The notes under the pieces: generated by a model
Told to the model about the DNA's origin: nothing
Databases searched by the model: none
The model's input: only the letters and a program-made list of their open reading frames with translations
Program-made: the position numbers and the translations under genes
Assembly: GCA_008015235.1 (NCBI GenBank)
Contig: SSFF01000005.1
Coordinates: 1 to 64,000, forward strand
Origin: Rhodoferax sp.
GTDB lineage: Bacteria > Pseudomonadota > Gammaproteobacteria > Burkholderiales > Burkholderiaceae_C
Reading direction: 5' to 3'
Length of the DNA stretch: 64,000 nucleotides
Shown: positions 1 to 64,000 of the stretch, piece after piece
How the letters are laid out: each line of letters opens with the position of its first letter
How positions within the stretch are numbered: the stretch's first letter is position 1

Positions 1-234
1 GCTAAGAAAGCTGCTCCCGCTAAGAAAGCTGCTCCCGCTAAGAAAGCTGCTCCCGCTAAGAAAGCTGCTCCTGCAAAGAAAGCTGCTCCTGCAAAGAAAG
101 CTGCTCCTGCAAAGAAAGCTGCTCCTGCAAAGAAAGCTGCTCCTGCAAAGAAGGCTGCTCCTGCAAAGAAGGCTGCTCCTGCAAAGAAGGCTGCTCCTGC
201 AAAGAAAGCTGCTCCTGCAAAGAAAGCTGCCCCT
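1..234 (+). repeat. 13 tandem copies of an 18-bp unit coding AKKAAP
   Basis: Thirteen exact-length 18-bp units lie head to tail. Units 1-4 begin GCTAAG and the rest GCAAAG. Units 9-11 carry AAG GCT in place of AAA GCT, and the last unit ends GCC CCT. These blocks of shared variants are what unequal crossing-over or slippage leaves behind, so the copy number probably varies between strains. The array may extend left of the window. Confidence 0.95.
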
Positions 235-297
235 GCAGCACAAACAACGCTCAACCCGCAAGCTGCCTGGCCGTTTCCCACGGCCGCCAAGCCTTGA
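1..297 (+). CDS. Histone H1-like Lys/Ala/Pro-rich protein, C-terminal part
   Basis: The reading frame is open from base 1, so the N-terminus lies outside the window. What is visible is 13 tandem AKKAAP hexapeptides followed by a non-repetitive tail containing LNPQAAWPFP, ending at TGA 295-297. Basic Lys/Ala repeats of this kind are typical of bacterial histone H1-like (HctB/AlgP-like) DNA-binding proteins, and this aromatic tail is one I associate with their homologues in Comamonadaceae. The likely role is non-specific nucleoid binding, inferred from composition only. A hairpin terminator follows 25 bases after the stop. The opposite-strand frame that reads through the repeat is only a shadow. 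Confidence 0.75.
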   Translation, partial: AKKAAPAKKAAPAKKAAPAKKAAPAKKAAPAKKAAPAKKAAPAKKAAPAKKAAPAKKAAPAKKAAPAKKAAPAKKAAPAAQTTLNPQAAWPFPTAAKP

Positions 298-322
298 TAC
301 AGCGTTACCGCCCTTAAGGCCC

Positions 323-352
323 AACCCGACGCAGCATGCGCCGGGTTTTTTT
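323..352 (+). terminator. Rho-independent terminator of the histone-like gene
   Basis: A stem of AACCCG with CGGGTT, extended by an inner GC-rich part, is followed by seven T residues on the plus strand. It ends inside the stop codon of the convergent zinc-ribbon gene. Confidence 0.8.
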
Positions 353-1391
353 ATGGGTAAAACACCAAGAGTCGATAGCCTGTGACTTTGTCACTGGTGG
401 ATCCAGCGGCCTTCACCGCCACAGGGACCACCACCGCCAACTCTTCCCCCGGCCCCAAGGTTTCAGCCCGTGCACCATATTCCGCTGGCGCGAGCACGCG
501 TCGCAGCACCGACTGGTCCCGCAAGTCGGTCAGTGCCAGCTCGGCAGAAGGCAGTGCCAGCGGAACCAGTGCATTGTTTTTCAGGGAAAAAGACAGACGG
601 TACACATCGGCCTTGACCTTGATGAACGAGGAACTCTCGATCACGAGCGATTCAATCTGCCGCAGTGGCTGCACCTGGCACCCCACAGCCTGACACAGGA
701 CATTGAGCGCCGTTGCCAATACTGGCTCGGTGGCGGCAATCCGGTCGCGCTGCTGCACGACGATCTGCAGCAACAGCACCAATCCCAGCAGCGGCACCAA
801 AAGCAAATACAACCATTGCCACTTGCGTGAACCGGCGCGTGACGCACGCCTCAGAAACGAGGCCTGAACGATTTGTGCATTCTCGATGTCAGCGACCGGA
901 GGACTTTGTTCAAACCGTGGCGCAGCCTCCCCCGTGCTTTCCCGCAATGGCATCAAATCCACAACAGGTACGAGCCCAGACTCAACGGCACTATCCACAG
1001 GAAGAGCATCCCCCGCGGCATCCGCCACCATATCGGTCGCAAGCTCTTCCGCCCGATCATCCATCGCCACGCCCGGCAACTCCACCACAGGATCAGGAAC
1101 GACATGCACACCAACCGCCGACGCATCGATTTCGGTGCTCACGGGAGTCGGCATTCCTTTTTCGTCCGCGGGGGACGGATGCTCGACCTCGCGCGCAACC
1201 TGCGCCACAGTGTCGCCAGGGCTTGGGGGGGTATCAGGCAGCACCACGATATGGGGCTGCATCTGGGCCTGTGCATCGAAGACTTCATCGCACTGGCCGC
1301 ACCGTACCCAGCCTTCAGAAATCCGCAACTGATCAGGCACCACCTTGAACAGGGTGCTGCATGCGGGACAACGGGTCACAAGGCTAGTCAT
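351..1391 (-). CDS. Zinc-ribbon and DUF3426 membrane protein
   Basis: A protein of 346 residues. The N-terminus is an MJ0042-type zinc ribbon with CxxC pairs at Cys8/Cys11 and Cys31/Cys34. A long acidic, Pro/Ala-rich, low-complexity linker follows (about 45-185), then one membrane segment at about 193-214 preceded by Arg/Lys, then a C-terminal DUF3426 domain that should lie in the periplasm. The family is common in Betaproteobacteria downstream of prmA and its function is not known. The start is ATG, 44 bases after prmA. Probably co-transcribed with accB-accC-prmA. Confidence 0.85.
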   Translation of the reverse strand: MTSLVTRCPACSTLFKVVPDQLRISEGWVRCGQCDEVFDAQAQMQPHIVVLPDTPPSPGDTVAQVAREVEHPSPADEKGMPTPVSTEIDASAVGVHVVPDPVVELPGVAMDDRAEELATDMVADAAGDALPVDSAVESGLVPVVDLMPLRESTGEAAPRFEQSPPVADIENAQIVQASFLRRASRAGSRKWQWLYLLLVPLLGLVLLLQIVVQQRDRIAATEPVLATALNVLCQAVGCQVQPLRQIESLVIESSSFIKVKADVYRLSFSLKNNALVPLALPSAELALTDLRDQSVLRRVLAPAEYGARAETLGPGEELAVVVPVAVKAAGSTSDKVTGYRLLVFYP

Positions 1392-1435
1392 GGTGAAGAG
1401 ATTTTAGGGGCACATGACCAAGCCCAACGGCACAG

Positions 1436-2317
1436 TCAGAACTGCGCCGTCATCAGAATCCAGCCATCCTGGCTATCAGCAACCTGAAGCTTGCAATGGC
1501 TGGCATACGCATCCATCAACTCCTGCGCCTGTCGCTCCAAGATACCGGCCAACACCAAGGCACCACCGGGTTTGACATGGGAACACAGCAGTGGTGCCAG
1601 CACTTTCAGTGGCGTGGCCAGGATGTTGGCCACAACCACGTCGAACACACCCGACACGGTATCGACCTGCCCCGCATGAACGACAACTTCATTGGCTTGC
1701 GCATTCTGCTGCGTGGATTCAACCGCTGCATCGTCGATATCCACCCCCACGACCTCAGCGGCACCGAACTTTGCCGCGCCAATGGCCAAGATTCCAGACC
1801 CGCAACCGTAGTCAAGGACACGGCTGCCAGGGGTCGTATGGCGTGCAATCCACCCCAGGCACATGCGCGTGGTGGGATGGGTGCCCGTACCAAAGGCCAA
1901 GCCTGGGTCCAGGCGGATCACCTGCTGGGCCTGCGCCGGCGGCTCGTGCCAAGTTGGAACTATCCAGAACGTGGGCGTGATCTCTACTGGTGCAAACTGG
2001 CTTTGCGTCAATCGAACCCAGTCTTGGTCCGGTACCGCATCAATACCAAGCAGCTGGCAGTCCATGAAGAAGTCCTGGGCTTGCAGCAAAGCGGCAGCCT
2101 CGTCGGCCACTGCGCGGTCTTGGAACAAGCCGATGACGCGCGAGCGGTTCCAACCTTCCTTGGGTGCTGGCATGCCCGGCTCACCAAAGAGCGCCTGCTC
2201 AGCTTCGGTTTGCGCGTCCGCGTCCTCCACACTCACGCTGAGCGCATCGAGCGCATCCAACGCGTCGCTGAGGGATTCCACACTGCTTTCTGGGCACACC
2301 AGACGAAGTTCAAACAT
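1436..2317 (-). CDS. prmA: Ribosomal protein L11 methyltransferase
   Basis: PrmA trimethylates ribosomal protein L11 using S-adenosylmethionine. The protein of 293 residues has a variable N-terminal substrate-recognition domain and a C-terminal Rossmann methyltransferase. Motif I reads VLDYGCGSGILAIGA, followed by the acidic VDID loop and the NILA motif. The frame extends upstream only to an ATT, so the ATG at 2317 beginning MFELRLVCPE was taken. It lies 8 bases after the accC stop, which implies one transcript. The accC-prmA neighbourhood is usual in Betaproteobacteria. Confidence 0.95.
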   Translation of the reverse strand: MFELRLVCPESSVESLSDALDALDALSVSVEDADAQTEAEQALFGEPGMPAPKEGWNRSRVIGLFQDRAVADEAAALLQAQDFFMDCQLLGIDAVPDQDWVRLTQSQFAPVEITPTFWIVPTWHEPPAQAQQVIRLDPGLAFGTGTHPTTRMCLGWIARHTTPGSRVLDYGCGSGILAIGAAKFGAAEVVGVDIDDAAVESTQQNAQANEVVVHAGQVDTVSGVFDVVVANILATPLKVLAPLLCSHVKPGGALVLAGILERQAQELMDAYASHCKLQVADSQDGWILMTAQF

Positions 2318-2325
2318 GCGCGTGC

Positions 2326-3675
2326 CTATCGCTTGTGCTGTTCCAGCCAATGTTCCAGGTAGTGGATATTGGTACCACCGTCCATGAACTTGGCATCCAC
2401 CAACAGCTCCCTGTGCAAGGGAACATTGGTCTTGATGCCCTCTACCACCATCTCGGACAAAGCCGTGCGCATGCGTGCGAGCGCCTGTTCACGGGTGTCG
2501 CCGTGCACAATGATCTTGCCCACCATCGAATCGTAGTTGGGTGGAACAAAATAGTTGTTGTACACGTGCGAGTCAACCCGAACGCCAGGCCCCCCTGGCA
2601 TGTGCCACGCCGTGACACGCCCAGGTGAAGGCAGGAACGTGTAAGGGTCCTCGGCGTTCACACGGCACTCGATGGCATGGCCATGGACGTTGATCTGGCG
2701 CTGGGTGAAGGGGAGCTTCTCGCCTGCCGCTACCAAAATTTGGGTGCGGACAATGTCGATACCCGTCACCAGCTCCGTCACCGGATGTTCCACCTGCACG
2801 CGGGTGTTCATCTCGATGAAATAGAACTCACCGTCTTCATAAAGGAACTCGAAGGTGCCTGCGCCGCGGTAGCCAATTTTCTTGCAGGCGGCCACGCAAC
2901 GCTCGCCAATGCGCTCGATCAGTTTGCGGTTGATGCCCGGCGCAGGAGACTCCTCCAGAATTTTCTGGTGACGGCGCTGCATGGAGCAATCGCGCTCGCC
3001 CAGATAGACCGCGTTGCGGTGCTTGTCGGCCAGCACCTGGATTTCCACGTGGCGCGGGTTCTGCAGGAACTTTTCCATGTAGACCGCGGGATTGCCGAAT
3101 GCGGCCCCGGCTTCGGCCTTGGTCATAGTCACGGCGTTGATCAGGGCCGCTTCGGTATGCACTACCCGCATGCCGCGGCCACCACCGCCACCCGCCGCCT
3201 TGATGATGACCGGATAACCCACGGTCTTGGCAATGCGCTTGATCTGCACCGGATCGTCGGGCAGTTCGCCGTCCGAGCCTGGCACGCAGGGCACACCGGC
3301 GCGGATCATGGCCTGCTTGGCGGACACCTTGTCCCCCATGATGCGGATGGACTCGGGCGTCGGGCCGATGAACTGGAAGCCGCTCTTCTCCACGCGCTCG
3401 GCGAAATCGGCGTTTTCGCTCAGGAAACCGTAGCCGGGATGGATGGCTTCGGCATCGGTCACTTCGGCGGCCGAAATGATGGCCGGCATGTTGAGGTAGC
3501 TTTGTGCCGACGCCGCCGGGCCAATGCAGACGGCCTCTTCGGCCAGCTTCACGTATTTGGCATCGCGGTCGGCTTCGGAATACACCATGACCGCCTTGAT
3601 GCCGAGTTCGCGGCAGGCGCGCTGAATGCGCAAGGCAATCTCGCCACGGTTGGCGATGAGAATTTTTTTGAACAT
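2326..3675 (-). CDS. accC: Acetyl-CoA carboxylase, biotin carboxylase subunit
   Basis: AccC carboxylates the biotin of AccB using ATP and bicarbonate, the first half-reaction of fatty acid synthesis in the cytoplasm. At 449 residues it has the normal length. It begins [16 protein letters not shown], typical of the pre-ATP-grasp domain. The glycine-rich ATP-grasp loop GGGGGRGMR lies near residue 165, followed by the catalytic [14 protein letters not shown] stretch. It starts at ATG 13 bases after accB and is clearly in the same operon. Confidence 0.98.
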
Positions 3676-3688
3676 GAGCCGCTGCGCC

Positions 3689-4153
3689 TTATTCGATCAC
3701 GAACATGGGTTGACCGAATTCGACGGCCTGGCCGTTCTCGCACAGGATCTTGGTAATAGTGCCTGCCTTATCGGCTTCAATCTCGTTGAGGATCTTCATC
3801 GCCTCAATGATGCAGATGGTGTCCCCTTCTTTCACCACCGAACCGACCTCGACAAACGCCTTGGCGCCAGGCGCAGACGAGCGGTAGAACGTACCCACCA
3901 TGGGAGACTTGACTGTGTGCCCTGCGGGTGCCGCCACCGGCTCGGCCACTGCCGCGGCAGCCGGTGCAGCAGCTGGCGCTGCCGCGGGTGCAGGGGCCTG
4001 GGCATAGGCCATGGCGGGTGCCGCGTAGGCCTGCACCTGTGCAACGCCACCCTTGACAATACGCACCTTGCCCTCCGCCTCCGTGATTTCCAGCTCGGAC
4101 ACATTGGATTCCGACACCAAGTCGATCAGGGTTTTCAGTTTACGCAGGTCCAT
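3689..4153 (-). CDS. accB: Biotin carboxyl carrier protein of acetyl-CoA carboxylase
   Basis: AccB carries CO2 on a biotin attached to lysine between the biotin carboxylase and the carboxyltransferase. The protein has 154 residues: an N-terminal helical part (1-35), an Ala/Pro-rich flexible linker (about 40-78) and a C-terminal biotinyl domain. The biotin-accepting lysine is in EAMKILNEI (about Lys120). It heads the accB-accC-prmA unit. A perfect inverted repeat lies 29-49 bases upstream of its ATG and may be an operator. I recall an aroQ gene beside accB in many relatives; none is present here. Confidence 0.98.
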
Positions 4154-4181
4154 GGGATCTCCAACACAGATTCAAAAGGCG

Positions 4182-4202
4182 AAATGTACACCAAGTACAT
4201 TT
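4182..4202 (-). promoter_or_regulatory. Perfect 8-5-8 inverted repeat upstream of accB
   Basis: AAATGTAC and GTACATTT are separated by five bases, a perfect dyad ending 29 bases before the accB start. Its size and symmetry fit a dimeric repressor site, for example a TetR-type fatty-acid regulator with a GTACA/TGTAC core, but no regulator is identified. In the transcript it would also form an 8-bp stem-loop in the 5' leader. The rest of the gap 4154-4296 is AT-rich and should hold the accB promoter; I could not fix -35 and -10 boxes. Confidence 0.55.
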
Positions 4203-4296
4203 ATCTCACATTAATTGGCATCTAACTTTTGATTTTTGCCAACATCTTGCATGCGGATTTTCGTTTGCAGGACAGCAAACACCAGCCACAACGGGC

Positions 4297-4869
4297 TTAT
4301 TTTATCGCAGCCCACTGCCGCAAATTCTCATCAGAGACCCGTCCCAGCTTGCGCTGGGCGATGGCACCAGCCCCATTGACCACCACCGTGAAGGGCAGCC
4401 CTCCGGACACATTGCCCAGGATGCGCCCCAGCTCAGAGCCCCCCAGACCCGCCATGGCGACGGGGAATTCGAGTGGATTTTGCTTCAGAAACTTCTGGAC
4501 CATCTCGACACGATCGACCGCCAATCCCAACACTTGCCATCCATTTGCCTTATTTTGTTGAAAAAAAACATTGAGCATCGGCAACTCTTCTACACATGGT
4601 GGGCACCAGGTGGCCCAGAAATTAATCAGCAATGGCCTTCCCTGAAATTGCTGCACGTTGAGCGCTTTTCCTTGCGGATCAACCCAGGACGTAGCCCAAA
4701 AAGCAGCCAACTCCGCCGAAGGAGCCTCATTCTCCTGCAGGGGTGCCTCACGCCACCCTCGCCACCACAGGGCCGCACCAACAGCCGCAGCCGCACTGCC
4801 CAAGGCTGCGCCCACCAACCAACGGCGCTCCAGGCGTTGGGACGACTGGGCATCGGACTTGTCATTCAT
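4297..4869 (-). CDS. TlpA-family thiol:disulfide oxidoreductase
   Basis: A membrane-anchored thioredoxin-fold protein of 190 residues. An N-terminal signal anchor (about 16-35, with Arg/Arg before it) places the rest in the periplasm. The redox motif is WATWCPPC, with Cys89 and Cys92. Relatives reduce apocytochrome c or other periplasmic thiols; the substrate here is unknown. The frame is open further upstream, but the ATG at 4869 (MNDKSDAQ) overlaps the end of the preceding gene by 8 bases and matches the expected signal anchor position, so it was chosen. Confidence 0.85.
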   Translation of the reverse strand: MNDKSDAQSSQRLERRWLVGAALGSAAAAVGAALWWRGWREAPLQENEAPSAELAAFWATSWVDPQGKALNVQQFQGRPLLINFWATWCPPCVEELPMLNVFFQQNKANGWQVLGLAVDRVEMVQKFLKQNPLEFPVAMAGLGGSELGRILGNVSGGLPFTVVVNGAGAIAQRKLGRVSDENLRQWAAIK

Positions 4870-5458
4870 GGCTTTCCATCTCCAATAATTTCTGCAGGGC
4901 AGCCAGGCCACCCTGGGCGGTACGCCCTCGCGCATCCGGCACCAGACTGCCATGCTGCCCGCGGTAATCGCGCACGGACAAATGCAGCCCCACGTATTCT
5001 TGCAGGGGCGCGCACAGCACCTGGATGCTCAGCACGTCATAAGGGCGCCCTTGCGCGTCCCGCGCAATTTGCACTTCATAGCGCAACCCTTGATCAATTA
5101 GCGCCAACTCCACCAATTTGGGATCATCAACGTACAACTGCAGATGAATGTCACTCAAACGGGTCGCCGTCCCACGCCAGACCGCGCCGCCGAGTTGCGG
5201 CGAGAAGGCATCGAGTCGCCGCATCCAGACCAGTGCCAGTTCACGCAATGCGCGCAACTCCGCAGGCTGCGAATCCCCGTAAAAAAGCGCCAAGTATTCC
5301 ACCAAGGCATCTTCGATCTGGTCGTTGGATGGCAATGCACTGCGGCCGGGAAGCCCCATCTCCCGCAGCGCACGCTGCTTGGCCGGCCCATAGGCCAGGC
5401 CCTCCTGCGCGATCAGCCGCGCGCACACCTGTGCAATTTCTGCCTTCAACTCATCCAT
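4862..5458 (-). CDS. Conserved protein of unknown function beside mpl
   Basis: A soluble protein of 198 residues with no signal peptide or membrane segment. It is rich in Leu, Ala, Arg and Glu and probably mostly helical in the first half; a beta-rich second half (around YVDDPKLVELALID and GRPYDVLSIQVLC) follows. I do not recognise a catalytic motif. It overlaps the TlpA gene by 8 bases and starts only 32 bases from the divergent mpl, so the two promoters must overlap. In other Comamonadaceae a similar protein sits at the same place, as far as I recall, which suggests a link to cell-wall recycling or simple co-location. Confidence 0.7.
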   Translation of the reverse strand: MDELKAEIAQVCARLIAQEGLAYGPAKQRALREMGLPGRSALPSNDQIEDALVEYLALFYGDSQPAELRALRELALVWMRRLDAFSPQLGGAVWRGTATRLSDIHLQLYVDDPKLVELALIDQGLRYEVQIARDAQGRPYDVLSIQVLCAPLQEYVGLHLSVRDYRGQHGSLVPDARGRTAQGGLAALQKLLEMESHE

Positions 5459-5490
5459 GGGGCCGCATTGTGCACTGGCACAATAAGACC

Positions 5491-6882
5491 ATGCATATTC
5501 ACATTCTTGGCATCTGCGGCACCTTCATGGGTGGCCTGGCCGCCCTGGCACGAGAAGCTGGGCACAAAGTGACCGGCTGCGACGCTGGTGTCTACCCCCC
5601 GATGAGCGACCAACTGCGTGCACTGGGCATTGACCTGATTGAAGGCTTTGGGGCCGAGCAGGTGGCGCTGCAGCCCGACATGTACGTCATCGGTAACGTG
5701 GTCAGCCGCGCACGCCTGGCCGATGGCAGCCCGAAATTCCCGCTGATGGAAGCGATTCTGGATGCCGGTGCCCCCTACACCAGCGGCCCGCAGTGGCTGG
5801 CCGAGCACGTGTTGCAGGGCAAGCATGTGCTGGCCGTGGCCGGCACACACGGCAAGACCACCACCACGGCCATGCTGAGCTGGATATTGCAGGAGGCCGG
5901 GCTGGAGCCGGGTTTCCTGATCGGCGGCGTTCCAGTCAATTTCGGCGTGTCGGCCCGTCTTGGTGGCGGGCGCTACTTCGTGATCGAGGCCGACGAGTAC
6001 GACACCGCCTTCTTCGACAAGCGCAGCAAGTTCGTCCACTACCGCCCGCGCACCGCGGTGCTGAACAACCTGGAGTTCGACCACGCCGACATTTTTGACA
6101 ACCTGGCCGCCATCGAGCGCCAGTTCCACCACCTGGTACGCACTGTGCCCAGCAGCGGCCGCGTGGTCGTCAATGCGCTCGAAGAAAGCCTCACGCGTGT
6201 GCTGCACCAGGGCTGCTGGAGCGCAACCCGCAGTTTCGGCAGCGCCGTAGGGGACTTCCAGGCGGCGGGGGAACCCCATGACTTTGACGTACTGGTACAG
6301 AGCCAACCCGCCGGGCACGTCAACTGGGAGCTGGGCGGCGTGCACAACCAGCTCAATGCGCTGGCCGCCATCGCAGCCGCCGACCACGTGGGCGTACCCG
6401 TGGCCCAGGCTGCTGGAGCGCTGGCCGGTTTTGTGAACGTGAAACGGCGCATGGAAGTGCGCGGACAGGTGACACTGCCTGCGGGCGGAGCTGCTGTCAC
6501 GGTCTATGACGACTTTGCCCACCACCCGACCGCCATCCGCACCACCATCAACGGGCTGCGGCGCAGGGTCGGCCCCGGCGAGCGCATCCTGGCCATTTTC
6601 GAGCCACGCTCCAACACCATGAAGCTCGGCGCCATGAAGTCACAGCTGCCATGGAGCCTGGAAGAAGCCGACCTGGCCTTCTGCCACAGCGCCGGGCTCG
6701 ACTGGGACGCTGCCCTGGCACTGGCCCCCATGGGTGCGCGCGCCGCGGTGCACGCGCAGGTCGACACCTTGGTGCAGGCCATCGTCCACAGCGTGCAGCC
6801 GGGCGACCACCTGCTGTGCATGAGCAATGGCGGCTTTGCCGGCATCCACGGAAAATTGCTTCAGTCGCTACAAAATATGTAG
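5491..6882 (+). CDS. mpl: UDP-MurNAc:L-Ala-gamma-D-Glu-meso-DAP ligase (murein peptide recycling)
   Basis: Mpl reattaches recycled tripeptide to UDP-N-acetylmuramic acid in the cytoplasm, saving new synthesis by MurC, MurD and MurE. The protein has 463 residues. It begins MHIHILGICGTFMGG, has the Mur-ligase P-loop GTHGKTTTT and the later NLEFDHAD and DDFAHHPTAI motifs. The frame is open about 1 kb further upstream, across the opposite-strand genes, but ATG 5491 is the family start. The last residues (SLQNM) and the stop codon are made by a copy of the dispersed repeat at 6867-6920. Confidence 0.95.
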   Translation: MHIHILGICGTFMGGLAALAREAGHKVTGCDAGVYPPMSDQLRALGIDLIEGFGAEQVALQPDMYVIGNVVSRARLADGSPKFPLMEAILDAGAPYTSGPQWLAEHVLQGKHVLAVAGTHGKTTTTAMLSWILQEAGLEPGFLIGGVPVNFGVSARLGGGRYFVIEADEYDTAFFDKRSKFVHYRPRTAVLNNLEFDHADIFDNLAAIERQFHHLVRTVPSSGRVVVNALEESLTRVLHQGCWSATRSFGSAVGDFQAAGEPHDFDVLVQSQPAGHVNWELGGVHNQLNALAAIAAADHVGVPVAQAAGALAGFVNVKRRMEVRGQVTLPAGGAAVTVYDDFAHHPTAIRTTINGLRRRVGPGERILAIFEPRSNTMKLGAMKSQLPWSLEEADLAFCHSAGLDWDAALALAPMGARAAVHAQVDTLVQAIVHSVQPGDHLLCMSNGGFAGIHGKLLQSLQNM

Positions 6883-6920
6883 CTTCTTACGCTTATTTTG
6901 TGCGGGCCAAAGGCATATTT
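6867..6920 (+). repeat. Dispersed repeat copy 1, at the 3' end of mpl
   Basis: Starts GCTACAAAATATGTAGC, itself a 5-bp hairpin, with AGCT at element bases 15-18, ACGC at 23-26 and GCGGGC at 36-41, then CAAAGGC. It provides the mpl stop codon (TAG at element bases 14-16). Same orientation as mpl. Confidence 0.85.
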
Positions 6921-6985
6921 CATCCACAATACCGGCCGCCCACCATCTTGGTGCAGTGCAGTATTGCATACACAATTTGGGCGTA

Positions 6986-7012
6986 GGATGGCGGTACCTG
7001 AACGTACCATCC
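6986..7012 (+). other. Stem-loop upstream of the 155-residue gene
   Basis: GGATGG pairs with CCATCC and GTAC with GTAC around a CTGAAC loop, with a two-base bulge. It ends 16 bases before the next start codon, where no good ribosome binding site is visible. It could be a transcript structure or an operator; the function is unknown. The surrounding gap (6921-7028) otherwise shows nothing I can assign. Confidence 0.45.
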
Positions 7013-7028
7013 GCCCCGTTGCCAGACC

Positions 7029-7496
7029 ATGAAGTCTCCCGTCCTGCGCACCAGCCAATTCCAATCGACGGCGTTTTCGCCGCACGGTGAAGTGGCGCTG
7101 TGGTTTGAGGACCAGATCCTGTACTACGACGTCACCGGCCCCCTCAACACCGAGGTGATCGAGTGCCTAGCAGTGGCCCAGACCGAGTTCCTGAAGCGAA
7201 TCGAACCCCAGGGCCCCTGGGGCAGCATTGCGGTCTGCAAGATCAGTGCAGTGATGGGCCCCGAATGCCTGGCCCGCTATGGCGCCATGATGGCCACCCC
7301 GAAACCGGCGGGAAAAACGCCAGTGGCCACGGCCTTTGTCATGGGGCCGGATGTCGATGGCTACCGGCTGATGGCGCCGCTGTTTGCCAAGATCTATGCT
7401 GGCATCCAGCGCCCTTTCCTTACCGTGGAAACCCTCGAAGCGGGCCGCCAATGGGTCTGTGCGCAGATCGCCCAGGCCCAGAAGGCACAGACGTAA
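7029..7496 (+). CDS. Hypothetical protein, 155 residues
   Basis: Not recognised with certainty. The protein is soluble, has no signal peptide, and alternates predicted strands and helices (VALWFEDQILYYDVTGPLNTEVIE near residues 22-45). That is the look of a small single-domain alpha/beta protein; a STAS-like fold with LYYDVTGPLN as the first strands is possible but unproven. It starts at ATG 7029, 146 bases after mpl, and converges on aroG with a shared terminator in between. Codon use matches its neighbours, so it is a real gene. Confidence 0.7.
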   Translation: MKSPVLRTSQFQSTAFSPHGEVALWFEDQILYYDVTGPLNTEVIECLAVAQTEFLKRIEPQGPWGSIAVCKISAVMGPECLARYGAMMATPKPAGKTPVATAFVMGPDVDGYRLMAPLFAKIYAGIQRPFLTVETLEAGRQWVCAQIAQAQKAQT

Positions 7497-7523
7497 AAAA
7501 AAGGGGCACCAAGCGGCGCCCCT
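7495..7523 (-). terminator. Terminator of aroG, minus strand
   Basis: A 9-bp stem (AGGGGCACC with GGCGCCCCT, one mismatch) around the loop AAGC is followed, reading the minus strand, by eight T residues. It lies 22 bases after the aroG stop and abuts the stop of the convergent gene. Confidence 0.85.
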
Positions 7524-7545
7524 GCTTCACCGACGGCGCGGCCAA

Positions 7546-8676
7546 TCAGCCACGCTGGCGACGTGCCACCACAGCCTGCGAAAGCACCTCCAGCACCTCG
7601 GCCGAATCGTCCCAGCCCAGGCAGGCGTCGGTGATGCTCTTGCCGTACTCCAGCTTGGAAACATCGTCCTTGCCCGGTGTGAACTTCTGGGCCCCGGCAT
7701 GCAGGTGGCTTTCGACCATGACGCCGAACACCTTGTGCGAACCACCCTGGATTTGCGCGGCGATGTCGCGCGCCACGTCGAGCTGCTTTTCGTGCTGCTT
7801 GCTGCTGTTGGCATGGCTGCAGTCCACCATCAGCGTGGCGGGCAGCTTGGCCTTGACCAGCTCTGCACAGGCGGCGTCGACGCTGGCGGCGTCGTAGTTG
7901 GGCGCCTTGCCACCGCGCAGGATGACGTGGCAGTCTTTGTTGCCATTGGTCTGGACAATCGCCACCTGGCCATTCTTGTGCACCGACAGGAAATGGTGGC
8001 CACCGGCCGCGGCCTGGATGGCGTCGGTGGCGATCTTGATGTTGCCGTCGGTGCCGTTCTTGAAGCCAATGGGTGCCGACAGGCCAGATGCCAGCTCGCG
8101 GTGCACCTGGCTCTCGGTGGTGCGGGCCCCGATGGCGCCCCAGGAGATCAGGTCGGCAATGTACTGGGGCGAGATCACATCGAGGAATTCACTGGCGGCC
8201 GGCAGGCCGAGGCGGTTGATCTCGATCAGCAGCTGGCGCGCAATACGCAGGCCTTCGTCGATGCGGCAGCTCTCATCCAGGTAGGGGTCGTTGATCAGGC
8301 CCTTCCAGCCCACCGTGGTGCGCGGTTTCTCGAAATACACGCGCATCACGATTTCCAGCGTGTCGGCGTATTGCTCGCGCAAGTCCTTGAGGCGGCGTGC
8401 GTAATCGAGCGCAGCGGCCGGGTCGTGGATGGAGCACGGGCCGATGACCACCAGCAGGCGGTCGTCCTTCTTGGCCATGATGTTGTGGATGGTACGGCGC
8501 GTGGAGGTGATCAAGGCCTCGATGGCGGTGCCGCGGATCGGGAAAAAGCGGATCAGGTGCTCGGGAGGCGGCAACACGGTAATGTCCTTGATGCGTTCGT
8601 CATCGGTCTGGCTGGTACGGTCGGCGGGGTGGGCTTGGCCATACCAGGCAGGGGTGGCGTTCGTCTTGGCGTTCAT
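7546..8676 (-). CDS. aroG: 3-deoxy-7-phosphoheptulonate (DAHP) synthase, class I
   Basis: Catalyses condensation of phosphoenolpyruvate and erythrose 4-phosphate to DAHP, the first step towards Phe, Tyr and Trp. The protein of 376 residues is a class I (AroF/G/H type) enzyme: LLVVIGPCSIHDP, the FEKPRTTVGWKG substrate loop, GARTTESQVHRE and the metal-binding VDCSHANSSK are all present. The frame starts upstream at a TTG, but ATG 8676 has an AGGAG site seven bases before it. It is preceded by a leader peptide rich in Phe, Tyr and Trp and by an intrinsic terminator, so expression is very probably controlled by attenuation. Which amino acid inhibits the enzyme itself cannot be told from the sequence. 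Confidence 0.97.
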   Translation of the reverse strand: MNAKTNATPAWYGQAHPADRTSQTDDERIKDITVLPPPEHLIRFFPIRGTAIEALITSTRRTIHNIMAKKDDRLLVVIGPCSIHDPAAALDYARRLKDLREQYADTLEIVMRVYFEKPRTTVGWKGLINDPYLDESCRIDEGLRIARQLLIEINRLGLPAASEFLDVISPQYIADLISWGAIGARTTESQVHRELASGLSAPIGFKNGTDGNIKIATDAIQAAAGGHHFLSVHKNGQVAIVQTNGNKDCHVILRGGKAPNYDAASVDAACAELVKAKLPATLMVDCSHANSSKQHEKQLDVARDIAAQIQGGSHKVFGVMVESHLHAGAQKFTPGKDDVSKLEYGKSITDACLGWDDSAEVLEVLSQAVVARRQRG

Positions 8677-8716
8677 GTCTGCGCTCCTGTTCAAAATGGA
8701 AAACTGTCAAAAAACC

Positions 8717-8748
8717 AAAAAAAAAACCGCCGGGGTGTCCGGCGGTTT
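8717..8748 (-). terminator. Attenuator (intrinsic terminator) in the aroG leader
   Basis: On the minus strand, a perfect 10-bp stem AAACCGCCGG / CCGGCGGTTT with loop ACACC is followed by a run of ten T residues beginning within the stem. It lies between the leader peptide stop (8780) and the aroG ATG (8676), so it terminates before aroG. A true 3'-end terminator of tldD would sit beside the tldD stop at 8902, not 150 bases further on, after a second small reading frame. Confidence 0.9.
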
Positions 8749-8779
8749 GGGGGATTCGAATCGTCTTTTTTGGGTACGT

Positions 8780-8851
8780 TCAGATCTCTCGACCGCCGGT
8801 TGCGCGTGAGAACCAAAAGTAGGCAAAAAAGTACGATGTGCTGAAAAGCAT
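8780..8851 (-). CDS. aroG leader peptide, 23 residues
   Basis: A short frame on the minus strand from ATG 8851 to TGA 8780. Eight of its 23 residues are aromatic: Phe3, then YFFAYFWF at residues 7-14. That gives five Phe, two Tyr and one Trp, with seven of the eight in one block. This is what a sensing leader peptide for all three end products would look like. No Shine-Dalgarno is obvious. A weak -10-like TACAGT ends 7 bases before the ATG, so the message might even be leaderless. The peptide itself probably has no function beyond stalling. Confidence 0.9.
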   Translation of the reverse strand: MLFSTSYFFAYFWFSRATGGREI

Positions 8852-8901
8852 GGGGCCCACTGTAGCACAGCTTTTTTCGATGCAGCTGACGCGCACCGGA
8901 C

Positions 8902-10371
8902 TCAGGCGGTTCCGCCCACTGTCAAACCATCAATGCGCAGTGTCGGTTGGCCCACGCCCACGGGCACGCTCTGCCCCTCTTTGCCGCACGTGCCGACACC
9001 GCTGTCCAGGCGCATGTCGTTGCCGATCATGCTCACGCGCTTCAGGCAATCGGGCCCGCTGCCCACCAACGTGGCACCCTTCACCGGATACTGGATCTTG
9101 CCGTTTTCCACCCAGTAGGCTTCGCTGGCCGAGAACACGAACTTGCCGCTGGTGATGTCCACCTGGCCACCACCGAAGTTCACGGCGTACAGCCCCTTCT
9201 TGAGGCTGGCCACGATCTCGGCCGGGTCCTTGTCACCCCCGAGCATGTAGGTGTTGGTCATGCGCGGCATGGGAATGTGGGCGTAGCTCTCGCGTCGGCC
9301 GTTGCCGGTGGGCTTGACGCCCATGAGGCGTGCGTTCATAGCGTCCTGCAGGTAGCCCTTGAGGATGCCGTCCTCAATCAGCACATTGCGCTGGGTGACG
9401 TTGCCTTCGTCGTCCACGTTGAGCGAGCCGCGGCGGTCGGCCACGGTGCCATCGTCCAGCACCGTGACGCCCTTGGCCGCCACGCGCTGGCCGATGCGTC
9501 CGCTGAAGGCGCTGGAACCCTTGCGGTTGAAATCGCCTTCCAGCCCGTGGCCAATGGCCTCGTGCAGCAGCACGCCGGGCCAGCCCGGGCCCAGCACCAC
9601 GGTCATTTCCCCCGCAGGCGCCGGGCGCGCGTCCAGGTTCGTCAAGGCCGCGTGCACGGCCTCGTCCACGTAGCGGCTGATCTGCTCGTCGCTGAAATAG
9701 GCCAGGCCGAAGCGCCCACCGCCACCGCTGGAGCCGACTTCGCGGCGTCCGTTCTGCTCGGCAATCACCGTCACCGACAGGCGCACCAGCGGGCGCACGT
9801 CGGCGGCCAGGGTGCCGTCGGCACGGGCCACCAGCACCACGTCGTACTCCATGGCCAGCCCGGCCATGACCTGCACCACGCGCGGGTCCTTGGCGCGGGC
9901 CAAGGCTTCCACCTTGCCCAGCAGCTCCACCTTGGCGGTGCTGTCTAGCGTGGCGATCGGGTCCATGCCGGGGTACAGGCTGCGGCTGCCCGCTATCTTT
10001 TTGCCAGCTGCTCGTGCACGTTTTACCTGGGCTGAAGCCGAAATGGATCGTACGGTGCGGGCCGCATCGAGCAACGAGGCCTCGGAAATGTCGTCGGAAT
10101 AGGCGAAGGCCGTTTTCTCGCCGCTGACCGCACGCACGCCCACGCCCTGGTCGATGGAAAACGAGCCGGTTTTGACGATGCCTTCTTCCAGGCTCCAACC
10201 CTCGGAGCGGGTGTACTGGAAGTAGAGGTCGGCCTCATCCACCTGGTGGGCCTTGATCTCAGCCAGCGCCCGCGCCAGGTGCGACTCGTCCAGCCCGAAG
10301 GGGGTGAGCAACAGGGTCTTGGCCGTGGCCAGGCGGTCGAGGGTGGGTTCGCGTGCAATCATGCGAACCAT
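8902..10371 (-). CDS. tldD: Metalloprotease TldD
   Basis: TldD, with TldE/PmbA, degrades unfolded peptides and matures microcins and toxin-antitoxin partners in E. coli. The protein of 489 residues contains the zinc-binding motif HEAIGHGLEGD and the C-terminal glycine-rich VGVGQPTLRIDGLTVGG. The frame is open far upstream into the preceding gene; ATG 10371 was chosen because it follows that gene's stop by one base and has AAGG upstream. ATG 10362 is an alternative. TldE is not in the window. A dispersed repeat copy (9992-10047) encodes about 18 residues (ISASAQVKRARAAGKKIAGS region) that look like an insertion. Confidence 0.95.
   Translation of the reverse strand: MVRMIAREPTLDRLATAKTLLLTPFGLDESHLARALAEIKAHQVDEADLYFQYTRSEGWSLEEGIVKTGSFSIDQGVGVRAVSGEKTAFAYSDDISEASLLDAARTVRSISASAQVKRARAAGKKIAGSRSLYPGMDPIATLDSTAKVELLGKVEALARAKDPRVVQVMAGLAMEYDVVLVARADGTLAADVRPLVRLSVTVIAEQNGRREVGSSGGGGRFGLAYFSDEQISRYVDEAVHAALTNLDARPAPAGEMTVVLGPGWPGVLLHEAIGHGLEGDFNRKGSSAFSGRIGQRVAAKGVTVLDDGTVADRRGSLNVDDEGNVTQRNVLIEDGILKGYLQDAMNARLMGVKPTGNGRRESYAHIPMPRMTNTYMLGGDKDPAEIVASLKKGLYAVNFGGGQVDITSGKFVFSASEAYWVENGKIQYPVKGATLVGSGPDCLKRVSMIGNDMRLDSGVGTCGKEGQSVPVGVGQPTLRIDGLTVGGTA
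9992..10047 (+). repeat. Dispersed repeat copy 2, antisense inside tldD
   Basis: Starts GCTATCTTTTTGCCAGCTGC; AGCT at bases 15-18 and GGGC at 38-41, followed by TGAAGCCGAAATGG. Antisense to tldD and translated in the frame ATA GCG used by other antisense copies. Confidence 0.75.
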
Positions 10372-10372
10372 T

Positions 10373-11263
10373 TTAGGTGCCTTGCAAAAACCCCAGCAGC
10401 GCCGCATCGTCCAGATCGGCCAAACCGGCCTGCAGCGCCGCCGCAAACACGGCATGGGTGCTGGCGCCCAGCGGCCCGGAAAACCCGGCCGCAGCCGCAG
10501 CATCCAGCGCCAGCCCCGTGTCCTTGTGCAGCAGGGTCATGTGGGCCCGCGGCGCCAGATCGCCCGCCAGGGCACGGCGCATGCGGTCCACCCCAATCCA
10601 ACTCTGGCCGCTGGAACGCTCGATCACGTCAAGGGTAGTGCCCTGGTCCAGACCCAGCCAGTGGGCCAGCGCCAGGGCCTCGGCCGCGCCCACCAGGTTG
10701 ATGCCGGCCAGCAGGTTGTTGACCAGCTTGGTGCGGGCGCCGTCTCCGGCGCGCGTGCCGATGCGAAACACCGGGTTGGCCAAGGCCTCCAGCAAGGGCC
10801 GCACCCGCTCCAGCGCCTGCGCAGGACCGGCCACCATCAGGCTCATGCGTCCTTCGCGTGCACGCGCCGGGCCGCCGGACATGGGGGCGTCCACCACGTC
10901 CACGCCCTGCTGCGCCAGGGTGTGCGCAATGTCCTCCACATCCTGCGGGCCCAGCGTGGGGCACAGCAGCAGCACATGGCCAGGCGGCAGCTGCGGGGCG
11001 ATGCCGTGCGCACCGAACAGGACTTCACGCACCTGGGCCACATTCACCACAGCAAGGATGGTTGCTACACTTTTGGAAGCTGCTTGCGCAACATCTGCGC
11101 GGGCAACCGCCCCAAATGGCAGCAAATCCTGAACCTTCTGGGGGACCAAGTCATGGACCGAAGGCGACCACCCCAGTGCGCACAGGCGCTGCGCCATGGC
11201 GGCGCCCATGTTGCCCACACCGATGATGGTCACGGGGAATGCCCCCTGGACGCCAGGGTTCAT
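10373..11263 (-). CDS. NAD(P)-dependent 3-hydroxyisobutyrate dehydrogenase-family oxidoreductase
   Basis: A beta-hydroxyacid dehydrogenase of 296 residues. The N-terminal Rossmann fold starts VTIIGVGNMGAAMAQRL and the substrate motif APMSGGPARAREG follows near residue 125. The catalytic lysine lies in the helix ARTKLVNNLLAGINLV, and the C-terminal domain is all-helical. The substrate is not determined; relatives act on 3-hydroxyisobutyrate, tartronate semialdehyde or threonate. Its ATG overlaps the rodA stop as ATGA, and tldD follows after one base, so the three genes are one transcript. A dispersed repeat copy codes for part of the second Rossmann half. Confidence 0.88.
   Translation of the reverse strand: MNPGVQGAFPVTIIGVGNMGAAMAQRLCALGWSPSVHDLVPQKVQDLLPFGAVARADVAQAASKSVATILAVVNVAQVREVLFGAHGIAPQLPPGHVLLLCPTLGPQDVEDIAHTLAQQGVDVVDAPMSGGPARAREGRMSLMVAGPAQALERVRPLLEALANPVFRIGTRAGDGARTKLVNNLLAGINLVGAAEALALAHWLGLDQGTTLDVIERSSGQSWIGVDRMRRALAGDLAPRAHMTLLHKDTGLALDAAAAAGFSGPLGASTHAVFAAALQAGLADLDDAALLGFLQGT
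11064..11120 (+). repeat. Dispersed repeat copy 3, antisense inside the dehydrogenase gene
   Basis: Starts GCTACACTTTTGGAAGCTGC; CGC at 24-26 and GCGGGC at 36-41, then AACCGCCCCAAATGG. Translated in the antisense frame GTA GCA (residues SVAT). Confidence 0.8.
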
Positions 11264-12414
11264 GACTGCACCAGGCGCTTGGCGTTGGCAATCGACATCA
11301 GGATGCCCAGCGCCAGGCCGAGGATCACCATGGCCGTGCCACCGTAGCTGATGAAGGGCAACGGCACCCCCACTACCGGAAGGATGCCGCTGACCATGCC
11401 CATGTTCACGAAGGAATAGGCAAAGAAGATCATCGTCACGCTGCCCGCCAGCAGGCGCGAAAACAGCGTGGGCGCCTCCAGCGCGATGGTCAGCCCCCGA
11501 AAGATCAGGAACAGGAAGGCCCCCATCAGGAACAGGTTGCCCAGCAGGCCGAATTCTTCGGAATAGGCCGCAAAGATGAAGTCGGTGGTACGTTCGGGGA
11601 TGAACTCCAGATGCGTCTGCGTTCCCTGCATGAAGCCCATGCCCAGCACGCCCCCCGAGCCGATCGCGATCATGCCCTGGATGATGTGGAAGCCCTTGCC
11701 CAGCGGGTCGCGCGTGGGATCAAGCAGGGTACAGACCCGCTGCTGCTGGTAGTCGTGCAGCAGGGGCCAGTTCACCCCTTGGGCACACAGCTGGGGCTCG
11801 AACACCACCAGCACAAAAATCCCCACGACCCCGACCACCAGAGGGGGGACCACCAGCTTCCAGCTCATGCCGGCAAAGAAGATGACGGACATGCCGGCAA
11901 TCAGCACCAGCAGGGAAGTCCCCAGGTCCGGTTGCTTCATGATGAGGCCCACCGGAACGGCGAGCAGCACGCCCGCCACCACAAAGTCCAGGGTGCGCAA
12001 CTGCCCTTCACGTTTCTGGAACCACCAGGCCAGCATCAATGGCACGGCCAGCTTCAGGATTTCACTGGGTTGGATCACCACACCGACATTGACCCAGCGC
12101 CGCGCGCCCTTCTTGGTAATGCCAAATACGGCCACCGCCACCAGCAGGGCAACACCCAGTACATAGAGGGGTACCGCCAACATCATCAAGCGCTGCGGCG
12201 GCACCTGGGCCACCACGAACATGATGCTGGCGGCAATGAGCATGTTGCGTGCGTGGTCCTGGAAACGGGTGCCATGGTCGTAGCCCGAGGAATACATGAT
12301 GAGCAGCCCGGCACACGCCAGCAGGAACACGGCAAAGGCCAGCGGACCGTCAAAACCGGCCAGCCAGGGGGTCACGCGGTGCCGAAGGGAGGGTTTTCCA
12401 AAAGAAGTCGCCAT
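11260..12414 (-). CDS. rodA: Peptidoglycan polymerase RodA (SEDS family)
   Basis: RodA polymerises lipid II during cell elongation with its partner PBP2. The protein of 384 residues has about ten membrane segments. It carries SEDS hallmarks: the N-terminal [12 protein letters not shown], the [11 protein letters not shown] stretch, and the C-terminal [37 protein letters not shown]-type signature (seen as [15 protein letters not shown] then PLPFISYGG). It begins at ATG 12414, 56 bases from the divergent yqiA-like gene. The PBP2 and mre genes are not adjacent here. It forms an operon with the dehydrogenase and tldD downstream. Confidence 0.95.
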   Translation of the reverse strand: [384 protein letters not shown]

Positions 12415-12470
12415 GGGCGAATTATCGGTGCCCTCCGGTACATGCCCGATTTCTGCCTACCATTCGGACA

Positions 12471-13064
12471 ATGAACGCACCGGCACACACCACCCACCTG
12501 CTCTACCTCCACGGCTTTCGCTCCTCCCCCCAATCGGCCAAGGCCCGGCAGATGCAGGCCTGGGTGCAAGCCCAGCGGCCCGATGTGCACTGGTGGTGCC
12601 CGCAGCTGCCACCGTCCCCCAAGGAAGCAATGGCCCTGGTGGCGCAAGGCATTGCTGCGTGGCCGCGGGAGAGCATGGTGACGGTCGGCTCCAGCCTGGG
12701 CGGCTTTTATGCCACCTGGGTGGCGGAACGCACCGGCTGCCGCGCTGCGCTGCTGAATCCGGCCATTGACCCCGCGCGCGACCTGGCCAAATACATCGGC
12801 GAACAAAGCAGTTGGCACAACCCGCAGGACCACTTTTTCTTCCGCGCCGAATTTGTGGACGAACTGCGTGTCCTGGCCCGCCCCACCCTCACCCAGCCCG
12901 AGCGCTATTTCGCTCTCATCTGCAAGGGTGACGAGGTGCTGGACTGGCGCGAGATGCACGGCAAGTACGCAGCCTGTCCGGGCCTGCTGCTGGAGGGCGG
13001 TGACCACGCCATCAGCGACTTCGCCCAGCACCTGCCCGCTGTGCTGCGCCATCTGGGCCTGTAG
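12471..13064 (+). CDS. YqiA/YcfP-family alpha/beta-hydrolase (esterase)
   Basis: A small hydrolase of 197 residues. It shows the oxyanion region LLYLHGFRSSPQSAKA near residue 12, the nucleophile elbow GSSLGGFYA (Ser near 70), a late acid in KGDEVLDWREM and a catalytic His in GGDHAISDF. E. coli YqiA is an esterase acting on acyl-CoA and short esters; the natural substrate is unknown. It starts at ATG 12471, divergent from rodA, and is followed after 43 bases by the ribonuclease gene. Confidence 0.88.
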   Translation: MNAPAHTTHLLYLHGFRSSPQSAKARQMQAWVQAQRPDVHWWCPQLPPSPKEAMALVAQGIAAWPRESMVTVGSSLGGFYATWVAERTGCRAALLNPAIDPARDLAKYIGEQSSWHNPQDHFFFRAEFVDELRVLARPTLTQPERYFALICKGDEVLDWREMHGKYAACPGLLLEGGDHAISDFAQHLPAVLRHLGL

Positions 13065-13107
13065 CCACCTGCCGGGGACACTTTCCGCCCATGGGACAAT
13101 CCGCGCC

Positions 13108-15153
13108 ATGTACGTATTGTTTGAAGACGCTGGCAAATTCCTGGCCGGGCGGTTGATGTCTGAGGCAGAGGCCTCGGCACAGGTGGAACTGGACACGGGC
13201 AAACGGGTCAAGGTGAAGGCCGCGCACATCCTTTTGCGCTTTGAAAAACCCGCACCGGCCGAGTTTGTGGCCCAGGCCCAGTCGCTGGCGCAGGGCATCG
13301 AGCTGGAAATGGCCTGGGAATTTGCCCCGGACGAGGAATTTGGCTTTGCCGACCTGGCGCGCGACTATTTCTCGGCCAACGCGCCGCTGTCGGAACAGGC
13401 GGCCATGCTGTACCGCCTGTTCGACAACCCGCACTACTTCCGCCGTGCCGGCAAGGGCCGCTTCAAGAAGGCCCCCGCCGACATCATTGCGCAGGCCCTG
13501 GCCGCCATCGAGAAGAAACGCCTGATCGGAGAGCAGATCGCCGCCTGGGCCCAGGAGCTGGCCGCTGGCCGCTGCCCCGAGCCCATCCAGGCCCAGATCT
13601 TCAAGATACTGTTCAAACCGGACAAGAACGCGCCCGAATACAAGGCCGTGGTGGACGCTGCGCGCGCCACCCAGACCGCGCCGCTGGACCTGCTGCAAAA
13701 AGCCGGCGCCATCGCTTCACCCTACCAGTTCCACTGGAAGCGCTTCCTGTTCGAGAACTTCCCCAAGGGCACGGGCTTTCCCGCGCTCACGGCGCCGCCC
13801 ATCGCCGACGAGCTGCCAGTCGCGGCGGTGCAGGCCTTTTCCATCGACGACTCGCAGACCACCGAGATCGACGACGCGCTCTCGCTGCAAGGCCTGGGCA
13901 CCGGCACCGTTGTGCTGGGCATCCACATTGCCGCGCCGGGGCTGGCCATTGCACCCGGCAGCCCCGTGGACCAGCTGGGCCGTGCACGCCTGTCCACCGT
14001 CTACATGCCAGGCTACAAGGTCACCATGCTGCCCGACGAGGTGGTACAGACCTACACCCTGCTGGAAGGACGCAACTGTCCCGCCGTGTCGCTGTACGTG
14101 ACGCTGGACGAAGCCACGCTGGAAATCCAGTCGTCTGAGACCAAGCTGGAACGCGTGCCCATTGTCTGGAACCTGCGCCACGACCAGCTCGACAGTGTGG
14201 TCACAGAGCAATGGCTCTGCGACCCATCTTTTAATCATGAAAATGACCACCAGCCCGCATCTGCATTGCGTGGACAGCTATCATTTTTGCATCGTCTGGC
14301 GAAAGACCTGAAGGCCAAGCGCGAGGTCGTGCGCGGCAAGCCCGAAACCTTCAACCGCCCCGACTACAACTTCCGCCTCGCAGAAAACCAGGGCCACGAG
14401 CCCGACGGCAGCGAGACCGTGCACATCTCGGTGCGCCAGCGTGGCGCCCCGCTGGACCTGATCGTGGCAGAGGCCATGATCCTGGCCAACAGCAGCTGGG
14501 GCAGTTGGCTCGCCGAGTTGGGCGTGCCCGGCATCTACCGCAGCCAGGCCAGCCTGGCCCCCGGCGTCAAGGTGCGCATGGGCACCAAGGCCTTGCCGCA
14601 CGCCGGCATCGGCGTGAAAAGCTATGCCTGGAGCACCTCGCCGCTGCGCCGCTATACCGACCTGGTCAACCAGTGGCAGATCATTGCCTGCGCCCGCCAT
14701 GGCAAGACTGCGGCCCTGGTAGCGCCTTTCAAACCCAAGGATGCCGACCTGTTTGCGATCATTTCCAGCTTCGATGCCGCCTACAGCGCCTACAACGGCT
14801 ACCAAGCTGGCATGGAGCGTTTCTGGACCTTGCGCTATGTGCAGCAACATGGCCTCACGGAACTGGAAGCCACGGTCTTCAAGGACAACATGGTGCGTGC
14901 CGACAGCATCCCGCTGGTGCTGCCCGTGGTTGGCGCCCAGGGCCTGCCGCGCGGTGCGCGCGTGAAGGTGCGTCTGGGCGACATCGACCTCATCACCCTC
15001 GACGTGCACGGCACCGTGGTCGAGCGCCTGGACGCCAGCGCCGCCCCGGTCCCCGACGAGGCCGAAGAGGACGAAGAAGAAGTCGCTGGCCCCATTGCGA
15101 TTGCGGTGGATATGAGCGACAGCGGCGAGGCATCGGATAATCCAGCGCCGTGA
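13108..15153 (+). CDS. RNB-domain exoribonuclease (RNase II/R family)
   Basis: A 3'-5' exoribonuclease of 681 residues. The catalytic RNB domain carries the aspartate cluster IDDSQTTEIDDALS (about 247-260) and the TSPLRRYTDLVNQW motif near residue 512. The N-terminal third resembles the winged/cold-shock part of this Burkholderiales RNase II subtype, and a C-terminal S1-like part ends in an acidic tail. The ATG at 13108 (MYVLFEDAGKFLAGR) is the conserved start; the frame runs further upstream over the previous gene. The insert around FNHENDHQPASALRGQLSFLH is encoded by a dispersed repeat copy. Confidence 0.93.
   Translation: MYVLFEDAGKFLAGRLMSEAEASAQVELDTGKRVKVKAAHILLRFEKPAPAEFVAQAQSLAQGIELEMAWEFAPDEEFGFADLARDYFSANAPLSEQAAMLYRLFDNPHYFRRAGKGRFKKAPADIIAQALAAIEKKRLIGEQIAAWAQELAAGRCPEPIQAQIFKILFKPDKNAPEYKAVVDAARATQTAPLDLLQKAGAIASPYQFHWKRFLFENFPKGTGFPALTAPPIADELPVAAVQAFSIDDSQTTEIDDALSLQGLGTGTVVLGIHIAAPGLAIAPGSPVDQLGRARLSTVYMPGYKVTMLPDEVVQTYTLLEGRNCPAVSLYVTLDEATLEIQSSETKLERVPIVWNLRHDQLDSVVTEQWLCDPSFNHENDHQPASALRGQLSFLHRLAKDLKAKREVVRGKPETFNRPDYNFRLAENQGHEPDGSETVHISVRQRGAPLDLIVAEAMILANSSWGSWLAELGVPGIYRSQASLAPGVKVRMGTKALPHAGIGVKSYAWSTSPLRRYTDLVNQWQIIACARHGKTAALVAPFKPKDADLFAIISSFDAAYSAYNGYQAGMERFWTLRYVQQHGLTELEATVFKDNMVRADSIPLVLPVVGAQGLPRGARVKVRLGDIDLITLDVHGTVVERLDASAAPVPDEAEEDEEEVAGPIAIAVDMSDSGEASDNPAP
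14237..14293 (-). repeat. Dispersed repeat copy 4, antisense inside the ribonuclease gene
   Basis: Read on the minus strand: GATGCAAAAATGATAGCTG, AGCT at 15-18, ACGC at 23-26, GCGGGC at 36-41, then TGGTGGTCATTTT. The first bases are GATGC instead of GCTAC. This is the only in-gene copy translated in a different frame from the others. Confidence 0.85.
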
Positions 15154-16013
15154 AGCTGCGCGACCTTTCCCCCCTGCAAATCACCCTGGCCATTTCGGTG
15201 GCCCTGCATGCGCTTTTGTTGACGGTGCGCTTTGTCGACCCCGAACGCTTTGATCGCGTGTTCCAGGATACCCCGCTGGAGGTGATCCTGGTCAATGCCC
15301 GCACCAACGAAAAAGCAGACACCAAGGCCCATGCCATCGCCCAGGCCACGCTGAGCGGCGGGGGCGATGCCGACAAAGGCCGCGCCAGCAGCCCCCTGCC
15401 GCCCTCGACCTTGGTGGACCTGGGTGATGCGACCGAAGACGAATCGCAACGCAAGCTGCAGCAATTGCAGGAGCAGCAAATGCTGCTGCTGTCACAGATC
15501 AAGAACCAACTGGCCGCCCTGCCCCCGCGCGACCCGACGCACCCGCCACAGACGCCGGAGGAGCGCGAGCGCGAGGAGAAACGCAAGCAGCTGCTCAAGC
15601 TGCTGGCCGAGATCGAGCGCCGCATCAACCTGGAAAATACGCGCCCTCGCAAGCGTTACATCAGCCCTTCGACCCGCGAAGAGGTGTATGCGGTGTACTA
15701 CGACTCCCTGCGCCGCGCCATCGAAGAGCGCGGCACCGAACAGTTCCCCACCCTGGCGGGCAAGAAGCTCTACGGCGAGCTGACCATGATCGTCACCGTG
15801 GACTCCCGCGGCCACGTGGTGGAAACCGAGATTGTTGAAAGCTCGGGCAACAAGACGCTGGACCGCCAGGCGGCCCTCATCGCCCGTATGGCCGGTCCGT
15901 TTGGCCGGTTCAGCAAGGCCATGCGCCAGCGCGCCGACCAGATTGTCGTGGTGTCACGTTTCAACTTCACCCGGGACGAGACCTTGCAGGCCAACGTCTC
16001 TTCGGCGCAATGA
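15150..16013 (+). CDS. TonB-family energy-transducer-like protein
   Basis: A protein of 287 residues with an N-terminal signal anchor (about 8-27), a Gln/Leu-rich coiled coil (about 92-118), a highly charged Glu/Arg/Lys helix (about 130-155) and a C-terminal TonB-like domain. The latter has the VDSRGHVVETEIVESSGNKTLD pattern of TonB proteins. It probably spans the periplasm and couples inner-membrane energy to an outer-membrane partner; no exbB/exbD is nearby. The start is GTG overlapping the ribonuclease stop (GTGA). It overlaps mtgA by four bases downstream. Confidence 0.85.
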   Translation: MKLRDLSPLQITLAISVALHALLLTVRFVDPERFDRVFQDTPLEVILVNARTNEKADTKAHAIAQATLSGGGDADKGRASSPLPPSTLVDLGDATEDESQRKLQQLQEQQMLLLSQIKNQLAALPPRDPTHPPQTPEEREREEKRKQLLKLLAEIERRINLENTRPRKRYISPSTREEVYAVYYDSLRRAIEERGTEQFPTLAGKKLYGELTMIVTVDSRGHVVETEIVESSGNKTLDRQAALIARMAGPFGRFSKAMRQRADQIVVVSRFNFTRDETLQANVSSAQ

Positions 16014-16744
16014 AACGGCTGTCGGCATGGCTGCTGTGCTGCCTGGGCGCCTTGCTGGCCCTGGAGTTGTTCTTCGTGGCACGGGTGGCCCTGTGGGCGG
16101 TCTGGGCACCCGAGTCGACCAGCTTCGAGCGCTCCCAGTCCTGGCAAATCGCGCAGGCCAAGGGCAGCCTGCCCTGGCGCCAGCAATGGGTCGACTACAG
16201 CGACATCTCCAACCACCTCAAGCGCGCGGTCATTGCCTCTGAAGACGATGAATTTGCCGACCACGATGGTGTGAACTGGGAAGCCATAGAGAAGGCCTGG
16301 GAGAAAAATGCCAAGGCCGAGAAAAAAGCCGAAGCCCGCCCAGCCCCCGCCAAAGGCAAGCCGGCCAAACCCCCGAAGGTGGTGGGCGGCTCCACCATCA
16401 CCCAGCAGTTGGCCAAGAACCTGTTCCTTTCCGGTGAACGCACCCTGCTGCGCAAGGCCCAGGAGTTTGTATTGACGCTGACACTGGAGATGCTGCTGTC
16501 CAAGGAGCGCATCCTGGAGATCTACCTGAACCATGTGGAATGGGGCGAAGGCGTGTTCGGCGCCCAGGCCGCAGCCCAGCACTATTTCCGAAAGAACGCG
16601 TCCCAGCTCACCGCCTTCGAAGCAGCCCGGCTGGCGGTGATGCTGCCGCGCCCCAAGTATTTCGAGAAGATGCCCCATTCGGCCTACCTCAGTGGGCGCG
16701 CCGAAGTCATCGTGGGCCGCATGCCCAGTGCCCAGCTGCCCTGA
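16010..16744 (+). CDS. mtgA: Monofunctional peptidoglycan glycosyltransferase
   Basis: MtgA (GT51 family) polymerises lipid II at the outer face of the inner membrane. The protein of 244 residues has an N-terminal membrane anchor (about 5-30) and the GT51 motifs SEDDEFADHDG, GGSTITQQLAKNLFLS and RILEIYLNHVEWGEGVFGAQAA. Between the first two motifs is a basic Lys/Ala/Pro segment (about 100-124, AEKKAEARPAPAKGKPAKPP) absent from E. coli MtgA. In related genomes aroE usually lies just upstream, as far as I recall; here the TonB-like gene is directly joined instead. Confidence 0.95.
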   Translation: MKRLSAWLLCCLGALLALELFFVARVALWAVWAPESTSFERSQSWQIAQAKGSLPWRQQWVDYSDISNHLKRAVIASEDDEFADHDGVNWEAIEKAWEKNAKAEKKAEARPAPAKGKPAKPPKVVGGSTITQQLAKNLFLSGERTLLRKAQEFVLTLTLEMLLSKERILEIYLNHVEWGEGVFGAQAAAQHYFRKNASQLTAFEAARLAVMLPRPKYFEKMPHSAYLSGRAEVIVGRMPSAQLP

Positions 16745-16812
16745 ACGCAGCGCTTAGAGCCAGGCCACCAGTTCGCCCGCAAGTGGTACTGCGGTCTGTA
16801 TGATGCCCGCCC

Positions 16813-17424
16813 ATGCTTGCCAAGTTAATGAGTTACTTTCTGCTGGGCCTGATCCGGGTTCTGACCGGGGCCCAGGCGCGCTGGCACGGTTGTCCCCCGA
16901 AAGCCGAGCAGCGCATCTACTTCGCCAACCACCAAAGCCACGCTGATCTGGTGATGATCTGGGCGGCCCTGCCCAAGGAGCTGCGCAGCGTCACGCGCGC
17001 CATCGCCGCCAAGGACTACTGGACCAAGACACCCTTCAAGCAGTGGCTGACCACGGCAGTATTCAACGTGATCTATGTCTCGCGTGACCGCAGTGCCGAC
17101 GAGGACCCGTTGGAGCCGCTGCTGGAGGCGCTGGGCAATGGCGACTCCATCATCCTGTTTCCCGAGGGCACACGCGGCCATGCGGAGGAACCTGCGGCCT
17201 TCAAGGCCGGGCTCTACAACCTGTCGACAAAATTCCCCAAGGCGGTGCTGATACCGACCTGGATCAACAATGTGCAGCATGTCCTGCCCAAGGGCGAAGT
17301 GGTGCCGGTGCCAGTGCTGTGCTCGGTGACCTTTGGTGCCCCGATGCAAGTGGAAGAAGGCGAGGACCACCGCCACTTCCTGGATCGCGCACGCAAGGCC
17401 GTGATCGCGTTGCGCGACGTATAA
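16813..17424 (+). CDS. PlsC-like lysophospholipid acyltransferase
   Basis: An acyltransferase of 203 residues, membrane-associated at its hydrophobic N-terminus. It shows the catalytic HX4D box in NHQSHAD and the glycerophosphate-binding FPEGTR box. It likely acylates 1-acyl-glycerol-3-phosphate or a similar lysolipid to phosphatidic acid. The next gene, 12 bases on, is a CdsA-like cytidylyltransferase that would use phosphatidic acid, so the two form a plausible lipid-head-group pathway pair. It is shorter than classical PlsC (about 245), as in the YihG/YnbB-linked subgroup. Confidence 0.88.
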   Translation: MLAKLMSYFLLGLIRVLTGAQARWHGCPPKAEQRIYFANHQSHADLVMIWAALPKELRSVTRAIAAKDYWTKTPFKQWLTTAVFNVIYVSRDRSADEDPLEPLLEALGNGDSIILFPEGTRGHAEEPAAFKAGLYNLSTKFPKAVLIPTWINNVQHVLPKGEVVPVPVLCSVTFGAPMQVEEGEDHRHFLDRARKAVIALRDV

Positions 17425-17436
17425 GGGGGCACGCGC

Positions 17437-18426
17437 ATGTACCACTACATCAAGGACCTGTCGCCCTTTCAGCAGGTTGGCATCTTGTTCATCATCGTCT
17501 TTGGACTGCTGCTGCTGGGCAGCGTCTGGGCCTTCCTGCTCACCTTGCGGGAACACGAGGACCCCGAGGAAGCCCGGCGCTGGCGCGAGGGAATCGACGA
17601 GATCAGCACCCTGCTGCGCATCAGCTGGGCCATGATGCTGGGCTTCTGGGTCTGCTGGATTTCCGGGAAATGGGTCGCCCTGACACTGTTCGGTGTGGTG
17701 TCCTTTCTGGGTCTGCGCGAATTCCTCACCCTGTCGCCCACGCGCCGCGGCGACCACCGCAGCCTGGTGCTGGCCTTCTTTGTGGTGCTGCCGGCCCAGT
17801 ACTGGCTGGTTGGTACCGAGCACTTCGACATGTTTGCCGTGTTCGTGCCGGTGTACGTGTTCCTGGCCCTGCCCTTGGCCAGCGCACTGGCCAACGACCC
17901 CACGCGCTTCCTGGAGCGCAACGCCAAGCTGCAATGGGGCATCATGGTCTGCATCTACGGCATGAGCCACGTGCCGGCGCTTCTGTTGCTGAAATTCCCT
18001 GGCTACGACAACAAGAACGCCTTCATGGTGTTCTTCTTTGTGCTGGTGGTGCAGACCTGCATGATCACGCAGCACTACCTGAGCCGCAAGGTGCAAAAGC
18101 CAATCGCCGCGCCCGCCATCAGCACCAGCTTCAACTGGTACAGCATGTGGATGGGCGTGCTGGCCGGCAGCATTGTGGGTGGTTTGTTGGCCGGTATCAC
18201 TCCCTGGGTGCCCGGCACCGCGTTTGCGTTCTCGTTCATCGCCTGCACAGCCGGCTCCATGGGCCACCTGATCATGAAGGCGCTCAAGCGCGACCGCGGC
18301 ATCCCCAGTTGGGGTCCGAAGGTGGCGTCTGTCACCGGCGCCGGTGGTCTGCTCAACCGGGTGGATGCACTGTGCTTCGCTGCACCGGTATTTTTCCACT
18401 CGGCCAAGTGGTATTTCGACATCTGA
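17437..18426 (+). CDS. Phosphatidate cytidylyltransferase-like membrane protein
   Basis: An integral membrane protein of 329 residues with about eight membrane segments. The C-terminal ALKRDRGIPSWG...GAGGLLNRVDALCFAAP stretch is the CDP-alcohol synthase signature in a form degenerate from CdsA. This resembles the YnbB-type paralogues that sit next to a PlsC-like gene in Proteobacteria. The expected reaction is phosphatidic acid plus CTP to CDP-diacylglycerol. A true CdsA is usually found near bamA, so this is probably a second, accessory enzyme. Starts at ATG 17437. Confidence 0.85.
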   Translation: MYHYIKDLSPFQQVGILFIIVFGLLLLGSVWAFLLTLREHEDPEEARRWREGIDEISTLLRISWAMMLGFWVCWISGKWVALTLFGVVSFLGLREFLTLSPTRRGDHRSLVLAFFVVLPAQYWLVGTEHFDMFAVFVPVYVFLALPLASALANDPTRFLERNAKLQWGIMVCIYGMSHVPALLLLKFPGYDNKNAFMVFFFVLVVQTCMITQHYLSRKVQKPIAAPAISTSFNWYSMWMGVLAGSIVGGLLAGITPWVPGTAFAFSFIACTAGSMGHLIMKALKRDRGIPSWGPKVASVTGAGGLLNRVDALCFAAPVFFHSAKWYFDI

Positions 18427-18438
18427 ACCTGTTCATGC

Positions 18439-18495
18439 ACAATTTAGGCATCCAGCCCGCATGGAAGCTACGCATGCAGCTCCTGAAACCATAGC
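18439..18495 (-). repeat. Dispersed repeat copy 5, immediately before ruvC
   Basis: Read on the minus strand: GCTATGGTTTCAGGAGCTGC, AGCT at 15-18, GCGGGC at 36-41, then TGGATGCCTAAATTG. Its first base touches the ruvC ATG, so the whole ribosome-binding region of ruvC is repeat sequence. It fills most of the 69-base gap after the CdsA-like gene. Confidence 0.87.
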
Positions 18496-19059
18496 ATGCG
18501 AATTCTCGGCATCGACCCCGGACTGCGCACCACCGGCTTCGGTGTGGTGGACCTGGACGCGGGCCACACCCGTTACGTGGCCAGCGGCACCATCAGCACC
18601 CAGAGCATGGACACCCACGCGCTACCCCAGCGTCTGAAGGTGCTGTTCGACGGCATAAGCGAGGTGGTCCAGCGCTACCAGCCCGACTGCGCCGCGGTCG
18701 AGATCGTGTTCGTCAACGTCAACCCGCAGTCCACTCTGCTGCTGGGGCAGGCGCGCGGCGCCTTGCTCACGGCGCTGGTGAACGCCGCGCTACCGGTGCA
18801 CGAATACACTGCCCTGCAGATGAAGCAGGCCGTGGCCGGTCACGGCCGCGCGCAGAAGAGCCAGATCCAGGAGATGGTGCGGCGCCTACTGGGCTTGAGC
18901 GGCGTGCCGGGGACCGACGCCGCCGATGCACTGGGCCTGGCCATTACCCATGCCCACGCCAGCAAATCGGTGGCGCTGATCGCCAAGAACAAGGTACTGG
19001 TGGGTGAAGCCGCAGGACGCGGTTCCAAGGCGGCCTACCGCAACCGGCGCATCACCTGA
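18496..19059 (+). CDS. ruvC: Holliday junction endonuclease RuvC
   Basis: RuvC cuts Holliday junctions in recombination repair together with RuvAB. The protein has 187 residues. The RNase H-like catalytic acids are visible in MRILGIDPG (Asp7), [13 protein letters not shown] (Glu near 69) and [16 protein letters not shown] (Asp near 140). The start ATG 18496 is fixed by MRILGIDPG. No Shine-Dalgarno precedes it because a dispersed repeat occupies that stretch. ruvA and ruvB are not adjacent. It converges on the lpxC-side small gene with only seven bases between stops. Confidence 0.97.
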
Positions 19060-19066
19060 GCGGCAC

Positions 19067-19240
19067 TCAAAGGCGTTCGAGGATCAGGATGCCGAAGCCC
19101 ACCAGGCCCGCAATCGCCATCCACTTCAGCACCAGCAGACCGAACAGCTTGAAGCGCTGCTGGCCAGTGCCGACAAACAGCACAAAGCTGACACCGGCCG
19201 CAATCAGCAGCAGGAAGATGATCCAGCGAAACAGCAACAT
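19067..19240 (-). CDS. Small hydrophobic membrane protein, 57 residues
   Basis: From ATG 19240 to TGA 19067, 15 bases after the lpxC stop. It begins MLLFRWIIFLLLIAAG and has two hydrophobic stretches (about 4-23 and 35-53) separated by a short basic part (GTGQQRFKLFG). That suggests a two-helix inner-membrane hairpin. The position implies co-transcription as the last gene of the division cluster. The function is unknown. It is short, but its coding pattern and location make it a credible gene. Confidence 0.7.
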   Translation of the reverse strand: MLLFRWIIFLLLIAAGVSFVLFVGTGQQRFKLFGLLVLKWMAIAGLVGFGILILERL

Positions 19241-19255
19241 GGATGAGACGTGCTG

Positions 19256-20179
19256 TTACCAGGCCGTTGCCAGCTGGGCAAATCCGGCCGGTGCAGCCTT
19301 TTCGTTGTCGAAGCTAACCACATCCCAGGCCTCCTGGTCGGCCAGCAGGGCCCGCAGCAGCTTGTTGTTGAGTGCATGGCCCGAGCGGAAGGCGTGGTAG
19401 GCCGCCAGCAAGGGTTTGCCGACGATGTACAGGTCGCCCATGGCGTCGAGAATCTTGTGCTTGACGAACTCGTCGTCGTAGCGCAGCCCGTCGGCGTTGA
19501 GCACCTTGTAGTCGTCCATGACGATGGCATTGTCCAGCCCCCCGCCCAACGCCAATCCGTTGGCGCGCATCATCTCCACGTCCTTGGTGAAACCGAAGGT
19601 ACGGGCGCGGGCGATGTCGCGTGAATAGGAACCAGTGCTCAGGTCGAACTCTACGAACTGTCCTGTCGAGTCCACAGCCGGGTGCTTGAAGTCGATCTCA
19701 AAGCCCAGCTTGAAGCCGTGGTAAGGCTCGAGACGCGCCCATTTCTCATTGGTACCACTGCCCTCGCGCACCTCCACGGGCTTCTTCAGGCGAATGAAGC
19801 GCCGCGGTGCATTCTGCTGCTCGATGCCTGCACTTTGCAGCAGGTAGACAAAAGAAGCTGCCGAACCATCCAGGATGGGAATTTCCTCGGCCGTGATGTC
19901 CACGTACAGGTTGTCCACGCCCAGCCCGGCGCAGGCCGACATCAGGTGTTCCACCGTCAGCACCTTGGCATCGCCCTGGGACAGGGTAGACGCCAGGCGC
20001 GTATCGGTCACAGCCTCGGCCGTCGCCAGAATGTCCGGTGCGTGGGGCAGATCGACCCGTCGGAAGACGATGCCGGTATCGGGCGCAGCCGGGCGCAGGG
20101 TGATTTCCACCCGCTGCCCGCTGTGCAGACCGACCCCCACCGCGCGGGTGAGGGTTTTGAGAGTTCGTTGTTTGAGCAC
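19256..20179 (-). CDS. lpxC: UDP-3-O-acyl-N-acetylglucosamine deacetylase
   Basis: LpxC performs the committed step of lipid A synthesis, a zinc-dependent deacetylation. The protein has 307 residues. It shows [26 protein letters not shown] (zinc His), [19 protein letters not shown], the [17 protein letters not shown] zinc motif and the late catalytic [12 protein letters not shown]. The frame is open to 20338 but the family start is [20 protein letters not shown], here a GTG at 20179, 56 bases after ftsZ. A 5'-more ATG at 20236 touches the ftsZ stop and cannot be fully excluded. Normal place at the end of the dcw cluster. Confidence 0.95.
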
Positions 20180-20235
20180 GGGCTGGATTTTACCGGCCAG
20201 CCCTTGCACCCGCAGGGAACTCCATTTTTCCAGCA

Positions 20236-21489
20236 TCAGTCGGCTTGCTTGCGCAAGAACGCGGGGATCTCGTAGTCGTCCATGCCCCCACTGGCCAGCG
20301 CGTCCACACGCGCTGCGGCCGAAGTGCGTCCACGCCACACGGCCGGGGTGCCCATGCTGCTGTAGTCGGTCTGGGCCGCGCCCACGGAGGGGGCTCCCCC
20401 TACCGCTGCCGTGGCCCCACCCATGGCCGCCACCGGTTGGGCGATATTGTTGAGCGTGGGCACATGGAAGGGCACGTTGTCGGTACCGGTGCGAATGACC
20501 TGCAGCGGAGGGGCCGTGCGGCGGGCACCTTGGCGGCTCAGACCTGTTGCGACCACGGTCACACGGATCTCGTCACCCAGGGCATCGTCGTAGGCGGTGC
20601 CGTAGATCACGTGGGCATCGGGCGAAGCGTAGGCGCGAATGGTGTTCATCGCCAGCTTGGATTCCGACAGCTTGAGGCTACCCTTGGCCGCAGTGATCAG
20701 CACCAGCACGCCCTTGGCGCCGGAAAGGTCGATGCCCTCCAGCAGCGGGCAGGCCACGGCCTGCTCGGCGGCGATGCGGGCGCGGTCCGGACCGCTGGCC
20801 AGGGCCGTGCCCATCATGGCCTTGCCAGGCTCACCCATGACAGTGCGCACGTCTTCAAAGTCGACGTTCACATGGCCGGGCACGTTGATGATTTCGGCAA
20901 TACCGCCGACGGCGTTTTTCAGCACGTCATTGGCATTGGCAAAGGCTTCGTCCTGGCTCACGTCGTCACCCAGCACTTCGAGCAGTTTCTCGTTGAGCAC
21001 CACGATCAGGGAGTCCACGTTGGCTTCGAGTTCGGCCAGGCCGGCGTCGGCATTGGTCATGCGGCGACCGCCTTCGAAGTCGAAAGGCTTGGTCACCACA
21101 CCCACGGTCAGGATGCCCATTTCCTTGGCCACGCGGGCAATCACGGGGGCAGCACCGGTACCGGTACCGCCGCCCATGCCAGCGGTGATGAACAGCATGT
21201 GGGCGCCTTCGATGGCCTGGCGAATGTCGGCTTCGGCCAGGTCGGCAGCTTCCTTGGCTTTCTCAGGCTTGCTGCCAGCCCCCAGGCCGGTCTGGCCCAG
21301 CTGCACCAGCTTGTGCGCGGAGGAGCGCGACAGGGCCTGGGCATCGGTGTTGGCACAGATGAACTCCACGCCGCTGACCCCGGTGTTGATCATGTGCTGC
21401 ACGGCATTGCCGCCGCCGCCGCCGACGCCGATGACCTTGATCTGGGTGCCTTGGTTGAATGTTTCTTCTTCAATCATTTCGATGGGCAT
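20236..21489 (-). CDS. ftsZ: Cell division protein FtsZ
   Basis: The tubulin-like GTPase that forms the division ring. At 417 residues it contains the phosphate loop [11 protein letters not shown], the tubulin signature [11 protein letters not shown], the synergy-loop [11 protein letters not shown], a variable Ala/Gly-rich linker (about 320-395) and the C-terminal peptide [13 protein letters not shown] that binds FtsA and ZipA. ATG 21489 has an AGGAG site eight bases upstream. The 181-base gap before it is long for this otherwise overlapping cluster and suggests its own promoter. Confidence 0.99.
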
Positions 21490-21670
21490 GTTGTTACTCC
21501 TGAAAAACTAAAACGGTGAAATTGCAAAAACTCGAAACCTGGTGTGTTGGGGTATGCCCATCCGGCGGATCGGTGCATCGCCATCGCCAATGCACGCCCG
21601 CGTCGCGGTGTGGGCACGGTGCGATTCCGACCGGTACCAAGAAGGAAGAAGTGCTGGATGTGGCCATGGC
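21490..21670 (-). other. Non-coding spacer between ftsA and ftsZ
   Basis: A gap of 181 bases in a cluster where most junctions overlap. It carries the ftsZ ribosome binding site next to 21490. Its proximal 60 bases are AT-rich. No gene or terminator is seen. It probably holds a promoter that raises ftsZ and lpxC expression; I could not assign -35/-10 boxes with confidence. Confidence 0.5.
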
Positions 21671-22900
21671 TTAAAAGTTCCCGATAAACCAGTCTTTGAT
21701 GCTGCCCAGCGCGGTCTTCATGGAACCGTTCTTCTGGGCCACCTTGTAGCCGCGCATGCGCGCCATGCGGGCCTCTTCCAACAATCCCATGACGGTGGCG
21801 GCACGCGGCTGCGCCACCATGTCGGCCAACGCGCTGGAGTACTTGGGTACCCCGCGGCGCACCGGCTTCAAGAAGATGTCTTCACCCAGCTCGACCATGC
21901 CGGGCATGATGCAGCTGCCACCCGTGAGCACGATGCCACTGGAAAGCACTTCCTCGTAACCCGAGTCGCGCATCACCTGGTTCACCAGGCTGAAAATTTC
22001 TTCGACGCGCGGCTCGATCACACCGGCCAGGGCCTGGCGGCTCAGCATGCGCGGGCCGCGGTCGCCAAGACCCGGTACTTCCACCTGCACCTGCGGGTCC
22101 ACCAGCATCTGCTTGGCATGGCCGCTTTCGACCTTGATGTCTTCGGCATCCTTGGTGGGTGTGCGCAGCGCCATGGCGATGTCGCTGGTGATCAGGTCAC
22201 CGGCAATCGGGATCACCGCGGTATGGCGGATGGCACCATTGGTGAAGATGGCGACGTCGGTGGTACCGGCGCCGATGTCCACCAGTGCCACGCCCAGTTC
22301 GCGTTCGTCCTGCGTGAGCACCGAAAGGCTGCTGGCCAGCGGGTTGAGCATGAGCTGCTCCACTTCCAGACCGCAGCGGCGCACGCACTTGATGATGTTC
22401 TCGGCGGCGCTTTGCGCACCGGTGACGATGTGCACCTTGGCTTCCAAGCGGATACCGCTCATGCCAATCGGTTCTTTCACATCCTGGCCGTCGATGATGA
22501 ATTCCTGCGGCTCCACCAGCAGCAGGCGCTGGTCGGTCGAGATGTTGATGGCCTTGGCAGTTTCCACCACGCGGGCCACGTCGGCGCTGGAAACGTCGCG
22601 GTCCTTGATGGCCACCATGCCGCTGGAGTTGATGCCGCGGATGTGGCTGCCGGTGATGCCGGTGTAGACGCGCGTGATCTTGCAGTCGGCCATGAGCTCG
22701 GCTTCTTTCAGTGCCTGCTGGATGCTGGCCACGGTCGCGTCGATGTTGACCACCACACCGCGCTTGATGCCATTGCTCGGCGCCACGCCCAGGCCAGCCA
22801 GCTTGAGCTCGCCACCGGGCAGGACCTCGGCCACCACCACCATGACCTTGGCGGTTCCGATGTCCAATCCGACTACCAAATCCTTGTACTCTTTTGCCAT
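21671..22900 (-). CDS. ftsA: Cell division protein FtsA
   Basis: The actin-like membrane tether of FtsZ. The protein of 409 residues starts MAKEYKDLVVGLDIGTAKVMVVV with the phosphate-1 motif, has VDIGAGTTDVAIF (phosphate-2) and VLTGGSCIMPGMVEL (adenosine motif), and ends in an amphipathic tail (ALGSIKDWFIGNF) for membrane binding. ATG 22900 has AGGTGA upstream; the frame also opens at a TTG six codons earlier. It follows ftsQ by 24 bases. Confidence 0.98.
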   Translation of the reverse strand: MAKEYKDLVVGLDIGTAKVMVVVAEVLPGGELKLAGLGVAPSNGIKRGVVVNIDATVASIQQALKEAELMADCKITRVYTGITGSHIRGINSSGMVAIKDRDVSSADVARVVETAKAINISTDQRLLLVEPQEFIIDGQDVKEPIGMSGIRLEAKVHIVTGAQSAAENIIKCVRRCGLEVEQLMLNPLASSLSVLTQDERELGVALVDIGAGTTDVAIFTNGAIRHTAVIPIAGDLITSDIAMALRTPTKDAEDIKVESGHAKQMLVDPQVQVEVPGLGDRGPRMLSRQALAGVIEPRVEEIFSLVNQVMRDSGYEEVLSSGIVLTGGSCIMPGMVELGEDIFLKPVRRGVPKYSSALADMVAQPRAATVMGLLEEARMARMRGYKVAQKNGSMKTALGSIKDWFIGNF

Positions 22901-22924
22901 AGCTTCACCTGTTCCCAATCGCTG

Positions 22925-23710
22925 TCATTTCTTCGGAGCGTCCATGCCCACCGTGCCCACACCGCGCAGGCGTATGGCATAGCCGTTGTCATGGCGCAAA
23001 TCGGCCGCCTCGACGGCCTGCGGCCAGCGGCCAAACCGCCCACTGACCTGCGTGATCGTTTTGACGAAGCGCTGGGTGCGCTCCAGCACTTCCCCGCGCT
23101 CGCCGCGTCCCAGTTCGAGAACGCCCCCGCTGTCCAGGCGCGCATGCCAGCCGCCGCTCTTGGTCATTTCCAGCTGGTCCACCGCGAGGTCCAAGGGGGC
23201 AAACACTTCCTGCAGTGCCTTGAACATGCCCAGCACCTCGGCGCTTTGCACCTCGGGGCCAAACAGACGCGGCAGGCTTTCCTGGTCCACCTCACCGACA
23301 TTGGCCTCGAACACCTCGCCCTGCACATTGAGGAGCTTGGCATCGCTGTCGGCCCCCCAGTAGGCGAAAGCCTGGTGTTCCTGCAGCTTGACCAGCAGCC
23401 GGTTCGGGAACACGCGGTGCACCACGGCGTGGCGCACCCAAGGCACCGCTTCGAAGGCACGGCGCACCTGGGCCAGGTCGGCGGTGAAGAATGTGCCGCG
23501 GATCTGCGGTACCACATTGGCACGCAGGGTCAACGGGTTGTTGTGGTTCACGTCGCCCACGACCGTGATGCCGCGGATGGCGAACACCGGCAAGCGCACC
23601 ACCCAGCCTGCCACTGCACTCAGTGTCAGACCGACAAAAGCCAGGAACAGGACGCTGGCGGTCCAGTTCATGAGCTTGATGTCGAAGGGGGTGGGCTCGC
23701 GGTCTCTCAC
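22925..23710 (-). CDS. ftsQ: Cell division protein FtsQ
   Basis: A bitopic divisome protein of 261 residues that links FtsA-side and FtsL/FtsB-side components. A short cytoplasmic N-terminus is followed by one membrane segment (about 14-37), a POTRA domain beginning [16 protein letters not shown], and a beta domain. The start is taken as GTG 23710, which overlaps the ddlB stop (GTGA). The longer frame would run into ddlB. Confidence 0.93.
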
Positions 23711-24663
23711 GCAGCAGCTCCTGAATCCGTGCCTGCGCTTTGCAGCAGCTGCACGCACAGGTCTTCGTAGCTGATACCGGCGGCCTTGGCCGACATCGGT
23801 ACCAGCGAATGCCCGGTCATGCCCGGCGAGGTGTTGATTTCCAGCAGGTAGGGCTTGCGCGTGGCCGCGTCAATCATCACGTCGGCGCGCGCCCAGCCAC
23901 GGCAGCCCAGCACCTGGTAGGCCTGGCACACCAACGCCTGGATCGCTTCCTCTTCGCCCTGCGGCAGGCCGGCGGGCACCAGGTACTTGACCACGTCGGT
24001 GTAGTACTTGTTCTGGAAGTCGTAGTTGCCGTCGGGCGCCACGATGCGAATCAGCGGCAGCGCGCGCGGGTCATGGGCTTCGCCCAGCACCGGACAGGTG
24101 ACTTCGTCGCCGGCCACAAACTGCTCGCACAGCACGTGGCTGTCGTGCTGCGCAGCCAGGCGGTAGGCCTCGGCACACTGGTCGGCGCTGACCACCTTGG
24201 TCAGGCCAATGGTGGAGCCTTCGCGCGCCGGTTTCACGATCATGGGGGCGCCCAGCTCGGCAAAGGCTTGGAGGGTTTGCTCTGCACTCTTCACCTGCAC
24301 CCAGGCTGGAGTGGGCAGGCCCTCGAAGCGCCAGATGCGCTTGGTCATGACCTTGTCCATCGAGATGGCAGAGGCCATGACGCCGGAGCCGGTGTAGGGA
24401 ATGCCCATCAATTCGAGTGCGCCCTGCACCGTGCCGTCTTCGCCGAAGCGCCCGTGGAGGGCAATGAAGCAGCGGTCAAAACCTTCGCGCTTGAGCTCGC
24501 CCAGGTCGCGTTCGCTCGGGTCGAAGGCGTGGGCATCGACGCCCTTGGCACGCAGGGCGTTGAGCACGCCAGTGCCGGACATCAGCGAGACCTCGCGCTC
24601 GGCCGAGGCGCCGCCCATCAAGACGGCGACTTTTCCCAAGTTATTAGTGTTATTTTGACTCAT
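23707..24663 (-). CDS. ddlB: D-alanine--D-alanine ligase
   Basis: Makes the D-Ala-D-Ala dipeptide used by MurF. The ATP-grasp protein has 318 residues, with [19 protein letters not shown], the serine-containing [10 protein letters not shown] loop and [15 protein letters not shown] at the C-terminus. The first residues (MSQNNTNNL) and the ATG itself are encoded by the end of a dispersed repeat copy that also holds the murC stop; the two genes overlap as ATGA. Confidence 0.98.
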
Positions 24664-24705
24664 AGCCCGCGTCCTTCCTGCTTGGACAGCTTCTCTTTTT
24701 GTAGC
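24649..24705 (-). repeat. Dispersed repeat copy 6, across the murC-ddlB junction
   Basis: Read on the minus strand: GCTACAAAAAGAGAAGCTG, AGCT at 15-18, GCGGGC at 36-41, then TATGAGTCAAAAT. The murC stop (TGA) and the ddlB start (ATG) both fall in the last third of the element. Sense frame CTA CAA. Confidence 0.83.
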
Positions 24706-26093
24706 AAATCAGCAATTTTTCCTGGCACGGCCCCGATGGAGCCTGCCCCCATGCACATCAGCACGTCGCCGTCGCGGGCATTGGCAATGGCCACCTGCGG
24801 CATGGCGGTGATGTCGTCGACAAACAGTGGTTCGACCTGGCCTGCCAATCGCAGCGCACGCGCCAGCGCACGGCCATCGGCCGCCACGATGGGGGCCTCG
24901 CCTGCGGCATAAACCTCGGCCAGCAGCACCGCGTCGGCGTGCCCAATGACCTTGACGAAATCTTCAAAGCAGTCACGGGTGCGGGTGTAGCGGTGTGGCT
25001 GGAACGCCAGCACCAGTCGGCGCCCGGGAAACGCGCCACGGGCTGCGGCCAGCGTGGCCGCCATTTCCACCGGGTGGTGGCCGTAGTCGTCGATGACAGT
25101 GACGGTGCCGCCCTGGGGCAGGGGCAGGTCGCCATAGCGCTGGAAGCGCCGACCCACGCCGTGGAATTCGGCCAGCGCCTTCTGGACTGCCGCATCGGGA
25201 ATGTTGAGTTCGACCGCGATGGCGATGGCCGAGAGCGCGTTGAGCACGTTGTGGCGTCCGGCCAGGTTGAGCACCACATCCATATCGGGCAGCACCACGC
25301 CATTGCGGCGTTGTACGGTGAAGTGCATCTGGCCGCCGACAGCACGCACATTGATGGCGCGCACCTGCGCGCCTTCGTCAAATCCGTAGCTGGTGATGGG
25401 ACAGGTCACCTGTTCGCAGATCTCGCGCACCGCCGGGTCATCGGTGCACAGCACGGCGGTTCCGTAGAAGGGCATGCGGTGCAGGAAATCGACAAAGGCT
25501 TTCTTCAGTTTGCCGAAGTCGTGCCCGTAGGTTTCCATGTGGTCGGCATCGATGTTGGTCACCACGGCCATCACCGGCAGCAGGTTCAGGAACGAGGCAT
25601 CAGACTCGTCGGCCTCGACCACGATGTAGTTTCCCTGGCCCAGGCGGGCGTTGGCGCCAGCGCTGTTGAGACGCCCACCGATCACGAAGGTGGGGTCGAG
25701 CCCGCCTTCTGCCAGCACGCTGGTCACCAGGCTGGTGGTGGTGGTTTTGCCGTGGGTGCCGGCAATCGCGATGCCCTGCTTGAGGCGCATCAGTTCAGCC
25801 AGCATCAAGGCACGCGGCACGATGGGCAGGTGCAACTCGCGCCCGCGCACGACCTCGGGGTTGTCGGCCTTGACTGCGGTGCTGGTGACCACGGCGTCGG
25901 CCCCCACCACGTTGTCGGCCATGTGGCCGACAAACGTACGGATACCCAGATCGCCCAGACGGCGCAATGTCGCACTGTCGGACAAATCAGAACCCGAGAT
26001 GGTGTATCCCAGGTTGTGCAGGATTTCGGCAATGCCGGACATGCCCGAGCCGCCAATGCCGACGAAGTGGATGTGCTGGATAGCGTGTTTCAT
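24660..26093 (-). CDS. murC: UDP-N-acetylmuramate--L-alanine ligase
   Basis: Adds L-alanine to UDP-MurNAc, the first peptide step of murein precursor synthesis. The protein has 477 residues. It shows [15 protein letters not shown], the P-loop [12 protein letters not shown], the [10 protein letters not shown] metal loop and the [10 protein letters not shown] motif. Its last 15 residues ([15 protein letters not shown]) come from a dispersed repeat copy and are not part of the conserved fold. The ATG overlaps the murG stop. Confidence 0.98.
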
Positions 26094-27166
26094 GCGGCGT
26101 TTCCTTTCGCCAGGGACTCACAGGCTGCCACCATGCTGTCGGTGGCCGTCAGTTTTTGGAGCTTTTTGGCTGCCAGCCCGCGTTCAAGCAGGGTAGACCG
26201 CTCTGTTTTCAATAGCATTTCGGCCAATTTTTCGGGCGTCAAGTCGGCCTGGGGCAAGAGCACTCCGGCGCCGGCATCGCTGAGGAAGCGGGCATTGGTG
26301 GTCTGATGGTCGTCCACGGCATGCGGGAACGGCACCAGCACGCTGGCGGCGCCCACGGCCGCGAGTTCGGTGACGGTACTGGCACCGGCGCGGCAGATCA
26401 CCAGGTCGGCGTCGGCAAAGGCCTGGGCCGTGTTGTCGATGAACGGTGTCAAGCTGGCCTGCACCCCCGCGGCGGCATAGTTGGCCCGCAGTTCGTCGAT
26501 CTGCTTTTCCCCGGCCTGGTGCGTCACTTGGGGGCGCTGGTCTTCGGGAATCAGCGCCAGGGCCTGCGGCACCACGGTATTGAGCGCCTTGGCGCCCAGG
26601 CTGCCGCCCACCACCAGCACCTTCAACGGCCCCGTGCGGCCTTCGAAGCGTTCTTGCGGGCCGGGCACATTGAGGAATTCGGTGCGCAAGGGGTTGCCCA
26701 CCCATTCACTGTGGGCCAATGCCCCAGGGAAGGCGCAGTACACGCGCTCGGCAATCTGGGCCAGCACCTTGTTGACCAGGCCCGCTACCGAGTTCTGCTC
26801 GTGCAGTACCAGAGGCTTGCCGCGGAACACGGCCATCATGCCGCCGGGGAAGGTGATGTACCCGCCCAGCCCCACCACCACATCGGGGCGGACGCGGCCG
26901 ATGACCTGCCAGGCCTGCCAGAAGGCACGCAGCAGGCGCAGCGGCAGCAGTGCCAAGGTCTTGAGCCCCTTGCCACGCACGCCGGAGAATGCGACCAATT
27001 CCAGCGGGAATCCCTTGGCCGGTACCAGGCGGCTCTCCATGCTGTCCGGGGCACCCAGCCAGTGCACACGCCAGCCCTTGTCACGCAGAGCCTGGGCCAC
27101 GGCCAGGCCGGGGAAGATGTGCCCACCGGTGCCACCCGCCATGATGAGTGCCGTGCGTTGCGTCAT
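26090..27166 (-). CDS. murG: Lipid II synthase, UDP-GlcNAc transferase MurG
   Basis: Adds GlcNAc to lipid I at the inner face of the membrane. The GT-B protein has 358 residues, with the N-terminal loop [17 protein letters not shown], the second loop [10 protein letters not shown] and the UDP-binding [15 protein letters not shown]. The start is ATG 27166 (MTQRTALIM); the frame extends upstream over a duplicated junction with ftsW. Residues near the C-terminus ([18 protein letters not shown]) are encoded by a dispersed repeat copy. Overlaps murC by four bases. Confidence 0.97.
26161..26217 (-). repeat. Dispersed repeat copy 7, sense inside murG
   Basis: Read on the minus strand: GCTATTGAAAACAGAGC, GCGGGC at 36-41, then TGGCAGCCAAAAAG. 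Translated in the sense frame CTA TTG AAA, as in copies 6, 10 and 11. Confidence 0.8.
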
Positions 27167-27273
27167 ACACGGCCTCCGTGCATGGACACGTGCACTGTGT
27201 GCCCGTGTGCTGCGCTGCGCGCCACGTTGCTGTTTTGGTGAAACCGACAACTCATACACGGCCTCCGTGCATG
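27163..27273. repeat. 22-bp direct duplication flanking a 67-bp insert at the ftsW-murG junction
   Basis: The same 22 bases (TCATACACGGCCTCCGTGCA plus TG) occur at 27163-27184 and 27252-27273. On the minus strand each copy carries GGAGG and GTGTATGA, that is the ftsW end, the ribosome binding site and the murG start. The ancestral arrangement was therefore probably one overlapping ftsW-murG junction, later duplicated with 67 bases between. Copy 27252-27273 ends ftsW; copy 27163-27184 starts murG. Confidence 0.85.
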
Positions 27274-27285
27274 AGTTGTCGGTTT
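27241..27285 (-). repeat. Long inverted repeat over the ftsW stop codon
   Basis: A 15-bp arm (AAACCGACAACTCAT with ATGAGTTGTCGGTTT) continues, after one mismatch, into CACGG/CCGTG around a three-base CCT loop. One arm codes the last residues of FtsW; the other is its inverted copy at the start of the 67-bp insert. In RNA it would be a very stable hairpin just before murG. No T run follows, so it is not a standard terminator. Confidence 0.88.
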
Positions 27286-28502
27286 TCATAGTCCACTCTG
27301 AGAACCACCGCAATCGCCACCAGGTTGACCAGAATGGCCGAGCCGCCGTAACTCATCAGCGGCAGGGTCAGGCCTTTGGTCGGCAGGGCGCCAAGGTTCA
27401 CACCCATGTTGATGAAGGCCTGAAAGCCCATCCATATGCCCACCCCTTGGGCAACCAAGCCGGCGAATACGTTGTCCAGGGCGATGGCCTGGCGACCGAT
27501 GTGCATCATGCGCCGCGTGAGCCAAAGGAACATGCCGATGAGCGTGACCACGCCGACCAAGCCAAACTCCTCACCAATGACAGCCAGCAGGAAGTCGGTG
27601 TGCGCTTCGGGCAACCAGTGCAGCTTTTCGACGCTGCCGCCCAGGCCGACGCCGAAGATTTCGCCGCGACCGATGGCGATCAGGGAGTGCGAAAGCTGGT
27701 AGCCCTTGCCCAGCGCGTACTTGTCGTTCCAGGGGTCGAGGTAGGCAAAGATGCGCTCGCGGCGCCATTCACTGGTGGCGATGATGAGTCCGAAGATCAC
27801 GACCAGAATGGCGGCAATCAGGAAGAACATGCGCGCATTGACACCGCCCAGGAACAGGATGCCCATGGCGATCACGGCAATCACCAGAAAGCCGCCCATG
27901 TCAGGCTCGGCCAGCAGCAACAGCCCGACGACGGCCACCGCAATGCCCATGGGAATCACCGCGCGGAAGAAGCGTTCTTTCACGTCCATCTTGCGCACCA
28001 TGTAGTCGGCGGCGTACAGCAGCATCGCAAACTTGGCCAGCTCCGACGGCTGGAAGTTCATCACACCGAGCGAGATCCAGCGCCGCGCGCCATTGACACC
28101 CTTGCCTATGAAAGGCATCAGCACTAGGATGAGCAGAACCAGCGAAAGGATGAACAGCCAGGGCGCGGCCTTTTCCCACACCTTCAGCGGCACCTGGAAC
28201 GCAATCAGCGCTGCGGCAAACGCCATCACGATGGAAAAGAGATGGCGGGTCAGGAAATGCGTGTGTGCGTAGTTGGCAAAGCGTGGGTTGTCCGGCATGG
28301 CCACCGAAGCCGAATACACCATGACCAGGCCCCACAGCAGCAAGGCGGCCACCACCCAGAACAACGGTTGGTCGAACCCCTTCACACCCGCTACCGTGTT
28401 CGACGAGCCATAGCCCCCCAGGCGCACCGGCAAGACCGAGGCTTCGGCTTCGGAATGCTTCCCGAACCACCCCCGCAGTGTCTGGGCCATGCTTGCGCTC
28501 AT
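27252..28502 (-). CDS. ftsW: Septal peptidoglycan polymerase FtsW (SEDS family)
   Basis: FtsW polymerises septal peptidoglycan together with FtsI. The membrane protein of 416 residues has about ten helices. It shows [30 protein letters not shown], the [22 protein letters not shown] loop and the terminal [19 protein letters not shown] plus MSYGGS signature. ATG 28502 overlaps the murD stop. Its C-terminus ([11 protein letters not shown]) lies in a long inverted repeat. Confidence 0.97.
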
Positions 28503-30019
28503 CCCTGCGCCTCCAGGTCCACCCCGGCGTCCGCAGCCAGTGCGCGCACAGTGTCACAGAACACCTGCGCGCGGTGCTCGTAGTTGCGGAACATGTCAAA
28601 ACTGGCGCAAGCGGGTGACATCAGCACGGCATCCCCGGCGTGGGCACGCGCCTGCGCCTGGGTCACGGCCTGCCCCATGTCCTGGGCGTCCAGCAGAGGA
28701 ACACCCGTGGCCTCCAACGCGACCCGGATCACCGGCGCATCCTGCCCGAACAGCACAACTGCGCGGGCATAGCGCGCCACCGGGTCGGCCAAGGGACTGA
28801 AGTCCTGCCCCTTGCCGACGCCGCCCAAAACCAGCACCAGCTTGCGCTCCTCGCCCAAGCCGCGCAGGGCCGCGACCGTGGCCCCCACATTGGTGCCCTT
28901 GCTGTCGTCAAAGAACTCCACATCGTGGATGACGCCCACCGACTCCACCCGGTGGGGCTCGCCGCGGTACTCGCGCAGACCGTAGAGGATGGGCGCCAAG
29001 GCACGACCGGCCGCAGCGCACAGGGCCAGGGCCGCCAAGGCATTGGCCGCGTTGTGGCGCCCACGGATGCGCAAGGCATCGGCCGGCATCAGGCGCTGCA
29101 GATGGATTTCCTCGGCTTCGTCGCGGCGGCGCTTGAGGGTTTCATCGGCCTCGTGGGCACGCACCAGCCACACCATGCCGTTGACTTCCTCCAGGCCGAA
29201 GTCGCCGGGGCGTTTCGGCAGGTCGCAGCCGAACGTCACGTGCGCCCGGTATTGCGGCTTTTGCAACTTCACGCGCACTGGTTCCGGCAGCATCGCCATT
29301 ACCGCGGAGTCTTCGCGGTTCAATACCATCAGGCCGTCCTTGCCAAACACACGGGCCTTGGCGGCTCCGTATTCGGCCATGTCGGCATGCCAGTCGAGAT
29401 GGTCCTGGGTCAGGTTCAGCACCACCGCAGCGGTGGGCTCGAAGTCATCCACACCATCGAGCTGGAAGCTCGACAACTCCAGCACCCAGGCCTGGGGCAA
29501 GGCCCCTGCGTCCATGGCCTGGGCCAAGGTGTCGAGCAAGGTGGGCCCGATGTTGCCTGCCACCCCGACCGTAAGGCCAGCCCAGCGCAGCAGATGCCCG
29601 GTCAATGACGTGACGGTGGTCTTGCCATTGGTACCGGTCACTGCCAGGACTTGGGGCGCATAGGCTTGATCCAACTGCAGGGTGCGCAAACCCTGTGCAA
29701 ACAGGCTCAATTCGCCGTGCACTGCGATGCCTGCCGCCTGGGCCGCCTGCAGCAAACCCGCCATGTCTTTGGGGGCCAGGCCTGGGCTCTTGAAAATGGC
29801 GTCAAACGGGGTAGCGGCTTCGAGCAGTGCAGCGTCGAGTGCAGCACAGACAAAACGGGCCGCGGGCACGGACTCCTGCAAGGCGGCAAGCTGCGGCGGA
29901 TTGCTGCGGGTGTCCGCAACGGTGACCGTCGCACCCAGACGTGCGCACCAACGCGCCATGGCCAGACCGGAAGCCCCCAAGCCCAACACCAATACCGATT
30001 GACCTTGCATGCTGCCCAC
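28499..30019 (-). CDS. murD: UDP-MurNAc-L-alanine--D-glutamate ligase
   Basis: Adds D-glutamate to UDP-MurNAc-L-Ala. The protein has 506 residues. It shows [17 protein letters not shown], the P-loop [21 protein letters not shown] and [16 protein letters not shown]. It is longer than E. coli MurD (438), with an insert around [29 protein letters not shown] (about 240-275) in the central domain, common in Burkholderiales. Two starts are possible: GTG 30019, with GAGG six bases before it, or ATG 30010. The GTG is preferred for its spacing. Confidence 0.95.
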
Positions 30020-30022
30020 GGC

Positions 30023-31201
30023 TTACCTCAGCTTCAGGGTGGACAGACCCACCAGGCACAGGAGCATGGTGATGATCCAGAAGCGCACCACCACCTGCGT
30101 TTCCTTCCAACCGGATTTTTCGAAGTGGTGGTGCAGCGGCGCCATCTTGAACAGGCGCCGACCTTCGCCGAAGCGTTTCTTGGTGTACTTGAAGTAGGTC
30201 ACCTGCAGCATCACCGACAGGGCTTCGGCCACGAACACCCCGCCCATGATGGCGAGCACGATTTCCTGGCGCACAATGACGGCAATGGTGCCCAGTGCAC
30301 CGCCCAACGCCAGGGCGCCGACATCACCCATGAAGACCTGGGCCGGGTGGGTGTTGAACCACAGGAACGCCAGCCCAGCGCCCCCCATGGCAGCGCAGAA
30401 GATCATGAGCTCACCCGAACCAGGGATGTAGGGGAAAAACAGGTACTTGGAATAAACGGAGCTGCCGGTGACATAGGCAAACACCCCCAGACAGGCCCCG
30501 ACCAGCACCACGGGCATGATGGCCAAGCCATCCAGCCCATCGGTCAGGTTGACCGCATTGCTGGCTCCCACAATGACCAGATAAGTCAGGATCACGAAGC
30601 CCAGTACCCCCAACGGGTAGCTGATTTCCTTGAAGAAAGGCAGCATCAACCCGGCCTTGGGCGGCAGGTTGACATCAAACCCGGACACGACCCAGTTGAA
30701 GAACAGTTCGATCACGCGGGCATTGGAGTTCTCGGAAATGCTGAACACCAGGTACAGCGCGGCCAGCAGACCGATCACCGACTGCCAGAAGTACTTCTCG
30801 CGCGAGCGCATGCCTTCCGGGTCTTTGTTGACCACCTTGCGCCAGTCATCGACCCATCCGATGGCTCCGAACCCTAGCGTTACCAGCAGCACCACCCAGA
30901 CAAAGCGGTTGCTCCAGTCAAACCACAATAGGGTCGACACGGCAATCGCCATGAGGATCAAGACACCGCCCATGGTCGGTGTGCCGCTCTTGCTCAGATG
31001 CGTTTCCATGCCATAGCCACGGATGGGCTGGCCGATCTTGAGCGCGCGCAGCTTGCGGATCACGGCAGGACCGGCAAACAGACCGATGAGCAGGGCCGTG
31101 AGGGCCGCCATCACCGCACGGAAGGTGATGTACTGGAACACACGGAAAAATCCGAATTCGGGTGACAGGCTCTGCAGCCACTGGGCTAAGGTCAGCAGCA
31201 T
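30023..31201 (-). CDS. mraY: Phospho-MurNAc-pentapeptide transferase (lipid I synthase)
   Basis: MraY joins UDP-MurNAc-pentapeptide to undecaprenyl phosphate. The ten-helix membrane protein has 392 residues. It shows the catalytic GWVDDWRKV (Asp pair), [14 protein letters not shown], the [22 protein letters not shown] stretch and the [13 protein letters not shown] His motif. ATG 31201 (MLLTLAQWL) is the family start; the longer frame overlaps murEF. The gap to murEF is 28 bases. Confidence 0.98.
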
Positions 31202-31229
31202 GTACGCGCTCCCTGGATTGGTTTTTTGG

Positions 31230-34139
31230 TCATGTCGCAGCTCCTGGCAGTGCAGCGGCCTGGAGGGCCTGGACGACGCGCTCCATGCGCATGAAGCGCG
31301 AGCCCTTGACCAGTACACTGCGCACCTGCGCGGCCTGGGTCACAGCCGCTGCGTTGAGACTCTCGATATCGGAAAAATGTTGCGCCCCGCCAAATGCCGC
31401 CACACCGTGGTGTGCCAGTTCACCAAACAGGAAAAGGTGCTCGATCCCGCAAGACCGGGCATAGGCTGCCACTTCGGCATGGAATGCAGCACCCTTGTCT
31501 CCGACTTCGCCCATGTCGCCCAGCACCAGCAGACGAGGGTGTGGCAGTTCGGCCAGCACTTCAATGGCCGCGCGCACGGAGTCGGGATTGGCGTTGTAGG
31601 TATCGTCCACCACGGTGCGCAGATCACCCTGCAGTGCCAGTTGCATGGCGCGCGAGCGCCCCTTGACCGGCTCGAATGCAGCCAGCCCGGCTTCAATGGC
31701 GGGCAGCGGCACGCCCGCTGCCAGCGCACAGGTGGCAGCTGCCAACGCATTCTTCACGTTGTGGCGTCCGGCAATGTGCAATTGCAAGTTCAGCACCTGC
31801 GTGCCTGCCGTTGCCTGCACCTGCCAGGCACCACCGATCCACTGCGCCGACTGCAGGCCCACGTCGCCGGACCGCCCAGGCACACCAGACCCAAAACACC
31901 GTGTTGCCCGATTGCCTGCGAGCGCCTGCCACAGTCCAGTGAAGCTGTCGTCGCAAGGAAACACCGCGACACCCTCCTCCGGCAGATAGCCGATGGCCGA
32001 ACCGTTTTCACGGGCCACGGCCTCGACGGTTTCCATGAATTCCAGGTGCTCGCGCTGGGCGTTGTTGACCAGCACCACGTCGGGTTGTGCCACAGCCGCC
32101 AACTGGGCGATTTCGCCGGGGTGGTTCATGCCCATCTCGACCACGGCCATGCGGTGGTGGCTGCGCAGGCGCAGCACCGTCAGCGGCACGCCGATGTCGT
32201 TGTTCAGATTGCCCTGCGTGGCCAGACTGTCCTCGCCGCAGTGCGCGGCCAGGATGGACGCGATCATCTGCGTCACGGTGGTCTTGCCGTTGCTTCCAGT
32301 CACGCCCACCAAGCGCACAGCCGCATGCTTGCGCCGCCAGGCCGCAGCCAACTGCGCCAGGGCGGTCCGGGTGTCATCGACTTCGATGCAGGCCACGTGC
32401 GGCGCCACACCTTGGAGGTCGGCACCGCGGCGGCACAGGAGAATGCTGGCCCCCTGCTGTGCCGCCTGCGCCAGCAGGGCGTTGGCATCGAAACGCTCAC
32501 CCTGGAGTGCCACGAACAGGTCGCCAGCCACGATGCTGCGGGTGTCGGTATGCACACGCAATGCCGTGGCCTGGTTGTTGCCTGACAGGGTGCTGCCGGG
32601 AAGCATTGCAACCACTTCCGCTGCGGAAAAGACGGAGGCCCGGGCCGCCAAGGCCAGGCGTGCATGCGCCATGTCGGAGAACGGTGTTTTCACACCCAGT
32701 TGCTCCTGCGTGCTCTCATGGCCTTTGCCCGCCAGCACCACCACATCCTGTGGTTGTGCACGTGCAATGGCCGCCGCAATCGCTTGTGCGCGGTCCACCT
32801 CCACGTCGACATGCTCGCGGTCAGCGATCCCCAGCAGAATCTGGGCCACGATGGCTTCTGGCTTTTCGCTGCGGGGGTTGTCACTGGTCACGACCACGTG
32901 ATCGGCCGCACGGGCGGCAATGGCGCCCATGAGGGGACGCTTGGAGGTATCGCGGTCACCACCGCAGCCAAACACGCACCACAGCTGACCACCACGTTCA
33001 CGTGCCAGCGGACGTACGGCTTCCAGCACCTGGGCCAATGCGTCGGGCGTATGCGCGTAGTCGACAGCCACCAGGGGGGCATCGACACCACCGGCGCACT
33101 CCATGCGTCCTGGCACCGGGTGCAGGACACCGCAGGCCTGCACCGCATCTTCCAGGGGAACACCCAGGGCGCGCATGGCGGCGATGACGCCCAGCAGGTT
33201 TGATACGTTGTACTGCCCGATCAGGTGGGTTTGCAATGCGATCGCCTCGGCGCCCTCGCACACCTCAAAGTTCAGACCCGCACCCTGCAAACGGATTGCG
33301 CGCGCAGTCAAGCGTGCCTGGCGCTGGCACGACACCGTCCAGACATCCAGCGTTCCGCGAGACAACTCGGCCGCCAGCTCGGCGCCCTTGCTGTCATCCA
33401 CATTGATGACCACGCTGTGCAAGCCCTTCCAGTCGAAAAGGCGACGCTTGGCCTGCCAGTACGACTCCATGGCGGCGTGGTAATCCAAATGGTCCTGCGT
33501 GAAGTTGGTGAACATGGCCACCCGTATGTGGGTGCCCGCCAAACGCTGCTCGTCCAGACCAATCGAAGACGCTTCCATGGCACAGGCCTTCAGGCCACTC
33601 TGGACGAACCCGTGCAGGGTTTGCTGCAAGGTCACGGGGTCGGGGGTCGTCAGGCCGGTACTGCGTATCGATGCCAATGGATCTGCATCGCTGGGCGATG
33701 GAGCAGGCCCCACGCCCAAAGTGCCGATCACGCCACAAGGCATTGCAAAGGGTGGCGTCGCGCTGGATAGCGCCTGTGCGAGCCACCATGCGCTGGAAGT
33801 CTTTCCATTGGTGCCCGTGACCGCCACCACCGGAATTTGCAGGGATGGCTCGCCACAGAACAATGACGCGATGACCCCCGTGTCGCGCTTGAGTCCCGCA
33901 TAGCAGGCAACGGCGTCACCCGACAGGCCAAAAGCGCCCGCACCATCGGCCTCGACCAGACATGCGCAGGCACCCTGCGCCAACGCTGCAGCGACGAACT
34001 TGCGCCCATCCTGCACGGCACCGGGCCAAGCGATGAAAGCCTCCCCCGGTTGCACGGCACGGCTGTCGGCACGCAGGCTGCTGGCGCCACGCTCGCGCAG
34101 CCATGCGACAGCTTGTTCCGGAGTATGCAGGGCCCGCAT
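31230..34139 (-). CDS. murE/murF: Bifunctional MurE-MurF fusion ligase
   Basis: One protein of 969 residues adds meso-diaminopimelate (MurE) and then D-Ala-D-Ala (MurF) to the murein precursor. The MurE part covers about 1-497: P-loop [34 protein letters not shown], and DNPRSEKPE, the motif that selects meso-DAP. The MurF part covers about 498-969: P-loop [34 protein letters not shown]. No stop or frameshift separates them. Such fusions are known in Bordetella and other Burkholderiales and should channel the intermediate. It overlaps ftsI as TGATG. Confidence 0.97.
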
Positions 34140-35875
34140 CAGAAACTTTCCTCCACCGCCTGGGCCACGATCTGCGGGCGCACCGCCATGTCAGGCTGGA
34201 CCCCCAGCAAACGCAGGGTCTGCTGCACGGTGTCACTGAACACAGGTGCCGCGACGTCACCGCCAAAGTACTTGCCATTGCTGGGCTCATCGATCATTAC
34301 GGCCACCACGATGCGGGGGCTTTCCACCGGAGCCAAGCCCACAAAGCAGCCGCGGTACTTCTTGTCGGCGTAACCACGCCCTTCCTGCTTGTGCGCAGTA
34401 CCGGTCTTCCCGCCCACCGAGTAACCCAAGGTCTGCGCCTTGGGTGCCGTGCCGCCCGGACCTGCCACCATGTGCAGCATTTCCCGCACCGACTTGGCAT
34501 GCTGGGCATTCAGGACACGCACACCCTCCGAGGGTTGCTGCGCCTTGAGCAGGGTCACCGGAACCAGCTCGCCATCGCGCGCGAACACGCTGTAGGCCCG
34601 TGCCAGCTGGAACAGGCTCGTGGAGAGTCCATAACCGTAGCTCATGGTGGCCTGCTCAATCGGGCGCCAGGTCTTGTAGGCCCGCAATTTGCCGGACACC
34701 ACGCCTGGGAATGGCACCTGCGGCTTTTGCCCCAGACCAATCTGGCTGAACATTTCCCACATTTCCCGCGGCTGCATCTGCATGGCCACCTTGACGGTGC
34801 CCACGTTGCTGGACTTCTGGATCACTTCATTGACCGTCAACGCCCCATGGGGATGGGCATCGTTAATGGTTGAGCCGGCGATGGTGATGTGCCCAGGCGC
34901 CGTCTGGATCACCGTTTCCGGCTTGATCATTCCTTTTTCCATTGCCAACGCGATCACAAATGGCTTCATGGTCGAGCCCGGCTCGAAGGTATCGGTGAGG
35001 GCGCGGTTGCGCAATTGGGCGCCACTGAGATTGGCCCGCTTGGCGGGCGAGTAACTGGGGTAGTTGGCCAAGGCCAGCACTTCCCCGGATTGCACGTCCA
35101 GCACCACCACGCTTCCCGCTTTGGCCTTGTGCTCCAGCACGGCGTCGCGCAGCTTCTGGTAGGCAAAGAACTGGACCTTGCTGTCGATACTGAGCTGCAG
35201 ATCTTTACCCTCCACCGGGGGGATCATGTCGCCGACATCCTCGACCACGCGCCCCAACCGGTCCTTGATTACGCGGCGCGATCCCGCCTTCCCCGCCAAC
35301 TCTTTGTTGAACGTGAGCTCCACTCCCTCCTGCCCGGCATCTTCCACGTTGGTGAAGCCCACCACGTGCACCGCAGACTCCCCTTCGGGATAGACCCGAC
35401 GGTATTCCTTGCGCTGGTAAATGCCCTTGATGTTGAGCGCTGCAATTTTCTTGGCGATGTCGGCGTCCACTTGGCGCTTGATCCAGACAAAGGTCTTGTC
35501 CTCATCGGCCAGCTTCTTACTGATGTCGGCCTGCGACATCTCCAGCATGGTCGCCAGATCCTTCAGCTGCGTCCCCTCAAACTCCACATCTTCGGGGATG
35601 GCCCAGATGCTCGGCGCCGGCACGCTGGACGCCAGAATCATCCCATTGCGGTCCAGGATGCGTCCGCGCGTCGCCGGCAGCTCCAGGGTACGGGCAAAAC
35701 GCACCTCACCCTGGCGCTGGAAGAAGTCATTGGCCACCACCTGGATGTAGGCCGCGCGCGCCGTCAACCCCAGAAACGCCAGGGCCAGAACACCCACCAC
35801 GAACTTGCTGCGCCAGCCCGGCGTACGACTGGCCAGCAAAGGACTCGATGTGTACTGGATACCGCGGCGGCTCAC
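34139..35875 (-). CDS. ftsI: Division-specific transpeptidase FtsI (PBP3)
   Basis: Crosslinks septal peptidoglycan in the periplasm. The protein has 578 residues: a short cytoplasmic tail, one membrane segment (about 24-45), a pedestal domain and the transpeptidase. The penicillin-binding motifs are in order, SxxK in GSTMKPF, SxN in KSSNVGTV and KTG in GGKTGTAHK. The start is GTG 35875, overlapping the ftsL stop (GTGA). Confidence 0.98.
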   Translation of the reverse strand: MSRRGIQYTSSPLLASRTPGWRSKFVVGVLALAFLGLTARAAYIQVVANDFFQRQGEVRFARTLELPATRGRILDRNGMILASSVPAPSIWAIPEDVEFEGTQLKDLATMLEMSQADISKKLADEDKTFVWIKRQVDADIAKKIAALNIKGIYQRKEYRRVYPEGESAVHVVGFTNVEDAGQEGVELTFNKELAGKAGSRRVIKDRLGRVVEDVGDMIPPVEGKDLQLSIDSKVQFFAYQKLRDAVLEHKAKAGSVVVLDVQSGEVLALANYPSYSPAKRANLSGAQLRNRALTDTFEPGSTMKPFVIALAMEKGMIKPETVIQTAPGHITIAGSTINDAHPHGALTVNEVIQKSSNVGTVKVAMQMQPREMWEMFSQIGLGQKPQVPFPGVVSGKLRAYKTWRPIEQATMSYGYGLSTSLFQLARAYSVFARDGELVPVTLLKAQQPSEGVRVLNAQHAKSVREMLHMVAGPGGTAPKAQTLGYSVGGKTGTAHKQEGRGYADKKYRGCFVGLAPVESPRIVVAVMIDEPSNGKYFGGDVAAPVFSDTVQQTLRLLGVQPDMAVRPQIVAQAVEESF

Positions 35876-36195
35876 TGTGAAGCCTCCTGGCGCATCGTCG
35901 CAGCCTGACCCTGTGCATTCTTCTCTGCTGCCCCCCCGTAGGAAACATAGGTGGTAATGCCGGGGTTGGCCTGGTGCATCTGCAGCTTCTCCTTGGCCAG
36001 ACGCTCCACCCGCACCGGCGTGGCTGCCGCACGTTTCTGCACTTGCAAGCGCTCGTTCTCCGACTCCAGCCGACGCGCCTCGCTGCGCGCACGATCCAAG
36101 TCAGTAAAGACCCGGCGCGATTCGTATTGCACACCGACCAGGTACAAACCACTGAGCACGAGCGCCAACGCAAGCACTAAATTGATGCGCATCAT
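35872..36195 (-). CDS. ftsL: Cell division protein FtsL
   Basis: A small bitopic divisome protein of 107 residues. One membrane segment (about 4-24, [19 protein letters not shown]) is followed by a periplasmic leucine-zipper coiled coil (about 28-65, [19 protein letters not shown]) that pairs with FtsB. Identity rests on this architecture and on its place between rsmH and ftsI; sequence conservation in this family is low. ATG 36195 overlaps the rsmH stop; a second ATG follows directly. Confidence 0.93.
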
Positions 36196-37112
36196 GCCGC
36201 CGTCCTTTGCGCCACCCGCATGATGGCGCTGCGTGCACGGGGATTGGTCGCGACCTCCTCGGCACTGGGCTTGACGCGATCCAGGGCCACGAGCTTCATG
36301 GCTTTAGGCACCGCAAACGGCGCACGGCGGTCGTAGACTTCGCGCGAGTGCTCGGCAATGAACTGCTTGACGATGCGGTCTTCCAGCGAATGGAAGCTGA
36401 TGACCACCAGGCGCCCGCCTTCCTTGAGTACGTGCAGACTGGCATTCAGCGCTTGTTGCAACTCCTCAAGCTCGGCGTTGATGAAAATCCGAAAAGCCTG
36501 AAATGTGCGCGTTGCAGGGTCCTTGCCCGGCTCGCGGGTTTTGACCGTGTCAGCCACGAGTTGGGCCAGTTCAGCGGTGGTTGCAAGAGGCCCCCGCTCC
36601 TGTCGGCGCGCAACAATCGCCTTTGCAATTGACCCAGCAAACCGTTCTTCACCGTATTCACGTATCACCTCCGCGATGTTGTTGACTTCCGCCGTTTGCA
36701 GCCACTGCGCCACACTCTCCCCGCGTGTGGTATCCATGCGCATGTCCAGGGGACCGTCGGCGCGGAAGCTGAAACCACGCGCCGGGTTGTCGATCTGCGG
36801 CGAGCTCACGCCGATGTCCATGAGGATGCCGTCTGCACTACCGGCCGGAAGCTCCCCGAGATGGGAGAAGCCTTGGTGCCTGATCGAAAACCGGTTGTCG
36901 TCAATGGCATTGGCCACCGCAACCGCTTCGGGGTCACGGTCAAATGCAGTCAGACGTCCCAGTTCGGACAGATTGGAGAGAATCAGGCGCGAATGACCAC
37001 CACGGCCAAACGTGGCATCGACGTAGTGACCGTCTGCCTGCACAGGTGTGCCAAGCAGCGCATCGACCGCCTCTTGCAGCAATACGGTGGAGTGAACCCA
37101 GGGACTTTGCAC
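36192..37112 (-). CDS. rsmH: 16S rRNA m4C1402 methyltransferase
   Basis: RsmH N4-methylates C1402 of 16S rRNA in the decoding centre. The protein has 306 residues. It shows [13 protein letters not shown], the SAM loop [44 protein letters not shown] and [15 protein letters not shown]. The start is GTG 37112 with AGGGTGG six bases upstream. Second gene of the dcw operon, nine bases after mraZ. Confidence 0.97.
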
Positions 37113-37121
37113 CGAACCACC

Positions 37122-37550
37122 CTAGAACGAGAAATCCTTGAGTACATCGGGCATTTCACCCTGCATGGCCTGCGTCTCCTGGGCGTCGTAGGTCGCTTTG
37201 TCCCACAACTCAAGGTAACTGCCCATACCCAATAGCACGGCCTCTTTCTCGATGCCGGCTGCTGCGCGCAATTCAGGGGAAATCAGGACACGACCCGTGC
37301 CATCGACCTCGACGTCCATGGCATTGCCCAGAAAGATGCGCTTCCACCACTGAGCCGACATCGGCAGGGCAGCAATCTTGTTGCGGAACTCTTCCCAAGC
37401 CGGACGCGGAAACACCATCAGACAGCCATGGGGGTGTTTGGTGATTGTCAGCTGTCCACCCGCGCCCGTCCCCAAGGCGTCACGGTGCCGGGTCGGCACA
37501 CTGAGCCTTCCCTTGGCATCCAGACTGAGAGACGAAGCCCCTTGAAACAC
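37122..37550 (-). CDS. mraZ: Transcriptional regulator MraZ
   Basis: An AbrB-fold DNA-binding protein of 142 residues that represses its own operon in E. coli and mollicutes. The family has two SpoVT-AbrB domains; here [17 protein letters not shown] and [18 protein letters not shown] are the two DXXGR motifs. The start is set at GTG 37550 ([10 protein letters not shown], with AAGGG upstream); the longer frame adds 41 residues through the promoter region and is rejected. The boxes it should bind lie just upstream at 37599-37635. Confidence 0.95.
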
Positions 37551-37598
37551 GCAATCAACCCTTTTTTTGCTTTGCCAGTGACGAGAAAAGTGCAAACG

Positions 37599-37635
37599 GC
37601 ACTTTTCACCACTAATTTGCACTTTTTTGCACTTT
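37599..37635 (-). promoter_or_regulatory. MraZ operator: four boxes at 10-bp spacing
   Basis: On the minus strand, boxes begin at 37635 (AAAGTGC), 37625 (AAAGTGC), 37615 (TTAGTGG) and 37605 (AAAGTGC), exactly one helical turn apart. This matches the AAAGTG(T/G) plus three-base repeats described for MraZ in mollicutes better than the TGGG boxes of E. coli. The last box is also one arm of a 9-bp inverted repeat (GAAAAGTGC / GCACTTTTC, 37585-37607). Confidence 0.8.
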
Positions 37636-37658
37636 ATCAGCAATTGCTTTGTTTGCAA
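37631..37658 (-). promoter_or_regulatory. Candidate promoter of the dcw operon
   Basis: TTGCAA (37658-37653) and TAAAGT (37636-37631) are 16 bases apart and each match sigma-70 boxes at four of six positions. The first MraZ box overlaps the -10, as expected for autorepression. The wider gap 37551-37864 holds this promoter, the operator, three scattered AAGGAYTTA words (37691, 37745, 37779) and the hslU terminator, and no gene. Confidence 0.5.
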
Positions 37659-37805
37659 TCGGGTCTGTTGCAAATTTTTTCAATGAAATCAAGGACTTAC
37701 GCGTATTTCTGCATGCAAACACGAGGGAAAAATCGTTGTAAATGAAGGACTTAGAACGGGTAATGAATGTGATACCTGAAGGATTTAAGCCAGGATAAAA
37801 TCGAA

Positions 37806-37842
37806 TAAAAAAATCGCTGCCAACACAAGGCCGGCAGCGATT
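37806..37842 (-). terminator. Terminator of the hslVU operon
   Basis: On the minus strand, a perfect 10-bp stem (AATCGCTGCC / GGCAGCGATT) with an 11-base loop is followed by seven T residues. It lies 22 bases after the hslU stop. Confidence 0.92.
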
Positions 37843-37864
37843 GGCGCAGGGATTGACGGTGCCG

Positions 37865-39199
37865 CTACAGGATGTAGCGCGACAAATCCTCGTTGAGACT
37901 CAGCTCTCCCAGTTTTTCGTTCACGTAGGCAGCGTCGATACGGACCGTCTGCCCCTGCAGCGCCACCGCATCGAAGCTGACTTCATCAAGCAGTCGCTCC
38001 ATGACCGTGGCCAGGCGACGGGCACCGATGTTCTCGGTGCGCTCATTGACCTCGAATGCAATCTGCGCCAGCCGGGTCACCCCTTCCGGGACAAACTCCA
38101 GCGCGACGTTTTCGGTGGCCAGCAAAGCCTGGTACTGGCGCACCAGCGAGGCCTGGGTCTGGTTCAGGATGGCTTCGAAGTCCGCCACAGACAGACTTTG
38201 CAGCTCGACCCGGATCGGAAAACGCCCTTGTAATTCGGGAATCAGGTCACTGGGCTTGCTGAGGTGAAAGGCGCCCGAGGCCACAAAAAGAATGTGGTCG
38301 GTCTTGACCATGCCGTACTTGGTGTTCACGGTGGTGCCCTCCACCAGGGGCAGCAGGTCACGCTGTACGCCCTGGCGCGACACCTCGCCCGAGGCCGACC
38401 CTTCACTGCGCGAAGTCACCTTGTCGATCTCGTCAATGAAGACGATGCCGTTTTGCTCCAGCGAGGCCAGTGCCTGGGTCTTGATGTCTTCTTCATTGAC
38501 CAGCTTCGCGGCTTCTTCGTCCGCCAGCAGCTTCAACGCCTCGGCAATACGCAGCTTGCGGGTCTGGCGCTTGCCCTGCCCCATCTGGCCGAACAAGCCG
38601 CGCAGTTGCTCGGTCATGTCTTCCATGCCCGGCGGGCCCATGACTTCCAGTTGTGGCGCCGCCTGGGCCACGTCAATCTCGATTTCGCGGTCGTCCAGCT
38701 GGCCTTCGCGCAATTTCTTGCGGAAGGTCTGACGAGCCGTGCTCTCGGGCTGTTCGCCGCTGGCAAAACCGAAGTCACTGCGGGCAGGCGGGATCAGGAC
38801 ATCGAGAATCCGGTCCTCGGCCAGATCCAGTGCACGGCTGCGTACAGCCTCTTTGGCCGCATTGCGGGTCTGCTTGACCGCAATATCGGCCAGATCGCGG
38901 ATGATGGTGTCCACGTCCTTGCCGACGTAACCCACCTCGGTGAACTTGGTGGCCTCGACCTTGATGAAAGGGGCATCGGCCAGGCGCGCCAGGCGGCGTG
39001 CAATCTCGGTCTTACCGACCCCCGTGGGGCCGATCATCAAGATGTTCTTGGGGGTGATCTCTGTACGCAGTTCGGCAGCGACCTGCTGGCGCCGCCAGCG
39101 GTTGCGCAGGGCAATGGCCACCGCACGCTTGGCGGCGTTCTGGCCCACGATGTGCCGGTCCAGTTCGGCCACGATTTGCTGGGGTGTCAAAGCGGCCAT
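37865..39199 (-). CDS. hslU: ATP-dependent protease ATPase subunit HslU
   Basis: The AAA+ unfoldase of the HslUV (ClpYQ) protease. The protein has 444 residues, with [21 protein letters not shown], Walker [11 protein letters not shown], Walker [13 protein letters not shown], sensor and pore-loop GYVGKDV, and the C-terminal tail [10 protein letters not shown] that docks into HslV. ATG 39199 comes four bases after hslV, so they are translated together. Confidence 0.98.
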
Positions 39200-39203
39200 G
39201 GTG

Positions 39204-39749
39204 TCAGAGGCTTTCGATGGTGTGGTTCATGTTGGTGTAGATGCACAACTCCCCGGCAATTTCCAGTGAGCGCTTGACGATGTCGGCCGGGGCCATGTCG
39301 GTGTGCTGCAGCAACGCCAAGGCCGCCGACTGGGCATAGGCCCCGCCGGAGCCGATCGCAACGATGCCGTTTTCTGGCTCCAGCACATCGCCGTTGCCGG
39401 TGATGATCAAGGAGCATTCCTTGTCAGCCACGGCCAGCATGGCCTCCAGGCGGCGCAGCACCCTGTCGGTTCGCCAGTCCTTGGTCAGTTCGATGGCTGC
39501 ACGTGCCAGGTGACCCTGGTGCTTTTCGAGCTTGGCCTCAAAGCGCTCGAACAGGGTGAAGGCATCGGCCGTGGCACCGGCAAAACCCGCCAACACCTTG
39601 CCGTGGTAGAGCTTGCGCACCTTACGCGCCGTACCCTTGACCACGATGTTGCCCAGTGTGACCTGGCCATCGCCGCCAATGGCCACACTGGCGTGCTCCC
39701 CCGTGCCGCGGCGCACGCAAACGATGGTGGTTCCGTGAAACTGTTCCAT
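39204..39749 (-). CDS. hslV: ATP-dependent protease peptidase subunit HslV
   Basis: The proteasome-like threonine peptidase that degrades misfolded and regulatory proteins with HslU. The protein has 181 residues. The short propeptide MEQFHG precedes the catalytic N-terminal threonine in [24 protein letters not shown] and the [13 protein letters not shown] region are typical. Starts at ATG 39749. I did not find a clear sigma-32 promoter in the 43 bases before it. Confidence 0.98.
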
Positions 39750-39792
39750 AGAAATCCGATAAAGACAGGAAGTGCGGCACTTGCGGCCGCGC

Positions 39793-41499
39793 TCAGAGGT
39801 TGCGAGGTGTCACGCGGGCGTGCTCGTTGATCCCGATCACATTGAAGAAGGCGGCCACAAGCCGGTTGACGTCGACGAATTGAATGGAACATCCACTGGG
39901 CTGCTGCATTGCAACCCAGTTCAGGATGCTTCCCGCAGCCGCAAAGTCAACACGCAGCAATGCCGCACAGGACACCACCACATTGCTGCCCTCTTTCGCA
40001 GCCATTCCCGCTGCAGCCAAGGCGGCGCTGGCGTCACCCGCCAGCACCCCACGCAAGGAAACATCGGGCGGTGGAGCAGCCTCCATGCGCATTGGCACCG
40101 TATTTAACGGCGCGGTGCCGGTTGCGTCAGCCACTGCAGCGGATGAGGGTAACTCCAGTTCGCTGTATTGGCAGGCGGCAGGCATCCAGGGCGGCGGAGC
40201 CGCTTCGTAGGTCACGCAATAGTCCAACGCTGCCATCTCAAAATCGTCAATGCGCTGCATCACGCGCAGTGCATCCAGGCGCAAAACCCAGTGGGCATGG
40301 GGAACGTTGCGATCGGACGAAGGCGTCAAGGCACGCAGCACCGAGGCGACGGTCGATGCCCCGCGAAACTCGACCGCCACCGGCTCCGCACACAAACTTC
40401 CAAACAGACCCGCCAACAATGGCAAGGCGTCTTCCTGGACACCTTCGAAAGCGCTCCAATCGAGCTTCCAAGGCATGGGGTTGGTCGACAGGATGTCGCG
40501 CAACTGCTCCATGGACAGTCTGTCCAGCTGGGCCGGGCAGCGCCATAACACGTCAGGCCCATGCGCCAGCAATGCCGCGTCCGGGACCATTTCCGGCACA
40601 GCCTCTGCAACCGTCACTTCGCGGTAGTCAAGCCACTTCGGCGCAAGCGCGGGAAAGCGCCAGGAAAACTCCATCACGGCCTGGTCAAAGCCGCTGCGAT
40701 TTCCCGTGGCACGGTAAAGATCCAGCAAAGCAGCCAGCCAGGACATGGCCACCTCAGCGACACCAGGCTCCGAGCGCATGGCCTGCAACAGCACGGCCTC
40801 CGCCCCTGCGTCATCGGAGTTCGCGAACCGGATTGCCGCCTCCTCCAGCTCGGGGTCGGTGGTCATATCCTGCGCATTCGCAAAGAGCTGGCTGGTGGAA
40901 AAACCCACTTCGACATGCTGAGCAACCACCGTCTGCGCGGGACGAGGTGCAGTGGGCAAGGCCCCCAATCCGGTCGCGGCCTGTGTGGCGGCAAACTCCG
41001 CAGCCGGAGCACTGTCGCTCTGGGGCTCGGTCGATGCGAAATTCGTGGATGCAGCAGGTGCGGTTGGGGCAGAAGACGCTGGCGCACTGGACTGTGCGTC
41101 AGGCGCCGCAGGCGGCTCCCCGGGCCCCGCCGAAACGCCTTCGCCCTTGCTTTTCCACCACTGCTTGGACATCTGCGCCTCGATCTCGTCGATCTTCTTG
41201 AGCGTCAATGCCCGCGCGTCCGGGTCGGTCACGGTACTGGTCTGGAAAGCCGAAGGACGGACTTGGGCCACCTCCCCGTTGGCGGCACTCTTGCGCAACT
41301 TGCGCAGTTGGTCGAATTCGCGCTTGCGCACGAAGTCATTCTGGCGCTTGCGTTCGATGGCTGCCTTGAGTGCACCTCGGTCATAGCCGCTGTGCAGGGT
41401 GGAGTCGGCATTGTCCAGTTCCGACCAATCCTTGGTCGGATTGCGCACGAACAGCGCCACCTTGGACAATAGATTGGGGCGATCGTCTTTGGTGGCCAT
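39793..41499 (-). CDS. STAS-domain protein of unknown role
   Basis: A soluble protein of 568 residues. The N-terminus (1-100) is basic and helical. An Ala/Pro/Ser-rich linker (about 120-190) and a helical middle of TPR-like character (about 205-265) follow. The C-terminal 90 residues look like a STAS domain ([25 protein letters not shown] and [19 protein letters not shown]), as in anti-sigma antagonists and MlaB. This gene sits between dksA and hslVU in Comamonadaceae. No partner kinase is nearby, so the pathway is unknown. Starts at ATG 41499. Confidence 0.8.
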
Positions 41500-41550
41500 A
41501 CGGGCTACTGTATCTCAGGACTTGGGATCACATCAAATCCCCCCAAGTTT

Positions 41551-42819
41551 TCAGTCACCGTACATCTTCTGCTTGAGTTCACGGCGCTGCTGCGCTTCCA
41601 GCGACAGGGTTGCCGTGGGGCGCGCCAGCAAGCGACCTACGCCAATGGGCTCACCGGTTTCGTCGCAGTAGCCGTAGTCGCCGGCGTCGATGCGGGCGAT
41701 GGACATCTCAATCTTCTTGAGCAGCTTGCGCTCGCGGTCACGGGTGCGCAGTTCGAGTGCGTGCTCTTCCTCGATGGTGGCGCGGTCCGCCGGATCGGGA
41801 ACGATGGACGTGTCTTCACGCAGGTGCTCGGTGGTCTCACCGGCATTGTTCAGGATGCCTTGTTTGAGCTCGACCAGACGGTGGCGGAAAGCGGCCAGCT
41901 GGGCATCGTTCATGTACTCGGAATCCGGCATCGCCATCAATTCGGCATCCGTGAGTTTTTCCGGAGACGTGTTCTTCCAGTTGTTCGCGAGTTTGGGGTC
42001 TTTTTTGATCGAAGCAGAAGAAGCGGGGGCAATCACGGGAGATTCTTTGAAAGGTGTAAAACTGGCCTTCGGTGCGGTCGATGCCACCGACTGTGCCATG
42101 GAGGGAACGGTGACTTGCGCCAAGCGCGAAGAAGGGCGTGGACTCTTGGCGGGGGCCACGGGTGCAGGCGCAGCGACCACCGGTGCCACGGGAGCTTTGG
42201 CAGCGGCCTTGGGGGCCGGGCTGACGGCGGGCGCGATTGTAGCAGTGGGCTTGGCAGCGGCCTTGGGGGCCACAGGCTTGGACTTGACCGGCGCCGGTGT
42301 CGACTTGACTGCGGGCTTGGCTGGTGTTTTGGCGATGGGCTTGGCCACCGGTTTGGCAGCAGCCTTGGTCACAGGGGCTTTGGCTGCCGTTTTTTTGGCG
42401 GCACTGGTCTTGTGCGTAGCGGCTTTGGCCACTGGCTTGGCAGGTTTTGCCGATTTGGCGGTTACAGCGACTTTGGCCGCTACCGTGGTTTTTTTGGCGA
42501 CAACCTTGGCGGCTGGTTTGGCCACTGGCTTTGCGGCAGCTTTGGCAGCCACTTTGACCGGAGCCGCCTTGGCGACGGTTTTGGCAGCAGGTTTGGCGGC
42601 TTTTGCAGGCACTGCGGCCTTGCTCCCCGCTTTTTTGGACGCTGCTTCGGACTTTGTCTTCACGTCTTGTCTCCTGGCCGATGGGCCTGTGCCGCTGTCC
42701 TGCGCCGCTTTCGGCACCGCAGTGGCTTTGTTTTTGGATGTGGACCGATTCGATTCGGCGGGCGAGTGTACAGGCTTCCCCTTGGGGAATCCCATCAGTT
42801 GCAAAAGCGAGACAATCAT
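41551..42819 (-). CDS. dksA: DksA with a long histone H1-like N-terminal extension and no zinc finger
   Basis: DksA binds in the RNA polymerase secondary channel and works with ppGpp. The last 150 residues are DksA: coiled coil with the tip DPADRA, then ELRTRDRERKLLKKIEMSI and the globular YGYC...ARPTATL part. The four zinc cysteines of E. coli DksA read Cys, Thr, Ser and Ala here, so no zinc can be bound, as in DksA2-type proteins. The first 270 residues are a Lys/Ala/Pro/Val-rich chain (AAKPVAK-like repeats, about 50-240), like the tail of histone H1. Codon pattern is continuous, so the extension is probably translated from ATG 42819. An internal start, for example at MAQSVAS near residue 245, is possible. 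Confidence 0.9.
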   Translation of the reverse strand: MIVSLLQLMGFPKGKPVHSPAESNRSTSKNKATAVPKAAQDSGTGPSARRQDVKTKSEAASKKAGSKAAVPAKAAKPAAKTVAKAAPVKVAAKAAAKPVAKPAAKVVAKKTTVAAKVAVTAKSAKPAKPVAKAATHKTSAAKKTAAKAPVTKAAAKPVAKPIAKTPAKPAVKSTPAPVKSKPVAPKAAAKPTATIAPAVSPAPKAAAKAPVAPVVAAPAPVAPAKSPRPSSRLAQVTVPSMAQSVASTAPKASFTPFKESPVIAPASSASIKKDPKLANNWKNTSPEKLTDAELMAMPDSEYMNDAQLAAFRHRLVELKQGILNNAGETTEHLREDTSIVPDPADRATIEEEHALELRTRDRERKLLKKIEMSIARIDAGDYGYCDETGEPIGVGRLLARPTATLSLEAQQRRELKQKMYGD

Positions 42820-42901
42820 TTCACTCCCATTTCACGCGCCACAAGCGCCTACCCTATTGCACTTGGCCTACAGCAGGTTGACAGGTCCTGCAGGCCTCTT
42901 T

Positions 42902-43990
42902 TTATACCAGTGACTGTTCCAGCCCCTGCACCAGGATGTCCCGGGGCAGATCGATGCCGATGAACACCATCTTGCTCATGCGCTGCTCGTCGGGGCCCCA
43001 GGCCGGGCCCAAGTCCGAGCCCATGAGCTGGTGCACGCCCTGGAAAATCACCTTCTTCTCGGTGCCCTTCATATAGAGCACGCCCTTGTAGCGCAGCATG
43101 CGCGGGCCATAGATGTTGACGATGGCACCCAGGAAGTCTTCGAGCTTGGCCGGATCGAACGCGCGCTCGGAACGGAACACGAAGCTCTTGACGTCGTCAT
43201 CGTGGTGATGGTGGTGCCCATGGCCCGGGTGATTGCAATGCGCGCCGTGTTCATGGTCGTGCCCTTCATGGCCATGGTCGTGACCACAATCCCCGTGGTC
43301 ATGGTCACTATGGCTGTGCGCGTGCGCAGCTTCGGGCTGCAGGAAGTCCGGGTCGATGTCGAGCTTGGCATTGAGGTTGAAGCCGCGCAAGTCGAGCACA
43401 TCGGTCAGCGCCACCTCGCCAAAATGCGCCACCTGCTGCGGTGCGCGCGGGTTCATGTGCTTGAGGCGGTGTTGCAAGTCGGCCAGGGCGTCGGGCGACA
43501 CCAGGTCGGCCTTGCTGATGAACAGGTGGTCGGCAAAGCCGATCTGGCGGCGCGCTTCCTGGCGCTCGTCGAGCTGCTGCGGGGCGTGCTTGGCGTCGAC
43601 CAGGGTCAGCACGGCATCTAGCAGGTAGCTCTCGGCGACCTCGTCGTCCATGAAAAAGGTCTGGATCACCGGGCCCGGGTCGGCCAGGCCGGTGGTCTCA
43701 ATCACCACGCGCTCGAACTCGAGCAGGCCCTTGCGCTTCTTGGCCGCCAGCAACTGCAAGGTGGCACGCAGGTCGTCGCGGATGGTGCAGCAGATGCAGC
43801 CATTGCTCATCTGGATGATCTGCTCATTGGTGTCGGACACCAGGATCTCGTTGTCGATGTTTTCTTCACCGAACTCGTTCTCGATGACTGCGATCTTCTG
43901 ACCGTGGGCTTCACTGAGCACGCGTTTGAGCAGCGTCGTTTTACCGGAACCCAGGAAACCGGTCAGGATGGTGGCGGGAATGAGACTCAT
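42902..43990 (-). CDS. CobW/COG0523-family GTP-binding metallochaperone
   Basis: A G3E GTPase of 362 residues thought to deliver metal, often zinc, to client proteins. It shows Walker A GFLGSGKTTLLKR, the metal motif GCICC, the ETTGLADPGP switch region and NKXD-like SKADLV. A His/Asp-rich loop near residues 240-285 (with runs such as HGHHHHHDDD) could buffer zinc. ATG 43990 is the conserved start; the frame opens further upstream. It lies 82 bases upstream of a zinc-less dksA. No Zur-like operator is visible. Confidence 0.92.
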   Translation of the reverse strand: MSLIPATILTGFLGSGKTTLLKRVLSEAHGQKIAVIENEFGEENIDNEILVSDTNEQIIQMSNGCICCTIRDDLRATLQLLAAKKRKGLLEFERVVIETTGLADPGPVIQTFFMDDEVAESYLLDAVLTLVDAKHAPQQLDERQEARRQIGFADHLFISKADLVSPDALADLQHRLKHMNPRAPQQVAHFGEVALTDVLDLRGFNLNAKLDIDPDFLQPEAAHAHSHSDHDHGDCGHDHGHEGHDHEHGAHCNHPGHGHHHHHDDDVKSFVFRSERAFDPAKLEDFLGAIVNIYGPRMLRYKGVLYMKGTEKKVIFQGVHQLMGSDLGPAWGPDEQRMSKMVFIGIDLPRDILVQGLEQSLV

Positions 43991-44065
43991 GGCGCGGAAC
44001 CCAAAAACGAAGCAATTGGGGAGTGTAGCGGCCAAATCAAGCCCCACCGGCTCCCCAGGCGCCCC

Positions 44066-45247
44066 TTATTTCCGCATGACGACCAGACCCTTGAGGTACT
44101 CACCTTCCGGGAAAGCCACGGTCATCGGGTGGTCTGGGGCACCGCCCATGCGCTCGACGATGTAAGCGTCCACTTGCGCATCACAGCCCGCCGATGCAAC
44201 GATCTTGTGAAACAGGTCGCCGCTGATACCGCCCGAACAGGAATAGGTGAAGAGCACACCGCCGGGTTCCAGCAGCTTGAAAGCCAGGCGGTTGATGTCC
44301 TTGTAGGCGCGCGCCGCCCGTTCGGCATGGGCCACGGTGGGGGCGAACTTCGGGGGATCGAGCACGATGGCGTCGAAGGTGCGGCCCTCGGCACCAAAGC
44401 GGCGCAGGCTGGCATTGACGTCGGCATCCAGAAAATCGGCACGGGCGGCGTCAAAGCCGTTCAGCGCCACATTGGCCCGGGCTTTTTCGATCGCCGGGCC
44501 ACTGGAGTCAATCGAGGTGACATGGGCCGCACCGCCAGACAGGGCCGCCACGGTAAATCCTCCCGTGTAGCAGTAGCAGTTGAGCGCGCGCTGGAACTGC
44601 AGGCGTTGGGCGTACTGGGAAAACTTATGGCGGCTGTCGCGCTGGTCGAGGTAGAAGCCGGTCTTGTGGCCTTCGGCGATGTTCAGTGCCAGCTTCCACT
44701 GGTGCTCACGCAGTTCCAGCTCCACCGGCCCGTCGCCGCGCAGCCAGCCGGTGGCCTCGGGCAGGCCTTCGAGCGTGCGGCTGCTGGCGTCGGAGCGTTC
44801 GTACAGCCGGGTCAATCCCGTTTCCGCCAGCAAGGCGTCGGCAATCACATCCTTCCAACGCTCGACACCGGCCGAGGTGAACTGCGCCACCAGGGTGTCG
44901 CCATAGCGGTCCACAATCAGGCCGGGCAGGCCGTCGGACTCACCGTGAACCAGGCGCATGCCGTCGCTTTGGATGTCAAATCGGCTTCTGACCCGCACAG
45001 AACGTGCAACAGCTGCTACAAAAAAAGGAGCTTCTATGCGCTGCTTCTCGTCAAAACTCCAGGCCCGGGCGCGGATCTTGGACTCGGGGCTGAACGCCGC
45101 CCAGGCCAGGAACTGCCCAGCGGCCGACTCCACCCGCACCGTCTCCCCCTTGTCGCCACCGCCCTTGGCGATGGCCGATTCAAAGATCCAGGGGTGGTGA
45201 CGCAGCAAGGACTTCTCCTTGCCATCGCGCAGGCGGATGGTTTTCAT
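44066..45247 (-). CDS. rlmI: 23S rRNA m5C methyltransferase, RlmI family
   Basis: A class I SAM-dependent rRNA cytosine methyltransferase of 393 residues. An N-terminal PUA domain (1-75, MKTIRLRDGKEKSLLRHHPWIFESA) is followed by an EEHEP-like middle domain and the Rossmann domain. The latter has LNCYCYTGGFTVAALSGGA and the catalytic DPPKFAPT; TYSCSGG carries a further cysteine. ATG 45247 is chosen; the longer frame overlaps the upstream gene. A dispersed repeat copy encodes EAPFFVAAVARSV. Confidence 0.93.
   Translation of the reverse strand: MKTIRLRDGKEKSLLRHHPWIFESAIAKGGGDKGETVRVESAAGQFLAWAAFSPESKIRARAWSFDEKQRIEAPFFVAAVARSVRVRSRFDIQSDGMRLVHGESDGLPGLIVDRYGDTLVAQFTSAGVERWKDVIADALLAETGLTRLYERSDASSRTLEGLPEATGWLRGDGPVELELREHQWKLALNIAEGHKTGFYLDQRDSRHKFSQYAQRLQFQRALNCYCYTGGFTVAALSGGAAHVTSIDSSGPAIEKARANVALNGFDAARADFLDADVNASLRRFGAEGRTFDAIVLDPPKFAPTVAHAERAARAYKDINRLAFKLLEPGGVLFTYSCSGGISGDLFHKIVASAGCDAQVDAYIVERMGGAPDHPMTVAFPEGEYLKGLVVMRK
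45015..45071 (+). repeat. Dispersed repeat copy 8, antisense inside rlmI
   Basis: Starts GCTACAAAAAAAGGAGCTTC with AGCT at 15-18; GCGC is displaced by one base and the second half is diverged, ending CAGGCCCGGGC. Translated in the antisense frame GTA GCA. The most diverged in-gene copy. Confidence 0.6.
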
Positions 45248-45272
45248 GGGGGCGCAGGGTGGAGAAACGGAA

Positions 45273-45587
45273 TCAGTAAGTAACGGCCATGGCAGGCACG
45301 TCAATGCGGATCGACGGCTTGCCCAGCATGACAGACACGGCGCGCGCGAAGTCGTGCGACCACACCGGGTCCGCATACAGCGAGGGGTCGGCCGATTCGG
45401 CCACGCGCAGCACCTTGTCGGCCGATAGCACCTTGCCGCTGGCGCGCAGGGGTTCGCAGTCCAGCGCCACGAACTGGCCGTCGAGCCAGTTGCGGGCCTC
45501 TTCACGGGTCATGGGCGTGGCTTCGTCCACGGCCAATTGGAACTCTTGCTGTTTGGGCAGGACGACGTGAATTTGCTGACGCATCAT
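45273..45587 (-). CDS. Hypothetical protein, 104 residues
   Basis: A small soluble protein from ATG 45587 (or the adjacent ATG 45584, with AAGGA upstream) to TAA 45273. The sequence has a beta-rich start (QQIHVVLPKQQEFQLAVDEA), a helical middle (TREEARNWLDGQFVALD) and an acidic tail. I do not recognise a family. It lies between xerC and rlmI on the same strand, 34 bases after xerC and 25 before rlmI. Codon use fits its neighbours. The longer frame reading through xerC is a shadow. Confidence 0.65.
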   Translation of the reverse strand: MMRQQIHVVLPKQQEFQLAVDEATPMTREEARNWLDGQFVALDCEPLRASGKVLSADKVLRVAESADPSLYADPVWSHDFARAVSVMLGKPSIRIDVPAMAVTY

Positions 45588-45621
45588 TTTTCCTTCATTG
45601 TGGTTAATCAATTCTGTGGCG

Positions 45622-46569
45622 CTATTTTCGCGCCTTTGCTCGGGGGTGGGCCGCATCGTAGGCGCGGGCCAGGTGCTGGAAGTCGAGCCGGGTGTAAACC
45701 TGGGTGGTACTGATGTTGGCGTGGCCCAGCAGTTCCTGCACGCTGCGCAGGTCGCCACTGGACTGCAACACGTGGCTGGCAAACGAGTGGCGCAGCATAT
45801 GCGGGTGCACCGGGGCCGACAGACCGGCGAGCTGGCTGCGCCGACGCAGGCGCTGCCACACCGACTGCGGTGTCAGGCGCGTGCCCCGGCGCCCGGTAAA
45901 AAGCGCGGCGCTGGCGTCCTGCTGCGAAGCATGCACCGGTGCCACCCCGGCCGGGCCGCGCAAATTCAGCCAGCGCTGCAGCGCCGCCAGGGCCGCCTTG
46001 CCCACGGGCACGATGCGCCGTTTGGAGCCTTTACCCAGCACATGGGCCAACGCACCATCGAGGTCGATCCAGCCTTGGGCCGTGCTGCTGGCGTGCACGT
46101 CCAGCCCCACCAGTTCGCCCACGCGCAGGCCGCTGCCGTAGAGCAGCTCCACCATGGCGCTGTCGCGCGCTTCGAGCCAGGGGTCGTCCCCCTCGGCCTC
46201 GAAATCGGCCAGCTGCACGGCGTCGTCCACCCCCAGCGCCTTGGGCAGGGGCTTGGGCGCCTTGGGTGCGCGCACGTTGGCCACCGGGTTGGCGGCGATC
46301 AGGCCCTCGTGCCCGGCCCAGGTGTAGAAACCGCGCCAGCCCGACAGGATGAGTGCAATGCCGCGGCCGCTGCGGCCATTTACGTGCATCTGCGCCACCC
46401 AACGGCGGATGTGGTGCGGCTGCACCTGCAGCACATCGACCCCCGCCTGCATGGCGAATGTCTGCAACTTTTCCAGGTCCAGTGTGTACAGGCTCAGGGT
46501 GCGCTCGGCCAGGCGCTTGTCCACCCGGACATGCGCCAGGTAGCGGGCGATGCAGTCGGGGGTGGACAT
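45622..46569 (-). CDS. xerC: Site-specific tyrosine recombinase XerC
   Basis: Resolves chromosome dimers at dif with XerD. The protein has 315 residues: an N-terminal SAM-like core-binding domain and a C-terminal catalytic domain. The catalytic residues are visible as Arg in GSGLRVGEL, Lys in GKGSKRR, HxxR in HPHMLRHSFASH, and His and Tyr in LGHANISTTQVYT. Its place among dapF, a DUF484 gene and xerC is the classic proteobacterial arrangement, which supports XerC rather than XerD or a phage integrase. Confidence 0.96.
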   Translation of the reverse strand: MSTPDCIARYLAHVRVDKRLAERTLSLYTLDLEKLQTFAMQAGVDVLQVQPHHIRRWVAQMHVNGRSGRGIALILSGWRGFYTWAGHEGLIAANPVANVRAPKAPKPLPKALGVDDAVQLADFEAEGDDPWLEARDSAMVELLYGSGLRVGELVGLDVHASSTAQGWIDLDGALAHVLGKGSKRRIVPVGKAALAALQRWLNLRGPAGVAPVHASQQDASAALFTGRRGTRLTPQSVWQRLRRRSQLAGLSAPVHPHMLRHSFASHVLQSSGDLRSVQELLGHANISTTQVYTRLDFQHLARAYDAAHPRAKARK

Positions 46570-46578
46570 GGTGGCGGC

Positions 46579-47277
46579 TTAGCGCATCGTGGACAGGGCG
46601 GCGCTGGCGGTCTCGCCGATGCGGGCCAGGAAATCGGTGCCCAGGTTGCTGTTGAAGCGGGTGGCATCGCTGGAGGCCAGCACCAGCATGCCAAAGGCGG
46701 CCCCGGGCGCACCCTCGCTGGGCGCGCGCAGCGGCACCAGGGCCACCGAGGCGGCCGCAGCCGGGTCCGACAACCAACCCACGGCTTCGAAGCCGGTATT
46801 CAGGCCGCAGAAAGGTTCCATCAGGCTGTTGGTAAATACCTTGGCGTCGTCGCTCACGGGCTTGGCGAAATCTTCGCCCGCGTGCTGGGCCGCCACATCC
46901 CACAGACGCAGGCCCACCTGCGGCACCGAGAACTGCATGGTCAGCTCCAGCACCAGGTGCTCGGGCAGGGACAGGCCTGCGGGCTTCACAAACAGGCTGC
47001 GCGACCAACGCAGAATCTTGTCGGACAGCAGAACGTTGTCGTTGCCGTTGCGCACCATCTCCATGATGCGGTGCTCCAGGCCCTTGATCTTTTCGCGCAG
47101 CATTTCGGCCTGGCGCTCCTGCAGGCTCACGGCGCGGTTGCCGTGCGGGCTGGTGAGCTGCACCGCCGCCAGCAGCTCGGCATGGCGCTGGAAGAAGTCG
47201 GGCGTGATGCTCAGGTAGTGGGCAATGTCGTCTTCGGTGATGGGATTGGCCAGGGCCGGGGGAGTGGTGTGTGTCAT
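46579..47277 (-). CDS. DUF484 (GAF-like) protein
   Basis: A protein of 232 residues with the DUF484 pattern: [36 protein letters not shown]-type N-terminus (about 20-60), a coiled coil (about 60-85) and a C-terminal GAF-like sensing domain. It lies between dapF and xerC as in Pseudomonas and E. coli (YigA position); its role is unknown. ATG 47277 overlaps the dapF stop (ATGA). The much longer frame upstream is a shadow of dapF. Confidence 0.92.
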
Positions 47278-48161
47278 AGGGAGTCGGGAAGCTCGATAAC
47301 GCCTTGGAAAACGGTGGTGGCCGGGCCGGTCATGCGCACCGGGGCCTGCAAATCGCCTTGCGCGCCGTCCCAGGCAATGCTGAGTACGCCGCCGCGGGTC
47401 TGCACGTCGACACGGCTGTCCAGCAGACCTAAGCGCATGCCGGACACCGCAGCCGCACAGGCGCCGGTGCCGCAGGCCAGGGTCTCGCCCACGCCGCGCT
47501 CGTACACGCGCAAGGCCACGTGAGAGCGGTCGATGACCTGCAGGAAACCTACGTTCACCCCTTGGGGGAAATAGCCGCTTTGCTGGATGGCGGGTCCCAA
47601 GCGTGCCACGTCGGCCGTGTCCACGTCGTCCACCAGCAGCACCGCATGGGGGTTGCCCATGGAAACAGTTGCTACTAGAACAGGAGCAGCGTGCGCAGTA
47701 CCGGCGAGGGCCAAAGGCCATTTTTGCCATGAACCCACGGCCACGGGCTGGGCACCACGCGGATCGAAAGGAATGTCGGGCAGAGCAAACACCGGGGGGC
47801 CCATGTCGACCGTGACCCGGCCATCGGCTGTCAGCTCCGGCGAAATGACGCCTTTTTGCGTCTTGACCCGCAGCACATCCTTGGTGGTCAGACCCTTGTC
47901 GCGCACAAAGCGGGCAAAGCAGCGCGAGCCATTGCCACACTGCTCGACCTCGGCGCCATCGGCGTTGTGGATCACGTACTCAAAGTCGATGCCCTCGGCA
48001 GGCGACGGGCGCACGGTCAGGATCTGGTCGGCGCCGACACCGAAGTGGCGATCGCCCAGGAAACGGTAATGCGCGGCGGTGAGGCCCAGGCGGCCACGGG
48101 TTTCATCGAGCACGACAAAGTCGTTGCCCGCACCCTGCATTTTGGTGAACTCGATTCGCAT
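47274..48161 (-). CDS. dapF: Diaminopimelate epimerase
   Basis: Converts LL- to meso-diaminopimelate for lysine and peptidoglycan (the substrate of MurE and Mpl in this window). The protein has 295 residues. The two catalytic cysteines lie in [13 protein letters not shown] and [12 protein letters not shown], with [13 protein letters not shown] at the start. ATG 48161 is chosen. A dispersed repeat copy codes about 19 residues ([19 protein letters not shown]) before VSMGNPHAV, between the two domains' conserved motifs. Confidence 0.97.
47671..47727 (+). repeat. Dispersed repeat copy 9, antisense inside dapF
   Basis: Starts GCTACTAGAACAGGAGC; CGC at 24-26, GAGGGC at 36-41, then CAAAGGCCATTTTTG, a close match to the 3' consensus. 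Antisense frame GTA GCA. Confidence 0.83.
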
Positions 48162-48201
48162 GGGGCCATTATCCGCCGATACACCGCCCTTCCAAGGCGC
48201 C

Positions 48202-49134
48202 ATGCCCGACAATCGGGCCATGTCCGCCCTCCCCCCCACCATCGACGACTCTGCCCCCTGGCAGCACGACACCCCCGTGCGCCTGAGCCCACGTGTGCAG
48301 CGCCTCACGGCCCCCAACGCCGGTGTCATGACCGGTCCAGGCACCAACAGCTACCTGATCGGCACGCCACAAACCGGCTTCGTGGTGGTGGACCCCGGCC
48401 CTATGGACACCGACCACATCCAGCGCCTGTGGCAGGCCTGCCCGCACCCGGACGGCTCCGGTGGCCACATCGTGCACATCGTCTGCACCCATTCGCACGC
48501 TGACCACGCGCCGGCGGCCAGGCCGCTGCAAGCATTGTGTCCGCAGCGCCCCCCGGTATGGGGCCTGCCCAGTGCACCGACGGCACGAGCCAACAGCCAG
48601 TTCACGCCCGACCAGTCGCTACAAAATGAAGAGCTGATTACGCTGATTCCATGCGGGCCAGAGGCCAATTTGGCACTAAACAGCGTCCGCCTCCGGGCGA
48701 TCCACACGCCCGGCCATGCCGCCAACCACCTGTGCCTGCTGCTCGAAGAGGAAGCCCTGCTGTTCAGCGGCGACCACATCCTGAACGGCAGCACCACCGT
48801 CATCGACCCGCCGGACGGCCACATGGGCGACTACCTGCACAGCCTGGACACGCTAAGCAGCCTGTGTGAGGCACACGGTGTGCGCTACATCCTGCCGGCC
48901 CATGGCAATGTGCTCGACGGCGCGCTGGCCACTATTGCCAAGCTCAAGGCCCACCGCCTGCAGCGCGAAGCCAAAGTACTGGCCGCCATGCAGGCGCTGC
49001 CGAAAGGCTCGCCGAAAGAATGGGTGCCTTTGGCCTACGACGACGTGGATGCGCGCCTGTGGCCGCTGGCCCAGCGCTCGTTGCTGGCCCATGTGGAACA
49101 CCTCCAGGAACTCCAGCAGGCTCCCACGCCATGA
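48202..49134 (+). CDS. Metallo-beta-lactamase-fold hydrolase (LACTB2-like)
   Basis: A binuclear metal hydrolase of 310 residues. The zinc motif is THSHADH (HxHxDH) near residue 97, with [21 protein letters not shown] and FSGDHILNG as further metal ligands, then a C-terminal helical domain. Relatives are endoribonucleases or esterases; the substrate is unknown. Two in-frame ATGs exist (48202 and 48220). It is divergent from dapF with 40 bases between. [21 protein letters not shown] is encoded by a dispersed repeat copy. Confidence 0.88.
48618..48674 (+). repeat. Dispersed repeat copy 10, sense inside the metallo-hydrolase gene
   Basis: Starts GCTACAAAATGAAGAGCTG; TTACGC at 21-26, GCGGGC at 36-41, then CAGAGGCCAATTTGGC. 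One of the best-preserved copies. Sense frame CTA CAA AAT (Leu-Gln-Asn), identical to copy 1. Confidence 0.9.
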
Positions 49135-50168
49135 CCACCCGCAAAACATTGACATTGCCCACGCGCGCGCCAGCATCCCAAGCGGCACCGGCCGCCAAGG
49201 CAGCGCGCCCCTCCAAACCGGCCGCAACGCGCACCAGCCCGGCGCCCAAGCCCCCCGCACGCGGCCCCCGGCCCGAGGGGCGTCCGCCACGATCTGGTGA
49301 GCGTCCAGCCCACCGCAGCGCCAAACCCGCACCCGGCATGCCAGCGGGCAAACCACGCCGCCCGGCCCCGGTAGCCCCCGCTGTTCCCAGCGGGGAACGC
49401 CTGTCCAAGCGCGTGATGCAGCTCGCGGGCTGTTCGCGCAGCGAGGCCGAGCAGTACATCGTCAGCGGCTTTGTTTCGGTGCAGGGCCAGGTGGTCGAAG
49501 AGCCCGGCTACCGCGTCGACGACACGGCCAGTGTCACCCTGAGCCCCGACGCCACCCTGCTGGCGCCGCAGGAGGTCAGCTTCGTGCTGCACAAGCCGCC
49601 CCAATGGCTGGACGGCGTAGAGTCCGACTCCGCTCCACGCGCCCCGGCCGGTGGTCGCAAACCAGCGGCCACACCCAATGCGCGCACGCTGCTGGTCGCC
49701 GAGAAGCAGTGGGCGCAGGACCCGACGCAACAGGCCTTCCTGAAGCGCTTTGCCAAGCACCTGGACGCCTGCGTACCGCTGGAAACCGGCGCCAGCGGCC
49801 TGGTGGTATTCACGCAGGACTGGCGCGTGACACGCAAGCTCGAAGAGCACCTGGGCGAGATGGAGCACGAGTACATGGTGGACATCGCCCAGGCGGTCAC
49901 GCCCGAGCAGCTGCAGGCCATCACCCGCGTGCTCAAGGACCCGCGCGAAAACCTGCCCTTTGCCAAGGCCAGCCTCAGCTCGAACACACCCACAAGCACC
50001 CGGCTGCGCTTTGCCGTCAAGGGCGCGCATCCGGGGCTGATTGCCTATGTGCTGGGGAAGGTGGGGCTGCCGATTACAGCGCTGCAGCGCACCCGTTTGG
50101 GGCGCGTGGCCCTGGGGCAGCTGCCCGTGGGGCAGTGGCGCTATCTGGCCGGGTACGAGAAGTTCTGA
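49131..50168 (+). CDS. RsuA/RluF-family pseudouridine synthase-like protein
   Basis: A protein of 345 residues. A disordered Ala/Pro/Lys/Arg-rich N-terminus (1-85) is followed by an S4 RNA-binding domain (about 88-150, LSKRVMQLAGCSRSEAEQYIVSG) and a synthase-like domain. The motif that normally reads GRLD, with the catalytic aspartate, reads VPLETGASGLVVFTQD here, so the aspartate is replaced by glutamate. It may be inactive as a synthase and act as an rRNA-binding factor; this is inference. ATG 49131 overlaps the previous stop (ATGA). Confidence 0.85.
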   Translation: MTTRKTLTLPTRAPASQAAPAAKAARPSKPAATRTSPAPKPPARGPRPEGRPPRSGERPAHRSAKPAPGMPAGKPRRPAPVAPAVPSGERLSKRVMQLAGCSRSEAEQYIVSGFVSVQGQVVEEPGYRVDDTASVTLSPDATLLAPQEVSFVLHKPPQWLDGVESDSAPRAPAGGRKPAATPNARTLLVAEKQWAQDPTQQAFLKRFAKHLDACVPLETGASGLVVFTQDWRVTRKLEEHLGEMEHEYMVDIAQAVTPEQLQAITRVLKDPRENLPFAKASLSSNTPTSTRLRFAVKGAHPGLIAYVLGKVGLPITALQRTRLGRVALGQLPVGQWRYLAGYEKF

Positions 50169-50169
50169 G

Positions 50170-50188
50170 GCGGGGCGTCGTGCCCCGC
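50170..50188. terminator. Terminator-like hairpin between convergent genes
   Basis: A perfect 7-bp stem GCGGGGC / GCCCCGC with a five-base GTCGT loop directly after the RluF-like stop and before the CBS gene stop. No T run follows on either strand, so it may act only as an RNA 3'-end stabiliser. Confidence 0.45.
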
Positions 50189-50195
50189 TCCATGC

Positions 50196-50627
50196 TCAGC
50201 TGGCGATGTAGTGCTGCAGGAAGCTGATGGTCAGTTCGTGGTCGGCAATGATGTCGTTCATGATGTCGCGGATCGAGATCATGCCCAGCACCTTGCCATC
50301 CTCCATCACCGGCAGGTGGCGGATTTTTTTCTGGCTCATGAGCGCCATACAGTCACGGGTGTCGGTCTGCGGTGACACCGTGAACACATTGGCCGTCATG
50401 ATGTCGCGTACCAGGGTGTCCTTGGACGACTTGCCCACCAGCGCGATCTTGCGGGTGTAGTCACGTTCGGAGAAGACACCCACCAGACGGCCACTGTCGT
50501 CGAGCACCATCATGGCACCGACATCGCGGTCGGCCAGACTGCGCAGGGCCTGGAAAACACTGTCCTGGGGCTTGAGACTGTAGACAGTCGCTTCGCGCTT
50601 TTTCAAGAGTTCCGAAATCGGCCGCAT
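50196..50627 (-). CDS. CBS-domain pair protein
   Basis: A soluble protein of 143 residues made of two CBS motifs (about 8-60 and 75-130), the usual adenosine-nucleotide-sensing Bateman module. Landmarks are AMMVLDDSGRLVGVFSERDYTRKI and IRHLPVMEDGKVLGMISIRDIM. No effector domain is attached. The family (CBS-domain inosine-monophosphate-dehydrogenase-like proteins) is common in Betaproteobacteria; the ligand and target are unknown. ATG 50627 has CGGAGGG upstream. Confidence 0.9.
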   Translation of the reverse strand: MRPISELLKKREATVYSLKPQDSVFQALRSLADRDVGAMMVLDDSGRLVGVFSERDYTRKIALVGKSSKDTLVRDIMTANVFTVSPQTDTRDCMALMSQKKIRHLPVMEDGKVLGMISIRDIMNDIIADHELTISFLQHYIAS

Positions 50628-50678
50628 GGTGCCCTCCGTGAAAAGTGAATTCAGGGTTCAACCATACCGCAAAAAAAG

Positions 50679-51012
50679 TGTGAAGCCCACCGATAAGCCG
50701 GATTCTGTGCATGCGGGTTTCCCCGCATGTGACCACCATTAATCTGGGCCGCCAGTCGCCTGATCGGCTCGATGCCACCTACCCGCACACTCCGGGGGCC
50801 CCGTCAACGTGTGCCTACTTGGTGTTGCTGCGCGTAGAGATTGCCCGTTTCACCCGCACTGAAGCGGCTCGTCTCTGTTGCTCTGATCCTCACCTTAGGG
50901 CCTTTCAGCTTGTCGGTGGGCAGCCGTTAGCTGCTACGCTGCCCGATGCAGTCCGGACTTTCCTCCAGTGCTCTGTTTCCAGAATTGCACCAGCGGTGGT
51001 CTGGCGGGCTTC
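50679..51012 (-). ncRNA. rnpB: RNase P RNA (class A)
   Basis: The catalytic RNA that trims tRNA 5' ends. On the minus strand it starts GAAGCCCGCC, pairing with GGTGGGCTTC at the 3' end (helix P1). It contains the universal GAGGAAAGTCCGGAC near the 5' end, CAGAGCAACAGAGA, GAAACGGGCAA, and the 3' signature ACAGAATCCGGCTTATCGGT. Length of about 334 nt fits a bacterial type A molecule. Seven T residues (50671-50677) follow the 3' end. Frames crossing this stretch are not genes. Confidence 0.97.
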
Positions 51013-51015
51013 ACA

Positions 51016-51034
51016 GGCAGGATTATCGCCTGCC
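51016..51034 (-). promoter_or_regulatory. rnpB promoter -10 box inside an inverted repeat
   Basis: GATAAT (51027-51022, five of six to TATAAT) lies ten bases before the RNA 5' end. It is framed by GGCAGG and CCTGCC, a perfect 6-7-6 dyad. A -35 box is not clear. The divergent cysK starts 107 bases away. Confidence 0.5.
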
Positions 51035-51118
51035 ACCAGCAGAGGTATATCCATATGCCCAAACAGATAGAACAAATGGCGCAGAATGGCGCTCGTCTTT
51101 GTCCTAGGAGCGCATCCC

Positions 51119-52036
51119 ATGAAAGCCAACAACATCCTGCAAACCATCGGCAACACCCCCCACGTCCGCATCAACCGCCTGTTTGGCGAGGGGCGCAATG
51201 TCTGGATCAAGTCCGAACGCAGCAACCCCGGCGGCTCGATCAAGGACCGCATTGCACTGGCCATGGTCGAAGCGGCCGAAAAAAGCGGTGATCTGCAACC
51301 CGGCGCCACCATCATCGAGCCGACTTCGGGCAACACTGGTGTCGGCCTGGCCATGGTGGCCGCAGTCAAGGGCTACAAGCTCATCCTGGTCATGCCCGAC
51401 AGCATGTCGATCGAGCGCCGCCGCCTGATGCTGGCCTATGGCGCCAGCTTCGACCTGACCCCGCGCGAAAAGGGCATGAAGGGCGCCATTGCCCGCGCCC
51501 ACGAACTGGCCCTGCAGATTCCGGGAGCCTGGATTCCCCAGCAGTTTGAGAACCCGGCCAACATCGACGTGCACGTGCGCACCACGGCACAGGAAATTCT
51601 GGCCGACTTCCCCGAAGGGCTGGACGCGCTCATCACCGGCGTGGGCACGGGCGGGCACATCAGCGGCGTGGCCACGGTACTGAAGGCCAAGTGGCCGCAG
51701 CTCAAGGTGTTTGCGGTCGAGCCCACGGCCTCGCCCGTCATCTCCGGCGGCGCCCCCTCGCCGCACCCGATCCAGGGCATTGGCGCCGGCTTCATCCCCA
51801 AGAACCTGAAGACCGAACTGCTGGACGGCGTGATCCAGGTCGATGCCGAGCCGGCACGTGAAATGGCCCGGCGCTGCGCCCGCGAAGAAGGCATGCTGGT
51901 GGGCATCTCCAGCGGTGCCACCCTGGCCGCCATCGCCCAGAAACTGCCCGAACTGCCGGCCGATGCCCGCGTGCTGGGCTTCAACTACGACACCGGCGAG
52001 CGCTACCTGTCGGTGGAAGGCTTCCTGCCGACCTGA
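51119..52036 (+). CDS. cysK: Cysteine synthase A (O-acetylserine sulfhydrylase)
   Basis: Makes cysteine from O-acetylserine and sulfide using pyridoxal phosphate. The protein has 305 residues. The cofactor lysine is in [12 protein letters not shown] (about Lys43); the substrate loop [12 protein letters not shown] and phosphate-binding [10 protein letters not shown] follow, with [10 protein letters not shown] near the C-terminus. ATG 51119 has TAGGAG about ten bases upstream; the frame opens slightly earlier. It stands alone, divergent from rnpB. Confidence 0.97.
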
Positions 52037-52137
52037 GCTGGCGCAAACCGCCAATTGGGGTACAACCTTGGCTGTGGCCATGGGCAATCGCCCATGCCGC
52101 CACACAGCAAGCCTTCACTCTGAAAAGGGGGTTGACC

Positions 52138-52473
52138 ATGGCACTCCAACACCTGCCCTCCGGCGCCAAGACCAGCCTGCACCCGCTGGGATCGGAACTG
52201 GCCAATGCTCGCACGGCCGCCTTGCTCAAGAGCCAGCAGCTCGAAGTGGTCCGCGTGGTCCTGCAGCAGGGCAAGAGCATGCGTGAACACAAGGCTCCCG
52301 GCGAAATCACAGTCCAGTGCCTGGAAGGGCGGCTGGTGTTTTCCACGCCCCATGCCCAGCACGAAATGCAGGCCGGTGACTTCCTGCACCTGGAAGCGGG
52401 CGTACCCCACGCCCTGGAAGCGCTGACCGACACCTCGGCGCTGGTCACCATGGTGGTGCACCCCGGCGCCTGA
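52138..52473 (+). CDS. Small cupin-domain protein
   Basis: A single-domain beta-barrel of 111 residues. The cupin motifs are weak: GKSMREHKAPGEITVQCLEGRLVF (motif 1) and GDFLHLEAGVPHALEALTD (motif 2). The conserved His/Glu metal ligands are partly kept (His of REHKAP and VPHALE). It probably binds a metal or a small molecule; the substrate is unknown. ATG 52138 has AAGGGGG upstream, though a TTG two codons earlier is in frame. Confidence 0.8.
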   Translation: MALQHLPSGAKTSLHPLGSELANARTAALLKSQQLEVVRVVLQQGKSMREHKAPGEITVQCLEGRLVFSTPHAQHEMQAGDFLHLEAGVPHALEALTDTSALVTMVVHPGA

Positions 52474-52549
52474 TTTCTCGCGCGCGGCCAGCCCCCACCG
52501 CGCCAGGTTTTATCATCGTGGCCTTGCTTGATCACCACGAGCCACAGCC

Positions 52550-54367
52550 ATGATGCGACTGACCGAACTCAAACTCCCCTTGTCCGCCTTGCCGGTGGAA
52601 AACCGCCGCGCTGCCGACGCCCCCAGCGAAACCGAAGCCGACCGCGCGCCAGTGGCCCACCCGGTAGCCGCCCTGACCCGATTGGCGGCGCAGGCGCTGG
52701 GCATTGCCCCCGAGGCCATCGCGCACCTTTCCGTCTTCAAGCGCAGTTTCGATGCCCGCAAGGCCGAACTGCTGGCGGTCTACATCGTCGATGTCACCCT
52801 GGCACCGGGTACCGAAGAGGCCACCCTGCTGGCCCGTTTCGACAAGCACCCGCACATCGGCCCGACACCGGACATGGCCTACCGGCTGGTGGCGCAGGCT
52901 CCGGCCGACTTCGGGCAACGCGAAGGCGAGCGCCCGGTGGTGGTGGGATTTGGCCCCTGCGGCATGCTGGCAGCGCTGGTGCTGGCGCAGATGGGCCTCA
53001 AGCCGATCGTGCTGGAGCGCGGCAAGACCGTGCGCGAACGCACCAAGGACACCTGGGGCCTGTGGCGCAAGAAGCAGCTCAATCCGAACAGCAATGTGCA
53101 GTTCGGCGAAGGTGGTGCCGGAACCTTTTCCGACGGCAAGCTCTACAGCCAGATCAAGGACCCGCGCTTCCTGGGCCGCAAGGTCATGGAAGAGTTTGTG
53201 AAATGTGGTGCCCCTTCCGAAATCCTGTACGAGTCACATCCGCACATCGGCACCTTCAAGCTGGTCAAGGTGGTCGAAGGCATCCGCACCCAGATTGAAG
53301 CCCTGGGCGGTGAAATCCGCTTCGAACAGCAGGTGGTGGATTTGCTATTGAATCAGGAGCTACCTACGCAACAGGTATGCGGGCTGGAGGTCGAAAACAT
53401 GGTCAATGGCCGCCGCAGCACGCTGTCCACACGGCATGTCATCATGGCCCTGGGCCACAGCGCCCGTGACACGTTTGCCATGCTCTACGAGCGCGGCGTC
53501 GCCATGCAGGCCAAGCCGTTTTCGGTGGGCTTTCGCATCGAGCACCCCCAAAGCGTGATCGACCGCGCCCGCTGGGGCCGCCATGCCGGGCACCCCTTGC
53601 TGGGCGCAGCCGACTACAAGCTGGTGCACCATGCTGCCAATGGCCGCGCCGTCTACAGCTTTTGCATGTGCCCCGGTGGCACCGTGGTGGCCGCCACCAG
53701 CGAACCCGGGCGCGTGGTCACCAATGGCATGAGCCAGTATTCGCGCAACGAGCGCAATGCCAACGCCGGCATGGTGGTGGGCATTGACCCGGCCGACTAC
53801 CCGCAGGACGAAGCCGCCTTCGTACACGCCTGGGGACCGGAGCGCGGTGCCCGCTACGCACGCGAAGCGGCTGCCCTGCGCCAGCACGACCCCAAGGCGA
53901 CCCACCCGCTGGCCGGGGTCAACCTGCAGCGCCAGCTGGAAAGCCGTGCCTATGTGCTCGGTGGTGAAAGTTACGAGGCGCCGGGCCAACTGGTCGGTGA
54001 CTTTCTGGCCGACAAGCCCTCCACCGCACTGGGCGAAGTGATTCCCTCGTACAAGCCCGGCGTGCACCTGGGCGACCTGGCCCCGGCCCTGCCCGCCTAC
54101 GCTATCGAAGCCATGCGCGAGGCGCTGCCGGTGTTCGGGCGCAAGATCAAGGGCTTTGACATGCCCGATGCGGTGCTTACCGGCGTAGAGACCCGCACTT
54201 CCAGCCCGATCAAGATTCCACGCGGCGACGACCTGCAGTGCACCAATGTGCGCGGTCTGTATCCGGCCGGCGAAGGCGCCAGCTACGCCGGTGGCATTTT
54301 GTCGGCTGGCGTCGATGGCATTCGCGTGGCCGAGGCACTGGCACTGGACGCCCTTCGAGCGGGCTGA
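52550..54367 (+). CDS. FAD-dependent dehydrogenase-like protein (COG2509 family)
   Basis: A flavoprotein of 605 residues. The N-terminal domain (1-120) is unusual for classical reductases. The dinucleotide-binding motif VVVGFGPCGMLAALVLAQMG (about 129-148) is followed by LNPNSNVQFGEGGAGTFSDGKL, the signature of COG2509 uncharacterised dehydrogenases. The C-terminus has GLYPAGEGASYAGGILSAGVDG for FAD. The substrate is unknown; it is cytoplasmic. ATG 52550 is one of two adjacent ATGs. A dispersed repeat copy encodes LLLNQELPTQQVCGLEVEN. Confidence 0.88.
   Translation: MMRLTELKLPLSALPVENRRAADAPSETEADRAPVAHPVAALTRLAAQALGIAPEAIAHLSVFKRSFDARKAELLAVYIVDVTLAPGTEEATLLARFDKHPHIGPTPDMAYRLVAQAPADFGQREGERPVVVGFGPCGMLAALVLAQMGLKPIVLERGKTVRERTKDTWGLWRKKQLNPNSNVQFGEGGAGTFSDGKLYSQIKDPRFLGRKVMEEFVKCGAPSEILYESHPHIGTFKLVKVVEGIRTQIEALGGEIRFEQQVVDLLLNQELPTQQVCGLEVENMVNGRRSTLSTRHVIMALGHSARDTFAMLYERGVAMQAKPFSVGFRIEHPQSVIDRARWGRHAGHPLLGAADYKLVHHAANGRAVYSFCMCPGGTVVAATSEPGRVVTNGMSQYSRNERNANAGMVVGIDPADYPQDEAAFVHAWGPERGARYAREAAALRQHDPKATHPLAGVNLQRQLESRAYVLGGESYEAPGQLVGDFLADKPSTALGEVIPSYKPGVHLGDLAPALPAYAIEAMREALPVFGRKIKGFDMPDAVLTGVETRTSSPIKIPRGDDLQCTNVRGLYPAGEGASYAGGILSAGVDGIRVAEALALDALRAG
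53344..53398 (+). repeat. Dispersed repeat copy 11, sense inside the FAD-protein gene
   Basis: Starts GCTATTGAATCAGGAGCTAC; CTACGC at 21-26, GCGGGC at 36-41, then TGGAGGTCGAAAAC. Sense frame CTA TTG AAT. Confidence 0.83.
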
Positions 54368-54399
54368 TGCGGTGCCGTGCTGGCGGGCTCGGCTTGTCG

Positions 54400-54879
54400 T
54401 CACAGATTCAAAATGTCCAACACGGGCAGACCTGTGGCGGCCTTCAATTCGCGCAGAGAGATGCTGGAACGGATGCTCAATACGCCGGGCAGCTGGCGTA
54501 GCACCCGCTCCACGAAACGGCTGTAGTCGTCCAGGTCTTTGGCCACCACCTTGAGCAAGAAATCCGCCTCGCCAGTGATGTTGTGGCACTCCACCACATT
54601 GGGGCAGGCGCGTATCTGCCGCTCGAATTGCGCGGTGATTTCTTCGCCATGCTGGGTACAGACGATTTGCACAAATGCCACCACCCCGATACCCAGCTTG
54701 CGTCGGTTCAGGCAGGCCTGGTAGCCTTCAATCACACCGTCCTCTTCGAGCCGCTTTTGCCTGCGCCAGCACGAGGCCTCGCTCAAGGAAAAAGCTTCGG
54801 CCAGCTTGGCGTTGGGCAACCGACCGTCTTGCTGCAGCTTGGCCAACATGGCCAGGTCTGTTTTGTCCAGGGCTTGCAT
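54400..54879 (-). CDS. Lrp/AsnC-family transcriptional regulator
   Basis: A protein of 159 residues with an N-terminal winged helix-turn-helix (MQALDKTDLAMLAKLQQDGRL...) and a C-terminal RAM ligand-binding domain (about 70-150, HNITGEADFLLKVVAKDLDDYSRFV). Such regulators sense amino acids and form octamers. ATG 54879 is chosen because AAGGAG lies nine bases before it; an earlier ATG (54897) has no such site. It is divergent from the alcohol dehydrogenase gene and probably controls it and itself. Confidence 0.92.
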   Translation of the reverse strand: MQALDKTDLAMLAKLQQDGRLPNAKLAEAFSLSEASCWRRQKRLEEDGVIEGYQACLNRRKLGIGVVAFVQIVCTQHGEEITAQFERQIRACPNVVECHNITGEADFLLKVVAKDLDDYSRFVERVLRQLPGVLSIRSSISLRELKAATGLPVLDILNL

Positions 54880-54950
54880 GGTGAAAAACTCCTTCATCGC
54901 TGTACGCATCCGCGAAACAGCTTATCAAAACACGGCATCCACCCCGCAAA

Positions 54951-54966
54951 AATAGAAACGACTATT
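54951..54966. promoter_or_regulatory. Candidate operator between the Lrp-type regulator and the dehydrogenase
   Basis: AATAG and CTATT are separated by six bases, a perfect dyad in an AT-rich part of the 135-base divergent gap. TATACT, a possible -10 for the dehydrogenase, lies a few bases on at about 54979. Size and place fit an Lrp/AsnC site. Confidence 0.45.
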
Positions 54967-55014
54967 CAATAACAATTTTTATACTGGTGGAATCATTCAT
55001 CCTGAAGGCATTCC

Positions 55015-56055
55015 ATGAAAGCAATTGTTTACAAACGCTTCGGTGCGGCCCCTGCGCTCCAGCGAGTTCCCGACCCCAGCCCGCAAAACCACGGCGTAGT
55101 CATACAGGTCATGGCAACGGGGGTGTGCCGCAGCGACTGGCATGGCTGGGTCGGGCACGACACCGACATCCAACTGCCCCACGTTCCCGGCCACGAATTC
55201 GCGGGCATCGTCCATGCGGTAGGCAAAGACGTGAAGAAGTGGAAACAGGGCGACCGCGTGACCGTACCGTTCGTTGCGGCATGCGGCCATTGCCCCGAGT
55301 GCCACGCAGGGCACCACCAGGTCTGCGACCACCAGTTTCAGCCGGGCTTTACCCACTGGGGCTCATTTGCCGAATATGTGGCCATCGACCAGGCCGACAT
55401 CAACCTGGTGGCACTGCCCGACACCCTGGACTTCGCCACCGCAGCCAGCCTAGGCTGCCGCTTTGCCACTTCGTTCCGCGCGGTGGTGGACCAGGGAAAA
55501 ACCTCGGCAGGCCAATGGGTGGCCGTGCACGGCTGCGGTGGCGTAGGCCTGTCGGCCATCATGATTGCCAACGCCGTGGGTGCCAACGTCATCGCCATTG
55601 ACATTTCCGACGACAAACTGGCACTGGCCAAGTCACTGGGTGCCGTGGCCACCATCAATGCCACGCAGGTGGCCAACGTGGCCGAAGCTGTGCGCGAAAT
55701 CAGTCAAGGTGGCGCCCATGTGTCGCTGGACGCACTGGGCCATCCCACCACCTGCTTCAACTCCATTGCCAACCTGCGCAAGCGCGGCAAGCACGTGCAA
55801 GTGGGCCTGATGCTGGGTGAACACACCGCGCCCGCCGTGCCCATGGCCAAGGTCATTGCCCACGAACTCGAAATTCTGGGCAGCCACGGCATGCAGGCCC
55901 ACCGCTACGACGCCATGCTGGCCATGATGCAGTCCGGCAAACTGGCCCCCGAAAAATTGGTTGGACAACGAATCAGCCTCGCCCAGTCCATTGACGCACT
56001 GATGAACATGGACAAGTTCGAAGTGGCGGGTGCCACCGTGGTGACGGAGTTTTAA
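55015..56055 (+). CDS. Zinc-dependent alcohol dehydrogenase
   Basis: A medium-chain dehydrogenase of 346 residues. The catalytic zinc ligands are visible as Cys in [11 protein letters not shown], His in [10 protein letters not shown] and Cys near [12 protein letters not shown]. The structural zinc is [15 protein letters not shown]. The NAD loop is [12 protein letters not shown], and IDISDDKL carries the acid that selects NAD. The substrate is unknown. ATG 55015 follows GAAGG. It is divergent from an Lrp-type regulator, which suggests regulation by an amino acid. Confidence 0.93.
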
Positions 56056-56075
56056 ACCCGAAGGCCAAAACAAAG

Positions 56076-56109
56076 CCCCCTTGCGCAGCATGGGCGCAAG
56101 GGGGTTTTT
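56076..56109 (+). terminator. Terminator of the alcohol dehydrogenase gene
   Basis: A perfect 11-bp stem CCCCCTTGCGC / GCGCAAGGGGG with a seven-base loop and five T residues. The left flank is A-rich, so it may also stop htpX transcripts from the other side. Confidence 0.92.
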
Positions 56110-56143
56110 GCATGGGGAATGCGGCCTGCAAGGGCCGCAACCA

Positions 56144-57022
56144 TCAGTTGCCCGCGTTCTGCAGCGCAGCAATGCGCTCTTCAATCGGCGGGTGGGTCGA
56201 AAACAACTGGCCAATGCCACCGGCAATGCCCATGGCGGCCACGCTCTTGGGCAGTTCGCCCGGTGTCATGCCGCCCAGACGGGCCAGGGCGTTGACCATG
56301 GGCTGCTTGCGCCCCATCAATTGGGCGGCACCGGCGTCGGCGCGGAATTCGCGCTGGCGGCTGAACCAGGCCACGATGATGGCAGCCACAAAGCCCAGGA
56401 CGATGTCGAGCACGATAGTGGTCACGTAGTAACCGATGCCAGGGCCACTGCTTTCACGGTCATCGCCCCTGCGCAGGAAGCTGTCCACCGCGTAGCCGAT
56501 GACGCGGCTCAGGAACACCACAAAGGTATTCATCACGCCCTGGATCAGGGTCATGGTCACCATGTCGCCGTTGGCGATGTGGGCCACTTCATGACCGATG
56601 ACAGCCTCAATCTCTTCCCGCGTCATGCCGCGCAGCAATCCAGTGGAAACCGCCACCAGGGCCGAGTTCTTGAAGGCTCCGGTGGCAAAGGCATTGGGTT
56701 CGCCTTCGAAGATGCCGACTTCGGGCATGCCGATACCAGCCTTGTCGGCGAACTTGCGCACGGTTTCCACAATCCAGGCTTCGTCCATGTTCTGGGGCTG
56801 TTCGATCACCCGTACGCCCGAAGTCCACTTCGCCATGGGCTTGCTGATGAGCAGGGAGATGATGGCACCACCAAAACCCATCACCAAGGCAAAGCCCAGC
56901 AAGGCGCCCAGGTTCAGGCCATTGGCGGTCAGGAAGCGGTTCACGCCCAGCAGGCTGGCGACCACACCCAGCACGACCACCACAGCAAGGTTGGTCAGTA
57001 CAAATAGAACAATGCGTTTCAT
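56144..57022 (-). CDS. htpX: Membrane zinc protease HtpX
   Basis: An inner-membrane heat-shock metalloprotease that, with FtsH, removes damaged membrane proteins. The M48 protein of 292 residues has membrane segments at about 5-22 and 33-55 and two more in the second half. The zinc motif is HEVAH in [12 protein letters not shown] (about 140), with the third ligand Glu in the [12 protein letters not shown] helix. ATG 57022 is the family start. A CTTGAAA/CCCCTACC heat-shock-type promoter lies 47-74 bases upstream. Confidence 0.97.
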
Positions 57023-57069
57023 GGTTTCCTTTTCATATCCGGCCGAAACAGGCGGACTCAGGCGCGAAT

Positions 57070-57096
57070 GGTAGGGGCGGTGCGCCGATTTTCAAG
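57070..57096 (-). promoter_or_regulatory. Sigma-32-like heat-shock promoter of htpX
   Basis: On the minus strand CTTGAAA (57096-57090) and CCCCTACC (57077-57070) are separated by 12 bases, close to the sigma-32 consensus CTTGAAA and CCCCATNT. htpX is a sigma-32/Cpx target in E. coli, which fits. Confidence 0.65.
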
Positions 57097-57122
57097 ATTT
57101 GCACCCTACAGGCCCAGGAAGT

Positions 57123-57893
57123 TTACGGGCTTTGCGGTGCTGGATTTCGTGGCGCACGAAACACTGCGGGGTCGGCATAAAAACCCGGATCGGCATTGTC
57201 CGCCCACCACCCCGGCACCCCCAGCACCGGCAAATGGGCGAAAGGCTTGCTGGCCAGGCGCTCGGTGTTCAGGTCCTGGGCTAACCAGGCGTCCAGTTCC
57301 GCTATGGATTGCATAGCGCTTGGCGCACGGTAGACGTGGGCTGTGATGGCTTTTCGTGGGAAAACCAGCTTCTCGGTGAGGGCATGGCCAAACAGGATGA
57401 TGCGGCTGTTATTCCACAAGGGGCGCAGGCGGTCGAACACCGCGCACCAGTCCTTGTCCACCAGTGCATCCCACAAGGCATCGGGGGCCTGCAGCAGGGC
57501 CACGTTCTCGTCGAACAGGGTCAGGGCGTCGCGCGCCGGGCCGCGCTCGGGGGCAATGCCCAGCGCCGCAATCTGCTGGGCCTGCAGCACATTGAGCCGC
57601 TTCTTGGCCAGCGGAAAGCGCATCCAGCACAGTGCGTTGAAAAAGTCGTGCAGGCCTTCGCGCGTGGGCACGCAGCCAGTCTCGAAGATATGCTGCTCAT
57701 AGGCCTTGCCCGCGGGCAGCTCGGCCTGCGCAATGAAGCGCACCGGGGCCAGCGCCGCTTCATTGAGCACCTGCGGCTGCGGCTGGCCGCCCAACACCTG
57801 CTGTGCCAGGCGTTCCCCGGGGTCACGCCAGAAATCGAGCCAGGGGGCGGACCAGTCGATGTGGTCCAGCGTGACGATTAGGCTAGACGCCAC
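57123..57893 (-). CDS. DUF3025 protein
   Basis: A soluble protein of 256 residues of the DUF3025 family ([33 protein letters not shown] is its signature), found mostly in Betaproteobacteria and of unknown function. The start is GTG 57893, which overlaps the end of pyrC by 16 bases. No ATG is available before the conserved region. The segment [19 protein letters not shown] is encoded by a dispersed repeat copy. Confidence 0.88.
57301..57356 (+). repeat. Dispersed repeat copy 12, antisense inside the DUF3025 gene
   Basis: Starts GCTATGGATTGCATAGC, a perfect 6-bp hairpin with a five-base loop; GCGC near 24-27 and GTGGGC at 36-41, then TGTGATGGCTTTTCG. Antisense frame ATA GCG. Confidence 0.78.
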
Positions 57894-58909
57894 GCCAGGG
57901 CCTCACCGGCCGCCAGGGGTTTGAGCGTGGCCTCGCCGAAGGCAAAGCTTTCAGGCGGAGTCCAGCTTTCGCGCTTCAGGGTGATGGTGCCCTGGTTGCG
58001 CGGCAGGCCGTAGAAGTCGGCGCCATGGAAGCTGGCAAAGCCTTCGAGCTTGTCCAGCGCGCCGGCGGCATCGAAAGCCTGCGCATACAGCTCCATGGCG
58101 GCATGGGCGGTGTAGCAGCCAGCGCAGCCGCTGGCATGTTCCTTCAGGTGCACGGCATGCGGGGCACTGTCGGTGCCCAGGAAGAATTTGTTGGAGCCGC
58201 TGGTAGCCGCCGCCACCAAGGCCTGGCGATGGGTCTCGCGCTTGAGCACCGGCAGGCAGTAGTAATGCGGGCGGATGCCGCCTGTGAAGATGGCGTTGCG
58301 GTTGTAGAGCAGGTGGTGCGCCGTGAGGCTGGCGGCGGTGAATCGGTCACTGTCCGCCACGTACTGCGCGGCTTCCTTGGTAGTGATGTGCTCGAACACG
58401 ATCTTGAGTTCGGGGAAATCGCGGCGCAGCGGGATCAGCTGGGTGTCGATGAACACGGCCTCGCGGTCGAACAGGTCGATATCGGAGCTGGTGACTTCGC
58501 CATGCACCAGCAGCAGCAAGCCCGCCTTTTGCATGGCTTCGAGCGTCTTGTAGGTCTTGCGCAGGTCGGTCACACCGGCGTCGCTGTTGGTGGTAGCCCC
58601 TGCGGGGTAGAGCTTGCAGGCGACCACGCCCGCGTCCTTGGCCCGTGCAATTTCATCTGTGGGCAGGTTGTCGGTGAGGTACAGCGTCATCAGCGGCTCG
58701 AACTGCATCCCGGCGGGCACAGCCGCCTGGATGCGCGCCTTGTAGGCCAGCGCCTGTTCGGCCGTGGTCACGGGCGGCTTGAGATTGGGCATGATGATGG
58801 CGCGGCCAAACTGGGCGGCGGTGTGCGGCACCACGGTGGCCAGGGCGGCGCCGTCGCGCACGTGCAGATGCCAGTCGTCGGGGCGGGTGATGGTGAGTGT
58901 CTGGGTCAT
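57878..58909 (-). CDS. pyrC: Dihydroorotase
   Basis: Cyclises carbamoyl-aspartate to dihydroorotate in pyrimidine synthesis. The homodimeric E. coli-type enzyme has 343 residues. The metal-binding HxH is in [12 protein letters not shown], the carbamylated lysine in [14 protein letters not shown], and further ligands in VHGEV, FEHIT and [12 protein letters not shown] 58909 ([10 protein letters not shown]) is the family start; the frame extends 17 codons upstream into the LysR gene. Confidence 0.98.
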
Positions 58910-58917
58910 GGTGGGTT

Positions 58918-59886
58918 CTAAGCGGATTTCGGGGGATGTTGGGCGCACAGGAACTCCCACAGGGTCTGTGCGTTGCGTTTGGGGACGCCATGGACATTGG
59001 CGCTGCTGCGTGAAAGCTCCTGCTTGATCGGACGCTCGCGGTAGACACGCACTTCCATGGCGATCTGCAAGCCCGCCATGCCGGGCGGGATGGCGCTCAC
59101 AAGCCGCTTGGCGCGCAGGTCTTTCTTGACCGCGCTGTAGGGCAAGAAGGCGATGCCGTGGCCTTCAAGTGCCATGGCCTTGAGTCCTTCGGCCATGTCG
59201 GTTTCGTACACCGGCTCCAGGTGCACCTGGGTGGGGGCATCACGCAGTATCAGGCTGACCATCTGCCCCAGGTAGGCCCCGGGCGCATAGCCCAGGTAAG
59301 GCAAGGGCTGGCCGCTGCGGCCGGGCAACTGGTACAGGGGTTGGCCCTTGGCATCGGGCTTGACGTAGGGGGCCAGGGTTTCCTCGCCCAGGATCACCAT
59401 CTCGTAGCGGTCGGCGTCGAGCTGGTAGGGCTGGGACGGGTGGTGGTAGGCGATCAGCAGGTCGCAGCTGCCTTCCACCAGACGCAGCACGGCGTCGTGC
59501 ACGTTCAGCGCAATGAGCCGGCTCTTGATCGGGCCGAACTGCGCCCGCAACTCCGACACCCAGGCCGGGAAGAAGGTGAAGGCCAGGGTGTGCGGCACGG
59601 CAAATTCGATCACATCCTGCCCGGCCGTGGTGTGCACACGCAACATGGTGCGTGTGCTCTGCAAGGCCTGCAGGATCTCCAGCGACTGGCCGTACAGGGT
59701 TTCGCCCGCCGGCGTCAGGCGCGTGGGGTAGGAGCTGCGGTCCACCAAGTCGGTACCGGCCCAGGCCTCCAGCGACTGGATGCGGCGCGAAAACGCGGGC
59801 TGGGTCACATGGCGCAGCTGGGCCGAGCGGCTGAAACTGCGCGTTTCTGCCAACGAGACAAAGTCCTCAAGCCATTTGGTTTCCAT
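58918..59886 (-). CDS. LysR-family transcriptional regulator, HypT/QseD-like
   Basis: A regulator of 322 residues. The winged helix-turn-helix begins [44 protein letters not shown], very like the HypT (YjiE, QseD) subgroup of LysR proteins. The substrate domain covers about 90-300. E. coli HypT responds to hypochlorite; whether this one does is not known. It lies directly upstream of pyrC on the same strand with eight bases between, so it is unlikely to be the classic divergent type. ATG 59886. Confidence 0.9.
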
Positions 59887-59922
59887 GGCGGGCGATTATC
59901 GCCGGGGCCGAACGGGCACGGG

Positions 59923-60213
59923 TCAGGACCGCTGCAAGGCGGCGCGGATGCGGGCGATGGTTTCGTCCATGCGGGCGTGCGTGGAAACCTCCAGCCCCAG
60001 GGCGCGCGCGATCTGGTTCACGCGGGCCGGGTTCAGCGGCATGCCACCGGCGTCGATAGCGGCAATGAGGGCCTGCGCCTGGGCACGGTCGGCCTCTGAG
60101 GCCGGGGCATTCACCGACGCCGCGGCAGGTGTGCCTGCGCGAGGTGCCACCACCACACCGTACAGGCGCGACAAGGCCTGGCTGATGCGTGCAGTCTTCT
60201 TGGGGTCCGTCAT
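59923..60213 (-). CDS. Hypothetical protein, 96 residues
   Basis: A small soluble protein, mostly helical, with an Ala/Pro-rich middle. The first 20 residues (KKTARISQALSRLYGVVV) and last 30 (RVNQIARALGLEVSTHARMDETIARIRAALQ) resemble a simple helix-turn-helix-like bundle, but I do not recognise a family. ATG 60213 overlaps the stop of the preceding gene (ATGA), so the two are translationally coupled. It is 36 bases before the LysR gene. Confidence 0.65.
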   Translation of the reverse strand: MTDPKKTARISQALSRLYGVVVAPRAGTPAAASVNAPASEADRAQAQALIAAIDAGGMPLNPARVNQIARALGLEVSTHARMDETIARIRAALQRS

Positions 60214-60815
60214 AAGCTGACGAGTTGCAGGTACCGCTGGCGGGTGGCAGCGGCCACACCGGCCAGCACCTGGTCATAGGATGTCTGGTGGCGTGCCATC
60301 AGGCGGGCACTGGCGGTCGTCTTGGAGCGGCAGAACCAATGGCAGCTGTGTTGCAGCAGAAACAGTTCGGCGCAGATGACATAGGCGCGGTCACGGCGCG
60401 ACAAGCCCTCGGGGTTGGCCATGGCACGCGCTACGCTGTCCGCGTGCAGCTGCAGCGCTTCGCGCATGTCAAAACAGGCCGCGGGCATGAGCTGGGTGGC
60501 AAAGGGCAGGTAGATCGGCCACTTGCCGACCTGGACCAAGGTCGACTGCAGCTTCGAAAAGTCCTGGGCCAGGCGTTGCAACTGCTCTGCCAACTGGGAC
60601 TCCCTTTGCTCCAGGTGATTCCAGAGTTGCTGCTGGCGTTCCGCATCCTTTTCATCCAGCGCACGCAGGTAGCCCTCGCTGAGGTCCTCCATGAGCTTTT
60701 CAATGCGATAGCGACCCAGGTGCGCGCCCAGCAGCGCAATGCGGGCGAACTGCTGTTTGGACTTGACAAAGTACAGCACGGCAAACAGCAGGGCAAGAAA
60801 GGTCAAACTGGGCAT
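60210..60815 (-). CDS. Hypothetical membrane-anchored coiled-coil protein, 201 residues
   Basis: An N-terminal hydrophobic segment (about 3-18, SLTFLALLFAVLYFV) anchors the protein. A long coiled coil follows (about 35-95, with many Glu, Arg, Gln and Leu at heptad spacing). The C-terminal half contains a cluster AELFLLQHSCHWFCRSK with two cysteines and two histidines. The function is unknown. It overlaps the next gene and may form a small membrane complex with it. Starts at ATG 60815. Confidence 0.68.
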   Translation of the reverse strand: MPSLTFLALLFAVLYFVKSKQQFARIALLGAHLGRYRIEKLMEDLSEGYLRALDEKDAERQQQLWNHLEQRESQLAEQLQRLAQDFSKLQSTLVQVGKWPIYLPFATQLMPAACFDMREALQLHADSVARAMANPEGLSRRDRAYVICAELFLLQHSCHWFCRSKTTASARLMARHQTSYDQVLAGVAAATRQRYLQLVSL

Positions 60816-60830
60816 AAGGGTCTCGAATTA

Positions 60831-60885
60831 CTATCAAATGTATAGCTGCTTACGCTGTGTTTTCAAGGGGAAATCCGGATTTTTG
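60831..60885 (+). repeat. Dispersed repeat copy 13, intergenic
   Basis: Starts ACTATCAAATGTATAGCTGC, with a CTAT/ATAG hairpin; TTACGC at 21-26 is preserved, while the 3' half is degraded (AAGGGG for GCGGGC, then AAATCC). It lies between the ABC exporter stop and the 201-residue gene start. Confidence 0.7.
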
Positions 60886-60904
60886 TTACCAAATCCAAAC
60901 TCTC

Positions 60905-62755
60905 TCAGACGGCATCGGTACTCTGCTGCATGGCCCACATGCTGGCATAGCGACCGTTCAGCGCCAGCAAGGCGCTGTGGGTACCGCGCTCGATCACGCG
61001 CCCGGCCTCCAGCACCAGGATTTCGTGGGCATCGACCACGGTGGACAGGCGGTGGGCAATGACCAGCGTGGTCTTGTTGCGCGAAACACCGGCCAGCTCG
61101 GCCTGGATGGCGCGCTCGTTGGCACTGTCCAAGGCGCTGGTGGCTTCGTCGAAGATCAGCACCGGCGGGTTCTTGAGCAAGGTGCGTGCAATGGCCACGC
61201 GCTGCTTCTCACCACCTGACAGCTTCAAACCGCGCTCGCCCACCATGGTGTCGTAGCCTTTGGGGGTGGAGGCAATGAAATCGTGGATGTGGGCCGCCCG
61301 TGCCGCCTGCTCTACCTCGGCGCGCTGGGCGCCGGGTCGGCCGTAGGCAATGTTGTATTCCACCGTGTCGTTGAACAGCACCGTGTCCTGCGGCACGATG
61401 CCAATGGCGCGGCGCACCGAGGCCTGGGTGACGCCACGGATGTCCTGCCCGGCGATGGTGATGCGCCCGCTTCCCGAGCCGTCGGTGTGCGGCGTGACAT
61501 CGTAGAAGCGGTACAGCAGGCGCGCCAGGGTCGACTTGCCTGCGCCGCTGGGCCCGACCACGGCCACCGTCTTGCCCGCCGGCACTTCGAAGCTGACATG
61601 GTGCAGGATCGGTCGGGTCGGGTCGTAGGCGAAGGACACGTCTTCAAAGCGCAGGGCCACGCCCGCTGCGTCGCTGTACTGCAGGTCGGTGGCGCCGGGC
61701 GCGTCAGCGATCTCGCGTTCGCGCTCCATCAGCACGAACATCTTGTCCAGGTCAGTCAGGCTCTGCTTGATCTCGCGGTAGATCACGCCCAGGAAGTTGA
61801 GCGGAATGTAAATCTGGATCATGAAGGCGTTGACCATGACCAGGTCGCCCAGACTCATGTGCCCCTCCACCACGCCCTGCGTGGCTCGCCACAGCATGGC
61901 CACCAGCCCCACGGCGATGATGAGCTGCTGGCCGGCATTGAGCAGGGACAGCGTGGTCTGCGCCTTGAGCCGGGCGCGGCGCAGGCGGTCCAGGCTTTGG
62001 TCGTAGCGGTGGGCTTCAAAGGCTTCGTTGTTGAAGTACTTGACGGTCTCGTAGTTCAGCAGCGAGTCCACGGCCTTGGTGTGGGCCGCAGAGTCGAACT
62101 CGTTGGCCTGGCGCCGGAACTGGGTGCGCCATTCGGTGATCTTGACGGTAAAGAGGATGTACCCCGCCAGTGCCGCCAGAGTGATCCAGACGTACCACAT
62201 GTCGAACTTGGCGCCCAGCACCGCCAGCACCAGCGCCACCTCGATGAGGGTGGGAACGATCGAAAAGAGCGAATAGGAAATGAGCGATTCGATGCCACGC
62301 ACGCCGCGCTCGATGTCACGTGTCATGCCGCCGGTCTGGCGCTCCAGGTGAAAGCGCAGGCTCAGGGCATGCAGGTGTTCGAAGGTTTGCAGCGCAATGG
62401 CGCGCGCTGCGCCCTGCGTGGCCTTGGCAAACACCAGCTCGCGCAGCTCGGTGAACAGCGAAGCGGAAAAACGCAGCGCACCGTAGGCCAGCAACAGCCC
62501 CATGGGCACCACCAGCAAGGCGGCCTGCACCGGATTGACCGCAGGGGCCATGGTGTCGACCAGGGTCTTGAGCAGCACCGGAACCCCAACATTGGCCAGC
62601 TTGGCCGCAATCATCAGGGACAAGGCGGCCGCCATGCGCCACTTGTACTGCCACAGGTAGGGAAACAAACGCCGCAGCGTGGCAGCGTCCGAACGGGGGG
62701 CTGCGGGGGTGTTGTCACCGGCAGGTGCCGGTGCAGATCGACCTTCGGGGCGCAT
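60905..62755 (-). CDS. ABC exporter, Atm1/HMT1-type, fused permease and ATPase
   Basis: A half-transporter of 616 residues: six membrane helices (about 35-320) and an ATP-binding domain. Walker A is GPSGAGKST, the signature LSGGEKQRVAIARTLL and Walker B VLIFDEATSALD. The coupling region LNYETVKYFNNEAFE and IPLNFLGVIYREIKQ are diagnostic of the mitochondrial Atm1 / bacterial NaAtm1 family, which exports glutathione-linked compounds and protects against heavy metals. ATG 62755; 18 bases after the MFS gene, same strand. Confidence 0.93.
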   Translation of the reverse strand: MRPEGRSAPAPAGDNTPAAPRSDAATLRRLFPYLWQYKWRMAAALSLMIAAKLANVGVPVLLKTLVDTMAPAVNPVQAALLVVPMGLLLAYGALRFSASLFTELRELVFAKATQGAARAIALQTFEHLHALSLRFHLERQTGGMTRDIERGVRGIESLISYSLFSIVPTLIEVALVLAVLGAKFDMWYVWITLAALAGYILFTVKITEWRTQFRRQANEFDSAAHTKAVDSLLNYETVKYFNNEAFEAHRYDQSLDRLRRARLKAQTTLSLLNAGQQLIIAVGLVAMLWRATQGVVEGHMSLGDLVMVNAFMIQIYIPLNFLGVIYREIKQSLTDLDKMFVLMEREREIADAPGATDLQYSDAAGVALRFEDVSFAYDPTRPILHHVSFEVPAGKTVAVVGPSGAGKSTLARLLYRFYDVTPHTDGSGSGRITIAGQDIRGVTQASVRRAIGIVPQDTVLFNDTVEYNIAYGRPGAQRAEVEQAARAAHIHDFIASTPKGYDTMVGERGLKLSGGEKQRVAIARTLLKNPPVLIFDEATSALDSANERAIQAELAGVSRNKTTLVIAHRLSTVVDAHEILVLEAGRVIERGTHSALLALNGRYASMWAMQQSTDAV

Positions 62756-62773
62756 CGTGGGTAAAAGGTGTGA

Positions 62774-63988
62774 TTATCGTTTCAGGACATGGTGCTGCGC
62801 CCAGGCCAGCGCCAACACCCCGGCACTGGTCAGGGCCACTACCGCCACCAGGCCGGCCGTATAGCTGCCGCCTACGCTCCAGGCCCAGCCCAAAGCCAAG
62901 GGCGCGGCCGCACGCGCCAGCGCCAGGGGAATGCCCAGCGCACCGTTGAGCGCGGCCACGTGCTGCAAGCTTACATACTGCGCCATGGCCGTGCCTTTGA
63001 CGATGGTGAGCATGCCGTTACCCATGCCGAACAGAAGCACAAAAAGCAGCACCACCGCCTGGTGGGCGGCGCCGAGCCAGGGCGATACCAGCAAGGCCAC
63101 CAGCCCCAGCGGAATGAGCGCCGGAATCAGACGGTTGGCATGGTGCACATCGAGCCGATGCTCGAACAGGTAAAGCAGCACACGCCCGAGTACCTGGAAG
63201 GCTCCAATCAAGGCCGGCACCGCCACCACCCAGGTCTCGGGCAACGCGTGTTCGCGCAGCAGGCTGATCATGTGCGCCGGCAGCGAGGCCGTGGCCGCCG
63301 TCATGAGCACCATGAACACGCCGATCAGGACAAAGGCCCGCGAATGCAGCAACGGCCGCACACCAGCCGCCTGCGGGGCTGCGGTCGGCGCATGGGCGGG
63401 AACCGCCGGTGCTGCGCCCCGCAGCAGCCAGGCATGCAGCGGCGCGCACACCAGCAGGTGCAAGGCGGCCAGCGCCAGCATGGCGTCGCGCCAGCCCCAT
63501 TGGTCCATCAGCCAGGCCCCGGCGGGTATGAACACCGTGCTGGCCAGGCCGCCCAGAAACGTCATCGTGATGATGGCGCGGCGAAAGTCACCCGGAAAGC
63601 GCCGCGTGACCACGGCAAACACCGGGCTGTAGAGCACGCAGGCCATGGCCGCGCCCAAGCCGATCCACAGTGCATAGAACCCGGCTGCCGAATCGACCAC
63701 CCGGTGCAGCCCCAGACAGGCTGCGGCCAGCAGGGAGCCCAGCACCATGACACGACGCTCCAGCCCACGGTCGATCCAGCGCCCCACCGGATAGGCCAGC
63801 AAGCCCTCCACCAGCAATGCCAAGCTGAAGGCCAGCGACATCTGCACCCGCCCCAGTCCCAGATCGCGCTCCACCGGCTCCATGAGCAAGGCAAAGGTGT
63901 AGAAGATGCTGCCCCAGCTGATGAGCTGGGCCAGCGAGAGCCAGAGCACCCAGCCCGGGCGGTAGACAGCATGGCGCGCGGAATTCAC
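62774..63988 (-). CDS. Major facilitator superfamily transporter
   Basis: A twelve-helix transporter of 404 residues. The MFS loop between helices 2 and 3 is visible as YPVGRWIDRGLERR, with the matching half near residue 250. The start is GTG 63988, twelve bases before the window end; an ATG further up is out of frame. No substrate can be assigned; the fold is of the uncharacterised YfcJ/MFS_1 type. Probably co-transcribed with the Atm1-type exporter. Confidence 0.88.
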   Translation of the reverse strand: MNSARHAVYRPGWVLWLSLAQLISWGSIFYTFALLMEPVERDLGLGRVQMSLAFSLALLVEGLLAYPVGRWIDRGLERRVMVLGSLLAAACLGLHRVVDSAAGFYALWIGLGAAMACVLYSPVFAVVTRRFPGDFRRAIITMTFLGGLASTVFIPAGAWLMDQWGWRDAMLALAALHLLVCAPLHAWLLRGAAPAVPAHAPTAAPQAAGVRPLLHSRAFVLIGVFMVLMTAATASLPAHMISLLREHALPETWVVAVPALIGAFQVLGRVLLYLFEHRLDVHHANRLIPALIPLGLVALLVSPWLGAAHQAVVLLFVLLFGMGNGMLTIVKGTAMAQYVSLQHVAALNGALGIPLALARAAAPLALGWAWSVGGSYTAGLVAVVALTSAGVLALAWAQHHVLKR

Positions 63989-64000
63989 GCAGCCATTGTC

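Follow-up and report, generated by a model that had tools for sequence, protein, structure and literature searches.

How do Betaproteobacteria set the expression of DAHP synthase at the entry to the shikimate pathway? In the part of a comparative study considered here, TrpR and TyrR are described as conserved in many gammaproteobacterial groups and absent in other classes (Leyn et al., 2016; PMC5343134), which leaves the control of DAHP synthase expression in Betaproteobacteria open. The question arises at aroG of a Rhodoferax sp., which lies at 7546..8676 on the minus strand of a 64,000-nt stretch of contig SSFF01000005.1 (the window, to which all positions refer) and encodes a type I DAHP synthase of 376 aa from the ATG at 8676 (Pfam PF00793, E 5.1e-94). 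A first-pass annotation of the window proposed that an attenuator sensing Phe, Tyr and Trp stands in front of this gene. Searches of the genome with models for TrpR (PF01371) and TyrR-HTH (TIGR04381) gave no match, with both models matching the E. coli control, and regulation of aroG by either repressor was rejected for this genome on that basis. A T-box or other riboswitch was likewise rejected, as the leader region matched no Rfam family of that kind at gathering score; the only Rfam match at that score in the window was bacterial RNase P RNA class A (50678-51012, minus strand, 202 bits). The Rfam Phe_leader model (RF01859) gave a full-length match of 26.5 bits (E 0.019), below its gathering cut-off of 55, and at 12 further loci no Rfam leader family reached the gathering cut-off. 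Two more genes of the AroG family (57% and 53% identical) are present in the same genome with neither an aromatic ORF nor a terminator in the 450 bases upstream of each, such that aroG need not be the sole entry to the pathway.

On the minus strand the order of elements is the upstream gene (labelled tldD in the first-pass annotation), a TACAGT hexamer, a leader ORF, a terminator, an AGGAG sequence and the aroG ATG at 8676. The hexamer (8859..8864), by its sequence a candidate -10 promoter element, ends 7 nt before the leader ATG at 8851. The leader ORF (8780..8851, minus strand, its TGA ending at 8780) is probably leaderless and encodes the 23-residue peptide MLFSTSYFFAYFWFSRATGGREI with five Phe, two Tyr and one Trp. 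Codon content and conservation mark codons 7-14 (YFFAYFWF; 8810..8833, minus strand) as the sensor, within which the geometry of the ribosome footprint points to codons 11-14 (YFWF; 8821-8810) as the likely control codons. The terminator, AAACCGCCGG-ACACC-CCGGCGGTTT at 8748-8724, is a perfect 10-bp helix with G-C in seven of the ten pairs, the 5′ arm lying at 8739..8748 and the 3′ arm, as read from sequence and alignment, at 8724..8733, both on the minus strand, with ten consecutive T at 8717..8726 of which the first three are the paired T of the 3′ arm. Codons 18-20 of the leader hold the segment CCGGCGGT (8792..8799, minus strand), which is exactly complementary to ACCGCCGG, eight of the ten bases of the terminator 5′ arm, and covariation and folding both indicate that this arm is common to the terminator and an antiterminator. 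The frame (base for base), the perfect terminator with its T run and the exact complementarity over 8 bases are all as the first-pass annotation had described them.

A third helix, P1, goes beyond that earlier account. On the minus strand, its 5′ side TTCTC (8808..8812) overlaps the last Phe codon in a 64-sequence alignment and its 3′ side GAGAG lies at 8786..8790 in the alignment register, such that P1 opens within the final codon of the sensor, with the antiterminator segment inside it. In the window's own sequence GAGAGA permits a second register two bases on, and it is this register that the computed folds use. P1 resembles the 1:2 hairpin of the trp leader, and leaders of the trpL and pheA type combine an alternative antiterminator and terminator with a protective hairpin of this kind. 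The aromatic leader ORF, intrinsic terminator, exclusive antiterminator and 1:2 hairpin that characterize trp/phe-type attenuators are all found at this locus.

The aromatic frame is kept in relatives. An AroG match was found in 148 of 150 genomes of the family, the Rhodoferax genome included, the family being Comamonadaceae-like as judged from named loci, and upstream regions were taken for 145 of the 148, with G061, G067 and G102, which had weaker AroG matches only, left out. A short ORF with at least five F, Y or W in 10 codons precedes aroG in 144 of these 145 orthologues, the single exception (L219) having four aromatic residues only (MLRAVFFAYFRISPHPAAGEP). Under a stricter rule (an ATG ORF of 12-45 codons with at least five F/Y/W within 10 codons) 143 of the 145 aroG upstream regions passed, against none of 145 reverse complements and one of 725 dinucleotide shuffles, which rules out a chance ORF; the check for a conserved frame before aroG that the first-pass annotation had put forward finds it nearly universal in the family. 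The terminator was found by script in 143 of 144 family leaders, with a longer-loop terminator visible by eye in the one that the script missed (L194).

Among 80 named loci 66 passed the ORF rule, or 65 once L087, which passed by chance and has no terminator, had been dropped. The misses were L049 (no upstream DNA), the near-misses L052 and L094, three Polynucleobacter loci (L065, L066 and L068), two extra copies in Cupriavidus (L070 and L074), and L082, L083, L088, L091, L098 and L105. The gap in Cupriavidus was rejected as a true absence, as both loci are extra aroG copies in genomes that have the leader before another aroG; the copy without the leader ORF is 76% identical and stands beside the leader-bearing copy. 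In L094 (Candidatus Burkholderia humilis) the leader frame looks decayed and overlaps the start of aroG. The leaders of L052 and L189 have His among the aromatic codons (RYHFWHFHIQH and RFYFWHFHL, respectively), which might add histidine sensing. The family and named sets, which overlap in species, were pooled to give 208 rows with leader and terminator, representing 193 distinct peptides.

Beyond the family, matches were sought in the order and the class, which we take to be the Betaproteobacteria and the Gammaproteobacteria of GTDB, an assignment fitted to the named loci. A covariance model (R1) built from 64 sequences, the window's own included, gave one strong hit in the Rhodoferax genome (E 2.6e-19) with the next at E 0.037, and the pattern TAYTTYTGGTTY occurs at four places in that genome, the window's among them. 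Scanning 300 genomes of the order with R1 under strict filters, by which weak matches are lost, gave matches in 85, from 50 of 140 genera. The downstream gene was checked for 70 of 86 matches, and AroG lay directly downstream on the same strand in 66, from 14 families; in 65 of these the start of the model falls on the start codon of an aromatic-rich frame, L291 being the exception. The matches at L279 and L300 look like chance. Of the four model matches in family f27, the two examined downstream (L299 and L301) have an aromatic leader that precedes an unknown ORF and not aroG. In L299 the leader MVTFSVVYNVYFYWYRSSGGAKGC is accompanied by a terminator-like hairpin, with a 204-aa ORF lacking a Pfam match above cut-off, and the ORF behind the two leaders is possibly a further attenuated gene.

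A sample of 22 non-matching genomes (the first 20 listed of 215, with G261 and G379) held an AroG match in 17 and a leader with the switch in none of 21 loci, so that the distribution beyond the family is patchy. L309, which passes the ORF rule, was rejected, its aromatic run lying within the apparent terminator of the upstream gene. Five of eight named genomes matched the model, each before AroG (Burkholderia sp. D-99, Rugamonas rubra, Cupriavidus pampae, C. necator and a MAG labelled Bordetella), with no match in one Polynucleobacter, one Rhodocyclus and one Thauera genome. In the class, ten of 276 genomes matched, three of them from the family. Among the other seven matches, an aromatic leader stands before a DAHP synthase of 61-64% identity to AroG in four (three in f60, one in f65) and is lacking in three. 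The leaders of those four loci (L323-L326), which lie outside the order, include MNAARASFYFWYYFPKPLAEEGLRSP.

The start of the leader is itself unusual in its spacing. When -10-like hexamers were sought within about 30 nt of the leader ATG, the best ended 6-9 nt before it in 154 of the 193 leaders, compared with 358 of 3860 shuffled upstream regions, the hexamer being TACATT in 112 and TACAGT in 13. None of the 193 has AGGA, GGAG, GAGG or AAGG at -15 to -4 of the leader ATG; the same tetramers precede 152 of 182 aroG starts if any nearby in-frame ATG is accepted, and 148 of 182 with a single ATG. This combination of a -10-like spacing with no Shine-Dalgarno-like tetramer suggests that the leader is probably leaderless, with transcription likely to start at or beside the leader ATG in most of the family. 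The -10-like spacing was absent from the Burkholderia-type and Oxalobacter-type leaders examined.

In 190 of the 193 leaders the segment pairs better with the terminator arm than its shuffled versions do on average. Anchoring the segment blind to the arm retained 179 of 193; the anchor pattern failed in the 14 that were dropped, and of those retained L112, at least, is misanchored. Watson-Crick pairs with the 5′ arm were counted at core positions 1-5 in 179, 179, 174, 176 and 175 of the 179, respectively. Positions 4, 5 and 6 beat all of 2000 permutations of arms among leaders and position 7 all but three, in permutations that ignore kinship, with the arm side at positions 1-3 varying too little for the comparison. 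At position 0, just outside the core, only 48 of 179 rows pair, a share not above that of permuted arms. The strongest case is that of nine rows with the arm CCGTCGG, all of them having a G.U pair in the terminator; in seven of these the leader has A for G, giving an A-U pair and an Asp codon where the others have Gly, with L146 and L202 keeping the G. As the terminator right arm is unchanged in these rows, it is the leader-arm pairing itself that seems to be kept, and the seven leaders may represent one or a few events. The same situation recurs at the next position in L226, both sides have changed in L186 and L205, and Burkholderia-type leaders pair CTGGCGG with CCGCCAG. No gain from the own arm over consensus arms was found with arm CCGCCGA (23 leaders, 16.3 vs 18.1) or CCGCCGC (12 leaders, 17.4 vs 18.9), such that for most of these 35 of the 193 the support extends to a core of 5-6 bp and no further; L203 lacks any complement as long as five.

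In the alignment A1 of 64 sequences, which includes the window's own, 86.7% of cells in the antiterminator are paired, against 17-60% when the register is slid and only slightly above the value for shuffles (85.1%, sd 0.4), a weak contrast that arises because much of the core hardly varies. Both sides have changed in four of its seven pairs (4 of 500 shuffles as high), with further pair types not raised (8 vs 7.4; 229 of 500 shuffles reach 8). Of the cells in the terminator 95.4% are paired, and of those in P1 (TTCTC with GAGAG) 86.8%, with both sides changed in four of the five P1 pairs. As judged from these comparisons, leader segment and terminator arm covary in a way that the terminator itself does not explain, and the check for compensating changes in relatives that the first-pass annotation had put forward found the pairing to be kept by them.

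The ribosome footprint reaches about 15 nt past the first base of the P site; for a ribosome stalled with codon 14 in the A site it would end at nt 52, and CCGGCGGT is nt 53-60. Folding nt 53-118, that is with a stalled ribosome covering up to nt 52 and the right arm not yet out, gave antiterminator pair probabilities of 0.94-1.0, and placing codon 11 in the A site instead gives the same helix. When the ribosome has reached the stop codon only the terminator folds, and with no ribosome a long leader hairpin (TCTC with GAGA, two bases off the alignment register of P1) folds together with the terminator. Leaving out the bases covered by a stalled or a released ribosome gives the antiterminator or the terminator, respectively, in agreement with the earlier proposal that the two are mutually exclusive. 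The terminator fold (-26.4 kcal/mol, nt 53-130) is about 5 kcal/mol lower than the antiterminator fold (-21.2, nt 53-118), and as the terminator is favoured once the right arm is out antitermination must be kinetic, with the antiterminator forming first. Stalls at codons 7-9 would leave P1 intact, which argues for YFWF (codons 11-14) as the likely control set. Counted from the first base of the final aromatic codon, the segment starts at a distance of at least 9 nt in 186 of 192 leaders. Its end is no more than 18 nt from the stop codon in 159; in the remaining 33, where that distance is greater, the terminating ribosome may not fully cover the segment.

In all likelihood these elements form a ribosome-mediated transcription attenuator of aroG, a reading that draws on sequence and its comparison across relatives. 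Transcription would begin at the leader ATG, or within a base or two of it, with the ribosome loading directly on the nascent 5′ end. When charged Phe, Tyr or Trp tRNA is scarce, the ribosome would stall in the YFWF codons just ahead of the switch, where by sitting over TTCTC it would break P1 and free CCGGCGGT for the emerging left arm of the terminator, a pairing that would allow RNA polymerase to read on into aroG. With all three plentiful, the ribosome would reach the stop codon and cover CCGGCGGT, such that the terminator would form, and with no ribosome both the P1 hairpin and the terminator would be expected. On this mechanism aroG is very probably turned up when Phe, Tyr or Trp run short.

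The codon content of the leaders bears on which amino acids are sensed. Phe occurs in all 193 leaders, Tyr in 187, Trp in 171 and all three in 167; in the other 26 at least one is absent (Trp in 20, Tyr in four, and two leaders having Phe only). Phe accounts for 874 of 1368 aromatic codons, and with Trp absent from 22 of the 193 leaders a real switch that responds mainly to Phe is an alternative we regard as unlikely though deserving of weight, the more so as the available part of a review describes aroF of C. glutamicum, with its aroR leader, as responding to the availability of Phe and not of Tyr (PMC11802643). Against it, most leaders have Tyr and Trp codons within the final four positions of the sensor (Tyr at offset -3 in 120 of 193, Trp at offset -1 in 124 of 193), which is where a stall should free the antiterminator, and we infer that the switch works and senses all three aromatic amino acids.

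Codon choice and the interchange of residues speak to how the stall would come about. Except at the last aromatic codon, sensor Phe codons are TTT in 519 cases and TTC in 154, against TTT 122 and TTC 599 in aroG itself, counted at those leader loci where the gene is included; 134 of 193 leaders have TTC as their final aromatic codon, which suits the pairing in P1. This TTT bias points to decoding speed, and F and Y, and often W, swap for one another at the sensor positions, with quite different aromatic runs in other lineages, so that a nascent-chain arrest peptide of the TnaC kind, sensing a free aromatic amino acid and not tRNA charging, is highly improbable here in spite of the conservation of the peptide around YFWFS within the family. 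The antiterminator logic moreover needs a stall under scarcity, whereas it is free Trp that stalls TnaC, according to the section of the source consulted (PMC8429421). That the hairpin is merely the terminator of tldD and the small ORF an accident is hardly credible, for while the hairpin does sit between the upstream gene and aroG with all three in the same direction, the frame persists in 143 of 145 relatives, with one hit among 725 shuffles, a -10-like element is placed just ahead of the leader ATG, the leader segment appears to covary with the arm independently of the terminator, and leader and switch precede aroG in 14 families.

The proposed attenuator is not without parallels. The ilv and thr leaders of E. 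coli show that one leader can sense several amino acids, in their case branched-chain amino acids and threonine/isoleucine, which are not aromatic. In Vibrio, aroAI-alpha-Y > tyrA is, by its nomenclature, presumably a DAHP synthase operon. Attenuators ahead of it were predicted from databases (PMC1173090, 2005, Table 7); in the portion of that paper considered this is a prediction only, for another gene group, with leader content and mechanism not given. Closer in design are the trpL and pheA/pheST leaders of Enterobacteria, which as described in part of a review have a short leader ORF with codons for the end product (trpL and pheL; PMC11802643), and from which the present case differs in having a DAHP synthase as target, all three aromatics in one run and a probable leaderless start. 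The aroR leader of aroF in C. glutamicum encodes a Phe-Tyr-Phe peptide before a DAHP synthase gene, with stalling enhancing expression; it comes from another phylum with no Trp mentioned in the parts of the sources consulted, and the likeness is one of design only (PMC11802643; PMC4046766). In the available text of one paper aroR is called a translational leader (PMC7356990). A known leaderless case is trpL of S. meliloti (rnTrpL, peTrpL), the transcript of which starts at the ATG of the ORF, and which differs in sensing Trp only, on trpE(G), with its leader RNA and peptide also acting in trans, as set out in the portion of the source considered (PMC7298713). The main texts of Naville and Gautheret (2010; PMC2965389) and Sun et al. 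(2013; PMC3766115), as far as they were consulted, do not name aroG. The first-pass annotation knew of no named case on aroG in Betaproteobacteria, and this stands in that none was found in the open-access literature consulted, an earlier prediction in subscription papers being possible; attenuation of a DAHP synthase gene as such is known from aroR of C. glutamicum. The novelty lies not in the mechanism, which is classical, but in the gene and clade concerned, in a sensor for three amino acids, in a probably leaderless start and in an occurrence that is nearly universal within the family.

Tentatively, the attenuator may be taken further, as a leaderless OR-gate sensor of three aromatics that could be the main transcriptional control of shikimate entry across a large part of the Betaproteobacteria and in certain other families of the class, a cis counterpart of TyrR and TrpR of E. 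coli, with the released leader of about 130 nt perhaps acting in trans as in S. meliloti. The attenuator would also be a ready reporter of aromatic tRNA charging, and its natural variants, numerous and probably leaderless, lend themselves to a comparison of pairing, codon choice and ribosome position. A nearly universal attenuator of aroG would go far to answer how Betaproteobacteria set the expression of DAHP synthase.
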